From Streptomyces cynarae (GTDB lineage: Bacteria; Actinomycetota; Actinomycetes; Streptomycetales; Streptomycetaceae): 64,000 bases of DNA. The notes under the pieces are model-generated. The model was not told the origin of the DNA and did not search any database. It worked only from the letters and a program-made list of their open reading frames with translations. Below, piece by piece: positions 1 to 64,000 of this stretch. Every line of letters starts with the position of its first letter. The stretch's first letter is position 1. Made by a program: the position numbers and the translations under genes. The stretch is from assembly GCF_025642135.1 (NCBI RefSeq), contig NZ_CP106793.1, positions 3,724,001 to 3,788,000 of the forward strand. Direction: 5' to 3'.

Positions 1-3000
1 GTAGCCGTAGACCTCCGTGGTGGTGCCGTTGTTCCATGACGAGAGGCGGTCTGCCCAGTCGTAGGTGTACGTGTTCGACGAGGCGCCGCTGACCCCTGTC
101 GTCGTCTTCGACGTCAGGTTGTCGTTCTCGTCCCAGCCATAGGCGATGGAGGCGAGGACGTTGCCGGTGGGCGAGGTCAGCTTGTCGTTGGTGATGCGCT
201 CCAGGGAGTCGTAGGAGAACTCACGCTTCGACTTGCCGGTGCCGTAGTCGATCTGCTTGACGTTGTTGTTGACGTCGTAGGTGTAGGTCAGCGCGGAACC
301 GGTGGCACCGTCGTTGACCGTCTTCAGCCGGCCGGCCGTGTCGTACCCGTAGGTCGTCGTGCCGGAGGCGTCCGTGCGGGAGGTCATGGCCCCATCGCCG
401 TTGTAGGCGAAGGACGAGCTACCCGACGGGCCGGACGCCGACAGCAGCAGACCACGGTCGTCATAGGTGAAGGTGTTTTGATCCGTACCCGCACCCGCGA
501 CGGCCGTGACGCGGTCGTCGGAGTCGTACGCAAACGTGTGGTCGACCGTGTCGGCCTCAGCGCCAGTACCGGTCTGCTTGGTCAGCCGGTTCTTGGCGTC
601 GTACTCGTTGGTGACGACCACACCGCCCGGAGAACGCGTCTCCGTCACCCGGCCGTTGGCGTCATACACCGTCGTGAAGGTGCGGTCCGCCAGATCCGGA
701 TGTGCAGGAGTGGACGGTTCGATGACCGACTCCGGCAGGCCCCACCTGTTGTACGTCGTGATGAACGCGTTGCCACGACCATCGGTGAACCGCGTCTGGT
801 TTCCGGCCACGTCATAGCCGTAGGTCGTGGTGATGGACTCGGTCGCGGAGACCGGTTCCACCGCCTTGGTGACCAGACCCGTGGGGTCCACAGTGAACGT
901 GGTCGTGTGTCCCCGGTAGTCGGTCACAGACAACGGGTTGCCGACCCGGTCGTACGTGGAGCTGCTGGTGCGGAGCACCCCACCCATCGCGTCCAGGTCC
1001 TGCGTGGCGATCAGCTGACCGAACCCGTCGTAGGTGTTCCTGGTGCTCGTTCCGTCCGGGTCCTTCGCGACAAGGAGCTGGCCGTCCATGTCGTAGGTGA
1101 ACGTCGACACGTTGCCTGCTGCGTCGGTCACGTCGGTGACCTCACCCAGGGCGTTGTACTTGTACGACTCCGTCACACCCGTCGGAGACACCGTCCGCGA
1201 CAGGTCACCGCCGGGCGCGTTGTACTCGTTGATCGCCGTGTAGGCCCGCTGCGTCGGCTGGCGCACGATTTCCGTGCTGGTCAGCTCGTTGCCGAGGTAG
1301 TCCCAGGTGGACTCCTCACGGGCGCCGTTCGGGCGGGTCGTCGACAGCAGGTCGCCGTTGGTGTCGTAGACGTACGTCGTCTTGTCGCCACCCGGTTCCG
1401 TGACCGAGGCCACGTCGCCGAGCTGCGTGTACGAGTACGTCGTCCGGTTGCCCAACGGGTCGACCTCGGCCGAGACCTGTCCCAGGTCGTTGTACTCGTT
1501 CCAGGACATGGCCGTCACCGGCGTCGTGGACCCCGGCGGGGTGTAGTTCGGCAGCTTCGTCGAGGTCTCCTGGCCCTCGGCGTCGTAGGCGGTGACCGTG
1601 ACATTGCCGAGCGGGTCGGAGGTCTCGGCAGGCTCACCGAACGTGTTGTACCCCGTCATCGTCACCGGACGGACAGCAGTGGCACTACCGCCGTTCGTCT
1701 CGGCATTGACCACAGGCTCTGTAACGGTGACCTGCTGTGCGGCCTCGTCGTACCCGTAGTCGGTCGTGTTGCCGTTGGGGTCGGTCATCGACGTGGGCAG
1801 ACCGCGCTGGTCCAGCTTCCAGGTGGTGGACCGGATCGAGCTGTCGGCCGCGGGCAGGGTGCCGTTGTACATCGACGACACCTGCGAGGCTGTCAGTGCC
1901 TCACCGTAGACCTGGACGTCGGCGATCGAGCCGTTGGCGTTCTCGGCGTAGGTCCCGTTGTAGAGCCGTCGTCCGATCTGCAGCGGGCCGGTGGCCTCCC
2001 ACGGGGAGGTGAAGGCGGTCGTGGTCCCGGACTGGGAGCCGTTGACGTACAGCTTCAGCGACGCGGTGGCCTGGTCGTAGACACCGGTGAGGTGGGTCCA
2101 GGTGCCGGTCGTCACCGCCGACGTGCCGGAGTAGGTCCGGATGGTCGCGGCACCCGTGGTGTCGGTCGCGTGCCGGTTGAACGTCCAGCCGTACGCCGTC
2201 GAGTAGTACAGCTGGAAGCCGCTGGCCACCTTGCCGTCCTGGCCGAGGAAGGTGCTGTTCGCGCTCGTGGAGGCGAGCTTGACCCACGCCGAGACGGTGA
2301 AGCTGCCGCTGGTGTTGACCGCCGGGCCGTCCGCCTGGCCGTAGGCGTTGGCGGTGCCGTTGAAGACGGCCGAGCCGCCCTTCTCGGTGGAGCGGGTGAC
2401 GGCGCTGCCCAGCGTCACCTTGCGGTTGCCGCCGGAGGAGTCGTTGGCCGTCAGGCCGCTGGTCTCCGACAGCTTCCAGCGCGCCACCGGAGCAGTCGTC
2501 CCGTCGTGCACGGTGGTCGCGGTGACATTGCCCAGGTTGTCGTACTGCGTGTCCGTGGCGCTGACGTCACCGGTCGCCGGATCGGTCTCCGTCTCGCTGA
2601 CGACATTGTCGTCCGGGTCGTAGGAGACCTTCGTGGAGCGGTTGGCACCGGTCGGGTCGAGCACCGACGACGTGACCCGGTCGTCCGCGTCCACGGTGAA
2701 CGCGGTCGTGGTGCGGCCGTCGTTGGTCACCTGCTTGATCAGGTTCCCGGCCATGTCGTAGGTGTTGGACTCCTCGACGAACTGCTTGCCGTTCGCCGGG
2801 TCCTTGCGGGTGACCGTGGCCGCCAGGCCGTCGTCGGTGTAGGTGTACTCGGTCACCCAGCCCATGGCGTCGGTGATCGACGCGAGCCGGCCCGCCGGGT
2901 CGTACGCCCGCGACTCCTGGACCAAAGTGGTCGGAGCCGAGGGGTTGTTCGGGTCGCCGGTGTAGTTGAGCAGGTTCGTCGTGAGCGGGCGGCCTTCGCC

Positions 3001-6000
3001 GTCGAAGGTGTAGGTGTTGACGTTCCCCGCGGGGTCGGTCTCCTTCACCTTGTTGCCGTAGACGTCGTACTCGAACGACGTGGTGTCGCCGCCCGGGTCC
3101 GTGCGCGTGGCGAGACGGTTGTAGGCGTCGTACGTCATCGACGTCGTCCGCGAGGCGTCGCCGCCGGTGAGGTCGGCGACGGTCTGCGAGGTGACGTCTC
3201 CGTCGTAGTCGTAGACGGTCGTCGTCTTCGCCTGGTGCACCGCGCCGGTGACGCGGTTGGTGACTGCCGGGGCGGTCTCAGTGGTCACCTGGTCGTTCTT
3301 GTCGTACGTCCAGGTGGTGGTCAGGCCGCTCGGCTGGGAGTCGGATATCTCCTTCTGGGAGACCTTACGGCCCAGGTTGTCGTACGTGTACGTCACCTTG
3401 GCGCCGTTGGCGTCCGTGACCGAGGCCAGGTCGCCGTTGGCGTAGTAGACGTGCTTCGTCGTCTTGCCGCCCGGCGTGGTGACCGTGTCGACCAGACCCG
3501 CGGGGGCCACCGCCGTACCGCCCTCGGCCGCGGGGGTCGTGGACGTGGTGTACGTGGTGGTGGCGGTGCGGCCGTTGGGGTGGCCGGGCACCGGCGGGGT
3601 GGTCACCGACAGCAGGTTGCCGCCGGTGTCGTAGGCGTAGCTGGTCAGGTACGTGTTGTCCGTCGCGGACGCCGAACGCGCGTCCCGCTCGGTGAGGAGC
3701 AGGTCGTTGCGCGGGTCCATCGGCGGGAACGCGGTGGTCGCGTCGGGGTAGTACGTGTAGTACTCCGTCGCGCACTTGTTCGTCGCCGTGTCCTGGCAGT
3801 CGGTCTGCGAGACCGTGTTGCCGCGCACGTCGTGACCGGTGATGCTGCGGTTGCCGTTGGCGTCCGTCACGGTGTGCAGGAAGCCGCCCGTGTCGTAGCC
3901 GTACGTCGTCCGCTTGCCCTCGGTGTCGATCGCGGCGAGCAGGCGGTCGCCCATCTCCGCGTCGTACACGTACGTCAGCGTCTTGTTCGTCGGGTCGGTC
4001 AGCTTGACCGTCTTGACCGGCGCGATGCCAGAGGACGCCTTGTACGCCGACCAGTGCCGGTCGACCTCGTCCTCGCCGAGCGCGTGGTCATAGGCCGCGA
4101 CCTCGGCGACGGAACCGGTGAAGTAGCTGACGTCACCGGGCGACTGGTACCAGTTCTTGCCGTAGCCCGCGCCGATGAAGGTGCGGGTGTTCGACTGGTC
4201 GGCCGGTGCGCCGGTGAAGTCGGCCACCTTGGCGCCGTCGAGGTACATCGTCTGGGTCGTGCCCGAGGACGACAGGACCGCGTGGTGCCACTGGTTGTCG
4301 GTGACCGTGCCGGTGGTGCCGAAGGCCGTGCCGCCGGTGCCGGCGGTGGTCCACCAGTGGCCGTGCAGCTTGTTGTCGGCGCCCACGTACAGCAGCGGGT
4401 TCCAGGTGCCGCTCGGCGTGGTGCCGGTCGGTGCCGTCGACTGGTCCGAGAGGATCACGCCGGGCTTCGCCGTCTTGAACCACAGTTCGACCGCGCGGTT
4501 CGCGGAGGAGTGCCACGGGGTGAAGGGGATCTCCGCGTAGGAGGAGGTGCCGTTGAAGGACACCGCCGTCACGTCACCCGTGCCGAACGGACCCGCCACA
4601 CCCTGCGTGACGGTGTTGTACGTGCCGAAACCGGTGTGGATCTCGTTGGCCGCCTGCGCGGCGCCGCCCGTGTCGGACAGCCTCCAGTAGCCGGAGGGGG
4701 CGGAGCCCATCACGGCGGAGCGGTAGACCTGCGAGGAACCGGTGACGGTCGGCGGATTCAGCTTCCAGGTGCCGCCGTCGCCGTCCGTGGCCTGCGTGAC
4801 CAGGTCGTCGGTGGGGCCGTAGGTGATGGCCGCCTGCGTCTTGCCGCCCGGCGTGGTGATCTTGCTGAGCAGACCCGCGGACCGCTTGGCGGCCTGGTAT
4901 TGCGCGGTGATCACCGACGGGTCGAGCGGCTCGGAGTAGATGGCGACCTCGGCCATCTGACCGGTGTAGTGCCCGAGCTGGTCGTTCGGGTTCATCGCCG
5001 GCCAGCCCTGGGTGTTCACACCCGCGCCGAGCGAGATGTACGGCTGGTTCCAGTCGTTGATCGTGCCCGACAGGGAGCCCTGCGCGACACCGTCCAGGTA
5101 GAGCGTCTGGCTGGTGGCCTGACCGGTGAGGACCGCGTTGTGCCACTGGCCGTCGGTGACGGTGGCGGTGGACACGATGTTGGGGCTGCAGCTGGGCGAC
5201 ATGGCCAGGCAGCCGCGCAGCTTGCCGTCGGTGCCGACGTACACCGCGGGGGTGTTCTTCGTCGTGTTGGCCACCGGGTTGGCGTCGCTCAGCGGCTTGT
5301 CGCCGTAGTAGAAGAGCACGCCGCCGGCCGTGGTCGTCTTGAACCACAGCGAGACCGACGTGTACGACGGCGTCGCACCCGGCGCGGACGGCATCTCCAC
5401 GTAGGAGGTGGTGCCGTTGAACGTGGCCGTGGTCTGCGTCGAGCCCGCGAGGACCGACGAGCTGCCCAGGGTCACGTTGTGGTACAGGCCGTCGTAGCGG
5501 CCCTGGTTCAGGTCGACCGTGTCCTTGGCGACGGTCGCCCCGGCCGCCTCGCCGAGCCGCCAGTACGCGTACGGGTCGGCGTCCAGGACCGTGGTGCGGT
5601 AGTGGTTGCCGGTGACGTACGAGTACGACGTGCAGTGCGTCCAGTCGGCGGGCGGGCAGACCTTGGTCAGCTGGTCGCCGCTGTAGCTGTACTGCCACGT
5701 CTGCGCGGTGCTGGAGTCACCCGCGGTGGACGGGTCGGTGGCCACGGTCGCGACGTGCGCGGTGGTGGCACCGGCCGGGGTCTGCCACGCCAGCGTCAGG
5801 GAGCGCTTGGACGTGTCGTTGGTGATCTTCGTGAGCTGCTTGGACGTGTTGTACGTGAACGTCTCGGTGCGTCCCGCGTAGTCCTTGATGCTGGAGATGG
5901 CATAGGTGCCGGCCTTCGCGGTCGCCTGCTTGAAGGCGTACTCCGTGAAGTCCTTGTCCGTCAGCGTGTAGCCGCCGGTCACCGACTGCAGACGCGCGTA

Positions 6001-8292
6001 GCGGCCCAGCGGGGGCTGGAACGTTCCGTCGCTGTTGCGGCCGAAGGCGACCTGCTCACCGCCCGGGTAGGTGACGATGACGCTGGTGACCGTGCCCGCC
6101 GGGTCCTTGACCTCGGCGGCCTTCATGTCGACGACCGTCGACCAGCCGGCGCCGAAGGCGCTGTCGATACGCGGGTCGATGCTGTTGTACGACCGCTCGA
6201 TCTCCAGCGAGGGGCCGACCACCTCGACGTCCGCGTCACTGTCGTCGGTGGTGTAGTTCGCCTCCGACGGGTCGAACTCGTGGCCGTCGTTGTTCTGGGC
6301 CAGGCCCGAGGTCACCGGCGGCTGCGGCACCGCGGTGGTGAAGCGGCTGGAGTAGGTCACCTCCTCGTAGCCGTCGGTCACACCCACGTACCAGGCGTAG
6401 TTCTTCGACCAGGTCAGCTTGCCCGCGGGGATCTTCCAGCTGCTCTTGGTGAGGTTGCCGGAGGTGACCACCGGGGTGGTGCTGCCGGAGTCGGCGTCGT
6501 ACACCTCGAAGCTGTAGGTCAGGCTCGCGTTCGGCCACTTGTCGGCGTCGCTCGCGTAGACCAGCAGCTCCGGCTGGAGGGTGTTGGCCTGGAAGTTCTC
6601 CGGCGGGTACTGGGCGTTGACCTGCGGCGCGGTGTTCGGCGCGTAGGTCAGGTCCAGCGAGGGCCGCCAGGCGGCGGTGGCCGAGTCCTCGGAGTGGAAC
6701 TTCTTCCAGTGCAGGCCGTCGCCGGTCGGCGCGGCCATGGCCAGGCCGTAGTTGGCACCGCCGGTGGCGACCTGCGTGAACCACGAGGTCGACAGCGTCA
6801 CCGGCATCTTCACACCGACACTGGCGCTGCCGGAGCTGTTGGTGCAGGAGGCGCCCGGGTCGGGGGTGGTGGTGCCGATGGCGGAGCCGTAGGACGGGCC
6901 GGGGTAGGTGGTGGTCGTCGACGGCGACCACGACTGGGTCACCGGGTAGACCGAGAACGCCTCCGGCGTGCAGGTCGAGGACCACAGCGCCCAGACGTTC
7001 AGCGTGGCGGCGGACACCTTCTGGCCGGCCAGCGTCGTCCCCAGGTTGGAGAACTGCAGGAACGAGTTGGCCTTGGTGGTGCCGCTGTCGTACGAACCGA
7101 CCTTGATCTGCGTCTCGGCGGAGCGGTTGGCGGCGTAGTCGGTCTGGACGTACGTCGCCTCGCTCGCGAGGACCGTGGTCGGGTCGACAGTGACCGGGTA
7201 GACCCGCTCGGGGTCGTCCAGCCAGGACCGGTCCGCGGTCATCCGCAGCGCCGGCTCGCCGTCCACCGTGGTCAGCTCGTACGAGACCTTCGCGGAGCGC
7301 GCGCCCTCACCGGAGCGCCGGTCTATGTTGGCGTCCTCCATGTAGGCGTGCGGGACGGTGGCGGCGACCTTGCCGTCGGCGCCCACGAAATCCACGTCGC
7401 CGTTCTCGGCCAGGCGCGGGGTCAGGCCCTGGGCGTCCAGCTTGAAGACCCAGGAGTTGGCGGCGTCCGGCGAGCGCAGGACGACGTTCTCCTTGAAGCC
7501 GTCGGCGATCGGGACGAGCTGGACGTCCGTGTCGGGCAGCACGCCGTTGTAGACGACCGTGCCGTCGGTGCCCTTGGTCGCGGCCACCTTGGCCGCGCCG
7601 TTCAGCTCGTAGGCGAGGGCACGGCCGGAGCCGAGGCCGACGGAGGCCAGCTCGTCGTCGGCCGCGTTCGGGGCGAAGTCGACGTCGAGGGAGTTGGCCT
7701 TCTGCTCGAAGCGGCCCTCCTCGTCCTTGACCAGGCGGGTGTCGATCGGCTGCCAGGTGCCGTCGGCCGCCTTGAAGTTGGTGCGGCCGCTGTAGTGACG
7801 GATCGTCGTGGAGCCGTCCTCGTTGACGTAGTAGTCCGAGGTCTCCGTCGACTTCTTCGCGTCGCGCTTGCTGGTGGCCGGGTCGAAGCTCTTGCCGGTG
7901 CCCCGGGCGGGGCCGGTCGTGGCCTGCTCCGGCTTGTCCACGGGGCGCTGGTAGGCGTCGAGCTCGCCCTTGCCCTTGCCGGGCGCGCGGCCGACGCCGC
8001 GGTCGGCGTCGGTGGCGTCGGCGGAGGCGTGGTGGCTCTTGCCGCGGGCGGTGCCGCCCTCCTGGTCCGGGGTGTCCGGATCGTCCGGTTCGCTTACCCA
8101 CTTCCAGAGACCCGAGAGGGACATCTCGGGCATTTTCGGTGCCGAAAGGGTGGCGCCGGTGGCCTCTGCCGTCTCTGTGGTGAGCATGAACGACAGGGAC
8201 ACAAGGACAGAAAGTGCGGTAGCCCTCGCTCTACGCCGTCCGGAACCACCCGGAGGGTACAAGCGAGGGCTACGCACCCAGCGAACACGCAT
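1..8292 (-). CDS. Secreted YD-repeat (RHS-type) polymorphic-toxin-like protein with DNRLRE and LamG domains, 3' part outside window
   Basis: The frame is open for 2764 codons from ATG 8292 to the left edge, so the C-terminus (where RHS core and toxin tip would lie) is missing. The N-terminus has a basic stretch, a hydrophobic core (ALSVLVSLSFML) and a likely export signal. In order I see: a DNRLRE-like stalk domain (about residues 370-550), a DUF6531-like segment with ERSYNS near 695, and many YD repeats (forms of TYGYDxxGRLxxVTD). Three LamG/ConA-like jellyroll insertions interrupt the repeats, near 940-1120, 1240-1410 and 1975-2135. Such proteins are exported, form a beta-cage and deliver a variable C-terminal toxin. 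The upstream AAAGG supports this start. The frame was checked at four separated points and no frameshift was found. The toxin type and any immunity gene cannot be seen here. Confidence 0.9.
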   Translation of the reverse strand, partial: MRVRWVRSPRLYPPGGSGRRRARATALSVLVSLSFMLTTETAEATGATLSAPKMPEMSLSGLWKWVSEPDDPDTPDQEGGTARGKSHHASADATDADRGVGRAPGKGKGELDAYQRPVDKPEQATTGPARGTGKSFDPATSKRDAKKSTETSDYYVNEDGSTTIRHYSGRTNFKAADGTWQPIDTRLVKDEEGRFEQKANSLDVDFAPNAADDELASVGLGSGRALAYELNGAAKVAATKGTDGTVVYNGVLPDTDVQLVPIADGFKENVVLRSPDAANSWVFKLDAQGLTPRLAENGDVDFVGADGKVAATVPHAYMEDANIDRRSGEGARSAKVSYELTTVDGEPALRMTADRSWLDDPERVYPVTVDPTTVLASEATYVQTDYAANRSAETQIKVGSYDSGTTKANSFLQFSNLGTTLAGQKVSAATLNVWALWSSTCTPEAFSVYPVTQSWSPSTTTTYPGPSYGSAIGTTTPDPGASCTNSSGSASVGVKMPVTLSTSWFTQVATGGANYGLAMAAPTGDGLHWKKFHSEDSATAAWRPSLDLTYAPNTAPQVNAQYPPENFQANTLQPELLVYASDADKWPNASLTYSFEVYDADSGSTTPVVTSGNLTKSSWKIPAGKLTWSKNYAWYVGVTDGYEEVTYSSRFTTAVPQPPVTSGLAQNNDGHEFDPSEANYTTDDSDADVEVVGPSLEIERSYNSIDPRIDSAFGAGWSTVVDMKAAEVKDPAGTVTSVIVTYPGGEQVAFGRNSDGTFQPPLGRYARLQSVTGGYTLTDKDFTEYAFKQATAKAGTYAISSIKDYAGRTETFTYNTSKQLTKITNDTSKRSLTLAWQTPAGATTAHVATVATDPSTAGDSSTAQTWQYSYSGDQLTKVCPPADWTHCTSYSYVTGNHYRTTVLDADPYAYWRLGEAAGATVAKDTVDLNQGRYDGLYHNVTLGSSSVLAGSTQTTATFNGTTSYVEMPSAPGATPSYTSVSLWFKTTTAGGVLFYYGDKPLSDANPVANTTKNTPAVYVGTDGKLRGCLAMSPSCSPNIVSTATVTDGQWHNAVLTGQATSQTLYLDGVAQGSLSGTINDWNQPYISLGAGVNTQGWPAMNPNDQLGHYTGQMAEVAIYSEPLDPSVITAQYQAAKRSAGLLSKITTPGGKTQAAITYGPTDDLVTQATDGDGGTWKLNPPTVTGSSQVYRSAVMGSAPSGYWRLSDTGGAAQAANEIHTGFGTYNTVTQGVAGPFGTGDVTAVSFNGTSSYAEIPFTPWHSSANRAVELWFKTAKPGVILSDQSTAPTGTTPSGTWNPLLYVGADNKLHGHWWTTAGTGGTAFGTTGTVTDNQWHHAVLSSSGTTQTMYLDGAKVADFTGAPADQSNTRTFIGAGYGKNWYQSPGDVSYFTGSVAEVAAYDHALGEDEVDRHWSAYKASSGIAPVKTVKLTDPTNKTLTYVYDAEMGDRLLAAIDTEGKRTTYGYDTGGFLHTVTDANGNRSITGHDVRGNTVSQTDCQDTATNKCATEYYTYYPDATTAFPPMDPRNDLLLTERDARSASATDNTYLTSYAYDTGGNLLSVTTPPVPGHPNGRTATTTYTTSTTPAAEGGTAVAPAGLVDTVTTPGGKTTKHVYYANGDLASVTDANGAKVTYTYDNLGRKVSQKEISDSQPSGLTTTWTYDKNDQVTTETAPAVTNRVTGAVHQAKTTTVYDYDGDVTSQTVADLTGGDASRTTSMTYDAYNRLATRTDPGGDTTSFEYDVYGNKVKETDPAGNVNTYTFDGEGRPLTTNLLNYTGDPNNPSAPTTLVQESRAYDPAGRLASITDAMGWVTEYTYTDDGLAATVTRKDPANGKQFVEESNTYDMAGNLIKQVTNDGRTTTAFTVDADDRVTSSVLDPTGANRSTKVSYDPDDNVVSETETDPATGDVSATDTQYDNLGNVTATTVHDGTTAPVARWKLSETSGLTANDSSGGNRKVTLGSAVTRSTEKGGSAVFNGTANAYGQADGPAVNTSGSFTVSAWVKLASTSANSTFLGQDGKVASGFQLYYSTAYGWTFNRHATDTTGAATIRTYSGTSAVTTGTWTHLTGVYDQATASLKLYVNGSQSGTTTAFTSPWEATGPLQIGRRLYNGTYAENANGSIADVQVYGEALTASQVSSMYNGTLPAADSSIRSTTWKLDQRGLPTSMTDPNGNTTDYGYDEAAQQVTVTEPVVNAETNGGSATAVRPVTMTGYNTFGEPAETSDPLGNVTVTAYDAEGQETSTKLPNYTPPGSTTPVTAMSWNEYNDLGQVSAEVDPLGNRTTYSYTQLGDVASVTEPGGDKTTYVYDTNGDLLSTTRPNGAREESTWDYLGNELTSTEIVRQPTQRAYTAINEYNAPGGDLSRTVSPTGVTESYKYNALGEVTDVTDAAGNVSTFTYDMDGQLLVAKDPDGTSTRNTYDGFGQLIATQDLDAMGGVLRTSSSTYDRVGNPLSVTDYRGHTTTFTVDPTGLVTKAVEPVSATESITTTYGYDVAGNQTRFTDGRGNAFITTYNRWGLPESVIEPSTPAHPDLADRTFTTVYDANGRVTETRSPGGVVVTNEYDAKNRLTKQTGTGAEADTVDHTFAYDSDDRVTAVAGAGTDQNTFTYDDRGLLLSASGPSGSSSFAYNGDGAMTSRTDASGTTTYGYDTAGRLKTVNDGATGSALTYTYDVNNNVKQIDYGTGKSKREFSYDSLERITNDKLTSPTGNVLASIAYGWDENDNLTSKTTTGVSGASSNTYTYDWADRLSSWNNGTTTEVYGY

Positions 8293-8363
8293 GGCAAGCC
8301 TTTACTCACGAGCCGACAAAAGCTTCGCAAGTTTGCCCCAAGAGCATGCAAAGGCTCCACACG

Positions 8364-8386
8364 AGATCGGCAACGTTAGCCGATCT
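8364..8386 (-). terminator. Inverted repeat between BMP-like gene and RHS gene
   Basis: Perfect 8-bp arms (AGATCGGC / GCCGATCT) flank a 7-nt loop. It lies downstream of the BMP-like gene and about 70 bp upstream of the RHS start. No U-run follows on the minus strand, so it could be a weak terminator or an operator for the RHS promoter. Confidence 0.35.
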
Positions 8387-8416
8387 TTACCAAGGGGCTG
8401 GAACTCTGGGCGCAGT

Positions 8417-9040
8417 TCACGCGTTAGACGCCCTCACGGCCTGTCTGATCGCCTGCGCCACCGTCTCCTTGAGGCTTTCGTCCGGCTTCGCGACGGTCAC
8501 GTTCCCGGCCGTCTCCGCTTTCGCCGCCGATGCGTCGTCGTCGACCAGGACGAAGCGCACCGCGGCGTTCTTCGCGGCGGCAGCCCGCGTGACCTGAACC
8601 TGCGGTGCGCCGACCGCCACCACGACATCGCACTGACGCTGGATCAGGCTGTTGAAGAACGGCTGCACGTTGCCCACCGACTGCGGCCCCGTGACCGGCA
8701 CATAGACGACCCGGGCCAGCGTGTCCCGGGACGCCTGCTGCATGCCCTCCCACGCCGAAGCGGCGAGCGTTCCCCGGGTGATGCCCTTGTCCCCCGTCAG
8801 CATGCACGCGTCGAAGTCCCGGTACTGGCGCGCCCGCGGATCAGGGGGCGCGGCCTGCTCCTCCCCGGCGAACAGCCAGGCGCCCACCAGCCCGAGCACG
8901 ACGACGGCCGCACCGCCGGCCACCCAGGCCGCACGGCCCCGCAACGCGCCGGCCGCCGCCGCCAACGCGCGGACCACCGGCGCCCCGCGCGTGGATCGGG
9001 TCTTCTTCTTGCCGACACGCCAGCCACGCCGGGTCTTCAT
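8417..9040 (-). CDS. Membrane-anchored BMP/PnrA-like substrate-binding-type protein
   Basis: 207 aa from ATG 9040. That start is chosen because its ATG overlaps the TGA of the upstream gene (ATGA), showing translational coupling. A basic N-terminus (MKTRRGWRVGKKKTR) is followed by one hydrophobic segment (about residues 40-58). The extracytoplasmic part resembles a shortened BMP-family periplasmic-binding fold, with ITRGTLAASAWEGMQQA and a Rossmann-like segment CDVVVAVGAPQ followed by VRFVLVDDD. Full-length BMP proteins are about 350 aa lipoproteins that bind nucleosides. This one is shorter and lacks a lipobox, so a transport role is doubtful. No ABC permease or ATPase is adjacent. A sensory or scaffolding role with the partner membrane protein is possible but unproven. 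Confidence 0.7.
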   Translation of the reverse strand: MKTRRGWRVGKKKTRSTRGAPVVRALAAAAGALRGRAAWVAGGAAVVVLGLVGAWLFAGEEQAAPPDPRARQYRDFDACMLTGDKGITRGTLAASAWEGMQQASRDTLARVVYVPVTGPQSVGNVQPFFNSLIQRQCDVVVAVGAPQVQVTRAAAAKNAAVRFVLVDDDASAAKAETAGNVTVAKPDESLKETVAQAIRQAVRASNA

Positions 9041-9381
9041 CGGGCGCCTTCCACCGACGGCCTGACGAACAGGCAGTGCAGCGCCGCTCCGAGCGTGGAG
9101 GCGAACAGCAGCAGGACGTCGGCGGCGTACTGCGGGCCGTGGGTGTCCACCGGTGTGAGCACGGCCTCGAACAGCCATGCCACGTTCACCGCGCTGAAGA
9201 GCACCGCCGCCAGCCAGTCCGCTCGCGTGCCCCGCCGGAAGGCCAGCACGAGCGAGGGCACAGCACCCAGCATTCCCAGACTCAACAGGGGTACGGCCGC
9301 CAGTGCCGCCCGGGGCAGCAGCCCGGGCACGGTGCCTGTCACCGCTTGAGTCGCGCGCGCGGCGACCATGTCATGCTTCAC
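9037..9381 (-). CDS. Small integral membrane protein, function unknown
   Basis: 114 aa from GTG 9381, with GAAGG about 9 nt upstream. Three hydrophobic segments are visible: AALAAVPLLSLGMLGAVPSLVLAF, WLAAVLFSAVNVAWLFEAVL and YAADVLLLFASTLGAALHCLFV. I recognise no enzymatic motif. The 3' end overlaps the start of the BMP-like gene by 4 nt, so the two are a translationally coupled operon and probably act together in the membrane. The AT-rich region immediately upstream contains a 26-bp inverted repeat that may control the pair. Confidence 0.7.
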   Translation of the reverse strand: MKHDMVAARATQAVTGTVPGLLPRAALAAVPLLSLGMLGAVPSLVLAFRRGTRADWLAAVLFSAVNVAWLFEAVLTPVDTHGPQYAADVLLLFASTLGAALHCLFVRPSVEGAR

Positions 9382-9420
9382 GGCCGTTCACCTTCGCCTC
9401 TCAGAAACGCCTACATAGAG

Positions 9421-9446
9421 ATCCGTACATATACACGAATACGGAT
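9421..9446. promoter_or_regulatory. Inverted repeat, candidate operator upstream of the membrane/BMP-like operon
   Basis: Perfect 7-bp arms (ATCCGTA / TACGGAT) are separated by 12 nt of unusually AT-rich sequence (CATATACACGAA), about 40-65 bp upstream of GTG 9381. The AT content and symmetry suggest a promoter/operator on the minus strand. No -10/-35 was assigned with confidence. Confidence 0.4.
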
Positions 9447-9472
9447 GGGACGCCGTAGGGTTCCTCCCCGGC

Positions 9473-9501
9473 CGGACGATGCCGACAGGGGAAGTCGTCC
9501 G
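9473..9501 (-). terminator. Hairpin downstream of HNH nuclease gene
   Basis: Seven-base arms (CGGACGA / TCGTCCG) with a 15-nt loop lie 14 nt after the stop of the HNH gene. There is no clear U-run, so this is a candidate factor-assisted or hairpin terminator only. Confidence 0.4.
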
Positions 9502-9514
9502 CGAGGCCGCCGCT

Positions 9515-10315
9515 TCAGCCGCCGCACTGCCGCAGCATCATCTGCTTGTCGGCCGCCGTCACGGGAAGGTCGTACTTGAGCGACACCTGGGCGAAGCGGA
9601 CCGAGTAGGCGCAGCGGATCTGCGTGTTCGGAGGCAGCCAGGTCGCCGGCCCGGAGTCGCCCTTCGCGCCATTGGTCGGGCCGTCCACCGGGATCAGGTT
9701 CAGCGGGTCGTTGGCGATGTCCTCCCGCTTGTCCTTCGACCAGCGCGAGGCACCCATCTGCCAGTCGTACGACAGCGGCATGACGTGGTCTATCTGCACT
9801 GCCGCCGCATGGGACTTGGTCCACTCGATCGTCTTCCCCGTGTACGGGTCATGCAGCGTCATGGACGTGACGACGCAGTCCGAGCCCGCGCGGAAGCGGA
9901 CCTTCTCGGCATCGCGCTTCAGCAGATCGTTGCGCGAGTCGCACCCGTTGTGGGAAAAGGGGATGCCGCCCGGGGCCGCGTCGGTCCAGGCGTAGCCGAA
10001 CTTGTCCCGCTCGTACCCCGTCTTGGGTCCGCGGCCCTTCGTCGCCACTTTCTCGATCAGCGACCGGGCCTTGGCCTTGTCCGCGCTCGAAGTGACGGCT
10101 GCCAGGCCCGGCTTCGTCCCGTCGGGGTTGTCCAGCGGGTTCACCGCCCGGCCGTCGGCGGCCGTCGGGACGGCGGCACCGGAGGGTCCGCCGTCCACGG
10201 GCGGGGCGAGGCCCTTGCACCCGGTCACCATCAACCCGGTGGCCAGCAGCGCGGCGGATGTCAGCAGGACGCGCCGCCTTCCGCCACCGTGCCCGACGTG
10301 TCGCTCAGTACGCAT
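9515..10315 (-). CDS. Putative secreted lipoprotein HNH endonuclease (GmrSD/DUF1524-like)
   Basis: 266 aa from ATG 10315. A basic/hydrophobic signal sequence ends in a lipobox (VTGC, about residues 30-33), so the protein is probably a membrane-attached lipoprotein. The C-terminal half carries an HNH-type core: IDHVMPLSYDWQMGASRW (His-Asp region) followed by NDPLNLIPVDGPTNGAKGD and a late Cys-containing tail. This pattern is typical of the extracellular HNH proteins common in streptomycetes and related to the DUF1524 family. Likely role: degradation of extracellular nucleic acid for nutrition or competition. A single-gene unit is suggested by the flanking hairpin and a 266-bp gap to mfd. Confidence 0.85.
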   Translation of the reverse strand: MRTERHVGHGGGRRRVLLTSAALLATGLMVTGCKGLAPPVDGGPSGAAVPTAADGRAVNPLDNPDGTKPGLAAVTSSADKAKARSLIEKVATKGRGPKTGYERDKFGYAWTDAAPGGIPFSHNGCDSRNDLLKRDAEKVRFRAGSDCVVTSMTLHDPYTGKTIEWTKSHAAAVQIDHVMPLSYDWQMGASRWSKDKREDIANDPLNLIPVDGPTNGAKGDSGPATWLPPNTQIRCAYSVRFAQVSLKYDLPVTAADKQMMLRQCGG

Positions 10316-10480
10316 TACGCGACGCCCTCCCCTTGCCTGTACCGCCCGCGCCGGGCCGTTCTCCCGGTCTCACGGTAGCCGTCAAGGGGTTATGTCCCTC
10401 ACATCGCCTTCGTCATGCGTACGAGAACCGCCCCACTCACGCGCCGCGACCCCGATACGACCGCTCCGACCCACCACCGA

Positions 10481-10520
10481 CCCGCTAGGGCCCACCAAGA
10501 CCCGCTAGGACTCACTAGGG
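10481..10520. repeat. Short degenerate direct repeats (CTAGG-centred) between HNH gene and mfd
   Basis: Three copies of a 10-nt unit of the form CYCRCTAGGR occur at 10481, 10501 and 10511, spaced by 20 and 10 nt and so on one helical face. They lie in the 266-bp gap downstream of mfd and upstream of the HNH gene. The rest of the gap shows no gene. Function unknown. Confidence 0.4.
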
Positions 10521-10581
10521 CCCCTCCGCCCCCATCCGGGCCGCTCAGGCGGGATGGGGCCGATAGGACCCGCCAGACCGG

Positions 10582-13500
10582 CTACGATCCCAGGATCGAC
10601 GTCAGGAACTCCCCGACCCAGCCCAGCAACTCCCGTCCGACCAGCGGCTTTCCGCCGACCTTCGCCGTCTTGGGGCGGGGGACCAGGACCTGGTGGACGG
10701 TCGGCTTGACGATGGTGCCGGGGTACAGGCGCTTGAGCCGCAGCTCCTGGGACTCCCTCAGCTCCACCGGGGCGAAGCGGATGTTGGTGCCCTGAAGGAC
10801 GATCTCGCCGACACCGCAGGCGCGGGCGAGCATGCGCAGGGCCGCCACCAGGAGGAGGTTCTCGACCGGCTCGGGCAGCTTGCCATAGCGGTCGACCAGC
10901 TCCTCGCGGACGGCCTTGATGTCCTCCTCCGAGTTCACGGAGGCGATCGCGCGGTAGGCCTGGAGGCGCAGCCGCTCGCCGGGCGCGTAGTCGTGCGGGA
11001 CGTGGGCGTCGACGGGCAGCTCGATCTTGACCTCGAGCGGCGCCTCTTCCTCGATCTCGCCGGTCTCCAGCTGGCGCCGGTAGTCCGCGACCGCCTCGCC
11101 GACCATCCGCACGTACAGGTCGAAGCCGACGCCCGCGATGTGACCGGACTGCTCGCCGCCGAGCAGGTTGCCCGCGCCGCGGATCTCCAGGTCCTTCATC
11201 GCCACGTACATGCCCGCGCCCATCTCCGTGTGCTGGGCGATGGTCGCCAGCCGCTCGTGGGCGGTCTCCGTCAGCGGCTTCTCCGGCGGGTAGAGGAAGT
11301 ACGCGTAGCCGCGCTCCCGGCCACGGCCGACACGTCCGCGCAACTGGTGCAGCTGGGACAGGCCGAAGGTGTCGCCGCGCTCCACGATCAGTGTGTTGGC
11401 GTTGGAGATGTCGATGCCCGACTCGACGATCGTCGTGGAGACCAGCACGTCGAACTTCTTCTCCCAGAAGTCGACGACGACCTGCTCCAGCGCCTGCTCG
11501 GACATCTGGCCGTGGGCCGTGGCGATCCGCGCCTCGGGGACGATCTCCCGCAGCCGCGCCGCCGCCCGGTCGATCGACTCCACCCGGTTGTGGATGTAGA
11601 AGACCTGGCCCTCGCGCAGCAGCTCACGGCGGATCGCGGCGCCGATCTGCTTCTCCTCGTACGGCCCCACGAAGGTCAGCACCGGGTGCCGCTCCTCCGG
11701 CGGGGTGGTGATCGTGGACATCTCGCGGATGCCCGTCACCGCCATCTCGAGCGTCCTCGGGATCGGGGTCGCGGACATCGTCAGCACGTCGACGTTCGCG
11801 CGCAGCTTCTTCAGCTGCTCCTTGTGCTCGACGCCGAAACGCTGCTCCTCGTCGACGATGACCAGACCGAGGTCCTTGAACTTGGTCTCCGACGAGAACA
11901 GGCGGTGCGTGCCGATGACGACGTCCACCGCGCCCTCGCGCAGTCCCTCCAGGACCGCCTTGGCCTCCGTGTCCGTCTGGAAACGCGACAGCGCCCTCAC
12001 GTTCACCGGGAACTGGGAGTAACGGTCGGAGAACGTCCCGAAGTGCTGCTGCACCAGCAGCGTGGTCGGTACGAGGACGGCGACCTGCTTGCCGTCCTGG
12101 ACCGCCTTGAACGCGGCCCGCACCGCGATCTCCGTCTTGCCGTAGCCCACGTCGCCGCAGATCAGGCGGTCCATCGGGACCGACTTCTCCATGTCCTCCT
12201 TGACCTCGGCGATCGTGGTCAGCTGGTCCGGGGTCTCCGCGTACGGGAACGCGTCCTCCAGCTCCCGCTGCCAGGGGGTGTCCGTGCCGAAGGCGTGGCC
12301 GGGGGCCGCCATGCGCGCGGAGTACAGCTTGATGAGATCGGCGGCGATCTCCTTGACGGCCTTCTTCGCGCGCGCCTTCGTCTTGGTCCAGTCGGCGCCG
12401 CCCAGGCGGTGCAGGGTCGGGGCCTCGCCTCCGACGTACTTGGTGATCTGCTCCAGCTGGTCGGTCGGGATGTAGAGGCGGTCGCCGGGCTGGCCGCGCT
12501 TGGCAGGGGCGTACTCCACCACCAGGTACTCGCGGGTGGCGCCCTGGACGGTGCGCTGCACCATCTCGATGTAGCGGCCCACGCCGTGCTGCTCGTGGAC
12601 GATGTAGTCGCCGGACTCCAGGGTCAGCGGGTCGATCGTCTTGCGGCGGCGGGCCGGCATCCGGGTGCCGTCGCGGCCGGCCGCCCGCTGGCCGGACAGG
12701 TCGGTCTCCGTGAGCACGGCCAGTTTGAGGGCCGGGTCGACGAAGCCGTACTCGATCGAGCCGCACGCCACGTGCACGACCGACGGGGACAGCGCCCCGA
12801 GGTCGGCGTCGAGGCGGGCCGCGATGCCTTCGTTGCCCAGCACCTCGACGGTGCGGGACGCCGGGCCGTGGGCCTCGGTGACGAACACGGTGCGCCAGCC
12901 GTCGGCGAGCCAGCCCTTGGTGTCGGCGAGCGCCTTGGCGGTGTCGCCGCGGTAGGTCTCGGGCGCGTGCATGCCGAGCGTGAGCGTGTCCCCCGCCGCG
13001 TCAGCGGCATATGTCACCGTCAGGTCGGCGTCCGCGGCGAACGGGGACACCGACCACCACATCATGCCCAGCTCGCCGGCCCGGTCCCGGACGTCAGCGA
13101 GGGACCACAGGGAGGCGGCGCCGACGTCGATGGGTGCCTCTCCGCCGCCGGCGGTGGCCGCCCAGGACGCCTGGAGGAACTCCTGTGACGTGGCCACCAG
13201 GTCCGCGGCGCGCGTGCGGACCCGCTCCGGGTCGCACACGACGGCCATGGCGCCCGCGGGCATGACGTCGAGCAACAGCTCCATGTCGTCGACGAGGACG
13301 GGTGCGAGGGACTCCATGCCCTCCACGGCGATCCCCTCGGCGATCTTGCCGAGCAGTTCGCCCAGCTCCGGGTGGTCCTCCGCGAGGGCGGCGGCGCGCT
13401 GCCGCACGTCGTCGGTGAGCAGCAGCTCGCGGCAGGGCGGTGCCCACAGGCCGTGCTCGGCGACCTCCAGGGAGCGCTGGTCGGCGACCTTGAAGTAGCG

Positions 13501-14139
13501 GATCTCCTCGACGTCGTCGCCCCAGAACTCGATGCGCAGGGGGTGTTCCTCGGTGGGCGGGAAGACGTCCAGGATGCCGCCGCGCACGGCGAACTCGCCG
13601 CGCTTCTCCACCAGCTCCACGCGGGAGTACGCGGCGGCGGCGAGGGCCTCCACGACGTCGTTCAGGTCGGCGCTCTGGCCGGTTCTCAGGGACACCGGTT
13701 CCAGGTCGCCGAGGCCCTTGACCTGGGGCTGGAGCACGGAACGCACGGGGGCGACGACGACGGAGACCGGGCCGGTCTCGGGATCGTCGGAGCTCGGGTG
13801 GGCGAGCCGTCTCAGGACGGCGAGGCGGCGGCCGACGGTGTCGCTGCGGGGGCTGAGGCGCTCGTGCGGGAGGGTCTCCCAGGACGGGTACTCCACGACG
13901 CCGTCGGGCGGCAGCAGGGAGCGCAGCGCGGCGGCGAGGTCCTCGGCCTCGCGGCCGGTCGCGGTCACGGCGAGGACGGGCCTGCCCGCGTCGCGGGCGA
14001 GTGCGGCCACGGTGAAGGGGCGTGCCGCCGGGGGGCCGACGAGGTCGACGTGCATACGGTTGCCGTCGGTCGCGGCCTTGACCGCTTCCGCGAGTGCGGC
14101 GTCCTTGACTACGGCGTCGAGCAGACCGTGCAGGCTCAT
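10582..14139 (-). CDS. mfd: Transcription-repair coupling factor Mfd
   Basis: 1185 aa from ATG 14139 (MSLHGLLDAVVKD). The frame is open further upstream, but that extension is low-complexity and lies in repeat DNA. Mfd displaces RNA polymerase stalled at lesions and recruits UvrA. Domains: N-terminal UvrB-homology module; the CarD-like RNA-polymerase interaction domain (GDYIVHEQHGVGRYIEM, then QPGDRLYIPTDQLEQITKY); the RecG-like SF2 motor with Walker A GDVGYGKTE (about residue 660), DEEQ box (about 763), SATPIPRT, and GRVGRGRERGYAYFLY; and a C-terminal TRCF domain. Length matches the family. It is transcribed alone, separated from the exporter genes by a 582-bp repeat-rich spacer. Confidence 0.97.
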   Translation of the reverse strand: MSLHGLLDAVVKDAALAEAVKAATDGNRMHVDLVGPPAARPFTVAALARDAGRPVLAVTATGREAEDLAAALRSLLPPDGVVEYPSWETLPHERLSPRSDTVGRRLAVLRRLAHPSSDDPETGPVSVVVAPVRSVLQPQVKGLGDLEPVSLRTGQSADLNDVVEALAAAAYSRVELVEKRGEFAVRGGILDVFPPTEEHPLRIEFWGDDVEEIRYFKVADQRSLEVAEHGLWAPPCRELLLTDDVRQRAAALAEDHPELGELLGKIAEGIAVEGMESLAPVLVDDMELLLDVMPAGAMAVVCDPERVRTRAADLVATSQEFLQASWAATAGGGEAPIDVGAASLWSLADVRDRAGELGMMWWSVSPFAADADLTVTYAADAAGDTLTLGMHAPETYRGDTAKALADTKGWLADGWRTVFVTEAHGPASRTVEVLGNEGIAARLDADLGALSPSVVHVACGSIEYGFVDPALKLAVLTETDLSGQRAAGRDGTRMPARRRKTIDPLTLESGDYIVHEQHGVGRYIEMVQRTVQGATREYLVVEYAPAKRGQPGDRLYIPTDQLEQITKYVGGEAPTLHRLGGADWTKTKARAKKAVKEIAADLIKLYSARMAAPGHAFGTDTPWQRELEDAFPYAETPDQLTTIAEVKEDMEKSVPMDRLICGDVGYGKTEIAVRAAFKAVQDGKQVAVLVPTTLLVQQHFGTFSDRYSQFPVNVRALSRFQTDTEAKAVLEGLREGAVDVVIGTHRLFSSETKFKDLGLVIVDEEQRFGVEHKEQLKKLRANVDVLTMSATPIPRTLEMAVTGIREMSTITTPPEERHPVLTFVGPYEEKQIGAAIRRELLREGQVFYIHNRVESIDRAAARLREIVPEARIATAHGQMSEQALEQVVVDFWEKKFDVLVSTTIVESGIDISNANTLIVERGDTFGLSQLHQLRGRVGRGRERGYAYFLYPPEKPLTETAHERLATIAQHTEMGAGMYVAMKDLEIRGAGNLLGGEQSGHIAGVGFDLYVRMVGEAVADYRRQLETGEIEEEAPLEVKIELPVDAHVPHDYAPGERLRLQAYRAIASVNSEEDIKAVREELVDRYGKLPEPVENLLLVAALRMLARACGVGEIVLQGTNIRFAPVELRESQELRLKRLYPGTIVKPTVHQVLVPRPKTAKVGGKPLVGRELLGWVGEFLTSILGS

Positions 14140-14721
14140 GGAGGGGCATCCGTCCCGGGGTGGGCAACACGAACACCCGGCCGCGAGATTTTCTGGGGCC
14201 GGGGTTCTCCAGCCTACGACGCCGGGCGCGTGACCGTCGGGGCTGTGGACAACGTCCCACCGGTCGCGGGGTGCGGGTACCGGATGGTGTTCGCCCCCGC
14301 CGCCCCTACCCTTCCCGTCCCTGGGGGCTGCGCCCCCAGACCCCGCTTCGGCCTTGACGGCCTCGTCCTCAAACTGCCCCAAGCTCTTCGAGCAGGAGGG
14401 ACCCCCAGACGGGCTGAAAATTCAGCCCCTCCGGCGTTTGAGGAGCGGGGGTCCGAGCGGGGGTCCGGGGGCTGGCCCCCGAACGGGGTCTGGGGCAGAG
14501 CCCCAGCCGGGTCCAGGGGCACAGCCCCTGGTGGGGTCGAAGGGGCGGAGCCCCTGGCGGGGTCGAAGGGGCGGAGCCCCTGGGGACGGGAAGGGTAGGG
14601 GCGGCGGGGGCGAAAAACTCTCAGGCCGGACCGGGCGGCGCAGGAAAGCCCGGCGTCGGAGAGCCTGTGCTCCCCGGCGCCGGGCTCCGCCCGATTCCCC
14701 CGTGCTCCCCGCCCCGGGGGG
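14140..14721. other. 582-bp intergenic spacer, GC-rich inverted and direct repeats
   Basis: No credible gene. The spacer separates the FtsX-type gene end (14722) from the mfd start. It holds a 30-bp perfect inverted repeat (see 14291-14613), several GGGGCGGAGCCCC / GGGGCACAGCCCC units (about 14515-14580), and a copy of an interspersed motif (14376-14410) found again in reverse orientation near 25622. The 150 bp next to mfd should contain its promoter, but I cannot place a confident -10/-35. Confidence 0.7.
14291..14613. repeat. 323-bp element bounded by 30-bp perfect inverted repeats
   Basis: The arms 14291-14320 and 14584-14613 are exact reverse complements over 30 nt (starting TCGCCCCCGCCGCCCCTACC). 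Inside are shorter palindromic and direct repeats, including two near-identical copies of GTCGAAGGGGCGGAGCCCC. The layout resembles a MITE-like or fold-back intergenic element of the sort scattered through Streptomyces chromosomes. No transposase or target duplication was recognised. Confidence 0.65.
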
Positions 14722-17291
14722 CTACTCCGTCGCGATCGCGTTCAGCACGTTCATCCGGCCCGCCCGGAACGCCGGGATCAGGGCCGCGAACAGCCCCACG
14801 AAGGCCGAGGCGACGAAGACGCTCGTGATCGTGCCCCACGGGATCTGGAGGACGTTCAGGCCCTCCAGGGCGAGGAGCTTCTGGGCCGTGGCGCCCCAGC
14901 CCATGCCCAGGCCGAGTCCCAGCAGGGCGCCGAAGAGGGCGATCACCACCGACTCCAGGCGGATCATGCGGCGCAGCTGGCGGCGGGAGAGGCCGATCGC
15001 CCTGAGCAGGCCGATCTCCCTCGTCCGCTCCACCACCGACAGGGCCAGCGTGTTCACCACGCCCAGGACCGCGACGATGATCGCGAGGGCGAGCAGGCCG
15101 TAGACCATGTTGAGCAGCTGACCGACCTGGTCCTTCAGCTCCTTCTTGTAGTCGGTCTGGTCGCGCACCTGGTACTGCGGGTACGGCTTCATCGACTGCT
15201 TCAGCGCCGCGTACGCCTGCTTCTCCTGGCCGTCCTTCGCCTTGGCGAACATGATCTGGTTCGGCGGGATCCTGTCCTTCGGGACGTACTTCTCCATGGT
15301 CGCGATGCTCATGTAGCGCGCGCCCTGGTCGAGGGCGGTGTCGTCGCTGGTGATCGCCGCGACCTTGAGCTTCGCCGTCCGGCCGCCCTTGAAGGCGACG
15401 ATGATGGTGTCGCCGACGTGCACGCCGTGCTTCTTGGCGTAGTCGGAGCCGACCGACATGGCGTCGTCGCCGTAGGCGGCGGACAGGGAGCCCTGCGTGG
15501 TCGTACGGCGCAGGTCGTCGGCGTACGACGGGTCCGCGGCCGTGATCCCGGTGTCGTCGGCCTTGCCGTCCGGCGAGGTCAGGGTGGCGTCGAGCATCTT
15601 GTAGCGGGTGACGTGCGCCAGGTGCGGGCTCTGCTGCATGGCCTTCTCGGCCTGCGGCACGATCCGCTGGTTGCCCTGGACGATGAAGTCCGCGCCGACC
15701 GACTTGTCCAGCTCGCTGGTCGCCGAGGCCACCATCGAGGAGCCGACCACCGACAGGCAGGCGACCAGTGCGACGCCGATCATCAGGGCCGCGCCGGTGG
15801 CGCCGGTGCGGCGCGGGTTGCGCAGGGCGTTGCGCTCGGCCATGCGGCCCACCGGGCCGAAGGTCCGCAGCAGCACCGCGCTGATCACCCGGACCACCCC
15901 GCCCGCCAGCAGCGGGCCGATGACCACGAAGCCGATCAGGGTCAGGACCACGCCGACGCCCAGGACGAGCGAGCCGTCGCTCGCCTTCTTGGCACTCGCC
16001 GCCGCGTACAGGGCGGCGGCACCGGCGCCGGTGAGGACGAGGCCGATCAGGGCGCGGACCCGGCCCGCCCTGCCGTCGGCGGCGTGCCGGCGTCCCGCAG
16101 GGCGGCCATCGGGGAGACCTTGCCGGCGCGGCGGGCCGGCAGGTAAGCGGCCAGGACGGTGACGACGACGCCCAGGACCAGGCCGGCCACCGGTGTGGTC
16201 GCCTTGATCGTCAGGTCCCGCGTCGACAGGTCCATGCCCATCGAGCCCATGACCTTCATCAGGCCGATCGCGATACCGACACCCGCGCCCACCCCGAGGA
16301 CCGACCCCAGGACACCCAGCAGCAGCGCCTCGACCAGCACGGATCGGTTGACCTGGCGGCGGGAGGAGCCGATCGCCCGCATCAGGCCGATCTCCCGCGT
16401 CCGCTGGGCGACCAGCATCGAGAAGGTGTTGATGATCAGGAAGATGCCGACCAGGAACGCGATCCCGGCGAAGCCGAGCATGGCGTACTTGATGACGTTC
16501 ATGAACTGACCGACGTCCTTGCGGTTCTCGTCGGCGTTCTCCTTGGCGGTCTGGACCTTGAAGGACCCCGCCCCGGTGAGTGTCCGTGTGACGTTCTGCT
16601 TCAGCTGCTCGTCCGACACACCGGACGCCGCGGTGACGTTGATGTTCGTGAACCGGCCGGTGGCCCCGAGCAGTTCGCGCTGTGCGGTGGCGGTGTCGAA
16701 GTAGACGACCGCGGCACCGGGGTTGGTCACCTTGAAGGTGGCGATGCCGACGATCCGCGCCCGGAAGTCACCGGTCTGCGCGATGGTGCGCAGCTCGTCG
16801 CCCAGTTCGAGGTGGTGCTTGTCGGCGGTGTCGGCGTCGACCATCATCTCGGTCGGCCCGCGCGGGGCGTGACCGGACGTGATCTCCATCGACCGCAGGT
16901 CGTTGCTCGTCCAGTTGCCGGCGATCGTCGGAGCGCCGGTGGAGGAGCCCATGTTCTCGTTGTCGCTGTCGACGACGGTCACGTTCATCGAACTGACGCC
17001 GCCCTCCGCCGACTTGACGCCCTCGGCGTGCCGGGCCTTGTCCAGCACCGAGGCCGGCAGCGATTCGGGCACGCCGTTCTGCGGGGTCTCGTCGCTCTTG
17101 GCGACCTTCGGCGAGACGGTCACGTCGGACGCTGTCACCGCGAACAGCTTGTCGAACGTCGTGTTCATCGTGTCCGTGAACACGAGCGTGCCGCACACGA
17201 ACGCCACCGACAGCAGGACCGCGACTGCCGACAGCGCCATGCGCCCCTTGTGCGCGAAGAAGTTGCGCAGCGAGGTCTTCAGGACGGTCAT
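14722..17291 (-). pseudogene. FtsX-family ABC exporter permease, split by an apparent 1-nt frameshift
   Basis: Read as one gene this is about 856 aa: two FtsX/MacB-like permease units, each with a first TM helix, a periplasmic domain and three C-terminal TM helices. The first frame runs 17291-16047 (MTVLKTSLRNFFAHKG ... MAALRDAGTPP) and hits a stop. The second runs to 14722 and resumes the expected junction (ADGRAGRVRALIGLVLTGAG ...) in another frame. One base is missing at about 16078-16084, in GCC repeats. Family members of this size are single proteins, so this is either a true lesion or an assembly error. The start overlaps the ATPase stop (ATGA). Probable role: export or remodelling of lipids, lipoproteins or antimicrobial compounds with the adjacent ATPase. 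Confidence 0.85.
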
Positions 17292-18076
17292 GACGTGCGC
17301 CCCCGGGCGTCGAAGTCCTTCATGCGGTCCAGGACGGTGTCCGCGGTCGGCTTGAACATCTCGTCGACGATCCGGCCGTCGGCCAGGTACAGCACGCGGT
17401 CGGCGTAGGAGGCGGCGACCGGGTCGTGCGTGACCATGACGATGGTCTGGCCGAGCTCGTCCACGGACCGGCGCAGGAAGCCCAGCACCTCGGCGCCCGC
17501 GCGGGAGTCGAGGTTTCCGGTCGGCTCGTCACCGAAGATGATCTCGGGACGGGCGGCCAGGGCGCGGGCCACGGCCACGCGCTGCTGCTGTCCGCCGGAG
17601 AGCTGGCTGGGCCGGTGCTTGAGGCGCCCGGCGAGCCCGACGGTCTCCACGACCCGGTCCAGCCACGCCCTGTCCGGCTTACGGCCGGCGATGTCCATGG
17701 GCAGCGTGATGTTCTCGATCGCGTTCAGGGTGGGCAGCAGGTTGAACGCCTGGAAGATGAACCCGATGCGGTCCCGGCGCAGCTGGGTGAGCTTCTTGTC
17801 CTTCAGGCCGGTGATCTCGGTCTCGTCGAGGTGGATCTGGCCGCTCGTCACGGTGTCGAGCCCGGCCAGGCAGTGCATCAGCGTGGACTTGCCGGACCCC
17901 GAGGGGCCCATGATGGCGGTGAACTGGCCGCGGGCGATGTCCACGTCGACGTGGTCGAGGGCGACGACCCGCGTCTCCCCCGCCCCGTACGCCTTCACGA
18001 CCTGCCGAGCCCGCGCGGCAACGGCCGTACGCCCTCCAGTGCCCCCGTGCCTGGGAATGGTCACGGCCGATGTCAT
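17288..18076 (-). CDS. ABC transporter ATP-binding protein (LolD/MacB type)
   Basis: 262 aa from ATG 18076, chosen because AAGGGGAT sits about 6 nt upstream. An in-frame ATG at 18100 lacks such a site. It is the nucleotide-binding subunit of the FtsX-type exporter. Motifs: Walker A GPSGSGKST, Q-loop FQAFNLLPTL, signature LSGGQQQRVAVARAL, Walker B IIFGDEPTGNLD, and H-loop VMVTHD. The stop overlaps the permease start by 4 nt, which implies coupled translation. Five tandem 11-bp repeats lie 50-100 bp upstream of the start and may regulate the operon. No adjacent sensor/regulator pair was seen, although exporters of this class are often so controlled. Confidence 0.95.
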   Translation of the reverse strand: MTSAVTIPRHGGTGGRTAVAARARQVVKAYGAGETRVVALDHVDVDIARGQFTAIMGPSGSGKSTLMHCLAGLDTVTSGQIHLDETEITGLKDKKLTQLRRDRIGFIFQAFNLLPTLNAIENITLPMDIAGRKPDRAWLDRVVETVGLAGRLKHRPSQLSGGQQQRVAVARALAARPEIIFGDEPTGNLDSRAGAEVLGFLRRSVDELGQTIVMVTHDPVAASYADRVLYLADGRIVDEMFKPTADTVLDRMKDFDARGRTS

Positions 18077-18124
18077 GGTTGATCCCCTTTTGTCCATCAA
18101 TGAATGCCATGCGCGTGAATGCGC

Positions 18125-18178
18125 TGATCGGTGGTCGATCGGTGCCGATCAGTGGTCGATCGGTGGTCGATCGGTGTG
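18125..18178. repeat. Five tandem ~11-bp repeats (CGATCGGTGGT type)
   Basis: Units begin at about 18125, 18136, 18146, 18157 and 18168. Consensus CGATCGGTGGT, one unit is 10 nt and the others 11 nt. Each contains GATCRGTG. The spacing of about one helical turn puts all copies on one DNA face, as expected for cooperative binding. Location: 49-102 bp upstream of the ABC ATPase start, and within the 499-bp divergent spacer with the MFS gene. Confidence 0.7.
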
Positions 18179-18410
18179 ATGAGTACGCCGGTCAGTCTGG
18201 TGCCGGCGCACGGCCCGGCGCGCTGGTGCCCAACCCCGTCTTCCGCTGGGGAAAACCCCACCCCCCTCTGGTGCGGCCGGCGCGACCCCCGTGCGCCCCG
18301 ACCGCTCCCCAGCGGCGTAAAGCCAGGCTAAGGAACGGGACCGGTCCCTCTCGTCCTCCGGTGGGACGAGCCCTCCCCGAGCCCTGATACGGAGGAACCC
18401 CTAGGGGCCC

Positions 18411-18426
18411 TCCACCTCGAGGTGGA
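18411..18426. promoter_or_regulatory. Perfect 16-bp palindrome, candidate operator for MFS exporter gene
   Basis: TCCACCTCGAGGTGGA is a perfect palindrome lying 150 bp upstream of the MFS start in the divergent spacer. It looks like a TetR/MarR-type binding site. No regulator gene is adjacent. The remaining 18179-18575 spacer is GC-rich with no gene recognised, and a good ribosome-binding site (GGGAGAGGA) precedes the MFS start. Confidence 0.4.
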
Positions 18427-18575
18427 CCGGTCTCGGGGCCCGCCTCCACCCGTCGGCCCACCCACTCTCCACCCTGACGTCGCGTGAGGGTCAACTCTCC
18501 CCAGGCAGGGGCCGCGAGTGAGAGGGTGTCGTACGGCAGATACGTGCACAGGGAAACGACCGGGAGAGGATTCCT

Positions 18576-20078
18576 GTGGACCAGGGGGACACGGACATAC
18601 GGACCGCCGCGGCCGGCCGCACCCAGGACGCGACACGACGCCGCGGGGCCGTCGTCGCCGCGCTGATGATGGCGATGGCGCTGGCGGCGCTGGACTCGAC
18701 GATCGTCTCGACGGCCGTACCGCAGATCGTCGGCGATCTCGGCGGATTCTCCGTCTTCTCGTGGCTGTTCTCCGGCTATCTGCTGGCCGTGACGGTGACG
18801 CTGCCCGTCTACGGCAAGCTGTCCGACACCTTCGGCCGCAAGCCGGTGCTGATCGCGGGCGCGTCCGTCTTCCTGCTGGGCTCGCTGTTGTGCGCGCTCG
18901 CCTGGAACATGGGCGCGCTGATCGCGTTCCGCATCGTGCAGGGCCTGGGCGGCGGCGCCCTTCAGGGCACGGTGCAGACACTCGCAGCCGACCTGTACCC
19001 GCTGAAGGAGCGTCCGAAGATCCAGGCGAAGCTGTCCACGGTGTGGGCGGTGTCCGCGGTGGCGGGCCCGGGGCTCGGCGGGGTGCTCGCCGCGTACGCG
19101 GACTGGCGGTGGATCTTCCTGGTCAACCTGCCGATCGGGGCGGTCGCGCTGTGGCTGGTCGTCCGCCATCTGCACGAGCCGGACCGGGAGTCGGGCCCGC
19201 GCCCCCGCGTCGACTGGGCGGGCGCACTCGCGGTGTTCACTTGCGGGGGCGTGCTGCTGACGGCTCTGGTGCAGGGCGGGGTGGCCTGGCCGTGGCTGTC
19301 GGCGCCGTCCCTGGCACTGTTCGGGACGGGGCTCGCGCTGGTCGCGGTGGTGGTGGCGGTGGAGCGCCGGGCGGCTGAGCCGATCATCCCGGGGTGGGTG
19401 TGGCGGCGCCGTACGATCGCCGCGGTCAATCTGGCGCTCGGCGCGCTGGGGCTGCTGATGGTGGCCCCGGCGGTCTTCCTGCCGACCTACGCCCAGGCCG
19501 TCCTCGGTCTCGCCCCGGTGGCGGCCGGGTTCGTCCTGTCCGTGTGGACGCTCAGCTGGCCGGTGTCGGCGGCGCTCAGCCAGCACGTGTACCGGCGCAT
19601 CGGCTTCCGTGACACGGCGATCCTGGGCATCGGCCTGGCCGCGCTGCTCCTGCTGGCGTTCCCGTTCCTGCCGTACCCCGGCTCGCCCTGGCAGCCGGCC
19701 CTCGTGATGCTCCTGCTGGGCGGCGCGCTGGGCCTGTTCCAGCTGCCGCTGATCGTGGGTGTGCAGTCGACGGTCGGCTGGGCGGAGCGCGGCACGACGA
19801 CGGCGTCCGTCCTGTTCTGCCGTCAGACCGGCCAGACGATCGGGGCGTCGGTGTTCGGTGCGGTCGCCAACGGGGTCCTGGCGTCCCGGCTGGGCGGCTC
19901 GGGCGGCCTGGACGCGGTGACGCGCGGCCTGGACGCGGGCACCACGCCGGAGGCGACCCGCCGGGCGATCGCGGACGCGGTGCACGCCGTGTATCTGGGC
20001 GCGTCGTGCGCGGCCGCGTTGGCGTTCCTGGTGCTGCTGTTCGTGGCCCCGCGGAAATTTCCCGTGCTCAAGGACTGA
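18576..20078 (+). CDS. MFS efflux transporter, DHA2/EmrB-QacA type
   Basis: 500 aa from GTG 18576, with GGGAGAGGA 6 nt upstream. Drug:H+ antiporter of the 14-helix class. Visible signatures: ALDSTIVSTAVPQI in TM1 (the family's LDxTIVNVALP motif), GKLSDTFGRKPVL (motif A), RIVQGLGGGAL (motif B), and AVAGPGLGGVLA (motif C, antiporter). Hydrophobic helices fill the protein to the C-terminus. Probable role: export of a toxic or self-made small molecule across the cytoplasmic membrane. It is divergent from the ABC exporter. The substrate is not predictable, and no regulator is adjacent, which is unusual for this family in streptomycetes. Confidence 0.93.
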   Translation: MDQGDTDIRTAAAGRTQDATRRRGAVVAALMMAMALAALDSTIVSTAVPQIVGDLGGFSVFSWLFSGYLLAVTVTLPVYGKLSDTFGRKPVLIAGASVFLLGSLLCALAWNMGALIAFRIVQGLGGGALQGTVQTLAADLYPLKERPKIQAKLSTVWAVSAVAGPGLGGVLAAYADWRWIFLVNLPIGAVALWLVVRHLHEPDRESGPRPRVDWAGALAVFTCGGVLLTALVQGGVAWPWLSAPSLALFGTGLALVAVVVAVERRAAEPIIPGWVWRRRTIAAVNLALGALGLLMVAPAVFLPTYAQAVLGLAPVAAGFVLSVWTLSWPVSAALSQHVYRRIGFRDTAILGIGLAALLLLAFPFLPYPGSPWQPALVMLLLGGALGLFQLPLIVGVQSTVGWAERGTTTASVLFCRQTGQTIGASVFGAVANGVLASRLGGSGGLDAVTRGLDAGTTPEATRRAIADAVHAVYLGASCAAALAFLVLLFVAPRKFPVLKD

Positions 20079-20098
20079 GCGGGCCCTAGCCTGTGACC

Positions 20099-20623
20099 AT
20101 GGTGAAGCTGGAGCGACTGCGGGCCGACCATGCCGAGGCCCTGCTGGCCTTCGAGCGGGAGAACCGCGCGTACTTCACCCGTACCGTGTCGGACCGCGGG
20201 GACGCCTACTTCGCCGAGTTCGCCGCCCGCCATCGGGCGCTCCTCGCCGAGCAGGACGCCGGTGTGTGCCACTTCCACGTCGTTACGGACGAGCAGGGGT
20301 CCCTGATCGGCCGGGTCAACCTCGTCGACGTCGAGGACGGATGCGCCGAACTCGGCTACCGCATCGGCGAACGCGCCGCCGGCCGGGGCGTGGCCACGGC
20401 CGCGGTCGCGGAGGTGTGCCGACTGGCCGCCGCGGCGTACGGACTCAACGCCCTCACCGCGGTCACCCACTACGACAACACGGCGTCCCGAACCGTCCTC
20501 GAACGCAACGGTTTCGCCCCCGTCGAGGACATCACGCTCGTCGGCCGCCCCGGCATCCGCTACCGGCGCCCGCTCACTGCTCCTCACTGCACCGGCGGCA
20601 CCGGCGGCACCGGCACGAAGTAA
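20099..20623 (+). CDS. GNAT-family N-acetyltransferase (RimJ/RimL-like)
   Basis: 174 aa from ATG 20099 (MVKLERLRADHAEALLAFE). A GTG six bases upstream is an alternative and neither has a strong ribosome-binding site. GNAT fold: beta4-beta5 region GSLIGRVNLVDVEDGCAELGYRIG, acetyl-CoA loop ERAAGRGVATAAV (R/Q-x-x-G-x-G/A variant) and the C-terminal AVTHYDNTASRTVLERNGF motif typical of ribosomal-protein-alanine acetyltransferase relatives. It probably acetylates an N-terminal or small-molecule amine in the cytoplasm. The C-terminal tail is a short Gly/Thr-rich repeat. It begins 20 nt after the MFS stop, so co-transcription is likely. Confidence 0.88.
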   Translation: MVKLERLRADHAEALLAFERENRAYFTRTVSDRGDAYFAEFAARHRALLAEQDAGVCHFHVVTDEQGSLIGRVNLVDVEDGCAELGYRIGERAAGRGVATAAVAEVCRLAAAAYGLNALTAVTHYDNTASRTVLERNGFAPVEDITLVGRPGIRYRRPLTAPHCTGGTGGTGTK

Positions 20624-20725
20624 ACCGCGCGCTCCGACAAATCCCGCTCCTGTCACACCCGTTGACTTCCCCCTCCCCCGGCTCTACGTTCGGCGCGCCA
20701 TCACGTTCGGTTAGCCGATCCTTGT

Positions 20726-20737
20726 TCGAAATTTCGA
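20726..20737. promoter_or_regulatory. Perfect 12-bp AT-rich palindrome, candidate operator of alpha-galactosidase gene
   Basis: TCGAAATTTCGA lies 25-36 bp upstream of the alpha-galactosidase start, in a locally AT-rich stretch. It would overlap a promoter or early leader. A related TGTTCAAATATCGAACG sequence lies in the galT/symporter intergenic region (about 51364-51381), so a shared sugar repressor is possible. Confidence 0.45.
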
Positions 20738-20761
20738 CGTATCGTTCACGCTAGGAGCCGC

Positions 20762-22732
20762 ATGTTTCCCCCACCACGGCACCTCCTCCACCGCTCCAGA
20801 ACCCTCGCCGTACGCCTCCTCGCCCTCGCACTCACCGCGACGGCCGCCCTCCTGTTCGTCCAGCCCCCGCCCGCCAAGGCGGCCACCACACCCCCTCAGA
20901 TCCCCGTGCCCACCGCTCCCATGGGCTGGGCCTCCTGGAACAGCTTCGCCGCGAAGATCGACTACAACGTCATCAAGAGTCAGGTCGACGCGTTCGTCGC
21001 GGCGGGTCTGCCGGCGGCCGGCTACAGGTACGTCAACATCGACGAGGGCTGGTGGCAGGGCACCCGCGACAGCGCCGGCAACATCACCGTGGACACCGGC
21101 GAGTGGCCCGGCGGCATGAGCGCCATCGCCGACTACATCCACAGCAAAGGACTGAAGGCCGGCATCTACACCGACGCCGGCAAGGACGGCTGCGGCTACT
21201 ACTACCCGACCGGCCGCCCCGCCGCGCCCGGCTCCGGCAGCGAGGGCCACTACGACCAGGACATGCTGCAGTTCTCCAAGTGGGGCTTCGACTTCGTGAA
21301 GGTCGACTGGTGCGGCGGTGACGCGGAAGGGCTTGACGCCGCCACCACGTACAAGGCGATCAGCGACGCCGTCGCCAAGGCGTCCGCGACCACCGGCCGC
21401 CCGCTGACCCTCTCGGTCTGCAACTGGGGCAAGCAGAACCCGTGGAACTGGGCGCCGGGCCTCGCCCCGATGTGGCGGACCAGCACCGACATCATCTACT
21501 ACGGCAACAAGCCGTCGATGACGAACCTGCTGTCCAACTTCGACCAGACCCTGCACCCCTCGGCCCAGCACACCGGCTCCTACAACGACCCGGACATGCT
21601 GATGGTCGGCATGGACGGCTTCACCGCCGCCCAGAACCGCACCCACATGGCCCTGTGGGCGATCTCCGGAGCCCCGCTGCTCGCCGGCAACGACCTGACG
21701 ACGATGACGTCCGAGACCGCCTCCATCCTCACCGACCCCGAGGTCGTCGCGGTCGACCAGGACCCACGAGGCCTCCAGGGCGTCAAGGTCGCCGAGGACA
21801 CCACCGGCCTCCAGGTGTACGGCAAGGTGCTGTCCGGCACCGGCAACCGCGCGGTCGTGCTGCTCAACCGCACCTCCGCCACGCAGAACATCACCGTCCG
21901 CTGGTCCGACCTGGGCCTGACGAACGCCTCGGCCACCGTCCGCGACCTGTGGGCCCGCAAGGACCTGGGCACGTACGGCACGAGCTACACGGCGAACGTC
22001 CCGGCGGGCGGCACGGTGATGCTGAAGGTCAGCGGCGGCACCGAGGCGGCGAGCAGCACCTACAGCGCCACCTCCACCGGGCGCTACACCGGCGTGGGCG
22101 CGACGAGCACCGGTGTGAACGTCGTCGACATCGCCTACACCAACACCTCCTCCACCGCGCGCACGGCGACCCTCCAGGTCGACGGGCAGACGCCGACGAC
22201 CGTCTCGTTCCCGCCGACCGGCTCCGCCCAGGGCACCGTCTCCGTCGAGGCCGGCCTCTCCAAGGGATCCGCCAACTCGCTCACCCTGACCGGAACCTCG
22301 CTGCCGGGCCTGGGCGCGATCACCGTCCACCCGATACCGGGCACGAACGGCTCCCTGATCACCGGCAGGCAGTCCGGCCGCTGCGCCGACATCTACAACA
22401 ACACGATCACCAACGGCACCCAGGCGGAGCTCTGGGACTGCAACGGCGGCCAGAACCAGTCCTGGACCTACACCCCGCGCAAGGAGCTGGTGGTGTACGG
22501 CAACAAGTGCCTTGACGCCTACAACCTCGGCACCACCAACGGCACCAAGGTCGTCATCTGGGACTGCAACGGCCAGGCCAACCAGAAGTGGAACGTCAAC
22601 TCCGACGGCACGATCACGAACGTCAACGCGGGCCTGTGCCTGGACGCGTCGGGCGCGGCCACGTCCAACGGCACGAACCTCGTCCTGTGGTCCTGCAACG
22701 GCGGCGACAACCAGAAGTGGACCCTGACGTAA
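20762..22732 (+). CDS. Secreted GH27 alpha-galactosidase with C-terminal ricin-type (CBM13) domain
   Basis: 656 aa from ATG 20762, with AGGAG 5 nt upstream. The signal peptide ends near AKA-ATTPP (about residue 40). The catalytic domain follows family 27: TAPMGWASWNSF, YRYVNIDEGWW, GLKAGIYTDAG, the nucleophile Asp182 in FVKVDWCGGD, and the acid/base region NDPDML (Asp276/Asp278). An antiparallel beta C-domain and a linker precede a ricin-B lectin with QNQSW, NQKWN and NQKWT repeats (about 530-656). Reaction: release of terminal alpha-1,6-galactose from melibiose, raffinose or galactomannan outside the cell. With galTEK and a sugar symporter elsewhere in the window it fits a galactoside-use pathway. 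An Rho-independent-type hairpin follows. Confidence 0.95.
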   Translation: MFPPPRHLLHRSRTLAVRLLALALTATAALLFVQPPPAKAATTPPQIPVPTAPMGWASWNSFAAKIDYNVIKSQVDAFVAAGLPAAGYRYVNIDEGWWQGTRDSAGNITVDTGEWPGGMSAIADYIHSKGLKAGIYTDAGKDGCGYYYPTGRPAAPGSGSEGHYDQDMLQFSKWGFDFVKVDWCGGDAEGLDAATTYKAISDAVAKASATTGRPLTLSVCNWGKQNPWNWAPGLAPMWRTSTDIIYYGNKPSMTNLLSNFDQTLHPSAQHTGSYNDPDMLMVGMDGFTAAQNRTHMALWAISGAPLLAGNDLTTMTSETASILTDPEVVAVDQDPRGLQGVKVAEDTTGLQVYGKVLSGTGNRAVVLLNRTSATQNITVRWSDLGLTNASATVRDLWARKDLGTYGTSYTANVPAGGTVMLKVSGGTEAASSTYSATSTGRYTGVGATSTGVNVVDIAYTNTSSTARTATLQVDGQTPTTVSFPPTGSAQGTVSVEAGLSKGSANSLTLTGTSLPGLGAITVHPIPGTNGSLITGRQSGRCADIYNNTITNGTQAELWDCNGGQNQSWTYTPRKELVVYGNKCLDAYNLGTTNGTKVVIWDCNGQANQKWNVNSDGTITNVNAGLCLDASGAATSNGTNLVLWSCNGGDNQKWTLT

Positions 22733-22759
22733 CGCGCACACGCACAGGAAGGGCAAAGA

Positions 22760-22796
22760 CGAACCCCCACCCCGCAGACCGCGGAGTGGGGGTTCG
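22760..22796 (+). terminator. Terminator of alpha-galactosidase gene
   Basis: Perfect 11-bp arms (CGAACCCCCAC / GTGGGGGTTCG) enclose an inner CCGC/GCGG pair. It starts 28 nt after the stop codon. A long GC hairpin without a U-run is the common terminator form in streptomycetes. Confidence 0.8.
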
Positions 22797-22798
22797 CA

Positions 22799-22925
22799 TC
22801 AGAGCGCCGGGCAGGCCTTGCACCTGCATCTCCCCGCAGGAAGCGGGGCGTCTTTCCTTGGACCACCAACGCACGACCGGGCACCGGGAGTTCCGGGCGA
22901 CCAGCACATGATCAAGTGTAGCGCA
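22799..22925. ncRNA. Possible structured RNA or degenerate tRNA-like element, strand uncertain
   Basis: The non-coding stretch holds three compact hairpins in 60 nt. One is GCAGG with a 7-nt loop and CCTGC, the size of a tRNA T- or anticodon arm. The next is CCCCGC-AGGAA-GCGGGG. The third is GTC...GAC around CTTTCCTTG. Flanking GCGCCGGG and CCCGG segments could extend the fold. Read on the minus strand, the order resembles a long variable arm followed by a T-arm, but acceptor pairing is not convincing, so I do not call a tRNA. It may instead be an sRNA or a leader of the YciI-side transcript. Confidence 0.35.
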
Positions 22926-22953
22926 CTCCTGTAGGGCGCCGTGCCTCGCAGCC

Positions 22954-23253
22954 TCAGGACGGCGGCTGCTGCCGGTACCCGGCCAGCGCGGGCGCCGTCT
23001 TCGTCGCCAGGAACTCGGTGATCCGGTACGCGCACACGCCCGCCGCCACGAACGGGTCGGTCGCCGTGAGCCGCTCGATCTCCTCGCGGTCCTCGCCTGC
23101 GGCGAGGATGACCCCGCCGTCACGCGGGACCTTGCGGCCGGAGGCGAGGAAGACACCAGAGGCGTACTGCTCGTCCAGCCAGGCCACATGCGCCGGAATG
23201 ACGGCGTCGACCGCTTCGAGCGGGGCGGTGTAGGTCAGTTCCAGTACGAACAC
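22954..23253 (-). CDS. YciI-family protein
   Basis: 99 aa from GTG 23253 (VFVLELTYTAPLEAVD). A GTG six codons earlier (23271) is possible, but homologues begin at the beta-strand FVLELTY. This is a small ferredoxin-like alpha/beta barrel of the YciI/DGPF type. It shows the conserved His in IPAHVAWLDEQYASGVFLASGRKVPRDGG, the ILAAGEDREEIERL segment and the DPFVAAGVCAYRITEF motif. Family members may be dioxygenase-like or dehalogenase-like enzymes, and the physiological substrate is unknown. It stands alone on the minus strand between two plus-strand units. Confidence 0.88.
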   Translation of the reverse strand: MFVLELTYTAPLEAVDAVIPAHVAWLDEQYASGVFLASGRKVPRDGGVILAAGEDREEIERLTATDPFVAAGVCAYRITEFLATKTAPALAGYRQQPPS

Positions 23254-23465
23254 GCCCGCCAGCCTATCCACCCCACCCGCCGGCCGCGGCGGCCTCCCCT
23301 TGGATTACCGCGGGTAACGTCACAGGTCGGTGTAGTAAGCGCATACCGACCGGCCAGTTTGCCGAAAAGCCCCCATCGCCCGGAACCCACGGGTAGCGTG
23401 CGTCGCTCACCCCCCGCTCCCTGCGGTCCGCCGCACCGGATCCGAGCCACGCAAGGAGAACCGGG

Positions 23466-23918
23466 ATGTCCGACGCGTTCATACCGCGGCACTCGTCCCC
23501 CGAGTACTCAGCACCGCACCACTCGCCACCGTCGTACCCGACCTATCCGACGTACCCCTGGCAGCAACCGCCCGCCCCACCGGCCCGGCCACGGATGCCG
23601 TCCCATCCGCCGCTCGGGCACCACAGCGACCTGCGCCTCCTGCGCACCGCCTACCGATGGCAGCGGCGCGTCGCCACCCTGACCGCCCTCGGCTACTTCG
23701 TGCTGTTCCTCCTGCTGTCCGCGTTCGCGCCCTCCTTCATGACGGCCACGGTCTCCGGCGGCCTCACCATGGGGCTGCTGCTCGGACTGCTCCAACTCCC
23801 CGTCACCTGCGTCGCGATCGCCGTGTACGAGTACACGGCACGCCACGGCGTCGACCCGATCGCCGACCGCATCCGCAGACAGGCCGAACTGGACACCGGG
23901 CGGGGGGCGGCACGATGA
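23466..23918 (+). CDS. DUF485 membrane protein, partner of acetate-type symporter
   Basis: 150 aa from ATG 23466, preceded by AAGGAGA. The first 55 residues are a Pro/Tyr/His-rich cytosolic tail (SYPTYPTYPWQQPPAPPA). Then comes the DUF485 core: LRLLRTAYRWQRRVATLTALGYFVLFLLLSAF, TM1, the MGLLLGLLQLPVTCVAIAVYEYTARHGVDPIADRIR TM2 and the conserved tail. DUF485 proteins are almost always co-encoded with ActP-type solute:Na+ symporters. The stop overlaps the symporter start (ATGA), which supports coupled synthesis. The long Pro-rich tail is an elaboration beyond the usual ~100 aa family size. Confidence 0.88.
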   Translation: MSDAFIPRHSSPEYSAPHHSPPSYPTYPTYPWQQPPAPPARPRMPSHPPLGHHSDLRLLRTAYRWQRRVATLTALGYFVLFLLLSAFAPSFMTATVSGGLTMGLLLGLLQLPVTCVAIAVYEYTARHGVDPIADRIRRQAELDTGRGAAR

Positions 23919-25552
23919 CCACGGCGAGCCTGCCGGGAGGCATCACCGGGTTCAGCAGCTCCGCACAGGCCATGTCACTCGTGGCGTTCACCACGGTCGC
24001 CACGATCACGCTCCTGCTGTGCGTGATGACCGGACCCGACCGAGACGACCTCGTCGAGTTCTACACCGGCTACAACTCCCTGTCCCCGATGCGCAACGGC
24101 CTCGCCATCGCGGGCGACTACATCTCCGCCGCCACCGTGCTCAGCACAGGGGGGATCATCGCCCTCGCCGGCTACGACGGTGTCGTCCTCGCGCTGAGCA
24201 CTGCACTGTCGCTGATGCTGCTGATGTTCCTGCTGGCCGAGCCCCTGCGCAACGCGGGCCGGTTCACCATGGGCGACGTGCTGGCACGACGGATGCCCGG
24301 GCGGGCGGTGCGCATCACGGCGTGCGCCGTGACCATCGCCGCGCTGCTGCCGCTGATGCTCGTACAACTCGCCGGAACCGGCGACCTGCTGGCCTTCATC
24401 CTCGGCTTCTCCAACGACGCCTTGAAGACGGGCTGCATCATCGGAATCGGCGCGCTGATGATCAGTTATGCGGCGATCGGCGGCATGAAGGGCACAGCCC
24501 TCATCCAGATACTGAAGATCGTGATGCTGCTCGGCTCCGGACTGGTCGTCGCCGGGCTCATCCTGCACCGCTTCGACTGGGACCCGGGCGCGCTGTTCGC
24601 AGCCGCCGCGAAGAACAGCGGCGTCGGCCCCGCCTTCCTTCACTCGGGCCTGGAGTTCGCGGGCGGCCCGGCACCCCGCCTCGACATGATCAGCTCCGAG
24701 CTCACGGTGGTGCTCGGCGGCGCCTGTCTGCCGCACATCACCATGCGGATGTACACGGCGAACAGCGCCCGCCAGGTACGTCGCTCGATGTCCTGGGCGG
24801 TGCCGTCGGTGGCCCTGTTCGTGCCCGTCATCACGGTCGTCGGCTTCGGCGCGACCGCCCTGATCGGGCGCGCCACCATCGCGGCGGCCGACCCCCAGGG
24901 CCGCACGGCCTATCTGCTGGGCTCCCGGGTCGCGTTCGGGACGGACGTGTCGACCGGCGCGACACTGCTGTTCACCGCGGTCACGTCGGCGATCTTCCTG
25001 ACCCTCCTCGCCTCCGTGGCCGGAATGATCCTCGCCTGCGCCAACTCCCTCGCGCACGACGTCTTCGCCGCCCTGAAGCACGAGATGCCGCCGCGACGCG
25101 AGATGACCGCGGCACGCCTGTCGGCGATGGCGGTGGGTGCCGTGGCGATCCTGCTCGCCACCCTCGTCCAGCACCGCAGCCTGCAGCCGCTGGCCACGCT
25201 CTCCTTCTGCATCGGCGCGTCCTCCATCGCACCGGCCCTGGTGTACAGCCTCTTTTGGCGCCGCTACACCCGAACCGGCCTGCTGTGCACGCTCATCGGC
25301 GGCACCGTGACCACCCTCGTGCTCATGACCGGCACCAACCTGGTCTCCGGGTCCCCCGCCGCGGCCTTCCCCGACGCCGACTTCAACTGGTTCCCGTTCA
25401 CCACCACCGGCCTCGTCTCCATCCCGCTCGGCTTCGCCTACGGCTGGCTCGGCACCCTCGCCTCCGGCCGCGGCCAGGCCGCCGAGCAGCGCCGGCACTA
25501 CGAGGCGGTCGAAGGCTGGATCCTGGCGGGGGCGACCCGCGGGAACGGCTGA
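23915..25552 (+). CDS. Sodium:solute symporter, ActP (cation/acetate) type
   Basis: 545 aa from ATG 23915, which overlaps the DUF485 stop. The frame is open upstream, but that part is a shadow of DUF485. SSS-family transporter with about 13 hydrophobic helices. Recognisable segments are the early FYTGYNSLSPMRNGLAIAGDYISAATVLSTGGIIAL (typical of ActP), LPHITMRMYTANSARQVRRS and the conserved Na+-site region TAVTSAIFLTLLASVAGMILACANSLAHDVF. Likely substrate: acetate or another short monocarboxylate such as propionate or pyruvate, taken up with Na+. No acetyl-CoA synthetase is adjacent. Confidence 0.92.
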   Translation: MTTASLPGGITGFSSSAQAMSLVAFTTVATITLLLCVMTGPDRDDLVEFYTGYNSLSPMRNGLAIAGDYISAATVLSTGGIIALAGYDGVVLALSTALSLMLLMFLLAEPLRNAGRFTMGDVLARRMPGRAVRITACAVTIAALLPLMLVQLAGTGDLLAFILGFSNDALKTGCIIGIGALMISYAAIGGMKGTALIQILKIVMLLGSGLVVAGLILHRFDWDPGALFAAAAKNSGVGPAFLHSGLEFAGGPAPRLDMISSELTVVLGGACLPHITMRMYTANSARQVRRSMSWAVPSVALFVPVITVVGFGATALIGRATIAAADPQGRTAYLLGSRVAFGTDVSTGATLLFTAVTSAIFLTLLASVAGMILACANSLAHDVFAALKHEMPPRREMTAARLSAMAVGAVAILLATLVQHRSLQPLATLSFCIGASSIAPALVYSLFWRRYTRTGLLCTLIGGTVTTLVLMTGTNLVSGSPAAAFPDADFNWFPFTTTGLVSIPLGFAYGWLGTLASGRGQAAEQRRHYEAVEGWILAGATRGNG

Positions 25553-25621
25553 CGAACGGCCGGGCGCGCGGAGGCCGTAAGAGCCCCGAACGAAATGGGA
25601 GTCCGATCAGCTCGCGGCGTC

Positions 25622-25660
25622 ATGGGGGTCCCCCCTGCTCGAAGAGCTCGGGGGAGTGCG
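25622..25660. repeat. Interspersed intergenic repeat, second copy of motif at 14376-14410
   Basis: The segment GGGGGTCCCCCCTGCTCGAA followed by GAGCTCGGGGGAG is palindromic and is the reverse complement of the 14376-14410 motif, with few mismatches. It occupies the convergent gap between the symporter and the coiled-coil gene, a place where a bidirectional terminator is expected. Elements of this form are, from memory, common in Streptomyces intergenic DNA. Confidence 0.6.
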
Positions 25661-25712
25661 TGCCGGGCGTCGCGAGCCGGGCTCCCATCCTGTTCGGGGC
25701 TCCACGGGCCCT

Positions 25713-26597
25713 CTACTCCGCGGGAGCCCGGCCCGTCAGCATCGCCAGGCTGTTGCGCACATGGTCCATCTGGGCCTGCACACAGTCCCAGACCTCACCG
25801 TGCTCCCGCAGCACCCGCTCCGTCTCCCGGGCGATACGGTCCTCCCGCAACCGCGCCTCCGCGACCAGCTCGGCGGCGCGCGCCTGGGCGTCCCGCTGCA
25901 CCTGCCGGGCCGACTCCTCGGCCCCGGCCAGCGCCTGCTGCGCCTCCGACAGCGCGACCTCCGCGCGCGCCACCCGCTCCGCCTCCCACGCCTCGACCTC
26001 CGCGACCCGTTCGGCCGCCACCCGCTCCTCGTCCGCCCAGCGCTCGGCGTGCTCCCGCTCCTGCTCGGCGAGCAGCGCCGCCGTGCGCTGCCGCACCTCG
26101 CGCAGCGCGGCCAGCGCCTCCCCGCGCCCCTCCTTCACCTCACGCCGCGCCGTGATCCGTACGTCGTCGGCCTCGGCCCTCGCCGCCAGCAGCCGGATGC
26201 GGACCCGCTCCTCGGCCTCACCGCGCACCTCGTCGGCGTACGCCTGCGCCTCGTCCCGCACCCGCCGCGCCTCCTGCTCCGCCTCCGCGAGCACACGCCC
26301 GGCCTCCTGCCGCGCGTCCTCCCGCAGGGCCTCGGCCTCCTCCCGCGCCAGGTCGAACAGCCGGCCGGCCCGATCGCCCAGGCCCTCGTAGGTCTGGGCG
26401 GGAAGCTGCGTCACCCTCTCCCGCAGCCTCAGCAGGCCGGCCTCCATCTCCTTGGCCAGCACCGTCAGCCGGGCGGCCCGCTCCCAGGCGGCGTCGCGCT
26501 CCCGTGAGAGGGCCGAGGTGTAGGCGTCGACCTGGTCGGGACGGTAGCCGCGCCGCACGGACACGAAGCCGTACGGCGACCTCGATGCGCTGCTCAT
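25713..26597 (-). CDS. DivIVA/cellulose-binding-type long coiled-coil protein
   Basis: 294 aa from ATG 26597 (MSSASRSPYGFVSVRRGYRP), chosen for the strong GAGAGGGG site upstream. The N-terminus has a short DivIVA-like signature (SVRRGYRPDQVDAYTSALSRERDAAWERAARLT). The rest is an almost uninterrupted Ala/Glu/Arg-rich heptad coiled coil to about residue 280. Streptomyces proteins of this kind (often called cellulose-binding, relatives of Scy/FilP and SepIVA) are cytosolic scaffolds at tips or septa. No enzymatic motif is present. It is monocistronic, with a repeat-bearing convergent gap downstream and the SUKH/deaminase transcript's terminator upstream. Confidence 0.85.
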   Translation of the reverse strand: MSSASRSPYGFVSVRRGYRPDQVDAYTSALSRERDAAWERAARLTVLAKEMEAGLLRLRERVTQLPAQTYEGLGDRAGRLFDLAREEAEALREDARQEAGRVLAEAEQEARRVRDEAQAYADEVRGEAEERVRIRLLAARAEADDVRITARREVKEGRGEALAALREVRQRTAALLAEQEREHAERWADEERVAAERVAEVEAWEAERVARAEVALSEAQQALAGAEESARQVQRDAQARAAELVAEARLREDRIARETERVLREHGEVWDCVQAQMDHVRNSLAMLTGRAPAE

Positions 26598-26723
26598 CGT
26601 GGAACCCCTCTCCAGCTGACCCACGAATCGATGATTTTGCGCACATCTTGATGGATCAGTCAGAAGTGTTCATAACGCGACACTCCACGCACAAGCAACG
26701 GATCGCCCCGAAGATCACCCGAA

Positions 26724-26760
26724 AAAGCGGCCGGGCCCGGTCGTCCGTACGACCGGGCCC
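26724..26760 (-). terminator. Intrinsic terminator of the deaminase/SUKH operon
   Basis: Perfect 12-bp arms (GGGCCCGGTCGT / ACGACCGGGCCC, 26733-26760) with a 4-nt loop are followed on the minus strand by GGCCGCTTTTTC, giving a U-run. It is 42 nt beyond the stop at 26802 and is the clearest intrinsic terminator on the minus strand here. Confidence 0.85.
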
Positions 26761-26801
26761 AGAACTGACGAGGTGTCAGGAACGAGATGTTCGGGATGAG
26801 C

Positions 26802-29526
26802 TCACAGCAACCCGTCCCACATCTGCTCCAGCAGCACCGACCACCAGCTCTCCGGCGAACTCAGCGCCGCCGGGTCCAAGGAGGCGAGCTGTGCCTGGAA
26901 GTCCACCGTCCAGCGGCCCGCCTGCTCCTGGTTGAGGCCGTAGCGCAGCCGCCACATGCGGCCGAGCAGGGCCAGAGCGCGCACGAACTCGGGCAGTCCC
27001 GTGTTCACGAACTGCGGCGGCACGGAAGCACCGCCCGGCCCCGCCTCCACGGGCACCGCGACGATGTTCGCAGTCCCGTACTGCACACAGATCGCCTTGC
27101 CGAAGTCGCTGCCCATCACCAGGTACGAGCCCGCGTCAGGGGCCGGCTGCACCCCGCGCTCCTGCGCCAGCTCCGCCAACGTCGGCACCGGACGGCCCGG
27201 CTGGGCCTGCGCCCAGAAGAACGGGCCCATGTCGAACGGCAGTCCCGCCACCACCAGGGTGTGCGCCACGATCGGCGGCACACCCTGCCGGGACACCGCG
27301 GCCTGCTCGAACCGGAAGATCCCCGGACCGAAGGAACCCGCCAGCTCCTGCGCGACGCCCTCCGGCGGGACCGGCGGCGCGGGCTGCACCGCGGGCAACG
27401 GCGCACGCACCGGCCCCGGACGCGCCGGACCGTCCGCCACCTGGTGCAACTCGCCCTGGTGCGCCAGCAGTTGCCGCATGCCCTGCTGGCGGGAGGCGTG
27501 ATCCGCGCCGTACGGGGCGATGCTGGTGATCCGCGCCTGCGGCCAGTTCTCCCGGATCATCCGCGCACAGTACGCGCCCGGCAGCTCGCACGACTCCAGC
27601 TCCGTGTGCAGCTCCAGCACCTGGCCCGGCGGCACGTTCATGGCACGCAGCTCATGAAAGATCTGCCACTCCGGGTGCGGCACGCCCGGCGCCGAACGCC
27701 GGATCAGCTGCTGCTCGGAACCGTCCTGCGCACGGTAGCGCAGCACGGCCTGGTAGCCGGGGCCGACGGTCGGCGGGCCCTGCGGCGGATAACCGTACGA
27801 CGGCTGCGCACCGGGCACGGGCTGCCCGGGCGGCTGCTGACCCGGCACCGGCTGTCCGGGCACCGGTCCGCCCATGGGCTGTCCGGGCACCGGCTGTCCC
27901 GGCGGCTGCGGGGCGCCCGGAGGCATGCCGAGGGCGCCCGGAGGCGGCGGCGGGGCCGCACCGGGGCCTCCGGCCGGCGGCCCGGCCAGCATGGTCTCGG
28001 CGTGATGTACGGCACCGGGGGCGCCGGGCGGCTGCGAAGCACCCGACGGGCTCGGCGTGCCGGGGACACCGGGCTGCCCGCCAGCCGCGGGCTGTCCCGG
28101 AGCACCAGGCTGTCCCGGAGCCGCGGGCAGGGCCGAAGGGCTCGGCGCGCCCGGGGGTTGGGGGCGTCCGGAGCGCCGGGGCCGGGCCGGTTCGGGTCCG
28201 CGAGCATGGTGGCCGCGTGGTGCACACCACCCGGGGGCGGCCCCGGAGGGGTCGGCGCTCCGGGAGCACCCGGCGCCCCCGGAGGGTTCGGCACCCCCGG
28301 ATGGTTCGGCACACCCGGCGGCTGCGGGCCGCCCGGCGCAGGCGGCGGAGGCGACGTCCCAGGGGCCGCCGCGCCCTCGGGCCCGCCCGGGCCGAGCTGC
28401 GAGACGAGCTGGGTCGGCACATACCCGCCCGCCGAAGCGCCCGGTGCGGGCGGCGGCGGGGGAGGCGGCGGAGGCGTGACACCCGGCCGCGCACCCGGAA
28501 TCCCGGGCGCGCCCGGCGGATGCGGCGGACCACCGGCGCGCGCGACCCGCGGAGGCACCGCCTTGCTGGTCGCGGCATCCGCGATGTCCGCGGCGTTCGG
28601 CGCGGGAGTCTGCGGCACGCCGGACGCAGGGGCGCCGGACGCAGGGGCGTTGGACGCAGGGGCGCCGGACGCAGGCGCGCCGGACGCAGGCGCGCCCGGA
28701 GCCTGCGGATAGCCGTACGACGGAGCGCCCGGCGCCTGCGGAGTACCCGGCACACCACCGGCAGGCTGGGGGTAGCCGTACGCCGCCGCCCCCGGCGCAC
28801 CCGGGGCGTGGCGGCACCCGGCGCACCAGGCGCGCCCGGAACGTGCGGAGCACCCTGCGGCGTACCGCCCGGCGTCCTTGCCGCCTTCCCGTCCGGCGGC
28901 GCGGCGCCCTCGTCCGAGTCGCTCAACGGCGGAGCGAACACCGTCTCCGGCAGCGGCACCGAACGGTCCTCGCCCACCTCCGCGTTGGTGTCCGTCCCCG
29001 CCCACGGCGTATCCCCCGCGGACGCACCCGGCACCTCCTCGCCACCACCGGCCGCAGGCCACGCCGTACCCGACGCACCCGGAGAAACCGCCGCGGCCGG
29101 ACGCGAACCCGCCCCGTCCGACGCGCCCTCACCGGACGTCCGACGCTCCGGAACCCCCCTCCTGTCCGCCGCCTCCTGGAGCCACTCCGGCGGCGTCAAC
29201 AGGAACGACGTCTGGTTCAGATCCACCCGGGCCGCAGGCGCCGGAACCGCGGGTGCCTCCGCGTCCCGCGCCCCGTACTCCTCCTCGTACCGGCGGATCA
29301 CCTCACCCACCGGCAGCCCCGGCCACAGCGTCGCCTCACCACTGTCCCGGGCGATCACCAGCCGCTGAGCGCCCCCGTCCGAACGCGGCCCCCCTTCCCG
29401 GTCCTCCGCCCACATCACGAACCCGAGCTCGAACTCCCGCACCCGCACCTCACGATGCAGATACGCCGGAACATCCCCGTTGATCCACTCTTCCGCGCGC
29501 TCCTGCGCCTGCGCGAACGTCACCAT
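26802..29526 (-). pseudogene. Imm35/YrhB-like + Pro-rich + deaminase + SUKH-4 fusion, with two apparent 1-nt frameshifts
   Basis: With two bases restored this is one 908-aa gene. Frame 1 (29526 to ~28807) has an Imm35/YrhB-like domain (MVTFAQAQERAEEWINGD ... LWPGLPVGEVIRRYEEEYG) and a linker. Frame 2 (~28800 to ~28158) and frame 3 (from ~28150) continue a Pro/Gly/Ala-rich region with repeated PGAPASGAPASG and VHHAxTMLA units. Frame 3 then has a deaminase fold: HPEW (motif 1, ~27667-27678) and HTELESCELPGAYC (motif 2, Cys-x6-Cys, ~27568-27612). A C-terminal SUKH-4 domain follows (GVPPIVAHTLVVAGLPFDMGPFF ... SYLVMGSDFGKAICVQYG). The breaks sit in G-runs at 28803-28806 and 28153-28157. No signal peptide. 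It begins 10 nt after the WHH/SUKH gene, so the two share an operon. Confidence 0.8.
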
Positions 29527-29535
29527 CGCCCGAAC

Positions 29536-30543
29536 TCACTCCCCCACCGAAGACGCCGACGGCCCCGACGACACCGGCACCGCACGCGCGAACCCACCGT
29601 CCACCATCAGATTCGCCACGGTCTCCAACTCCGGCGGCTGACCCGCGAGCCGCCCCAGGAACTGGTCGAAGTCGTCACCGCACGGCAGCAACAACCGCTC
29701 CACCCGCTCCGCAGGCGTCCACGACGCGTCCACATCCCGCGCATCGTCATACGCGCAGAACCACACCGAACCGATCCGGTCACCCTTCACCTTCACGGCC
29801 AGCAACCCGCCCTGCACAAAACCGACGCCCAGATAGTCCTTCGTCAGATGGTCACGCAGACACTTGTTCACATACACCAGGTCATTGACCGCCGCCTCGT
29901 CCCGCACCGTGAAGAACGGCTGGTCCACCAGCAGCCCCAACTCCGCGTCCAACGCCGCACCCACCGGCGCACAACCACCCGCCGCCTTCAAAAACGACCG
30001 GTACGCACCCGGCAGCCGATACCCCAGGTCCTCCTCGACCCCCTGCACCTGGGACTCCGTCACCGCCACCGACGACTTCGGCAACCCGAAATGCACCGGC
30101 CGCGTCTCCTGCAACGGCCGCGTCCCCCGCTTGCCCTGATCCACCCTCGCCGTCGCGATCCCCCCGTGATGCCGCAACAACGCCTTCACCTCGACCGGAA
30201 CCAACTCCAGCCGCCGCGAACCCCGCACGTGATGCCACGTCCACCCATGCGGCGTCGCCACCGACGCGACCGTGTCCCACAACTCGTGCCCCGACGCCGC
30301 CAACGCCGCGTTCGCCGACACATAGTCCGTCAGCCGCAACTCGTCCACACCGAAACCCTCCGGCGGATCCGCGATCTCAGCGGCCGCACGGGCATACGGC
30401 GAGAAATCCGGATAACCGTACTCGTCGACCCGCACCCCCCTCGGATGCCTGGCCGCCCTCACCGGATCCGGAAAGTGCACGACCTGCCCGGCGTATGCCG
30501 CGTTCGGCGGCGCGGCCTGCTGCCCGAGCCGACCTGTCGTCAC
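29536..30543 (-). CDS. WHH-type HNH nuclease fused to SUKH-1 (SMI1/KNR4) domain
   Basis: 335 aa from GTG 30543, chosen for AGGGGG 6 nt upstream. The frame continues upstream without a site. The N-terminal part resembles WHH/LHH HNH-superfamily toxin domains: VDEYGYPDFSPYARA, then YVSANAALAASGHELWDT and TPHGWTWHHVRGSRRLELVP (Trp-His-His about residues 103-105) with RHHGG (about 125). From about residue 165 a SMI1/KNR4 (SUKH-1) domain follows: VTESQVQGVEEDLGYRLPGAYRSFLKAAGG and later GSVWFCAYDD. In polymorphic toxin systems the nuclease and SUKH immunity protein are normally separate genes. Here they are fused and unsecreted, so the nuclease may be self-inhibited or act inside the cell. First gene of the two-gene minus-strand operon. 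Confidence 0.75.
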   Translation of the reverse strand: MTTGRLGQQAAPPNAAYAGQVVHFPDPVRAARHPRGVRVDEYGYPDFSPYARAAAEIADPPEGFGVDELRLTDYVSANAALAASGHELWDTVASVATPHGWTWHHVRGSRRLELVPVEVKALLRHHGGIATARVDQGKRGTRPLQETRPVHFGLPKSSVAVTESQVQGVEEDLGYRLPGAYRSFLKAAGGCAPVGAALDAELGLLVDQPFFTVRDEAAVNDLVYVNKCLRDHLTKDYLGVGFVQGGLLAVKVKGDRIGSVWFCAYDDARDVDASWTPAERVERLLLPCGDDFDQFLGRLAGQPPELETVANLMVDGGFARAVPVSSGPSASSVGE

Positions 30544-30806
30544 GGTTGCCCCCTGCGGCTTTCTGTCTGGCCTGTACGGCGATACGGATCGCGGACCCCG
30601 ACAGCCTATGCGGTACGACGACACCGGTCACCGGCCCACTACTCCCCCAACCCCCCGGCCCACCACCCCCACGTGACCAGCCGTCACCCCACCGTGACCG
30701 AACAACCCGACCCGGGCGTGTCACACCGCCCCAGCTTCCGCACCCGCCACGGCATTTGGCAGTCTGTGTCCCCACCGGGGGGATGCACGGGAGGGGAAAG
30801 ACGATC
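30544..30806. promoter_or_regulatory. Divergent promoter region of the deaminase/SUKH cluster
   Basis: This 263-bp spacer separates the minus-strand WHH/SUKH operon from the plus-strand deaminase/SUKH-3 pair and must carry both promoters. It is C-rich on the plus strand, with repeated CCCACCAC-like tracts near 30650-30680. No clear palindromic operator or -10/-35 was found. Confidence 0.4.
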
Positions 30807-31307
30807 ATGAACACGGCACCGACAGACACGTCCGGCGACCCGCGCATCGGCTGGAGCACCACCGACGCGCCCCCCGCCCCCACCCTCCGCCACCGCCGCG
30901 ACGGCATCCTCCCCACCGTCGCCGCCGCCCTCTCCGTCCGCGGCGCCACCCTCACCGGCACCGCCGCCCGCGGCGACCAAACCCCCGCCCTCCACCCCCT
31001 CGTCCAGGACTTCCTCGACACCCTCACCAGCAGCCAACGCGACCGCTACACCGGACGCTGCGCCGAAACCATCCTCATCTCCCGCCACATCACCGCCGCC
31101 GACGCCGCCCGCAGCAAACGCGCCGCCCGCAGACCCATGACCAACGGCGAAGCCCGCAAAGCCCTCAAACACGCCAAACTCACCACCCGCCGCATCCGAG
31201 AGGACGGCGACCCCCTCCACGGCAGCTTCGCCCCACCCTGCCGCGCCTGCACCGCACTCAGCGCCCACTTCGGCGTCCGCATCATCGACCCCACACCGCA
31301 GGACTGA
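30807..31307 (+). CDS. YwqJ-type deaminase protein
   Basis: 166 aa from ATG 30807, with GGGAGGGGAAAG upstream. Zinc-deaminase signatures: YTGRCAE (Cys85-Ala-Glu87, motif 1 with Cys in place of His) and APPCRAC (Cys145, Cys148, motif 2 PCxxC), separated by a helical region. This is the pattern of the YwqJ-related putative deaminases found as toxin tips. The N-terminal 60 residues are unstructured and there is no signal peptide, RHS or WXG module, so the protein is predicted cytosolic. The SUKH-3 gene 65 nt downstream is the likely immunity partner. Possible substrate: nucleic acid base or free nucleotide, not determinable from sequence. Confidence 0.8.
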   Translation: MNTAPTDTSGDPRIGWSTTDAPPAPTLRHRRDGILPTVAAALSVRGATLTGTAARGDQTPALHPLVQDFLDTLTSSQRDRYTGRCAETILISRHITAADAARSKRAARRPMTNGEARKALKHAKLTTRRIREDGDPLHGSFAPPCRACTALSAHFGVRIIDPTPQD

Positions 31308-31372
31308 CACCCCACGCCCCCACACAACGGCACCCCCCACGCCGGACCAGGAACCCGACGAACGAAGAGCAG

Positions 31373-31864
31373 ATGCACGCCGACCGCTCCACCACCCGCT
31401 TCTCCGTCCCCGTCGACGCCGCACTGCGCACCGCAGGCTGGCAACCAGGCCGCTGGGACATAAAGCAAGCCGAAATCTGGGCCGACACCCTCCGCAGCCA
31501 CACCTCACCCGCAGGCCACCGGCACGCCGTCTTCCCCGCCGCCGTCGAAGCCTGGGCCGAATTCGGTGGCCTCCACATCACCGCCCAAGGCCCCGGCCGC
31601 CAACTCGCCCCCGCCACCCTCCACCTCGACCCCCTGCACGGCCTCCACATGGCCCGCACCCTCGGCGACCTCGGCCGCGCCCTCGACACCGAAGTCAGCC
31701 CCCTCGGCGAGGAAACCGACAGCCACACCCTCATCGCCATCGACACCGAAGGCCGCGTCTACGCCCTCGACCACACCGGCGACTGGTACCTCGGCCCCGA
31801 CATCGACCACGGCCTCACCACCCTGCTCACCGGAATCGCCCCCGCACGACTCACCACAGGGTGA
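31373..31864 (+). CDS. SUKH-3 domain immunity-type protein
   Basis: 163 aa from ATG 31373, with GAAGAG about 5 nt upstream. It matches the SUKH-3 pattern: the opening FSVPVDAALRTAGWQPGRWDIKQAEIWAD, a central FPAAVEAWAEFGGLHI, LHLDPLHGL, LGRALDTEVSPLGEE, IAIDTEGRVYALDHTGDWYLGPDIDHGLTTLL. SUKH-superfamily proteins neutralise nucleases and deaminases of polymorphic toxin systems. Its place directly after the YwqJ-type deaminase makes it the probable neutraliser. The stop lies 1 nt from the stop of the convergent histidine kinase gene. Confidence 0.85.
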   Translation: MHADRSTTRFSVPVDAALRTAGWQPGRWDIKQAEIWADTLRSHTSPAGHRHAVFPAAVEAWAEFGGLHITAQGPGRQLAPATLHLDPLHGLHMARTLGDLGRALDTEVSPLGEETDSHTLIAIDTEGRVYALDHTGDWYLGPDIDHGLTTLLTGIAPARLTTG

Positions 31865-31865
31865 C

Positions 31866-33185
31866 TCAGGCCACCACCGCCGGAATCACCGCCGACACCC
31901 GGAACCCACCCGCATCCGTCGGCCCCGACACGAACACCCCACCCAGCGCACCGACCCGCTCCTTCATCCCCAGCAGACCATTGCCCCCACTCGGCAACCG
32001 CGCCGCCACCACCGCACCCGGCTCCGGCGGCGGCTCGTTCTCCACCTGCATCGCGATCTCCGCACTGCGATGCGCCAACCGCACATGCGTCTTCGCGCCC
32101 GCCGCATGCTTGTGGACGTTCGTCAACGCCTCCTGCACCACCCGGTACGCCGTCTGCTCCACCTCCGGCGCATACGACCGCACCTCCCCCTCCACAGACA
32201 GATCCACCACCATGCCGGCCGCAGCGGACTGCCCGATCAACTCCTCCAACTCCGCAAGGCAAGGACCCTCGGAGGAATCCGGCTGAGCGACCCGGGACGC
32301 GGCAGCAGCAGCCGCCACCCCCACAGCGGCAAGAGACACAGCGGACTGAGCCGGCCGCGCCACCACCCCGTCCCCGCTCCGCAGCACACCCAGCATCTGC
32401 CGCAACTCGGTCAACGCCTGCCGCCCCATGTCCCCGACCAGGGCCGCGTTCTTCACCGCCTTCTCAGGATCCTTCCGCGCGACAGCCTGAAGCGCCGCCG
32501 CATGCACCACCATCAGACTCACCCGATGCGCGACGACGTCATGCATCTCCCGCGCGATCCGCGTCCGCTCCTCGTTCCGCGCCCACTCCGCACGCTCCTC
32601 CGCCCGCTCCGCGAGCAGCATCAGCTCCCGCTCCAGCGAATCCGCCCGCTCCCGCAAGCTCTCCATCAGACGCCGCCGGGCACCGACGTACAGACCCAGA
32701 AGCACGGGAGGGGCGGTCATACCAAGAGCGGTCGTGACAGACAGAAACGGGATGAACCCACCAGCAATGGACAGATCCCCCCGAACCATCCCCTGATGCG
32801 CCCGCACATACGTGACGACGAACATCCCCACGAACGACATCCCCGCGAGCGCACCGATGATCCGCCGAGGCAACTCCGAAGCCGCAAGGGTGTACAACCC
32901 GACCAGCCCCATCAGGAACCCCATCTGCGCCGGCGTGACGGCGATGCTCACCAGCACGACAGCAACGGGCCACCGCCGCCGCAACAACAGCGTCAGCCCC
33001 GCGAACAGCCCGAACACCATCCCCACCGGAGCCGGCAACCCGGCATCCCGCGAGAACTGAAGCCCCTCCACCGCACACTCCACGGCGGACACCGCAGCGA
33101 GCCCGATATCGAGCACGGCACTACGCCACCGCACCCACCACCACGGCCCCCCGGCCGCGGTGTGCACTTCCCCCGACGTGGTCAT
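31866..33185 (-). CDS. NarL-type sensor histidine kinase, orphan
   Basis: 439 aa from ATG 33185. An N-terminal domain of about five or six TM helices (residues 20-170) is followed by a coiled-coil signalling helix (ARRRLMESLRERADSLERELMLLAERAEERAEW). HisKA_3 has the phosphorylated His in REMHDVVAHRVSLM. The HATPase has the N box EALTNVHKHAAGAK and G box GGNGLLGMKERV. It probably senses a membrane or envelope signal and phosphorylates a NarL/FixJ regulator. None is adjacent, and the two LuxR-type regulators in the window are 14 and 20 kb away. Convergent with the SUKH-3 gene with a 1-nt gap. Confidence 0.92.
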   Translation of the reverse strand: MTTSGEVHTAAGGPWWWVRWRSAVLDIGLAAVSAVECAVEGLQFSRDAGLPAPVGMVFGLFAGLTLLLRRRWPVAVVLVSIAVTPAQMGFLMGLVGLYTLAASELPRRIIGALAGMSFVGMFVVTYVRAHQGMVRGDLSIAGGFIPFLSVTTALGMTAPPVLLGLYVGARRRLMESLRERADSLERELMLLAERAEERAEWARNEERTRIAREMHDVVAHRVSLMVVHAAALQAVARKDPEKAVKNAALVGDMGRQALTELRQMLGVLRSGDGVVARPAQSAVSLAAVGVAAAAAASRVAQPDSSEGPCLAELEELIGQSAAAGMVVDLSVEGEVRSYAPEVEQTAYRVVQEALTNVHKHAAGAKTHVRLAHRSAEIAMQVENEPPPEPGAVVAARLPSGGNGLLGMKERVGALGGVFVSGPTDAGGFRVSAVIPAVVA

Positions 33186-33352
33186 GGCTCCAGCCTACGG
33201 GCGCCCCGCACGGCTTTTCCGGCGAGTTTCCACGACTGCGCCACACCACACTCCGTAACCGAACAGAAGCGAAACGCCCCGGAATCCCTCGAACTGCTGA
33301 ATCGCACACTGTTCGACCACGGAAGGACGGATTCCGCCCAGAGGTTATGCCC

Positions 33353-34225
33353 ATGGCACACGCACAGGGCAAGTACGCGGACTTCGAGAGCCTCCGGGAG
33401 CGAGCGGTGGCACTACGGCGCGCGGGCCTCAGCCGCCGACAGATCCGCGACCGGCTGCACGTCGACAACAACGACATCCTCAACCGGCTCTTGGAAGGCG
33501 AGCCGCCCCCGGAATGGACGAAGCGCCCGAACGCGAAGGACGACCTGCGCGACAGGGCGCGTGAGCTACGGCTTCAAGGCTGGACGTACGACCAGATCCA
33601 GGTGGAGCTGGGGTGCTCCAAGAGTTCGATCTCGCTGTGGGTACGGGATCTGCCGAGGCCGGAGCGCAGGCGCTCCTATGAGGAAGCAGCGGCCATCGCC
33701 CGGCGGGGATGGGAGGCGAAGTTGCGGATCCGCGACGAGGAACGCCAGCAAACCAAGCAACTGGCATTGCAAGAGATCGGGCAACTGACCAACCGCGAGT
33801 TGTTCCTCGTGGGCGTGGGGCTGTACTGGGCCGAGGGCTCAAAGAGCAAGCCCTACCGGCGGCAGGAGCGTGTCATCTTCGTGAACAGCGACCCCAACAT
33901 GATCAGCCTGTACCTGGCCTGGCTCAACTTACTGGGGGTCGAGCCGGAGCGCCTCAGGTTCGCCGTCCACATTCACGAGACCGCAGACGTGGCGGCCGCC
34001 GAGGAGTTCTGGGCGACTCACGTGGGCGTAGAACGAGAGGTACTTCTGAAGACGACGCTCAAGAAGCACAACCCCAGTACGAACCGCAAGAACACAGACG
34101 AGACCTATCACGGCTGTCTCCGAGTCGACGTGCGCGGCGCAGCGGACCTGTACCGTCGCATCGAAGGCTGGTGGTACGGCATAGTAGGGGCTGTCACCGC
34201 AGCCGATCTAGCAAATCGGACATAG
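33353..34225 (+). CDS. HTH protein with LAGLIDADG-like domain, function unknown
   Basis: 290 aa from ATG 33353, with AGAGG 8 nt upstream. An ATG two codons earlier is less well placed. Two helix-turn-helix-like segments are visible: LRRAGLSRRQIRDRLHVDNNDIL (about 20-45) and LRLQGWTYDQIQVELGCSKSSISLWVRDL (about 70-100). The C-terminal half has FLVGVGLYWAEGSKSKPY and VNSDPNMISLYLAWLNLLGV, which resemble a LAGLIDADG homing-endonuclease fold. It contains a TTA leucine codon (33929-33931, residue 193), so translation may depend on the rare bldA tRNA. It ends 6 nt before tRNA-Gln, which fits acquisition at a tRNA locus. Possibly a DNA-binding regulator or relic endonuclease. Confidence 0.75.
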   Translation: MAHAQGKYADFESLRERAVALRRAGLSRRQIRDRLHVDNNDILNRLLEGEPPPEWTKRPNAKDDLRDRARELRLQGWTYDQIQVELGCSKSSISLWVRDLPRPERRRSYEEAAAIARRGWEAKLRIRDEERQQTKQLALQEIGQLTNRELFLVGVGLYWAEGSKSKPYRRQERVIFVNSDPNMISLYLAWLNLLGVEPERLRFAVHIHETADVAAAEEFWATHVGVEREVLLKTTLKKHNPSTNRKNTDETYHGCLRVDVRGAADLYRRIEGWWYGIVGAVTAADLANRT

Positions 34226-34231
34226 CGGTAA

Positions 34232-34302
34232 TCCCGGGTCGTCTAAGGGCAAGACGTCAGATTTTGGTTCTGATCATGGGGGTTCGAGTCCTCCCCCGGG
34301 AG
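34232..34302 (+). tRNA. tRNA-Gln (anticodon TTG)
   Basis: Cloverleaf: acceptor TCCCGGG paired with CCCGGGA, discriminator G at 34302; D-arm GTCTAAGGGCAAGAC; anticodon arm TCAGA-TTTTGGT-TCTGA with anticodon TTG at 34264-34266 reading CAA; T-arm GGGGGTTCGAGTCCTCCCC. The sequence after the discriminator is CACA, so CCA is not encoded. A hairpin terminator follows 15 nt later. Confidence 0.95.
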
Positions 34303-34316
34303 CACATGCTTGGTTC

Positions 34317-34351
34317 GGGTCCTGACTAGTGACACCCCACAGTCAGGGCCC
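34317..34351 (+). terminator. Terminator of tRNA-Gln transcript
   Basis: 11-bp stem with one G-U pair (GGGTCCTGACT / AGTCAGGGCCC) and a 13-nt loop, 15 nt after the tRNA and about 75 nt before glmU. Confidence 0.65.
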
Positions 34352-34427
34352 GCTCGCATGTCCCCCGAGAAACGCCCCGGTATCCTGCGGGTGTCCACCC
34401 CACCCCCAGAAGCCGAAGGGCATCCCC

Positions 34428-35873
34428 GTGAGCGCCAACCGCCCGGCCGCCGTCGTTGTTCTTGCAGCGGGTGAGGGCACCCGTATGAAGTCGGCCACAC
34501 CCAAGGTTCTGCACGAGATCTGCGGTCGTTCCCTCGTCGGGCATGTTCTCGCCTCCGCGCGCGAGTTGAAGCCCGAGAATCTCGTCGTCGTCGTGGGCCA
34601 TGCCCGTGAGCAGGTCTCGGCGCACCTGGCCGAGATCGACCCTGATGTTCGTACGGCCGTGCAGGCCGAGCAGAACGGCACGGGGCATGCCGTGCGGATG
34701 GCTCTGGAGGAGCTGGGCGGGTCCGTCGAGGGGACCGTGGTGGTCGTGTGCGGTGACACTCCGCTGCTGACCGGTGAGACGCTGCGGCGGCTCGCGGCGA
34801 CCCACGGTGAGGACGGGAACGCCGTCACGGTGCTGACGGCCGAGGTCCCGGATGCGACGGGCTACGGCCGGATCGTGCGGGACGACTCGGGTGCCGTCAC
34901 CGCGATCGTCGAGCACAAGGACGCGAGTGACGTCCAGCGGGCGATTCGTGAGATCAACTCGGGTGTTTTCGCTTTCGACGGCCGGTTGCTGGCGGAGGCG
35001 CTGAAGCAGGTCCGGACGGACAACAGTCAGGGTGAGGAGTACCTGACGGATGTGCTGGGGATTCTGCGGGGGGCCGGGCATCGGGTGGGGGCGTGTGTTG
35101 CCGCCGATCACCGTGAGATCGCCGGCATCAACAACCGGGTGCAGTTGTCCGAGGCGCGTCGGATCCTCAATGACCGGTTGCTGACGGCTGCGATGTTGTC
35201 GGGTGTGACTGTGGTGGATCCGGCGACGACGTGGGTCGATGTCACTGTGACGTTCGGGCAGGACGCTGTCGTCCACCCGGGTACGCAGCTTCTGGGTTCG
35301 ACCCATGTCGGTGAGGGTGCCGAGGTGGGTCCGAATGCGCGGTTGAAGGACACGGAGGTCGGTGCTGGGGCCCGGGTCGACAACACGGTGTCCGTCGGTG
35401 CGGTGGTCGGGCCGCAGGCTTCCGTGGGTCCGTACGCGTATCTCCGTCCCGGTACCCGTCTCGGTCTGAAGTCCAAGGTCGGTACGTACGTCGAGACGAA
35501 GAACGCCTCGATCGGTGAGGGTACAAAGATTCCGCATCTGTCGTACGTGGGTGATGCGACGATCGGTGAGTACACGAACATCGGTGCCGCGAGTGTCTTT
35601 GTGAACTATGACGGACAGGACAAGCACCACACCACGGTGGGGTCCCATTGCCGTACCGGTTCGGACAACATGTTTGTGGCTCCTGTCACGGTCGGGGACG
35701 GCGCGTACACCGCGGCCGGTTCTGTGATCACGAAGGATGTGCCGCCCGGTTCGTTGGCTGTGGCCCGTGGTCAGCAGCGGAATATCGAGGGTTGGGTGGC
35801 TCGTAAGCGTCCGGGGAGTGCGGCTGCGAAGGCGGCTGAGGCGGCTTCCCGGGAGTCGGATGGCGAGGGCTGA
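34428..35873 (+). CDS. glmU: Bifunctional UDP-GlcNAc pyrophosphorylase / GlcN-1-P acetyltransferase GlmU
   Basis: 481 aa from GTG 34428, with AAGGG 8 nt upstream. Two final steps of UDP-GlcNAc synthesis for peptidoglycan. The N-terminal uridyltransferase has the LAAGEGTRMKS signature, EQNGTGHAV, CGDTPLL, and the EVPDATGYGRI motif. The C-terminal left-handed beta-helix (from about residue 270) has hexapeptide repeats and the acetyltransferase site (RPGTRLGLKSKVGTYVETK, VNYDGQDKHHT, GSHCRTGSDNMFVAP). Its length is slightly above the usual ~460 aa, owing to a charged C-terminal tail. prs follows 146 nt downstream in the same direction. Confidence 0.98.
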   Translation: MSANRPAAVVVLAAGEGTRMKSATPKVLHEICGRSLVGHVLASARELKPENLVVVVGHAREQVSAHLAEIDPDVRTAVQAEQNGTGHAVRMALEELGGSVEGTVVVVCGDTPLLTGETLRRLAATHGEDGNAVTVLTAEVPDATGYGRIVRDDSGAVTAIVEHKDASDVQRAIREINSGVFAFDGRLLAEALKQVRTDNSQGEEYLTDVLGILRGAGHRVGACVAADHREIAGINNRVQLSEARRILNDRLLTAAMLSGVTVVDPATTWVDVTVTFGQDAVVHPGTQLLGSTHVGEGAEVGPNARLKDTEVGAGARVDNTVSVGAVVGPQASVGPYAYLRPGTRLGLKSKVGTYVETKNASIGEGTKIPHLSYVGDATIGEYTNIGAASVFVNYDGQDKHHTTVGSHCRTGSDNMFVAPVTVGDGAYTAAGSVITKDVPPGSLAVARGQQRNIEGWVARKRPGSAAAKAAEAASRESDGEG

Positions 35874-36019
35874 CCGGAATCAGGTGCGTCTGTGACGGCG
35901 TACCGTGATAAGTGCACACCCGCACCCCACCAGCTGAGACGGTTGTCCGTTTCCAGCCGTTGTGGCTGTGGGGGCCTCTGGATGCCCAGCTGAGTTATGA
36001 CCTCTGAGGAGACAGTGTC

Positions 36020-37000
36020 GTGACCGGGATCAAGACGACCGGCCTGAAGAAGTTGATGTTCTTCTCCGGCCGCGCCCACCCCGAGCTTGCCGAGGAGGTC
36101 GCCCAGCAGCTGGGTGTCGGGGTCGTCCCGACGAAGGCCTTCGATTTCGCGAACGGTGAGATCTATGTGCGTTATCAGGAGTCGGCGCGGGGTGCCGACT
36201 GCTTCCTGATCCAGAGCCATACGGCTCCGATCAACAAGTGGATCATGGAGCAGTTGATCATGATCGACGCGCTGAAGCGGGCGTCGGCGCGTTCCATCAC
36301 CGTGATTGTGCCGTTCTACGGTTACGCGCGGCAGGACAAGAAGCACCGGGGACGTGAACCGATTTCGGCGCGTCTGATCGCTGATCTGATGAAGACGGCG
36401 GGTGCGGACCGGATTCTGACGGTGGACCTGCACACGGATCAGATCCAGGGTTTCTTCGACGGTCCGGTGGATCACCTGTTCGCGTTGCCGCTGCTGGCGG
36501 ACTACGTGGGCGGGAAGGTGGACCGGGACAAGCTGACCGTGGTGTCGCCGGATGCCGGCCGGGTGCGGGTGGCGGACCGTTGGTGTGACCGGCTGGGTGC
36601 GCCGCTGGCGATCGTTCACAAGCGGCGGGACAAGGATGTCGCGAACCAGGTGACGGTGCACGAGGTCGTCGGTGAGGTCGAGGGCCGGGTGTGTGTCCTG
36701 GTCGATGACATGATCGACACGGGTGGCACGATCTGTGCGGCGGCGGACGCGTTGTTCGCGCATGGTGCGGAGGATGTCATCGTGACGGCGACGCATGGTG
36801 TGCTGTCGGGTCCTGCGGCGGATCGTCTGAAGAACTCGCGGGTGAGTGAGTTCGTCTTCACGGACACGCTGCCGACGCCGGGTGAGCTGGGTCAGGACCT
36901 GGACAAGATCACGGTGTTGTCGATCGCTCCGACGATCGCGAGTGCGGTGCGTGAGGTGTTCGAGGACGGTTCGGTGACGAGCCTGTTCGACGAGCAGTAG
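36020..37000 (+). CDS. prs: Ribose-phosphate pyrophosphokinase (PRPP synthetase)
   Basis: 326 aa from GTG 36020, with GAGGAGA upstream. Makes PRPP from ribose-5-phosphate and ATP, feeding nucleotide, His and Trp synthesis. Motifs: FSGRAHPELAEEVAQQLG, the ATP-loop region FANGEIYVRYQESARG, FYGYARQDKKHRGREPISA, Mg-binding DLHTDQIQGFF, and the PRPP-binding loop VCVLVDDMIDTGGTICAAA (about residues 227-245). Full-length class I enzyme. A CAGCTGAG motif occurs twice in the 146-bp leader (about 35932 and 35990). A hairpin with a U-run follows the gene. Confidence 0.98.
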   Translation: MTGIKTTGLKKLMFFSGRAHPELAEEVAQQLGVGVVPTKAFDFANGEIYVRYQESARGADCFLIQSHTAPINKWIMEQLIMIDALKRASARSITVIVPFYGYARQDKKHRGREPISARLIADLMKTAGADRILTVDLHTDQIQGFFDGPVDHLFALPLLADYVGGKVDRDKLTVVSPDAGRVRVADRWCDRLGAPLAIVHKRRDKDVANQVTVHEVVGEVEGRVCVLVDDMIDTGGTICAAADALFAHGAEDVIVTATHGVLSGPAADRLKNSRVSEFVFTDTLPTPGELGQDLDKITVLSIAPTIASAVREVFEDGSVTSLFDEQ

Positions 37001-37046
37001 TACCGGTAGTACCTACCGGCCCTGGGGCTGGTGCTGATCGTTTTGG

Positions 37047-37110
37047 GTGCGGCCTCCTTGTGCGAGTAAACTGCTGCAGTTGCTCGGCGAGGGAGGCCGC
37101 ACTCGTTTTT
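37047..37110 (+). terminator. Hairpin with U-run between prs and rplY (terminator or bL25 leader attenuator)
   Basis: Perfect 11-bp outer stem (GTGCGGCCTCC / GGAGGCCGCAC), with a partly paired 34-nt interior and TCGTTTTT directly after. It begins 46 nt after the prs stop and ends about 100 nt before rplY. It is the best U-tailed hairpin on the plus strand, so it is either the prs terminator or an attenuator in the rplY leader. Confidence 0.75.
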
Positions 37111-37210
37111 CGGATGCGGCGGTCCGTTATCGACGCGCTCTTCGTAGCAGGCCGTTCGTGGCCGGGTGACCCCGACCGTTTGTCCTACGTTCTACTACGA
37201 GGAGTGAGAG

Positions 37211-37807
37211 ATGTCCGAGGTGAAGATCGCCGCTGAGACGCGCACCGAGTTCGGCAAGGGTGCCGCGCGTCGTATCCGCCGTGACAGCAAGGTTCCGGGT
37301 GTGCTGTACGGGCACGGCTCCGACCCGCTGCACCTGACGTTCCCGGGTCACGACCTGCTGCTGGCGCTGCGTACGCCGAACGTCCTGATCGCGCTGGACA
37401 TCGACGGCAAGTCCAACGAGCTGGCGATCCCGAAGTCCGTGCAGCGTGACCCGATCAAGGGCTTCCTGGAGCACGTGGACCTGCTGCTGGTGAAGCGCGG
37501 CGAGAAGGTCACGGTCGAGATCCCGGTGCACGCCGAGGGCGAGCTGGCTCCGGGTGGCAACCTGCTGGAGCACGTGCTGAACGCGCTGCCGGTGGAGGCG
37601 GAGGCCACGCACATCCCCGAGGCGCTGACCGTTTCGATCGAGGGCCTGGAGGCCGGCGCGTCGGTGCTCGCGAAGGACGTCGCGCTGCCGAGCGGTGTGA
37701 CGCTGGCCGTGGACGAGGACGCGGTGGTCCTGCAGGTGCTGGCCGCGCAGGCCGAGGAGGCCGCTGAGGGCGAGGCCGAGGGCGAAGAGGCCGCTGCCGA
37801 GGCCTGA
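37211..37807 (+). CDS. rplY: 50S ribosomal protein L25 (bL25, general stress CTC type)
   Basis: 198 aa from ATG 37211, with ACGAGGAG upstream. The N-terminal 5S rRNA-binding domain has VKIAAETRTEFGKGAARRIRRDSKVPGVLYGHGSDPLHLT. The long-form TL5/CTC C-terminal domain is VTVEIPVHAEGELAPGGNLLEHVLNALPVEAEATHIPEAL ... LPSGVTLAVDEDAVV. The acidic tail (EEAAEGEAEGEEAAAEA) is typical of actinobacterial forms. Followed by a UUCG-capped terminator and pth, the usual actinobacterial neighbour. Confidence 0.97.
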   Translation: MSEVKIAAETRTEFGKGAARRIRRDSKVPGVLYGHGSDPLHLTFPGHDLLLALRTPNVLIALDIDGKSNELAIPKSVQRDPIKGFLEHVDLLLVKRGEKVTVEIPVHAEGELAPGGNLLEHVLNALPVEAEATHIPEALTVSIEGLEAGASVLAKDVALPSGVTLAVDEDAVVLQVLAAQAEEAAEGEAEGEEAAAEA

Positions 37808-37829
37808 TCCCTCACCGACACCGTTTCGT

Positions 37830-37859
37830 CAGCCGCTGCTCCTTCGGGAGTGGCGGCTG
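37830..37859 (+). terminator. UUCG-tetraloop hairpin after rplY
   Basis: A 13-bp stem with two G-U pairs (37830-37842 / 37847-37859) is closed by a TTCG loop. It begins 23 nt after the rplY stop and ends 23 nt before the pth start, so it probably reduces read-through into pth. Confidence 0.75.
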
Positions 37860-37882
37860 GCGCGTATCGAGGAGACGTGGAC

Positions 37883-38479
37883 GTGACGACCGATCCAGGC
37901 GCGCCCTGGCTCATCGTGGGGCTCGGTAATCCGGGGCCCGAGTACGCCATGAACCGGCACAACGTGGGGTTCATGGTGGTGGATCTGCTGGCGGGGCGGG
38001 TCGGGGGGAAGTTCAAGCGGGCGGGGAAGGCTCAGGCGCAGGTGGTGGAGGGGCGGATCGGGCCGCCCGGTCCGGGGAGCCGTCGGGTGGTCCTGGTGAA
38101 GCCGATGTCGTACATGAACCTGTCGGGTGGCCCGGTGACCGCGCTGCGGGATTTCTACAAGGTGCCGGTGGGGAATGTCGTCGCGGTGCACGACGAGCTG
38201 GACATCGATTACGGGACGTTGCGGTTGAAGCTGGGTGGTGGCGACAACGGTCACAACGGGTTGAAGTCGATCACGAAGGCGTTGGGGTCGGACTATCACC
38301 GGGCGCGGTTCGGGATCGGGCGTCCGCCGGGGCGTATGCAGGTGGCGGACTTCGTGTTGAAGGATTTCTCCTCGGCGGAGCGCAAGGAGCTGGACTACTT
38401 CGTGGACCGGGCGGCGGATGCGGTGGAGTGTCTGGTGATCGACGGGCTGGAGCGGGCGCAGGGTACGTACAACTCGTGA
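37883..38479 (+). CDS. pth: Peptidyl-tRNA hydrolase
   Basis: 198 aa from GTG 37883. Another GTG two codons earlier is too close to the AGGAG at 37870-37874. Cleaves peptidyl-tRNA released from stalled ribosomes. Motifs: [25 protein letters not shown] (catalytic His in RHNVGF), [13 protein letters not shown] (Asn), [11 protein letters not shown] (Asp), [14 protein letters not shown] (Asn/His) and the C-terminal FVLKDFS segment. Usual length for the family. Confidence 0.97.
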
Positions 38480-38533
38480 GGTGTCGCCCTGCGGGGTTGA
38501 CCGGGTGTGCGGGGATGTCCCATGATCCCCGCC

Positions 38534-39025
38534 ATGTCTGCCACCGCCGCCCGTTCTCGTCGGGCCTCGTCCGCTGCGCTCCGGTCGGTCCGGGTGGTGG
38601 TGATGGGCGCGGTCGCCGTGCTGATTCTGGTCGGTGGGGTGTGGGGGTCGTGGAGTACGGCTCAGCTTGTGATGCTGACCAAGGGTCGTGAGCGCGGCAC
38701 GGTCGAGGTGACGCGGTGTGGGGCGGATGCGTGCAGTGGTCCGTTCAGGCCGGTGTCGGCGGGGGCGACGGCGCGTGGGCGTGTGACGATCGAGCAGACG
38801 GTGGCGGTGCGGCGGGGGCGGACGTACGCCGTGGTGGTGAAGCCGGGTACGGACGATGTGGTGCGTTCGGGTCCGGCGGGGGTGCTGTATGCGTGGCTTC
38901 CGCTGGCCGGGGCGTTGTTGATGGCGTCGGTGGTGGTGGCGGGCGGTCTGCGGCTGAGGCGGACGGGGTGGGTGCTGGCAGGTGCGGGGGTGGCGTTGTT
39001 GACGGCTGCCTTCGTGGCGCTGTGA
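38534..39025 (+). CDS. Two-TM membrane protein, unknown function
   Basis: 163 aa from ATG 38534 (MSATAARSRR). ATGs at 38507 and 38522 are alternatives with no better ribosome-binding site. Topology: TM1 VVVMGAVAVLILVGGVWGSW, an extracytoplasmic domain of about 75 residues with two Cys (RCGADACSGPF) that could form a disulphide, then TM2 AWLPLAGALLMASVVVAGGL and TM3 TGWVLAGAGVALLTAAFVAL. No family recognised. It lies 54 nt after pth and may be read through from it. Confidence 0.65.
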   Translation: MSATAARSRRASSAALRSVRVVVMGAVAVLILVGGVWGSWSTAQLVMLTKGRERGTVEVTRCGADACSGPFRPVSAGATARGRVTIEQTVAVRRGRTYAVVVKPGTDDVVRSGPAGVLYAWLPLAGALLMASVVVAGGLRLRRTGWVLAGAGVALLTAAFVAL

Positions 39026-39158
39026 CTCCTGTCGGCTCACCTGGCGTTGTGATTGAAGTGGCTGTTGTCGCTTCGTGATTGACGTGTGGTGTTCGTGGGC
39101 AGGATGCTGGGCTGCCCCCTCCACATCTTCCGTTCCGTTTCTCGAAAATGGACTGCCC

Positions 39159-39872
39159 ATGCGTACCCTCATGCGCGCCGGTGCCTTCGTCGCCGTCGCC
39201 TCAGCAGCGTTGCTGACCGCTCCGTCCGCCCATGCGTCCGCCCATGCCTCGGCTCGGGGCGACAACGGCGACGTGAAGATCCACAAGTCCGCCACGGACG
39301 AGTACGACCAGCGCAACGAGCCGCACGTGTGCTCGTTCTACCTGGACGCCTTCAACTTCGATGGCCGGCAGCAGGTGGACTGGCACATCGAGGCGTGGGC
39401 CCCGACCGCCGCCACCAAGGGTGAGACCGTGAAGAGCGGTGCGATCACCTTGGACGCCGACGGCCATGGCCGTACGGCCGACATGACGCTGCCCGACGGG
39501 CACTACAAGCTGTTCTGGAACTTCGACGGCGAGAAGGGTGCGGCCAAGCACAAGGTGTTCTGGACGGAGTGCGAGAGTTCCGGCGGGGGCGGTACGACGC
39601 CGTCCGGCTCGCCCTCGGCGTCCGTGTCGGCGTCCGCGTCCGCCTCCCCGTCGGGCTCGGCCGGGGCGAGCGCCTCGCCGAGTTCGTCGTCGGGTGCGGG
39701 CGCGGTCCCCTCGGCCTCGGTGTCCGCGTCGCCCTCGGCGCAGGGTGGCGGCGGTGACCTGGCCGAGACGGGCAGTGGTGCTCCGGTGGGGCTGTTGTCC
39801 GGTGCGGCGGCGGCGCTGGTGGCCGCCGGTGGTGGTCTGGTGCTGTGGCGCCGCAGGGCCGCCCGGGGCTGA
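39159..39872 (+). CDS. Secreted cell-wall protein with LAETG sortase signal
   Basis: 237 aa from ATG 39159, with an ATG four codons later as an alternative. Signal peptide MRTLMRAGAFVAVASAALLTAPSAHA. The globular part (about 35-140) is Cys-poor with DEYDQRNEPHVCSFYLDAFNF and HYKLFWNFDGEKGAAKHKVFW. A Ser/Ala/Pro-rich wall-spanning stretch follows. The C-terminus has LAETG, a hydrophobic segment (VGLLSGAAAALVAAGGGLVLW) and RRRAARG, the full cell-wall sorting signal. LAxTG is the class E sortase motif of streptomycetes. Surface function unknown. A strong bidirectional hairpin separates it from convergent ppc. Confidence 0.88.
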   Translation: MRTLMRAGAFVAVASAALLTAPSAHASAHASARGDNGDVKIHKSATDEYDQRNEPHVCSFYLDAFNFDGRQQVDWHIEAWAPTAATKGETVKSGAITLDADGHGRTADMTLPDGHYKLFWNFDGEKGAAKHKVFWTECESSGGGGTTPSGSPSASVSASASASPSGSAGASASPSSSSGAGAVPSASVSASPSAQGGGGDLAETGSGAPVGLLSGAAAALVAAGGGLVLWRRRAARG

Positions 39873-39890
39873 CGTCCGCGGGATGTGACG

Positions 39891-39922
39891 GTGCCCCCGA
39901 GCCTGTACGGGCTCGGGGGCAC
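39891..39922. terminator. Bidirectional terminator between LAETG gene and ppc
   Basis: Perfect 13-bp stem (GTGCCCCCGAGCC / GGCTCGGGGGCAC) with a 6-nt loop in the convergent gap. Likely serves both transcripts. Confidence 0.85.
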
Positions 39923-39942
39923 TGTTCGTGTCCGGGGCGGTG

Positions 39943-42675
<2,733 letters not shown>

Positions 42676-42982
42676 AGGTGCGGCTCCTTGCAGTGTTGAA
42701 GCTCGTCTGGGAGGGGACCCGGATGGGTGCCGTGCGCGGCGGGTGCCGCATACGGTCCGGGCATCCGGGAAGAAATCAGAGCGGACCGCGCTGTCCGACC
42801 GACTCCAAGGATAGGTGGCGATGCGGACGCGCAGGCTTTCGGGCTCTTGCCGCCGGGCGACGCACTGCCATACTTACGACGCCGTAGGTTACGGAACCGT
42901 AGGTGTCCCGCCAGGTGGCGGGGCACGCTGGGTGCCGTATCCGGGCATATGTCTTGACCCTCGACCCCACAGGGGACGCCCC
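42676..42982. other. 307-bp divergent spacer between ppc and desaturase gene
   Basis: No gene seen. It contains the ppc ribosome-binding site at the left end, the tandem TTACGnnnCCGTAGG operator (42874-42903) and the desaturase promoter at the right. The central part (42700-42860) shows no recognisable structure. Confidence 0.6.
42874..42903. promoter_or_regulatory. Tandem 15-bp operator upstream of desaturase gene
   Basis: Two adjacent copies of TTACGnnnCCGTAGG (TTACGACGCCGTAGG, then TTACGGAACCGTAGG). The junction forms the palindromes CCGTAGGTTACGG and TACGGAACCGTA. It lies 80-109 bp upstream of the desaturase start and is the probable target of the TetR encoded immediately after the desaturase, as in known desaturase/TetR pairs. 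Confidence 0.65.
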
Positions 42983-43993
42983 ATGACCACGAGCTCCGAT
43001 GTGATCGAAGACGCCCCGAAGGCGAACGACGACTCTCCGCTGCCCTCCGCGACGCTGGGCGGCGAGCAGAAGCGCTCGATCGAGCAGATCACGCTGCTGC
43101 TGTTCATCACCGTTCCGTTCCTGGCGCTTGTCGCGGCGGTGCCGCTGGCGTGGGGATGGGGCGTGAGCTGGCTCGATATGGGCCTGCTGGTCTTCTTCTA
43201 CTACCTGGGCTGCCACGGCATCACGATCGGTTTCCACCGTCACTTCACGCACGGCTCGTTCAAGGCGAAGCGGCCGCTGAAGATCGCGCTGGCGATCGCG
43301 GGGTCGATGGCCGTGGAGGGGCCGCTGGTGCGCTGGGTGGCCGACCACCGCAAGCACCACAAGTTCTCCGACGCGGAGGGCGACCCGCACTCCCCGTGGC
43401 GGTACGGGGAGACGGTCCCGGCGCTGATGAAGGGCCTGTGGTGGGCCCACCTCGGCTGGATGTTCGACGAGGAGCAGACGCCCCAGGACAAGTACGCCCC
43501 GGACCTGATCAAGGACCCGGCGATGCGGGCGATCTCCCGCCAGTTCGCGCTGTGGACGACCGTGTCGCTGCTGCTGCCCGCGCTGATCGGCGGGCTGGTC
43601 ACGATGTCCTGGTGGGGAGCGTTCACCGCGTTCTTCTGGGGGTCGCTCGTCCGGGTGGCTCTGCTGCATCACGTGACGTGGTCGATCAACTCGATCTGCC
43701 ACGCGGTGGGCAAGCGGCCGTTCAAGTCGCGCGACCGTTCGGGCAACGTGTGGTGGCTGGCGGTCCTGTCGTGCGGTGAGTCGTGGCACAACCTGCACCA
43801 CGCGGACCCGACGTCGGCACGGCACGGTGTGGAGCGGGGCCAGCTGGACTCCTCGGCGCGGATCATCCGCTGGTTCGAGCAGCTGGGGTGGGCGTACGAC
43901 GTGCGCTGGCCGTCACGCTCGCGTATCGATTCGCGTCGCAACGGTGACGGGAGTGGCTCCCGAGGCGGGAAGGTGACCGCCGACACGGCATGA
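42983..43993 (+). CDS. Membrane acyl-CoA (fatty acid) desaturase
   Basis: 336 aa from ATG 42983. The frame is open upstream but runs across the operator. Integral di-iron desaturase placing a cis double bond in acyl chains, for membrane fluidity. Three histidine boxes: HRHFTH (about residue 87), DHRKHHKFSD (about 124), and WHNLHH (about 271). Hydrophobic segments LLLFITVPFLALVAAVPLAW and LGCHGITIGF precede box 1. WSINSICHAVGKRPF matches delta-9 acyl-CoA desaturases. A TetR gene starts 7 nt downstream, so the two are one operon, probably autoregulated through the tandem operator upstream. Confidence 0.95.
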   Translation: MTTSSDVIEDAPKANDDSPLPSATLGGEQKRSIEQITLLLFITVPFLALVAAVPLAWGWGVSWLDMGLLVFFYYLGCHGITIGFHRHFTHGSFKAKRPLKIALAIAGSMAVEGPLVRWVADHRKHHKFSDAEGDPHSPWRYGETVPALMKGLWWAHLGWMFDEEQTPQDKYAPDLIKDPAMRAISRQFALWTTVSLLLPALIGGLVTMSWWGAFTAFFWGSLVRVALLHHVTWSINSICHAVGKRPFKSRDRSGNVWWLAVLSCGESWHNLHHADPTSARHGVERGQLDSSARIIRWFEQLGWAYDVRWPSRSRIDSRRNGDGSGSRGGKVTADTA

Positions 43994-44000
43994 TGGCGGT

Positions 44001-44663
44001 GTGGCGACCGACTCCAGCACCCCCAGCAGCGACAAGCCGCGGCGCCCGCGCCGTACTCGGATGACCGGTGCCGAGCGCCGCCAGCAGCTGCTGGAGATCG
44101 GTCGCACGTTGTTCGCCGCGAAGGGCTTCGAGGGCACGTCGGTGGAGGAGATCGCGGCCAAGGCCGGGGTGTCCAAGCCGGTGGTGTACGAGCACTTCGG
44201 CGGCAAGGAGGGGCTGTACGCGGTGGTGGTGGACCGCGAGATGCGGCGCCTGCTGGACATGGTGACCAGCTCCCTGACGGCGGGGCACCCGCGTGAGCTG
44301 TGCGAGCAGGCCGCGTTCGCGCTGCTGGACTACATCGAGGAGTACACGGACGGTTTCCGGATCCTGGTCCGGGACTCCCCCATCCCGCAGTCGACGGGCT
44401 CCTTCGCGTCGCTGATCTCGGACATCGCGACGCAGGTGGAGGACATTCTGGGCCGCGAGTTCAAGAGCCGCGGCTTCGACCCGAAGCTGGCGCCGCTGTA
44501 CGCGCAGGCGCTGGTCGGGATGGTCGCGCTGACGGGCCAGTGGTGGCTGGACGTGCGCCGCCCGAAGAAGGCGGAGGTGGCGGCGCATCTGGTGAACCTT
44601 GCGTGGCACGGGCTGGACGGGCTGGAGCCGAAGCCGCGGCTCATAGGTCACCGCAAGAGCTGA
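44001..44663 (+). CDS. TetR/AcrR-family regulator of the desaturase operon
   Basis: 220 aa from GTG 44001. The N-terminal HTH is standard TetR: RRQQLLEIGRTLFAAKGFEGTSVEEIAAKAGVSKPVVYEHFGGKEGLYAVVVDRE. The C-terminal ligand domain (about 75-200) is helical, with FRILVRDSPIPQ and ALVGMVALTGQWWLDVRRP. Gene placement 7 nt after the desaturase suggests that it senses acyl-CoA or free fatty acid and controls desaturase expression (analogous to DesT-type regulators). The probable operator is at 42874-42903. Ligand and sign of control are inferred only. Confidence 0.92.
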   Translation: MATDSSTPSSDKPRRPRRTRMTGAERRQQLLEIGRTLFAAKGFEGTSVEEIAAKAGVSKPVVYEHFGGKEGLYAVVVDREMRRLLDMVTSSLTAGHPRELCEQAAFALLDYIEEYTDGFRILVRDSPIPQSTGSFASLISDIATQVEDILGREFKSRGFDPKLAPLYAQALVGMVALTGQWWLDVRRPKKAEVAAHLVNLAWHGLDGLEPKPRLIGHRKS

Positions 44664-44694
44664 GGCGCGCCCGCGCGACCCGCGTGCCACGTGC

Positions 44695-45090
44695 TCAGGG
44701 CGCATCGGCCACCGGCTCCAGGAATTCCAGCCGGTTCCCCACCGGGTCCTGCGAGTAGAAGCGCCGGTGCCCGGGCAGGTTGCCGTCCCAGGTGACCGGC
44801 GCCCCCCGTTCGGCGAGCCGCGCCGCGTACGCCTCGATCCCTGTGACCCGCAGCCCCGGGTGGGCCTTCTTCGCGGGCCGACAGTGACATTTTCCGCCCC
44901 CGGCGGGGGCGTCCTCGACACCCAGGTGGAGCTGCACGGCCCCCGCCTGGAACCAGCAGCCCCCACGCGCCGCGAGCACCGGCGGCTTGGGGACCTCCGT
45001 CATGCCGAGGACGTCGACGTAGTACGCGCGCAGCAAGTCCTCGGAGCCGGGCGGGGCGGCGAGTTGGACGTGGTCGACGGCGGTCAGCAC
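44695..45090 (-). CDS. VOC-family (glyoxalase/dioxygenase-like) protein
   Basis: 131 aa from GTG 45090. Paired beta-alpha-beta-beta-beta modules: VDHVQLAAPPGSEDLLRAYYVDVLGMTEV, GGCWFQAGAVQLHLGVED, the second half LRVTGIEAYAARLAERG and HRRFYSQDPVGNRLEFLEP. Metal-ligand candidates are His in VDHVQL, His in LHLGV and Glu in LEFLEP. A short Cys/Lys/His-rich insertion (GGGKCHCRPAKKAHP) sits mid-protein. It begins 3 nt after the tam stop, so it is co-transcribed with tam. A role in related stress metabolism is possible, but no substrate is predicted. Confidence 0.88.
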   Translation of the reverse strand: MLTAVDHVQLAAPPGSEDLLRAYYVDVLGMTEVPKPPVLAARGGCWFQAGAVQLHLGVEDAPAGGGKCHCRPAKKAHPGLRVTGIEAYAARLAERGAPVTWDGNLPGHRRFYSQDPVGNRLEFLEPVADAP

Positions 45091-45093
45091 CGG

Positions 45094-45900
45094 TCAGGCC
45101 CCCTTCGTCGCGACGGCGAAGATGCGGCGGAACGGGAACACGGTGCCGTGCTCGGTCGCGGGGTACGCCTCGCGCAGCGCCGCACGGTAGTCGGCGACGA
45201 ACTCCTCCGCCTCCTCCCCGAGCTCGGTGAGGATCGGCCGCAGTCCGGTGCCCTTCACCCAGTCGAGGACCGGGTCCTCGCCCGGCAGCAGATGCAGATA
45301 CGTCGTCTCCCAGACGTCCGCCGTGCAGCCGAGCGCGGTGAGGTGGTGCAGATACGCCTCGGGGGTGAGGACCGCGTCGTCGTGGCGCAGGGTTTCGGCG
45401 AGGCGGTCCTTCCAGCGGGCGGAGTGGGCGAGTTCGCGCATCAGCCGGTGGCTGGGGGAGGCGAAGTTGCCGGGGACCTGGAAGGCGAAGGTGCCGCCCG
45501 GCTTCAGGGCTGTCACCCACTCGGCGAACCGCTCGGCGTGACCGGGCACCCATTGCAGGGTGGCGTTGCTGATGATCAGGTCGTACGGCTCCTTCGGCGC
45601 CCAGGTGCGGGCGTCGGCGTGCGCGAAGTCCAGGCGGCCGCCGCCGGCCGTGGGGCCCGCGTAGGCGTCGGTCTTCTCGAGCATCTCCGGGGAGTTGTCG
45701 TAGCCGGTGACGTGCGCGGTGGGCCAGCGCTCGGCGAGCAGGACGGTGACGTTGCCCGGTCCGCAGCCCAGGTCGGCGATGCGGGGCGGGTCGCCGGGAA
45801 GTCCGGGCACGCGGGAGAGCAGGTCGGTGAAGGGACGGGCGCGGTGGTCCGCGTGGCGGAGGTACTGGGCGGGGTCCCAGGTGGGGCCGGTGGTGGGCAT
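45094..45900 (-). CDS. tam: Trans-aconitate 2-methyltransferase
   Basis: 268 aa from ATG 45900, with AGGAGG upstream. An in-frame upstream extension is low-complexity repeat. SAM-dependent class I methyltransferase that esterifies trans-aconitate, a spontaneous inhibitor of aconitase. Motifs: WDPAQYLRHADHRARPFTDLL, motif I IADLGCGPGNVTVLLAERWP, GYDNSPEMLEKT, DLIISNATLQWVPGH and FAFQVPGNFASPSH, all typical of Tam. Divergent from a MarR gene, matching the described S. coelicolor tam/tamR arrangement. The VOC gene follows 3 nt downstream. Confidence 0.94.
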   Translation of the reverse strand: MPTTGPTWDPAQYLRHADHRARPFTDLLSRVPGLPGDPPRIADLGCGPGNVTVLLAERWPTAHVTGYDNSPEMLEKTDAYAGPTAGGGRLDFAHADARTWAPKEPYDLIISNATLQWVPGHAERFAEWVTALKPGGTFAFQVPGNFASPSHRLMRELAHSARWKDRLAETLRHDDAVLTPEAYLHHLTALGCTADVWETTYLHLLPGEDPVLDWVKGTGLRPILTELGEEAEEFVADYRAALREAYPATEHGTVFPFRRIFAVATKGA

Positions 45901-45915
45901 GGCGGGGCCTCCTCG

Positions 45916-45968
45916 GAGCGGGCGAACGGACGAGCGGGCGAACGGACGAGCGGACGGACGAGCGGGCG
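45916..45968. repeat. Tandem repeat in the tam leader
   Basis: Two exact copies of a 16-nt unit (GAGCGGGCGAACGGAC), then a 12-nt variant (GAGCGGACGGAC) and the start of another copy. It lies 16-68 bp upstream of the tam start, between the ribosome-binding site and the TamR operator, so it would be in the transcribed leader. Likely replication slippage, a possible strain-typing repeat. Confidence 0.7.
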
Positions 45969-46053
45969 CCGCTGCGTCGGACGCGCGCCGTCGTACGGAG
46001 GCGTCGCCCCCGTTTGACGTCGCCTCCGTACGGTTCGCCATCCTCGTACCGCA

Positions 46054-46106
46054 AGTCTCTCGACGTCAAGAGACTCAACATCAAGATGTCTTACATCAAG
46101 AGACTT
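46054..46106. promoter_or_regulatory. TamR-type operator between tam and tamR
   Basis: A 22-bp near-perfect palindrome at 46054-46075, core TCTCTCGACGTCAAGAGA, has one mismatched pair. A second TCAAGAGACTT half-site with weaker symmetry follows at about 46088-46106. Two further ACATC motifs flank them. The position in the divergent tam/tamR spacer and the MarR-like 18-22 bp symmetry make it the expected TamR site. Confidence 0.7.
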
Positions 46107-46135
46107 CACATCGACACAACCACTACACTGATCGC

Positions 46136-46633
46136 ATGGAGGACGAGGTCGATCGGCTGGTCGCGGCGTGGCGCAGGGAACGCCCGGACCTCGACGTGGA
46201 ACCGCTCGAGGTGCTCAGCCGGGTCAGCAGACTGGCCCGGCATCTGGATCGCGCACGCCGGCTGGCGTTCTCGGAGCACGGCCTGGAGCCCTGGGAGTTC
46301 GACGTCCTCACCGCGCTCCGCCGGGCCGGCAGCCCCTACCAGCTCTCCCCCGGCCAGTTGCTCACCCAGACGCTGGTCACCTCCGGCACGATGACCAACC
46401 GCATCGACCGCCTGGCGAAGAAGGGCCTGGTCGAGCGGCTCCCGGACCCCAGCGACCGCCGGGGCGTGCTGGTGCGGCTCACGGACGAGGGCCGGGACCG
46501 GGCCGACCAGGCCCTGGCCGGACTCCTCGACCAGGAGCGCGCGATCCTCTCCGAGCTGAGCTCGGCCCAGCGCGGTGAGCTGGCCGCGCTGCTACGCCAG
46601 CTGACCGCCCCGTTCGACAACATCCCCGGCTAG
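46136..46633 (+). CDS. tamR: MarR-family regulator TamR
   Basis: 165 aa from ATG 46136. Winged-helix MarR: helices EVLSRVSRLARHLDRARRLAFSEHGLEPWEFDVLTALRRAG, the recognition region LLTQTLVTSGTMTNRIDRLAKKGLVERLPDPSDRRGVLVRLTDEG with a wing containing DRR, then dimer helices. Divergent from tam with a palindromic operator between them. Published work on S. coelicolor TamR (from memory) shows control of tam and aconitase in response to trans-aconitate and related citrate-cycle acids. The assignment here rests on synteny and family. The 3' end overlaps the convergent response-regulator gene by 42 bp. Confidence 0.9.
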   Translation: MEDEVDRLVAAWRRERPDLDVEPLEVLSRVSRLARHLDRARRLAFSEHGLEPWEFDVLTALRRAGSPYQLSPGQLLTQTLVTSGTMTNRIDRLAKKGLVERLPDPSDRRGVLVRLTDEGRDRADQALAGLLDQERAILSELSSAQRGELAALLRQLTAPFDNIPG

Positions 46634-47359
46634 GTCGACCGGCCCGACGCCGGCGCGGCGGGCGAGGGCGACGGCGGCGAGGGTGGAGTGGACGCCCAGC
46701 TTCCCCAGCACGTTCTGCATGTGCGTGCGGACGGTGTGCGGGGACAGGAACAGCCGCTCGGCGACGGCCTTGCGGCCCAGTCCGGCGACCATGCACCGCA
46801 GTACCTCCCGCTCCCGGGGCGTGAGGGACTCCACCAGACGCTCGCTCTCGGTGCGGTGCTTGCGGGCCGCGGTCAGCTCGCGCAGCACGCCGGTGAGCAG
46901 GGCGGGCGGCAGGTGCGTCTCGTCCCGCAGGACGCCCCGGATGACCGTGAGCAGCCGCTGCAGCGAGCAGTCCTTGGCGACCCAGCCGGAGGCGCCGGCC
47001 TGCAGGGCGAGGGCGGCGCGGCGCGGGTCGTCCTTCTCCGCGAGGACGACGGTCCGCACGCTCGGCTGGCCGGAGCGGACGCCGACGACGAGGGAGATGC
47101 CGTCGACGAGGCCGTCCTCGTCGCCGTCCTGGACGGGGACCGCCGGGCGTGAGCCCAGGACGTTGCCCCCGAGGTCCGCGTCGACGAGCATCACGTCGAA
47201 TCTGCGGCCCTCCGCGGCGGCCCGCTCCAGGCAGCGCAGCGCGGCCGGACCGCTGCCGGCCGCGGACACGTCGACGTCCGGTTCGGCCGCCAGGGCGGCG
47301 GCGAGGGACTCGGCGAAGATGCGGTGATCGTCGACGACCAGAACTCGGATGCGAACCAC
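46592..47359 (-). CDS. NarL/LuxR-family response regulator
   Basis: 255 aa from GTG 47359 (VVRIRVLVVDDHRIFAESL). The receiver keeps the acidic pair (VVDDH), a candidate phospho-acceptor Asp (FDVMLVDADLGG), and Lys (WVAKDC). It is interrupted by a loop (GSRPAVPVQDGDEDGLVD) not normal in this family. C-terminal LuxR HTH: LTPREREVLRCMVAGLGRKAVAERLFLSPHTVRTHMQNVLGKLGV. No histidine kinase adjoins it. The orphan kinase at 31.9-33.2 kb is one possible partner, without direct evidence. Converges on and overlaps tamR. Confidence 0.92.
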   Translation of the reverse strand: MVRIRVLVVDDHRIFAESLAAALAAEPDVDVSAAGSGPAALRCLERAAAEGRRFDVMLVDADLGGNVLGSRPAVPVQDGDEDGLVDGISLVVGVRSGQPSVRTVVLAEKDDPRRAALALQAGASGWVAKDCSLQRLLTVIRGVLRDETHLPPALLTGVLRELTAARKHRTESERLVESLTPREREVLRCMVAGLGRKAVAERLFLSPHTVRTHMQNVLGKLGVHSTLAAVALARRAGVGPVDLAGDVVERGGQLA

Positions 47360-47621
47360 TGATACCCCCACTGTTCGGGGGACGGCCCGGCGCGGATACG
47401 GCGCCCGGAGCGCTCCCCGGATTTTCACCTGGGACGGGTAACGCAGCGGCACGGCCGCCGCCGTGCTGGAACTGCTACCCCCGCCCCGGGCGCCGTACCC
47501 GACTGTCTCGCCCCCTGATCAGCACCGGCCCCCACCGATGCTGTTCACAGGGTAGGGCTGCCGGCCTGGAGCGGAAGGAGATTTGCAGAACTGGTCGGCC
47601 GACGCGTTTATGGTGAGCCGC

Positions 47622-48065
47622 ATGTTTCGTATCGAGACAGAAGTCGACAAGGAGCGGCGGGATCTGCTTCGGGCTCGGCTGCGCGAGACGAACACGGCGG
47701 CGTCCCCGGTGCTGCGCGCCCTGCGCGGAACACCGGCGGAGCGCGATGTTCCGCTCCACGTGTGGGCGTTGGACGCGGCGGGGGAGGTGGCGGGCGGGCT
47801 GGTCGGGCACACCTGGACGACGTGGCTGCACGTCGCGTACCTGTGGGTGGACGACCGGCACCGCGGCGCGGGCCTCGGCACGCGGTTGCTGGCGCAGGCG
47901 GAGCGGACGGCCCACGAGGACCGCGGCTGCACGGCGTGCCGCCTGGAGACGTGGGACTTCCAGGCGCCGGAGTTCTACCGGAAGCAGGGCTACGAGGTGG
48001 TGTGCGTGATCCCCGACTACCCGCCGGGGATCACGGAGTACACGTTGACGAAGCGGCTCGACTGA
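47622..48065 (+). CDS. GNAT-family N-acetyltransferase
   Basis: 147 aa from ATG 47622 (MFRIETEVDKERRDLLRARL). A TTG at 47583 is too close to the AAGGAG at 47573. The start is chosen by the fold's first strand, not by a strong ribosome-binding site. GNAT core: LHVWALDAAGEVAGGLVGHTWTTWLHVAYLWVDDRHRGAGLGTRLLAQAE has the beta4 strand and acetyl-CoA loop (RGAGLG). LETWDFQAPEFYRKQGYEVV is the C-terminal strand-helix motif. Substrate unknown. Converges on galK with a 12-nt gap. Confidence 0.88.
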   Translation: MFRIETEVDKERRDLLRARLRETNTAASPVLRALRGTPAERDVPLHVWALDAAGEVAGGLVGHTWTTWLHVAYLWVDDRHRGAGLGTRLLAQAERTAHEDRGCTACRLETWDFQAPEFYRKQGYEVVCVIPDYPPGITEYTLTKRLD

Positions 48066-48077
48066 GCCGGGGCGGGA

Positions 48078-49220
48078 TCAGCTCAGGCGGCGTGCCCCGG
48101 CAGACGGTACCGCCGGGAACACCCGAGGTGCCGTGTAACCGGCGGCGGCGAACGCCTCCTCGATCGCCTTGGTGATCGTGTCCGTGTCCGACGCCTCGAC
48201 CAGGACGATCGCCGAGCCGCCGAAGCCGCCGCCCGTCATCCGCGCCCCCAGCGCGCCCGCGGCGTTCGCCGTGTCCACCACCAGGTCCAGCTCGGGACAG
48301 GAGATCCGCAGGTCGTCGCGGAGGGAGACATGGCCCTCGGTCAGAACGGGACCGATCGCCCGGACCTCGCCCGCGTCCAGCAGCCGGATCACCTGGTCGA
48401 CCCGGTGATCGTCCGAGACGACATGGCGCACATAGCGGCGCACCCGCTCGTCCGACAGGCGCGCGAGCGCGGCGTCGAGCTCCTCGTACGCCACGTCTCG
48501 CAGATGCGAGACTCCGAGCTGCCGTGCGCCCTCCTCGCAGCCCTCGCGCCGCTCGGCGTACGCCCCGTCGCCCAGCGCGTGCTTCACGCGGCTGTCGACG
48601 ACCAGCAGCGTCAGGCCCTGGGACGCCAGGTCGAAGGGGATCTGCCGGATGGACAGGTCACGGCAGTCCAGGTGCAGCGCGTGGCCGTCCGTGGCGCACG
48701 CCGACGCCATCTGGTCCATGATCCCGCAGGGCACGCCCACGAAGTCGTTCTCGGCGCGCTGGGCGATCCTGGCCAGCTCGGGGCCGGTCAGGCCGAGCTC
48801 GTACAGGTCGTTGAGCGCGAGGGCGACGACCACCTCCAGCGCCGCCGAGGAGGACAGACCGGCGCCCGTCGGCACCGTCGAGGACAGGTGGACGTCCGCG
48901 CCGGTGATCGGGTGGCCCGCCTCACGCAGCACCCACACCACACCGGCCGGGTAGGCGGCCCAGCTGGTGTCGGTCAGCGGCTGGAGTTCGTCGACGTGCA
49001 GTTCGACGACCGGGCCCTCGATGTCCGCCGAGTGCAGCCGCAGCACCCCGTCGGTGCGCCGCGAGACCGCCGCGACCGCCGTGTGCGGCAGCGCGAGCGG
49101 CATCACGAAGCCCTCGTTGAAGTCCGTGTACTCGCCGATCAGGTTGACCCGGCCCGGTGCCGCCCAGACGCCCTCGGGAGCCGTCCCGTAGATCTCCCCG
49201 AAGCCCTCGCGTACGCCCAC
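48078..49220 (-). CDS. galK: Galactokinase
   Basis: 380 aa from GTG 49220, immediately after the galE TAG, with GGGAG upstream. Phosphorylates galactose to galactose-1-phosphate (first Leloir enzyme). GHMP motifs: the galactokinase signature APGRVNLIGEYTDFNEGFVMPLAL, the ATP loop STVPTGAGLSSSAALEV, CGIMDQMASACA, and the C-terminal ARMTGGGFGGSAIVLV. Last gene of galTEK, in the standard Streptomyces order. Confidence 0.98.
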   Translation of the reverse strand: MGVREGFGEIYGTAPEGVWAAPGRVNLIGEYTDFNEGFVMPLALPHTAVAAVSRRTDGVLRLHSADIEGPVVELHVDELQPLTDTSWAAYPAGVVWVLREAGHPITGADVHLSSTVPTGAGLSSSAALEVVVALALNDLYELGLTGPELARIAQRAENDFVGVPCGIMDQMASACATDGHALHLDCRDLSIRQIPFDLASQGLTLLVVDSRVKHALGDGAYAERREGCEEGARQLGVSHLRDVAYEELDAALARLSDERVRRYVRHVVSDDHRVDQVIRLLDAGEVRAIGPVLTEGHVSLRDDLRISCPELDLVVDTANAAGALGARMTGGGFGGSAIVLVEASDTDTITKAIEEAFAAAGYTAPRVFPAVPSAGARRLS

Positions 49221-50198
49221 CTACTGCTCCCTTGCGTTGCTTGCGACGTGCCGTGCGAACTGCCACGCGTCCGCGACGATTCCCGCGAGGTCCGCGCGGG
49301 ACGGGTTCCAGCCGAGCTTCTCGCGGGCCGTGGCCGCGGAGGCGACCAGGACCGCCGGGTCGCCGCCCCGGCGCGGGGCCACGACCTCGGGGATCGGGTG
49401 CCCGGTGACCTGGCGCACCGTGTCGATGACCTCGCGCACCGAGAAGCCGTTGCCGTTGCCGAGGTTGCAGATCAGGTGTTCGCCGGGGGTGGCGGCGTCC
49501 AGGGCGAGCAGGTGGGCCTCGGCGAGGTCGGCGACGTGGATGTAGTCGCGGATGCAGGTGCCGTCCGGCGTCGGGTAGTCGTCGCCGAAGATCGAGATCG
49601 CCTCTCGCCTGCCCTGCGCGACCTGGAGGACGAGCGGGATGAGGTGGGACTCGGGGTTGTGGCGCTCGCCGTAGGCGCCGTAGGCGCCGGCGACGTTGAA
49701 GTAGCGCAGGGAGACGGCGCCCAGGCCGTGCGCGGCCGCCTCGCCGGTGATCATGTGGTCGACGGCGAGCTTGGAGGCGCCGTATGGGGAGGTCGGCGCG
49801 GTCGGGTCGGTCTCGGTGATGGGGGTGCTGACCGGTTCGCCGTAGGTGGCGGCGGTGGAGGAGAAGACGAGCTTGCGCACGCCGGCCCCGCGCATGGCGC
49901 CGAGCAGGGCCATGGTGCCGCCGACGTTGTTGTCCCAGTACTTCTCCGGCTTCACCACCGACTCGCCGACCTGCGAGGACGCGGCGAAGTGCAGGACCGC
50001 GTCGAAGGAGGCGTCCAGCCACTTGGCGGCGTCGCGGATGTCTCCCTCGATGAAGGAAGCACCGGCCGGCACGCCCTCGCGGAAGCCGGTGGAGAGGTTG
50101 TCGAGGACGACGACCTCGTGGCCGGCCTCCAGCAGGTGCTGCGCGACCACGCTGCCCACATAGCCGGCGCCGCCGGTGACCAGGTACTTCCCACTCAT
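49221..50198 (-). CDS. galE: UDP-glucose 4-epimerase
   Basis: 325 aa from ATG 50198, which overlaps the galT TGA (ATGA). SDR epimerase: NAD-binding [34 protein letters not shown], the catalytic YGASKLAVD (Tyr-x-x-x-Lys), [11 protein letters not shown], and [17 protein letters not shown]. Interconverts UDP-galactose and UDP-glucose for galactose use and for cell-wall and polysaccharide precursors. Middle gene of galTEK, with no gap to galK. Confidence 0.98.
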
Positions 50199-51256
50199 GA
50201 ACTCGCAACCTCTCGCAGTCGCCGGGCCGCGGCCTCCGGCGGCACGTCGTTGATGAACACGTTCATGCCGGACTCGGAACCCGCGAGGAACTTCAGCTTG
50301 CCGGAAGTGCGGCGAATGGTGAAAAGCTCGAGGTGGAGCGCGAAGTCGTCCCTGGTCACGCCGTCGAACTCGTCCAGTGTGCCGAACGGTGCCTGGTGCC
50401 AGGCGGCGATGTACGGCGTCGGAGGCTCACTCTCGCCGAAGATCCGGTCGAAGCGCTTCAAGAGTTCCAGGTAGACCTTGGGAAACTCTGTGCGTGCCGC
50501 CTCGTCGAGCCCGAGCAGGTCGGGGACGCGGCGGCGGGGGTAGAGGTGGACCTCGTAGGGCCAGTGCGCGGCGTACGGTACGAACGCCACCCAGTGCTCG
50601 CTCTGGAGGACGATCCGCTCGTCGGCGAGTTCGCGCTCCAGGACGGCGTCGAAGAGGTTCTCCCCGCCGGTCGCCTCCTTGTGGGCGGCCAGCGAACGGA
50701 GCATCAGGGCGGTGCGGGGGGTGGTGAAGGGGTACGCGTAGATCTGCCCGTGCGGGTGGCCGAGGGTCACGCCGATCTCCGCTCCGCGGTTCTCGAAGCA
50801 GAAGACCTGCTCGACGGCCGGCAGGTGGGACAGCTCGGCGGTGCGGTCGGTCCAGGCGTCCAGGACCAGGCCCGCCTGCTCCTCGGTCAGGTCGGCGAAG
50901 GAGGCGTTGTGGTCGGAGGTGAAGCAGACGACCTCGCAGCGGCCGGAGTCGCCGGCGAGCGAGGGGAAACGGTTCTCGAAGACGACGACGTCGTAGGACG
51001 AGTCGGGGATCTCGCTGAGCCTGCCGTCCTGGGAGGGGCACAGCGGGCACTCGTCGGCGGGCGGGTGGTAGGTGCGGCCCTGCCGGTGCGAGGCAATGGC
51101 GACCGAGTCGCCGAGCAGCACGTCCTGGCGGATTTCGGAGGTCGTGACGGTCCGCTCGAGCGGCCGGCGGTCGACCGCGTCCCGCACGACGTCGTCGCGC
51201 AGGTCGTAGTAGATGAGCTCACGACCGTCGGCCAGCCGGGTCGAGGTCTTCTTCAC
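50195..51256 (-). CDS. galT: Galactose-1-phosphate uridylyltransferase
   Basis: 353 aa from GTG 51256, with GGAGAG 6 nt upstream. An ATG-like frame nine codons earlier lacks a site. HIT-superfamily enzyme transferring UMP between UDP-glucose and galactose-1-phosphate. Motifs: ECPLCPSQ (Zn), [12 protein letters not shown], the catalytic [13 protein letters not shown] (HxHxQ), and the late [30 protein letters not shown]. First gene of galTEK, divergent from a sugar symporter. Confidence 0.97.
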
Positions 51257-51434
51257 GTTCGACTCTCCATTCGAGCCACTCACCCTTCAAACATAACCCA
51301 ACACACCAAAACACAAGTCACCACCTGCGTCAACGTCACAATCCAACAAAGACCATCATCAGGAGTGTTCAAATATCGAACGCGGGGGCGTACGGTTCCG
51401 CACTGATTGGTTCATGCAACGAAGCGAGCACTCA
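51257..51434. promoter_or_regulatory. Divergent galT / sugar symporter promoter region
   Basis: This 178-bp spacer is markedly AT-rich compared with its surroundings (51285-51385). On the galT strand it contains several TTGTG/TGTG-type hexamers, reminiscent of the galactose-inducible galP1 promoter described in S. lividans (from memory). Toward the symporter it has TGTTCAAATATCGAACG (about 51364-51381), a dyad resembling the palindrome before the alpha-galactosidase gene. Confidence 0.55.
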
Positions 51435-53114
51435 ATGGATACCCCCACATATCTGGCAGCCGGGCTACGACTCCCCACAAACGGGCTCGACTACGCGATC
51501 CTCGGGATCTACTTCGCGGTCGTCCTCGGCATCGGCTTCGCGGCCCGCCGCTCGGTGAAGACCAGCCTCGACTTCTTCCTGTCCGGGCGCTCCCTGCCCG
51601 CCTGGATCACCGGTCTCGCGTTCATCTCCGCCAACCTGGCCGCCACCGAGATCCTCGGCATGGCCGCCAACAGCGCCCAGTACGGCGCCTACACCGTGCA
51701 CTGGTACTGGGTCGGCGCCATCCCGGCCATGGTCTTCCTGGGCCTGGTGATGATGCCGTTCTACTACGGCTCCAAGGTCCGCTCGGTGCCCGAGTTCCTG
51801 CTGCTGCGCTTCGACAAGGGGGCGCATCTGCTCAGCTCGATCCTGTTCGCCTTCGCCGCGATCCTCATCGCGGGCGTCAACCTCTACGCCCTCGCGATCG
51901 TCGTGGAGGCGCTGCTGGGCTGGCCGCAGTGGGTGGCGATCGTGGTCGCCGGCTTCTTCGTGCTCGCGTACATCACCCTCGGCGGCCTGTCGTCGGCGAT
52001 CTACAACGAGGTGCTGCAGTTCTTCGTGATCCTCGCGGCCCTCATCCCGATCACCGTGCTCGGCCTGAAGAAGGTCGGCGGCTGGGGCGGCCTGACCGAC
52101 AAGCTCACCCAGACCCACGGCCACGACTTCGTCACCGCCTGGGGCGGCACCGGGATCGGCCACGCCAACCCGCTGGGTGCCAACTGGCTGACGATCGTCC
52201 TCGGCCTCGGCTTCGTGCTGTCCTTCGGCTACTGGACCACCAACTTCGCCGAGGTCCAGCGCGCCCTGTCCGCGAAGAACCTCTCCGCGGCCCAGCGCAC
52301 CCCGCTCATCGCCGCGTTCCCGAAGATCTTCATCGTGTTCCTGGTGATGATCCCGGGCCTGGTGGCCGCCGTCCTGGTCCCGAAGATCGGCACGCCCGGC
52401 TCGTCCCTGCAGTACAACGACGCGATCCCGTACCTGATGCAGGAGCTGCTGCCCAACGGTGTCCTCGGCATCGCGGTGACCGGTCTGCTGGCGGCCTTCA
52501 TGGCGGGCATGGCGGCCAACGTGTCGTCCTTCAACACGGTGTTCACCAACGACATCTGGGCGCGGTACATCGTCAAGGACCGCGAGGACGCGTACTACGT
52601 CCGCTTCGGCCGCCTCATCACGGCGATCGGCGTGCTGGCGTCGATCGGCACGGCGTTCCTGGCGTCGTCGTTCTCGAACATCATGAGCTACCTCCAGACG
52701 CTGTTCTCCTTCTTCAACGTGCCGATGTTCGTGGTGTTCATCGTCGGCATGTTCTGGAAGCGCGCGTCCGCGAAGTCCGGCTTCTGGGGCCTGCTCGCGG
52801 GCACGGTGACCGCGATGGTGAACTACTTCGTCATCTACAAGCACGGCATCATCGGCATCCCCACCGACCAGGGCGCCAACTTCGTCTCGGCGATCGCCGG
52901 TTTCGTGGCCGGCGCGGTCGTGATGGTCGCGGTCTCGCTGTTCACCAAGCCCAAGCCGGAGGACCAGCTCCAGGGCCTCGTCTACGGCACCCGCTCGCCC
53001 GGCATGGCCGAGCCGCCTTCCGCGGGCGACGACGCCTGGTACCGCAGGCCCGCCCTGCTCGGCTGGGGCGCGGTCGTCCTCGCCGCCGCCTGCTACATCC
53101 CGTTCTCGCTCTGA
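51435..53114 (+). CDS. Na+/sugar symporter (SSS/SGLT family), probable galactose uptake
   Basis: 559 aa from ATG 51435 (MDTPTYLAAGLRL), preferred for its purine-rich GAAGCGAG upstream. An ATG at 51414 is in frame. SSS transporter with about 14 helices: YFAVVLGIGFAARRSVKTSLDFFLSGRSLPAWITGLAFISANLAATEILG (SGLT-like opening), VLAYITLGGLSSAIYNEVLQF, WTTNFAEVQRALSAKN, and AAFMAGMAANVSSFNTVFTNDIWARYI (Na2-site region). Divergent from galTEK, hence galactose is the likely substrate. A small TM protein gene follows 20 nt downstream. Confidence 0.92.
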   Translation: MDTPTYLAAGLRLPTNGLDYAILGIYFAVVLGIGFAARRSVKTSLDFFLSGRSLPAWITGLAFISANLAATEILGMAANSAQYGAYTVHWYWVGAIPAMVFLGLVMMPFYYGSKVRSVPEFLLLRFDKGAHLLSSILFAFAAILIAGVNLYALAIVVEALLGWPQWVAIVVAGFFVLAYITLGGLSSAIYNEVLQFFVILAALIPITVLGLKKVGGWGGLTDKLTQTHGHDFVTAWGGTGIGHANPLGANWLTIVLGLGFVLSFGYWTTNFAEVQRALSAKNLSAAQRTPLIAAFPKIFIVFLVMIPGLVAAVLVPKIGTPGSSLQYNDAIPYLMQELLPNGVLGIAVTGLLAAFMAGMAANVSSFNTVFTNDIWARYIVKDREDAYYVRFGRLITAIGVLASIGTAFLASSFSNIMSYLQTLFSFFNVPMFVVFIVGMFWKRASAKSGFWGLLAGTVTAMVNYFVIYKHGIIGIPTDQGANFVSAIAGFVAGAVVMVAVSLFTKPKPEDQLQGLVYGTRSPGMAEPPSAGDDAWYRRPALLGWGAVVLAAACYIPFSL

Positions 53115-53134
53115 CCGCGGAGGATTGACCGACC

Positions 53135-53443
53135 ATGTCCGAGTACTCCGAACACGACGTCCAGCACCAAGTCACCGAGCTGGAAGGCAAGTCCGCCACC
53201 GCGGCACGCATCTTCGACCTCCGCCGCATCATCGGAGGCCTGTTCGTTCTCTACGGCGTCATCGTGATGATCGCGGGCTTCACGGCCTCCGACGCGGCGA
53301 TCCGCAAGGCGGAGGGCGTCAACATCAACCTGTGGACGGGCCTCGGGATGCTGATCCTGGGCCTGCTGTTCCTGCTGTGGCTGAAGCTGAGGCCGATAGC
53401 TCCGCCGGCCGTTGACGCGGGGTCGGACGAGAAGCCGGAGTAG
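53135..53443 (+). CDS. Small two-TM membrane protein co-encoded with symporter
   Basis: 102 aa from ATG 53135, with GGAGGA about 12 nt upstream. Two hydrophobic helices, IIGGLFVLYGVIVMIAGF and LWTGLGMLILGLLFLLWL, joined by a short loop with VNINLW. Charged ends, no catalytic motif. It lies 20 nt after the symporter and is likely an accessory subunit, as many SSS transporters have small companions. Short TM proteins of this sort recur after Na+/galactose symporters in streptomycetes. Confidence 0.8.
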   Translation: MSEYSEHDVQHQVTELEGKSATAARIFDLRRIIGGLFVLYGVIVMIAGFTASDAAIRKAEGVNINLWTGLGMLILGLLFLLWLKLRPIAPPAVDAGSDEKPE

Positions 53444-53577
53444 CGCGGCCACGCTTCGCCGAGCGCCGGGGAGCTGAGCGTCGCACGTCGGCTACGGGTG
53501 ATCCGTGGCCGACGGCGCCCGCGCGGCGGAGCCGCATGTCGATACGGCCCCGCCCCCTGTCCGGGCACATCCTCGGG

Positions 53578-54261
53578 CTAATCGCTCCCGGGCTGGACGG
53601 GCCCCGCCCGGTCCAGCAGGCCCGTCCGGGCGGCCAGCGCGGCGGCCTCGAGGCGGGAGCCCACGCCCAGTTTCATCAGGACGCGTTGGACGTGGGTGCG
53701 AGCCGTGGACGGGGCGATGCCCATGCCCGCCGCGATCAGGCGGGTGTCCTCGCCGTCGGCCACCCGGACCAGGACCTCGACCTCCCTCGGGGTCAGCATC
53801 TGCAACAGGCGCTGGCCCTCGTCGTCCGGCTGCGCCGCCGGATTGAGCAGTTCGTTGAACGCGCCCTGCAACAACTGCGGCGCCACGGCCGCCTCGCCCG
53901 CCCGCGCCTTCATGATGGCCCGCTCGACGCCCTCGATGCGCTCGTCGTGCCGTACGTAGCCCGAGGCGCCGGCGGCGAACGCGGCCGCTATCCCGCGCGG
54001 GCTCGGCACCGGGCCGAGCACCAGCACCGCCACCTGCGGGCGCTCCCGCTTGATGCGCACCACCGGGTCGAAGGCGCCCGGCTCCGCGGGTGCCGCCGTG
54101 CCCAGCAGGCACACCTCGGGCGCCCTGCTGATCACCAGGTCCGCCGCCCCCGCGGCGGGCGCCGCAGCGGCGAGCACCCGGTGTCCCCTCAGCTTCAGAG
54201 CCGAGGCCAGCGCCTCGGCGAGCAATCGGTGGTCGTCGACCACCATGAGCCGCACTCCCAT
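53578..54261 (-). CDS. LuxR/NarL-type regulator with degenerate receiver
   Basis: 227 aa from ATG 54261 (MGVRLMVVDDHRLLAEALA), preceded by a G-rich site. The receiver retains the acidic pair (VVDDH), but the phospho-acceptor position reads PEVCLLGTAAP instead of LLD, and the Lys region reads YVRHDERI. Phosphorylation is therefore doubtful. The HTH is intact: LTPREVEVLVRVADGEDTRLIAAGMGIAPSTARTHVQRVLMKLGV. Such atypical receivers often respond to ligand or oligomer state. No histidine kinase is nearby. Single gene, facing the sugar symporter unit. Confidence 0.9.
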   Translation of the reverse strand: MGVRLMVVDDHRLLAEALASALKLRGHRVLAAAAPAAGAADLVISRAPEVCLLGTAAPAEPGAFDPVVRIKRERPQVAVLVLGPVPSPRGIAAAFAAGASGYVRHDERIEGVERAIMKARAGEAAVAPQLLQGAFNELLNPAAQPDDEGQRLLQMLTPREVEVLVRVADGEDTRLIAAGMGIAPSTARTHVQRVLMKLGVGSRLEAAALAARTGLLDRAGPVQPGSD

Positions 54262-54461
54262 CGAGCAACCCCCCAGTCCCCCCCGTGGATGCCCACTATG
54301 GATGCCCACTGGCCCGCATGGACAGAAGTCCCCCGGCGCACCCCCTGTCCTTCATGCCCCCGGAAGCTACACGCTTGTTCGACATCGCGCTTCCCCTACC
54401 GGCCAGAAGTGCCCCGGATTACGGAAATCCCGCCCAATGGCGCCTGATGACGGGTACGTGA

Positions 54462-54493
54462 AAGGCCCCGCACCCGAACAGGAGCGAGGCCTT
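54462..54493 (-). terminator. Hairpin terminator of first PQQ-propeller gene
   Basis: 10-bp stem with one wobble (AAGGCCTCGC / GCGGGGCCTT on the minus strand) and a 12-nt loop, 21 nt after the stop at 54514, followed by T-rich TTTCACG. The remainder of the 252-bp gap to the regulator shows no gene. Confidence 0.7.
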
Positions 54494-54513
54494 CGCCGTG
54501 CGCCGCGTACGCG

Positions 54514-56307
54514 CTACTTGGCGCCGAAGCCGAGCGCGGTGTACGACTTCTGATCGGCCGTGAACGGCTTGCCGACCAGGTCCTTGCCGAGGAACAGCCG
54601 GCCGTCGGTGTAGAGCAGCTCGGACGTCTTCGGCACCATGCTCATGATCGCGCCCAGCACCTCCCGGGAGGCCGGGGTCTCCAGCAGTCTCGTCTGCTTC
54701 AGAGATCCGCCGTCGACCGAGACCACCTGGGCGCCCTTGTTGTACGGGCCGCTCTTGTACGCCAGCACGTTCCCGCCGTCCATGCGGATCGGGAAGATGT
54801 CGTAGCCGTCGCCGGCGTCGATCCGGTCGCCGGTGGTCTTCCCGGTGGCCAGCGAGAACGAGATGATCTCGTTGGTGCGGGCGCCCTGTGCCGAGCCGTC
54901 GTGGTCGTTGGTCGGCACGTACAGCTTGTCGTTGCCCACCGTGATCGCCTGGCAGTCGTGCACCTTGCCGACGCCGCAGTGGTGCCCGTACTTGCCGTCC
55001 TCCAGCGCGATCTTCGTTCGCAGCCCGCCGGTGTCGTCCAGCGAGAAGACGTCCGTGGCGCCGGAGGCGGTGATGCCGCCCGAGTCGACACCGAACACCA
55101 CCGGCTTGGTGGAGATCACCTTGGCGTTGTCGATGCCCTGGGGGAGCTTGTAGCTCCACCTGGCGCCACCCGTCCTCGGGTCGAGCAGCTGGACCTCGTA
55201 CGACTCCTTGCCGAAGGGGCCGCACTTGCGCACCGCGACGAGCTGATCGCCGCCCGCGTAGCCGACGTCCGTGCAGGAGCCCCTCTGGTGCTGCCACAGC
55301 ACCTTGCCGGTGGTCAGGTCGAAGGCGGCACCGCCGTAGAGGCCGGCGCCGGCGGCGACCGTCGTGCCGCTGATCGAGACCTCACCGAACGGGACCGGGG
55401 CACCACCGGTGCCGACCGATTTCGTCCACAGCTTCTTCCCGGTGGCGACCTCGAACGCCGTGACGTCGCTGCACGGCTTGCGGTCCCGCACGTCGGCCCG
55501 CTTGCCCGACTCCGAGACCACCGCGGCGATCCCCGAGGAGCTGATCTCGGGGGAGCCCGCGCAGGTCTGGCCGTTCAGCGGCAGCGTCCACTTGGTCGCG
55601 CCGGTGTCCGGGTCGTAGCCCACGATCTTGTTGATGCCGGCCTTGGCGTAGACGGAGTCGGTGAGCCAGGAGCCCGCGACGTTGTCGAGCTCCTGTCCGT
55701 CCGTGATCCGCGGCGCCGGGATCCGGAAGAGGACCTTGGCGCTGGGGTCGGCCGGCGCCTTCTCCTTGCCGGAACCGGAACTTGCACCGGAGCCGGTGCC
55801 GCTGCCCTGGCCGCCCTGGCCGCTGTCGGCACCGGACGCGGAGCCGCCGCCCGTGTCGCTGCCGGAGGAGCTGTTCGCGTACCAGGCCCCGACGCCGACG
55901 ATCAGCGCGATGGCCGCGACCGCCGCGACGACGATCCACAGCGTGGCGCTCGGCCCCTTGCGGCCGCCGCCCGGGGTCCCGTGCGGAGGTACGGGGATCA
56001 TCGGCGGCTGCTGATAGCCGTAGCCGGGGTGCTGGTTCGGGTAGCCGTACCCGGGCTGCTGGGCATACCCGTATCCCGGTTGCGGCGGGGCCGGTGGCTG
56101 CGGGTAGCCGTAGCCGGGTCCCTGGGCGGGCGGCGGGGGTGCCTGGGGCGGCGGCTGGGGTGCGCCGAAGCCGCCCGGCGGCGGGGACTGCGGGGCGCCG
56201 AAACCACCGCCCGGGGCCGGGTTCTGCGGGGCGCCGAAACCACCGCCCGGCGGCGGCTGGTGGGGCGGCGGGGGCGGCTGGTGGGGAGGGGGCGGCGGCT
56301 GGCTCAT
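54514..56307 (-). CDS. Membrane-anchored PQQ-type beta-propeller protein (copy 1)
   Basis: 597 aa from ATG 56307. Residues 1-120 are Pro/Gly/Gln/Tyr-rich (repeats of GGGFGAPQ, PGYGYPQ) and probably cytosolic and disordered. One TM helix follows (LWIVVAAVAAIALIVGVGAWY, about 125-145), then a Ser/Gly linker. The extracytoplasmic propeller has blades of the PQQ/quinoprotein-like sort: GYDPDTGATKWTLPLNG, FEVATGKKLWTKSVG, FDLTTGKVLWQHQRG, LDPRTGGARWSYKLP, FSLATGKTTGDR. PQQ-binding residues are not evident, so this is a structural repeat, perhaps for protein or ligand binding at the envelope. Paralogue of the next gene, with a 61-nt gap. Confidence 0.85.
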   Translation of the reverse strand: MSQPPPPPHQPPPPPHQPPPGGGFGAPQNPAPGGGFGAPQSPPPGGFGAPQPPPQAPPPPAQGPGYGYPQPPAPPQPGYGYAQQPGYGYPNQHPGYGYQQPPMIPVPPHGTPGGGRKGPSATLWIVVAAVAAIALIVGVGAWYANSSSGSDTGGGSASGADSGQGGQGSGTGSGASSGSGKEKAPADPSAKVLFRIPAPRITDGQELDNVAGSWLTDSVYAKAGINKIVGYDPDTGATKWTLPLNGQTCAGSPEISSSGIAAVVSESGKRADVRDRKPCSDVTAFEVATGKKLWTKSVGTGGAPVPFGEVSISGTTVAAGAGLYGGAAFDLTTGKVLWQHQRGSCTDVGYAGGDQLVAVRKCGPFGKESYEVQLLDPRTGGARWSYKLPQGIDNAKVISTKPVVFGVDSGGITASGATDVFSLDDTGGLRTKIALEDGKYGHHCGVGKVHDCQAITVGNDKLYVPTNDHDGSAQGARTNEIISFSLATGKTTGDRIDAGDGYDIFPIRMDGGNVLAYKSGPYNKGAQVVSVDGGSLKQTRLLETPASREVLGAIMSMVPKTSELLYTDGRLFLGKDLVGKPFTADQKSYTALGFGAK

Positions 56308-56368
56308 GGCGTGAGGACCTCGAATGACACAGGAACAGTGGGCGGGGACGGGCGGGTCGGCGGACCGC

Positions 56369-58228
56369 TCACTTGCCGTAGGCCAGCATCAGCTTCTCCT
56401 TGGACCGGGTACCGCCGGTCAGCCGGGTGGTGGAGAGGTAGAGGCGCCCGTCCACGTAGTCGATCGCCTTGGAGAAGAAGCCGCTCTCGACCTGCGCGGC
56501 GCCCGCCGGGTTCTGGAGCAGCTTCGCCGCGGTGTGGCTGCCGCCTGCCGTCGCGATGGAGACGACCTGGCCGCCCGTGTCGTACGACGGCTCGACATAC
56601 GCGATCAGATGGGTGCCGTCCATCTTGAGCGGGAGCATCGACTCGTCCGCCGGGGACTTCACCCGCCACTTCTCCTTGCCGGTGTCCAGGCTGATCGCGA
56701 CGATCTCGTTCGGGCCGCTCTTCGCGTCGGTCGGCAGGTACAGGGTGCTCGCGTCCGCCACGGCGCCCGTGCAGCCCTGCAGGTCACGATTGAGGATGGC
56801 CCAGCCGCACTGCGGAGCGAAGGACTCGTTGACGTCGAGCTGGGAGCGCAGGCTGCCGTCGCTCTTCAGGGTGGAGACGTTCCACCGCGTCTTGTCCTCG
56901 TTGGTGAGGTAGAGGACGACCGGGTCGACGGAGTAGATGCGGGCGAGCGTCCAGCCCTTGGGGATCTTCTTGGTCCACTTCGCCCTGCCGGTCGTGGGGT
57001 CGAGCTCCTGCACCTCGTCGTGCGGGTCGGAACCGCCGGCGCCGCAGGAGGCGACCGAGAGGAGCTTGGCGCCGCCCGCGAACGCGGTCGGGAAGCAGGC
57101 CGCGCCGTACCGCTGCTTCTCCCACAACTTCTTGCCGGTGGCCACGTCGTACGCCAGGCCGGACTGCGCGCGGGCGACCAGCAGGGTCCTGCCCGTGACG
57201 GTCAGGTCGACGGCGAGCGCGCTGTCGAACAGGGCACCGTCGGCAATCTGCGCGCTCCAGCCCTTCTTTCCGGTGTCGAGGTCGATCTCCTGGATGTGGT
57301 TGCACTTGGCGCTGTCGCTCACGCCGCTCATGTAGGCGACCACGACCTTGTCGTCGGCCGTCTTCTGCGGAGTGACCGCGCAGATCTTCTGCGGGAAGGA
57401 GATCGGGTTCCAGGCGGGGCTGCCGCCCGCGACGTCGTAGGCGAAGACCTGCTTGTACGCGGCCTTCACCGCCGTCCTGCCGGTGATCCACATGCCGGGG
57501 GCGTCGGCGCCGTGACCGGGCGCGTCGGGCGCCTGCTGGTACCAGAGGACCCTGTCCTCGCCCGACCTGCGGCCCTGGTTGAGGTTCTCCGGGTCCGCAC
57601 CGCCGCTGCCACCGCCCGCGTCGGCCGGGGCGGAGGCGGTGGAGGACGGCCCTGAGCTCTGGTTCTTGCCGGCGGTGGGCTCGTTCTCCCCGCCGCCGCT
57701 GACCGCGTACACGGTGCCGCCTATGAGGACCAGCACGGCGACGGCGGCGCCCACGACCAGCGCGGGCTTGCCCTTGAAGGGGTTGCTGGAGCCGCCGCCG
57801 GGGGGCGGGAGGGGCGCGCCGGGGAACTGGTGCGGCTGCTGCGGGTAGCCGTAGCCGGGGTGGGGAGCGGCGTAGGGGCCGGACTGCTGGGCGTACGGAC
57901 CGGGCTGACCGCCGTACGGACCGGGCTGACCGCCGTACGGACCCGGACCGCCGTACGGGCCCGGACCACCGTACGGGCCCGGCTGCGGATAAGCGCCTGG
58001 CTGCTGATACGGGCCGGAAGGCGGCGGCTGCGGCGGCTGTGGCTGTGGCTGTGGCTGTGGCTGCGGGTGGCCGTACCCCGGCTGGGGTGGGGTCGCGGGG
58101 GGCTGGACGGGCGGCGGCGGGGTCGCCTGCCGGGGGTCCTGCGGGGCACCGGAACCGACCTGCGGCGGCGGATTCTGCGGTATCCCGGAACTGCCCCCAT
58201 GAGGCGGCCGGCCGGGCGGCTGAGTCAT
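56369..58228 (-). CDS. Membrane-anchored PQQ-type beta-propeller protein (copy 2)
   Basis: 619 aa from ATG 58228, with GGGGGAAAG upstream. Same architecture as copy 1: a Pro/Gly/Tyr-rich head with repeats (GGPGPYGG, QPGPYGG), a TM helix (ALVVGAAVAVLVLIGGTVYAV), then an extracytoplasmic propeller with blades EIDLDTGKKGWSAQI, YDVATGKKLWEKQRYG, LDPTTGRAKWTKKIP and ISLDTGKEKWRVKSP. Four or more Cys are distributed in blades and could form disulphides. Identity to copy 1 is clear but not high, suggesting old duplication and divergence. Function unknown. Confidence 0.85.
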   Translation of the reverse strand: MTQPPGRPPHGGSSGIPQNPPPQVGSGAPQDPRQATPPPPVQPPATPPQPGYGHPQPQPQPQPQPPQPPPSGPYQQPGAYPQPGPYGGPGPYGGPGPYGGQPGPYGGQPGPYAQQSGPYAAPHPGYGYPQQPHQFPGAPLPPPGGGSSNPFKGKPALVVGAAVAVLVLIGGTVYAVSGGGENEPTAGKNQSSGPSSTASAPADAGGGSGGADPENLNQGRRSGEDRVLWYQQAPDAPGHGADAPGMWITGRTAVKAAYKQVFAYDVAGGSPAWNPISFPQKICAVTPQKTADDKVVVAYMSGVSDSAKCNHIQEIDLDTGKKGWSAQIADGALFDSALAVDLTVTGRTLLVARAQSGLAYDVATGKKLWEKQRYGAACFPTAFAGGAKLLSVASCGAGGSDPHDEVQELDPTTGRAKWTKKIPKGWTLARIYSVDPVVLYLTNEDKTRWNVSTLKSDGSLRSQLDVNESFAPQCGWAILNRDLQGCTGAVADASTLYLPTDAKSGPNEIVAISLDTGKEKWRVKSPADESMLPLKMDGTHLIAYVEPSYDTGGQVVSIATAGGSHTAAKLLQNPAGAAQVESGFFSKAIDYVDGRLYLSTTRLTGGTRSKEKLMLAYGK

Positions 58229-58345
58229 CAGCGCTTTCCCCCTCAAAACTGATGCGTCCCCACGCCCGTGGTGCTCGTTTCCGCCACGCCGGTGGTACTC
58301 AGGCTGTTCTCAGACGGACCTTTCTATCACTGGGACGTCCTCGAA

Positions 58346-58391
58346 CACGGGGCCGGTCCTGCCCCTGTTCCCAAGGGAGGACCGGCCCGTG
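58346..58391 (-). terminator. Hairpin terminator of ABC-F gene
   Basis: 14-bp stem with one bulged G (CACGGGGCCGGTCCT / AGGACCGGCCCGTG) and a 17-nt loop, about 60 nt beyond the ABC-F stop on the minus strand. It separates that transcript from the PQQ-propeller genes. Confidence 0.7.
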
Positions 58392-58451
58392 ATGCCCTCG
58401 TTACGCGCCTTCCCGCGCCACTCGCGGCGCGCGCACCGTGCCCGCCAACAC

Positions 58452-60257
<1,806 letters not shown>

Positions 60258-60414
60258 TTCACTCCTGACGCGGGGATCGATCAGCCTTCAAGCGTAGGGC
60301 CTCCGGGGGAGGGGGCGGGGCGCGTGGGGGTCGTCACTCTTCGTGGTGACGTGGTCGGTGATCGACGGCTACGGTGGGAAGGCAGGCCGCAGGATCCCGT
60401 CCATGGGAGGAACC

Positions 60415-61032
60415 ATGACTGCCGAGCCGATCTCCGAGGCCGCCGTGCCCGACGCCGAGCCGACCTCGCGGTGGCCGGTGCCTCCGGCGGACGGCTGGAC
60501 TGTGGACGACCTGTTCACCCTGCCCGACCTCCCGCCGCACACCGAGTTGATCGACGGGAGCCTGGTCTTCGTGAGTCCGCAGCGGGATTTCCACAGCATT
60601 GTCATCGACCTGCTGGTGGGTGGCCTCCGCCGTACAGTACCTCCGAGGTTCAAGGTCCGCCGCGAGATGACCGTGGTCATCGACCGCAAGAACGGGCCCG
60701 AGCCGGACATCTCCGTGCTCCATGGGGAGGCGGTCACCGGCCGCAGCCAGACGTTGTTCCGGGCCGCCGACGTCGTCCTCGCCGTGGAGGTGGTCTCGCC
60801 GGATTCGGAGTCCCGCGACCGTGACACCAAGCCCCGCAAGTACGCCGCCGCGGGGATCGACCACTTCTGGCTGGTGGAGATGGTGGGAGAGGAGGAGCGG
60901 CCGGTCGTCTACGTGTATGAGCGCGATCCGGTGACCAAGAGCTACACGGTCACCGGCATCCACCACGACCGGCTGAAGGTCTCCGTCCCGTTCGAGATCG
61001 ACATCGACCTGTCGGAGATCGACTCCCTCTGA
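60415..61032 (+). CDS. Uma2-family PD-(D/E)xK nuclease-like protein
   Basis: 205 aa from ATG 60415, with GGGAGG upstream. Uma2 (DUF820) fold: TVDDLFTLPDLPPHTELIDGSLVFVSPQ, KVRREMTVVIDRKNGPEPDISVL (catalytic Asp in EPDISV), LAVEVVSPDSESRDRDTKPRKYAAAGIDHFWLVEM (Glu in EVVSP, Lys in RKYAAAGI). These form the PD-ExK-type active site. Streptomyces carry many copies, with unknown cellular role. Divergent from the ABC-F gene and convergent with ispE (12-nt gap). It appears to be a single-gene insertion between core genes. Confidence 0.9.
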   Translation: MTAEPISEAAVPDAEPTSRWPVPPADGWTVDDLFTLPDLPPHTELIDGSLVFVSPQRDFHSIVIDLLVGGLRRTVPPRFKVRREMTVVIDRKNGPEPDISVLHGEAVTGRSQTLFRAADVVLAVEVVSPDSESRDRDTKPRKYAAAGIDHFWLVEMVGEEERPVVYVYERDPVTKSYTVTGIHHDRLKVSVPFEIDIDLSEIDSL

Positions 61033-61044
61033 GGCGTCCGCCCG

Positions 61045-61938
61045 TCAGAGAACCGTCGCCCCCGCCACCGGCCCCGCCGCCACCCGCACCGCTCTGCATG
61101 TCCCCGACGCCCGCAGGGCCTCGGCCACCTTCTCCGCCGCCTCGGCATCCCGCGCGAGGAACGCCGTGGTAGGCCCGGAGCCGGAGACCAGTTCGGCCAG
61201 CGCGCCGGCCTCCCGCCCCGCCTCCAGCGTCTGAGCCAGTTCCGGGAACAGGGACAGCGCCGCCGGCTGAAGGTCGTTGGAGACTGCGGCGGCCAGCGCG
61301 TCCGCGTCGCCCTCGGCCAGCGCCTCCAGCAGCTCCGCTGAAGCCACCGGCTCCGGAACCTCCCGCCCCTGTGCCATTCGGTCGAACTCCCGGAAGACCG
61401 CCGGGGTGGACAGGCCCCCCTCGGCCATCGCGAACACCCAGTGGAACGTGCCCCCGACCTCCAGCGCCGTCAGCTTCTCGCCCCGCCCGATGCCCAGCGC
61501 CGCCCCGCCCACCAGGCTGAACGGCACATCGCTGCCCAGCTCGGCGCAGATCTCCAGCAGTTCCTCGCGCGAGGCTCCCGTGCCCCACAGCGCGTCGCAC
61601 GCCAGCAGTGCGCCCGCCCCGTCCGCGCTGCCGCCCGCCATGCCCCCGGCGACCGGGATGTCCTTGGCGATGTGGATGTGCACGGCCGGATCAAGGCCGC
61701 GGCGTTGCGCGAGCGTCAGCGCCGCCCGCGCCGCCAGGTTCGTACGGTCGAGCGGCACCTGCGCGGCGTACGGTCCCGAGCAGGCGACGCGCAGCTCGTC
61801 GGCCGGGGTCACCGTGATCTCGTCGTACAGGCCGACGGCCAGGAAGACGTTCGCCAGGTCGTGGAAGCCGTCGGGGCGGGCACCGCCCACCGCGAGCTGC
61901 ACGTTCACCTTGGCCGGGACGCGAACCCTGACACTCAC
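61045..61938 (-). CDS. ispE: 4-diphosphocytidyl-2-C-methyl-D-erythritol kinase
   Basis: 297 aa from GTG 61938, directly after the ksgA stop. GHMP kinase of the MEP isoprenoid pathway. Motifs: VRVPAKVNVQLAVGGARPDGFHDLANVFLAVGLYDEI, the ATP loop IPVAGGMAGGSADGAGALL, ELGSDVPFSLVGGAALGIGRGE, and the late VSGSGPTTAFL. Usual length. Co-transcribed with ksgA and rpf on the minus strand. Confidence 0.97.
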   Translation of the reverse strand: MSVRVRVPAKVNVQLAVGGARPDGFHDLANVFLAVGLYDEITVTPADELRVACSGPYAAQVPLDRTNLAARAALTLAQRRGLDPAVHIHIAKDIPVAGGMAGGSADGAGALLACDALWGTGASREELLEICAELGSDVPFSLVGGAALGIGRGEKLTALEVGGTFHWVFAMAEGGLSTPAVFREFDRMAQGREVPEPVASAELLEALAEGDADALAAAVSNDLQPAALSLFPELAQTLEAGREAGALAELVSGSGPTTAFLARDAEAAEKVAEALRASGTCRAVRVAAGPVAGATVL

Positions 61939-62805
61939 TTACTCGGACTCCCTGTGCTCGGCGATACGCGCGAACTCCTCCACCGTCAGCGACTCGCCCC
62001 TCGCCTGCGGTGAGATGCCGGCGGCCACGAGCGCCGTCTCCGCCGCCGCGGCCGACCCCGCCCATCCGGCGAGCGCGGCCCGCAGCGTCTTGCGCCGCTG
62101 GGCGAACGCCGCGTCCACGACCGCGAACACCTCGCCCTTCGACGCGGAGGTCTTGATCGGCTCGGCGCGCCGCACCAGCGAGACCAGCCCGCTGTCGACG
62201 TTGGGCGCGGGCCAGAAGACGTTGCGCCCGATGGCCCCGGCGCGCTTGACCTCCGCGTACCAGTTGGCCTTCACGGACGGCACCCCGTACACCTTCGACC
62301 CGGGCGCGGCGGCGAGCCGGTCGGCGACCTCGGACTGCACCATCACCAGCGTCCGCTCGATGCTCGGGAAGGTGTCGAGCATGTGGAGCAGGACGGGGAC
62401 GGCGACGTTGTAGGGCAGGTTCGCGACCAGCGCGGTGGGCGCGGGGCCCGGCAGCTCCCGGACGTGCAGCGCGTCGGAGTGCACCAGCGCGAACCGCTCG
62501 GCGCGCTCCGGCATGCGCGCCGCGATGGTGGCGGGCAGCGCCCCCGCCAGCACGTCGTCGATCTCGACGGCGGTGACGCGCTCCGCGACCTCGAGGAGCG
62601 CCAGCGTCAGCGAGCCGAGCCCTGGTCCCACCTCCACGACGACGTCGTCGGGCCGCACGTCGGCGGTGCGGACGATGCGCCGCACGGTGTTGGCGTCGAT
62701 GACGAAGTTCTGGCCGCGCTGTTTGGTGGGGCGTACGCCGAGGGCCGCCGCCAGCTCACGGACGTCGGCGGGGCCCAACAGGGCGTCGGGGGTGGGGCTG
62801 CTCAC
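61939..62805 (-). CDS. ksgA: 16S rRNA dimethyladenosine transferase KsgA/RsmA
   Basis: 288 aa from GTG 62805. Dimethylates two adjacent adenines near the 3' end of 16S rRNA. Motifs: [27 protein letters not shown]-binding [31 protein letters not shown], and the catalytic [15 protein letters not shown]. Then the [20 protein letters not shown] and C-terminal helical region follow. Complete, zero gap to ispE, and 47 nt after rpf. Confidence 0.97.
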
Positions 62806-62852
62806 GGGGCAAGCCTACGGGGCGGTGCCCGGGCCCTGAGCCGGTGGCACCG

Positions 62853-64000
62853 TCACCGGTACAGCCGCGACCCGCAGTGCGGCCACGGGCTGGTCCCCTG
62901 GCGCGTGAACAGCTTCTTCGCCCGGTACGTCTGCTCCTCCGCGGGTGCGTCCTGCGGCCGGCCCGAGCCGCCGAGGCTGCGCCAGGTGCGCCGGTCGAAC
63001 TGGTAGAGGCCGCCGTACGTGCCCGACGGGTCCACCGCGTGCGCACGGCCGCCGGACTCGCAGGCCGCGAGCCCCTTCCAGTTCAGGTGCTCCGCCCCCT
63101 CCACCAGGTCCGGGCGCGGCTTGGTGCCGATCCGGACGAGCTGGGTCTGTGGCTGCCGCACCACCTCGTCGCTGATCCGCCGCGGTCTCTCCTTCACGCC
63201 GTTGACGGTGCGCAGGGCGTACGTGACCCGGCGCGCGCCCGCCTGCCCGGGCCGCGCGACCACCTCCGTGCCCTTGAGCAGGTTCGGGTCCTTGGTGCGC
63301 CGTACGTCGAACGCGATCGGTTCCTCGCGGACCTCCTGGGAGCCCATCACCCGCAGCACGGTCACCGTCTGCCCGTCGCGCGGGAGGCTGTCCGGTGCCA
63401 CGGACGTCGCGTCCTGCCGGTAGAGCACGACCCCGGCCTGGGCGACGGCCTCGCGGACGGTCGCCGCGTTGGTCCGGATGGTGCGGGCCTGACCGTCCGC
63501 GAGGACCGTCACGGTGCGCTCGGTGCGGACGTCCAGCTCGAGCCCGACCCGGCCGATCCTCTGGGAGCGCGAGGTCGATACGTAGGCGCCCTCCGCGCGC
63601 ACCCCGAGCTGCTGGAGCGCGGCATCCACCGTGGGCGCCGTCGTCCACACCTCGCGCTGGATGCCGTCGATGGTGAGCCGCACGGGGCGGCCGTAGCGCA
63701 CCGCGACCTCCTCGCCGCTCATGAGCGGTGTCCCGGGCGCTGGGGCGACGAGGTCGTGATCGCCGACCTTCACGCCCTGCTGGGCGAGCAGCTCGCCGAC
63801 GTCGGAGGCGAAGGTGTGCAGCGTGCGGGTGCGGCCGTCCACGGTCAGCTCGACGGCCTTGTCGTTGGCGACGAACGCGGTGGTGCCGCCGGCGAGGAAC
63901 GCGACGACGAGCGCCTGCGGGATCAGACGGCGCATGGAGTCGGGGCGTGCGCCGCCCTTTCTGCCGCGCGCCGCGTGCCGGGCCTGGGCGCGCCCCGAGG
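62853..64000 (-). CDS. rpfB: Resuscitation-promoting factor (RpfB type), 5' end outside window
   Basis: Open to the right edge. A methionine at 63935 is possible, but it has no ribosome-binding site, and the frame continues through a basic segment (RAQARHAARGRKGG), so the true start is probably outside the window. A signal anchor (RRLIPQALVVAFLAGGTTAFV) is followed by three DUF348 repeats (VELTVDGRTRTLHTFASDVGELLAQQG and similar), a G5 domain (IAFDVRRTKDPNLLKGTEVVARPGQAG), and a C-terminal Rpf transglycosylase-like domain (NWKGLAACESGGRAHAVDPSGTYGGLYQFDRRTW, catalytic Glu in ACESGG). Role: peptidoglycan cleavage at spore germination or resuscitation. Upstream of ksgA/ispE as in S. coelicolor. 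Confidence 0.93.
   Translation of the reverse strand, partial: SGRAQARHAARGRKGGARPDSMRRLIPQALVVAFLAGGTTAFVANDKAVELTVDGRTRTLHTFASDVGELLAQQGVKVGDHDLVAPAPGTPLMSGEEVAVRYGRPVRLTIDGIQREVWTTAPTVDAALQQLGVRAEGAYVSTSRSQRIGRVGLELDVRTERTVTVLADGQARTIRTNAATVREAVAQAGVVLYRQDATSVAPDSLPRDGQTVTVLRVMGSQEVREEPIAFDVRRTKDPNLLKGTEVVARPGQAGARRVTYALRTVNGVKERPRRISDEVVRQPQTQLVRIGTKPRPDLVEGAEHLNWKGLAACESGGRAHAVDPSGTYGGLYQFDRRTWRSLGGSGRPQDAPAEEQTYRAKKLFTRQGTSPWPHCGSRLYR

Follow-up and report, generated by a model that had tools for sequence, protein, structure and literature searches.

Toxin-type deaminases, a WHH domain and SUKH domains in a fixed, divergently transcribed chromosomal locus of Streptomycetaceae

Toxins that act as deaminases or nucleases are known to be weapons that change rapidly. 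The survey of polymorphic toxin systems by Zhang et al. (2012; PMC3482391) lists SUKH immunity together with YwqJ and XOO2897 deaminases, treats SUKH domains as established immunity domains and describes polyimmunity loci. The same survey presents ComI-ComJ of Bacillus, a nuclease and its inhibitor used in DNA uptake, as a toxin-immunity pair proposed to have been turned to a cellular job. In Streptomyces coelicolor a contractile injection system has been described that is located in the cytoplasm and linked to cell death under stress (PMC10066040).

The locus compared here with these systems occupies positions 26802..31864 of the window, by which we mean the whole 64,000-nt stretch of Streptomyces cynarae DNA analysed (GCF_025642135.1, NZ_CP106793.1, 3,724,001..3,788,000). 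Pfam matches and ORF layout define four neighbouring genes in two divergent operons with a common 263-bp spacer:

26722..26760, minus strand: intrinsic terminator at the end of the left operon, 14-bp GC-rich stem and T run (sequence, RNA fold)
26802..29526, minus strand: gene for an N-terminal domain, a Pro-rich linker, an XOO_2897 deaminase and SUKH-4 (ORFs, Pfam)
26823..27353, minus strand: SUKH-4 domain, fused to the deaminase (PF14435, 4.4e-45)
27462..27764, minus strand: XOO_2897-type deaminase domain with intact HPE and C-x6-C motifs (PF14440, 4.9e-36)
29157..29526, minus strand: conserved N-terminal domain of unassigned fold, without profile match (family comparison)
29536..30543, minus strand: WHH-SUKH-1 fusion protein of 335 aa, encoded by the first left-operon gene (Pfam)
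29656..30063, minus strand: SUKH-1 (SMI1/KNR4) domain (PF09346, 3.8e-11)
30142..30261, minus strand: WHH (HNH-type) domain with an invariant Lys in place of the canonical helix His (PF14414, 1e-14)
30544..30806, no strand: divergent intergenic region, 263 bp (sequence)
30601..30614, minus strand: conserved block containing TAGGCT, which may be the -10 element for the left operon (spacer alignment)
30754..30767, plus strand: ATTTGGCAGTCTGT, a conserved block that could serve the right operon as promoter or operator (spacer alignment)
30807..31307, plus strand: YwqJ-type deaminase, 166 aa, intact C-x-E and PCxxC motifs (PF14431, 5.2e-27)
31373..31864, plus strand: SUKH-3 protein, paired with the YwqJ deaminase (PF14433, 3.4e-59)

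A preliminary description of this DNA had claimed two deaminase-type domains, three SUKH domains (SUKH-1, -3 and -4), two units diverging from the 263-bp spacer, and toxin and immunity domains that are fused or adjacent. All of this was borne out by the Pfam search it had proposed, which found the deaminase and SUKH profiles: the four genes encode an XOO_2897 deaminase-SUKH-4 fusion, a WHH-SUKH-1 fusion, a YwqJ deaminase and a SUKH-3 protein, the matches to the toxin-family profiles PF14440, PF14431 and PF14414 all exceeded the Pfam cut-offs, and the three SUKH matches place their domains in the SUKH superfamily. Two corrections were needed. The deaminase-SUKH-4 gene is broken in this assembly, its reading frame being interrupted within the Pro-rich linker, and the Imm35/YrhB-like domain found no profile support: the Imm35 profile did not match any of ten members of the N-terminal domain at E<=10, the resemblance being a weak one seen by eye, and the assignment is not supported.

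The locus shares its domain families with the polymorphic toxin systems covered in PMC3482391, and in the right operon the toxin-type gene (YwqJ) likewise precedes the immunity gene (SUKH-3). Unlike those systems, it has no recognised trafficking domain or variable toxin tail, and it is fixed in the chromosome, vertically inherited and slowly evolving. The likeness to ComI-ComJ lies in the proposal, published in the same source, that a toxin-immunity pair was turned to a cellular job; the differences are that ComI-ComJ has other domains, is a single pair and serves transformation. It is also interesting to compare the locus with an accessory island (L289) of genus g130 of the same family, in which a WHH(Lys)-SUKH-1 fusion, 41% identical to that of the core locus, YwqJ and SUKH-3 are clustered with a domain similar to the N-terminal one of the core locus (tblastn 3e-5). 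In contrast to the core locus, all genes of the island are on one strand, and it is headed by a large toxin (2124 aa) in which an intact WHH is accompanied by two papain-fold glutamine deamidase domains. No glmU was found in the 14 kb read at L289; in g130 the YwqJ-SUKH-3 pair that does lie near glmU belongs to another locus (L349).

Conservation was assessed in 150 Streptomyces genomes, S. cynarae included. The PF14440 deaminase was found in 141 (in 140 at E<=2.1e-34), YwqJ in 142 (140 at E<=1.7e-26), SUKH-3 in 144 and WHH-SUKH-1 in 141 of them, and at least one of the four genes in 149, the only genome without all four being G130. The four-gene order was kept in 79 of the 81 Streptomyces loci read, 79 of the 80 fetched having been chosen for a strong PF14440 match, and the relative order in 17 of 20 loci from 15 other genera. 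Across Streptomycetaceae, WHH-SUKH-1 occurs in 117/121 genomes and 16/17 genera, in genus g130 through distant copies only. The deaminase-SUKH-4 part is missing from genome G010, an assembly of 2 contigs. In genus g127 the WHH-SUKH-1 gene is absent from all three genomes, and the single weak PF14440 match lies away from the locus. The locus is syntenic and adjoins glmU; an orphan kinase gene (SCO3119 in S. coelicolor) is also a neighbour. We take SCO3115-SCO3118 to be the S. coelicolor orthologues of the locus genes, from the gene order around SCO3119; within the literature searched we found nothing on the locus or on SCO3115-SCO3118.

The left operon evolves at about the rate of glmU (NG86 omega 0.185 for WHH-SUKH-1 and 0.208 for deaminase-SUKH-4 vs. 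0.194 for GlmU), whereas the values of YwqJ (0.377) and SUKH-3 (0.365) are close to that of the neighbouring kinase (0.352), with single sequence pairs reaching 1.86 and 2.04. Distances of the genes correlate with those of GlmU (r 0.56-0.70, kinase 0.66; 73 loci, not equalled in any of 1000 permutations). Thus, instead of the variable tips and rapid diversification that mark polymorphic toxins, we found a kept gene order and GlmU- or kinase-like omega values. The locus is under strong purifying selection and is not polymorphic: it is near-universal, fixed and vertically inherited in Streptomycetaceae. Synteny, family-wide spread and the distance correlation rule out a recent mobile island.

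Both deaminases have retained their catalytic residues. In the syntenic copies of the XOO_2897 domain H-x-E and both cysteines are present in 98/98 sequences; the fold is deaminase-like, resembling cytidine deaminase and TadA, and the fused SUKH-4 domain gave fold matches to Knr4, FBXO3 and Syd. The C, the E and both cysteines of YwqJ are invariant in Streptomyces (80/80), and across the family C-x-E was found in 97/99 and both PCxxC cysteines in 99/99 sequences. The two C-x-E exceptions are non-syntenic copies of genus g130. Each deaminase is paired in cis with a SUKH domain, the first with the fused SUKH-4, the second with the adjacent SUKH-3, which is joined to YwqJ in a single polypeptide in two loci (L141 and L170). 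Sequence searches against solved structures gave no convincing match for deaminase-SUKH-4, YwqJ or SUKH-3.

The WHH domain is different. The preliminary description was right about the WHH/HNH profile, but it missed that the nuclease active site is altered: the fusion lacks the full His set of a WHH nuclease (HNH/EndoVII). The WHH helix position is Lys in 101/101 SUKH-1 fusions, two of which are the g130 island fusions, and in a further one (L282), whereas three others (L277-L279) have WAH or WTH in place of WHH, so every SUKH-1 fusion examined has lost one canonical His. All canonical His residues are present in the nine unfused WHH toxin sequences examined, two of these being near-identical PDB chains; the Rhs toxin chains 8bd1/8h8a have His at the helix position. 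The sequence search against solved structures yielded weak matches only for WHH-SUKH-1, to two or three Rhs chains (E 0.007-0.34). The AlphaFold model has a strand-strand-helix at the motif, but with a mean pLDDT of 59.9 and a pTM of 0.49 it is too poor for interface claims. Judged from its motif, the domain is perhaps a pseudo-nuclease, and because of this Lys a reading of the locus as three live toxins is weakened.

The two divergent operons are separable modules, which was likewise overlooked before. In the alignment of 76 of the 80 spacers (four of unusual length were left out) the block at 30601..30614 has 13 of 14 columns, and the ATTTGGCAGTCTGT block 9 of 14, conserved at >=90%; a sigma-70 consensus scan of the spacer found no site. 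The terminator region (26715-26800) folds with z = -4.43, and none of 200 shuffles folds as well. This terminator closes the left operon, so that the DivIVA-like gene beyond it is probably a separate transcription unit.

The fixed, slowly changing state of the locus suggests that a former weapon now works inside its own cell. Our best explanation, to which we give an even chance, is that polymorphic-toxin parts have been domesticated into a deaminase module of the core genome that is inherited vertically, stays in the cytoplasm and is held in check in cis by SUKH domains. The SUKH domains would keep the deaminases inactive in the resting cell, and toxin and antidote would therefore form one unit. 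A cue, for which phage, DNA damage, development and membrane stress are candidates, would lift the inhibition, and the freed deaminases may then deaminate nucleic acid in that cytoplasm, whether for regulated editing or mutagenesis or as a step to growth arrest or death. WHH-SUKH-1 would be a nucleic-acid- or partner-binding pseudo-nuclease, not a standard metal-dependent nuclease. Several observations count against this explanation. The rate of evolution of YwqJ and SUKH-3 is roughly double that of the left pair, with the high omega values of single sequence pairs given above. The deaminase-SUKH-4 frame, continuous in 69 of 80 Streptomyces loci, is broken in the other 11, S. cynarae included, which could reflect dispensability instead of assembly error. 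The gaps in genome G010 and genus g127, and a deaminase-SUKH-4 paralogue beside an ATPase of the type VII kind (see below), also speak against it. The retained internal function in the chromosomal core, as proposed in the preliminary description, is strongly supported by near-universality, glmU synteny, vertical inheritance and purifying selection, and further by the invariant deaminase motifs and the lack of a recognised export module; the altered WHH and the separable operons had not entered that interpretation.

It is also conceivable, but unlikely, that the locus is a resident shield, in which SUKH domains protect the family from WHH and deaminase toxins that kin or rivals export, the fused toxin-like parts being decoys or remnants. 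The immunity role established for SUKH, the described polyimmunity loci, the loss of a canonical WHH His from all SUKH-1 fusions examined and the vicinity of such a fusion to the 2124-aa toxin in g130 would fit; invariant catalytic residues in both deaminases are, however, unexpected for decoys, and diversification would be expected against changing toxins, yet the long proteins evolve like GlmU. We rate somewhat lower the idea that these are constitutive housekeeping enzymes, e.g. for the deamination of RNA or nucleotides, whose SUKH domains would help in folding or docking instead of inhibiting them. It would agree with the GlmU-like constraint, the near-universality, the similarity to cytidine deaminase and TadA and the possible -10 element, but elsewhere these are toxin families, SUKH partners are present throughout, and the left operon is missing from genus g127 and one deaminase from genome G010. 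Improbable, and placed lower again, is abortive-infection defence, in which infection would free the SUKH-held deaminases to damage phage and host nucleic acid. Predicted nucleic-acid-targeting effectors with built-in inhibitors, the lack of any export sign and divergent operons with conserved spacer blocks are in its favour. Defence genes are usually patchy and diversifying in distribution, and this locus shows near-universal vertical inheritance and low diversity. No PADLOC model (defence families described by 2023) matched any of five pieces at E<=0.01, and WHH-SUKH-1, the sole query, had no relative in 50,697 phage records, so that neither a known defence family nor phage carriage found support in these searches. 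Plasmid records matched WHH-SUKH-1 six times (23.1-35.8% identity) and YwqJ once (37%). Among the functions suggested in the preliminary description (editing, phage defence, development), phage defence is the least favoured because it has neither a PADLOC match, nor a phage relative of WHH-SUKH-1, nor a patchy, diversifying distribution.

The lowest probability we assign to export of the proteins by a type VII or contractile injection system whose genes lie at another site in the genome. It is supported by a deaminase-SUKH-4 paralogue (L284) at 6.38 Mb of the S. cynarae genome, which has the same two-domain architecture (33% identity) and lies ~2 kb from an FtsK/SpoIIIE ATPase that we read as a putative EccC of a type VII system; a secretion link is thus possible for this architecture. 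In contrast to the core gene, the paralogue has lost the catalytic residues (HPE changed to PAE, both cysteines replaced), and its small WXG-like neighbour had no Pfam match. The contractile injection system of S. coelicolor also favours export, but the main text of the contractile-injection literature searched makes no mention of deaminase, SUKH or nuclease. Pfam found no export or trafficking module (RHS, WXG/LXG, FilH etc.) in the four proteins, and the pieces tested had no signal peptide, membrane segment or hydrophobic N-terminus, in agreement with the preliminary description; moreover, two of the toxin-type domains share a polypeptide with their own SUKH, and the locus is fixed, not variable. 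The description had named two findings that would speak against it, lack of a deaminase or nuclease fold and a delivery partner elsewhere: the folds are there, and the type-VII-kind ATPase beside L284 in the same genome does not imply export of the core proteins.

The most far-reaching proposal, which we consider doubtful, is a family-wide, self-restrained switch of nucleic-acid deamination: two SUKH-locked bacterial relatives of APOBEC-type mutators, which Streptomycetaceae would release in their own cytoplasm for RNA editing or DNA mutation, or to end the life of a hyphal compartment, in normal development or stress response. The sensor or adaptor would be the pseudo-nuclease-SUKH-1 protein. 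Directly testable predictions follow from the altered WHH domain and from the separability of the operons. Here a large bacterial family has such toxin parts frozen into its core genome beside glmU, and their deaminase active sites are intact. Provided that they act intracellularly, the locus would be a natural, genetically accessible model of how base-changing toxins become domesticated, and in Streptomyces it would be a candidate for stress mutagenesis, for regulated deamination or for the death of compartments.

The core cassette comprises four genes in two divergent operons beside glmU (window 26802..31864). Pfam searches agreed with the preliminary description in assigning deaminase, WHH-nuclease and SUKH domains to these genes, the exception being the Imm35/YrhB-like domain, for which there was no Pfam support. 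The genes are as follows.

Begins at 30543, minus strand: WHH-SUKH-1 fusion, 335 aa, first gene of the left operon
9 bp beyond the WHH-SUKH-1 gene, minus strand: deaminase-SUKH-4 gene, encoding a conserved domain at the N-terminus, then a long linker rich in proline, then the XOO_2897 deaminase domain and finally SUKH-4
Right operon, plus strand: YwqJ deaminase, 166 aa
Right operon, plus strand: SUKH-3 protein, 163 aa

The left operon ends at its 3' side in a strong intrinsic terminator. The spacer between the operons is 263 bp long. Once four of the 80 spacers were omitted for their unusual length, the remaining 76 showed conserved blocks near both operons; a plain sigma-70 scan found no site. 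Judged by its relatives, the window is Streptomyces DNA. The source genome has 9.36 Mb in two contigs (the window is C1:3724001-3788000), and the nearest named relative of the WHH-SUKH-1 protein among the best 80 of 578 matches, 98% identical, is from Streptomyces sp. Y2F8-2.

In an even sample of 150 Streptomyces genomes, our own included, PF14440, the XOO_2897 deaminase profile, matched in 141 (140 at E<=2.1e-34), YwqJ in 142 (140 at E<=1.7e-26), the SUKH-3 protein in 144 and WHH-SUKH-1 in 141, the last with 73-97% identity (own 100). All four genes were absent only from G130, an assembly of 780 contigs. The cassette is not polymorphic. Of 121 genomes of the family 117 had WHH-SUKH-1, and they represent 16 of its 17 genera. 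The matches in genus g130 were distant (42-43%) and lay in an accessory island, and in genus g127 none was found in three genomes. YwqJ was present in every g127 and g130 genome tested (three and four, respectively), and in the three loci read from these genera it adjoins SUKH-3, with glmU nearby. Outside the family there were five distant WHH matches (37-51% identity) in a class-wide sample of 345 genomes and six weak YwqJ matches (32-35%) in one of 296, the remaining 33 and 28 matches, respectively, all falling within Streptomyces. WHH domains away from the core locus are rare in Streptomyces: 29 of 31 genomes had a match, and only two had a second.

Synteny was compared in loci from 80 of the 150 genomes, namely G010 and 79 others picked for a strong PF14440 match on a contig with sufficient flanking sequence; selection by a strong match biases this set towards complete loci. 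The order and orientation of the four genes were identical in 79 of 81 loci (the 80 and the window), and in 74 of those 79 the histidine kinase and GlmU genes were on the right side. The two exceptions were G010, in which the deaminase-SUKH-4 part is missing, and G012, in which the operons lie far apart on one chromosome (4.22 and 8.92 Mb), apparently parted by a break within the spacer that they shared or close to it. In other genera the relative gene order was kept in 17 of 20 loci (15 genera), some of these having additional sequence between the two operons; the exceptions were two g130 loci (accessory island) and one from g136, a genus in which the right operon is about 27 kb off in G508 and 6 kb off in G495. 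It follows that the two operons are separable modules. In 79 of 81 loci the cassette has a DivIVA-like coiled-coil gene next to it (window 25713-26624, minus strand). Between the kinase gene and glmU there is a gene of 292 aa (33347-34225, plus strand), present in only 46 of 81 loci, an accessory insertion in a site that is fixed in other respects.

Median pairwise identity was 83% for WHH-SUKH-1, deaminase-SUKH-4 and GlmU alike, and 73% for YwqJ and SUKH-3. The Nei-Gojobori omega values, which are only relative owing to the GC-rich codons, were 0.185 for WHH-SUKH-1, 0.208 for deaminase-SUKH-4, 0.377 for YwqJ and 0.365 for SUKH-3, as against 0.194 for GlmU, 0.352 for the kinase and 0.591 for the DivIVA-like protein; in single sequence pairs they reached 1.86 (YwqJ) and 2.04 (SUKH-3). 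No neighbour evolves faster than the DivIVA-like gene (median identity 51%, omega 0.59). Distances of the cassette genes correlated with those of GlmU at r 0.56-0.70, and those of the kinase at 0.66, in the 73 loci with all genes (L118, L141, L144 and L151, with rearranged flanking genes, were excluded); the DivIVA-like gene yielded no value.

In the window assembly the deaminase-SUKH-4 gene runs through three frames inside the Pro-rich linker. Among 80 Streptomyces loci with both gene ends locatable the frame was continuous in 69 and broken in 11, the window included; unbroken copies are the rule. The long linker is GC-rich and repetitive, and in several drafts a contig stops in or beside it (e.g. 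G033, G081, G114 and G014, whose PF14440 matches lie no more than about 0.4 kb from the contig end), so that an assembly error is plausible; a true frameshift is possible.

The active-site motifs were compared across Streptomyces and the other genera of the family. In XOO_2897 the H-x-E motif and both cysteines were invariant (98/98), and in YwqJ both cysteines of PCxxC were present in all 99 proteins and C-x-E in 97, the two exceptions, both g130 island copies, having Asp. The Trp-His-His of the WHH motif was found in all 101 WHH-SUKH-1 proteins, yet all 101 have Lys at a helix position where unfused WHH toxins have His. The helix His is a metal ligand in HNH nucleases. It was retained in all nine unfused comparators examined, namely the near-identical Rhs chains 8bd1 and 8h8a of the PDB (weak matches), L342 (a 163-aa open frame), L280, the g130 toxin and four plasmid-borne WHH proteins, each adjoining a separate SMI1/KNR4 gene. 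Lys occurs at the core locus, in two g130 fusions and in L282, and in the WHH-SUKH-1 relatives L277-L279, from a family outside Streptomycetaceae (f18), the motif itself is WAH or WTH. Since every SUKH-1 fusion examined departs from the canonical residues, we read the nuclease chemistry as probably lost or changed upon fusion.

XOO_2897-type domains are not confined to the cassette, many genomes having more than one PF14440 match. Our own genome encodes at about 6.38 Mb a second XOO_2897-SUKH-4 protein (L284 6981-8042, minus strand), in which PAE replaces HPE and Cys is lost, so that it is likely a pseudo-deaminase; an FtsK/SpoIIIE ATPase gene, which we read as type-VII EccC, lies about 2 kb away. 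In other Streptomyces genomes open frames of 270-454 aa (L353-L358) appear by eye to encode the two domains in the reverse of the core order, a SUKH-4-type end coming before an XOO_2897 deaminase whose motifs are intact.

Export of the cassette proteins is one alternative to be considered. No signal- or membrane-helix-like hydrophobic segment was found in the protein pieces tested (the linker was not among them), and the proteins are predicted to be cytoplasmic. In the loci read two toxin-type domains are covalently linked to SUKH; in L141 and L170 YwqJ and SUKH-3 form a single polypeptide, and in G113 and G135 their matches fall in open frames of equal length. Such fusions make little sense in an exported weapon. 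Alternatively, the cassette could be an immunity shield, a phage defence or a housekeeping system. One paper lists SUKH alongside deaminases of the YwqJ and XOO2897 types, and it describes ComI-ComJ as well as polyimmunity loci (PMC3482391). In S. coelicolor cytoplasmic contractile injection and cell death have been reported, the main text of these papers naming no deaminase, SUKH or nuclease (PMC10066040, PMC12237407), and the neighbouring kinase, SCO3119, is listed in two others (PMC9739842, PMC13170358). No paper on the four-gene locus was found in the literature searched.

Parts of the core cassette are present also in a polymorphic-toxin setting. The g130 island (L289 97-9172, from G489) is headed by a 2124-aa protein that combines an intact WHH with two papain-fold glutamine deamidase domains. 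After it come SUKH-1, then WHH(Lys) fused to SUKH-1, then YwqJ and lastly a SUKH-3 joined to a domain similar to the core N-terminal domain. These shared parts are consistent with domestication of the core cassette from a polymorphic-toxin system, a direction that we infer. The data show the architecture of the cassette, its fixation, the constraint on its genes and the intactness of its deaminase motifs. The cassette is most economically read as a restrained intracellular deaminase module, a reading that we think has an even chance of being right, and in which the SUKH domains would inhibit the deaminases until a trigger let them act on their target.
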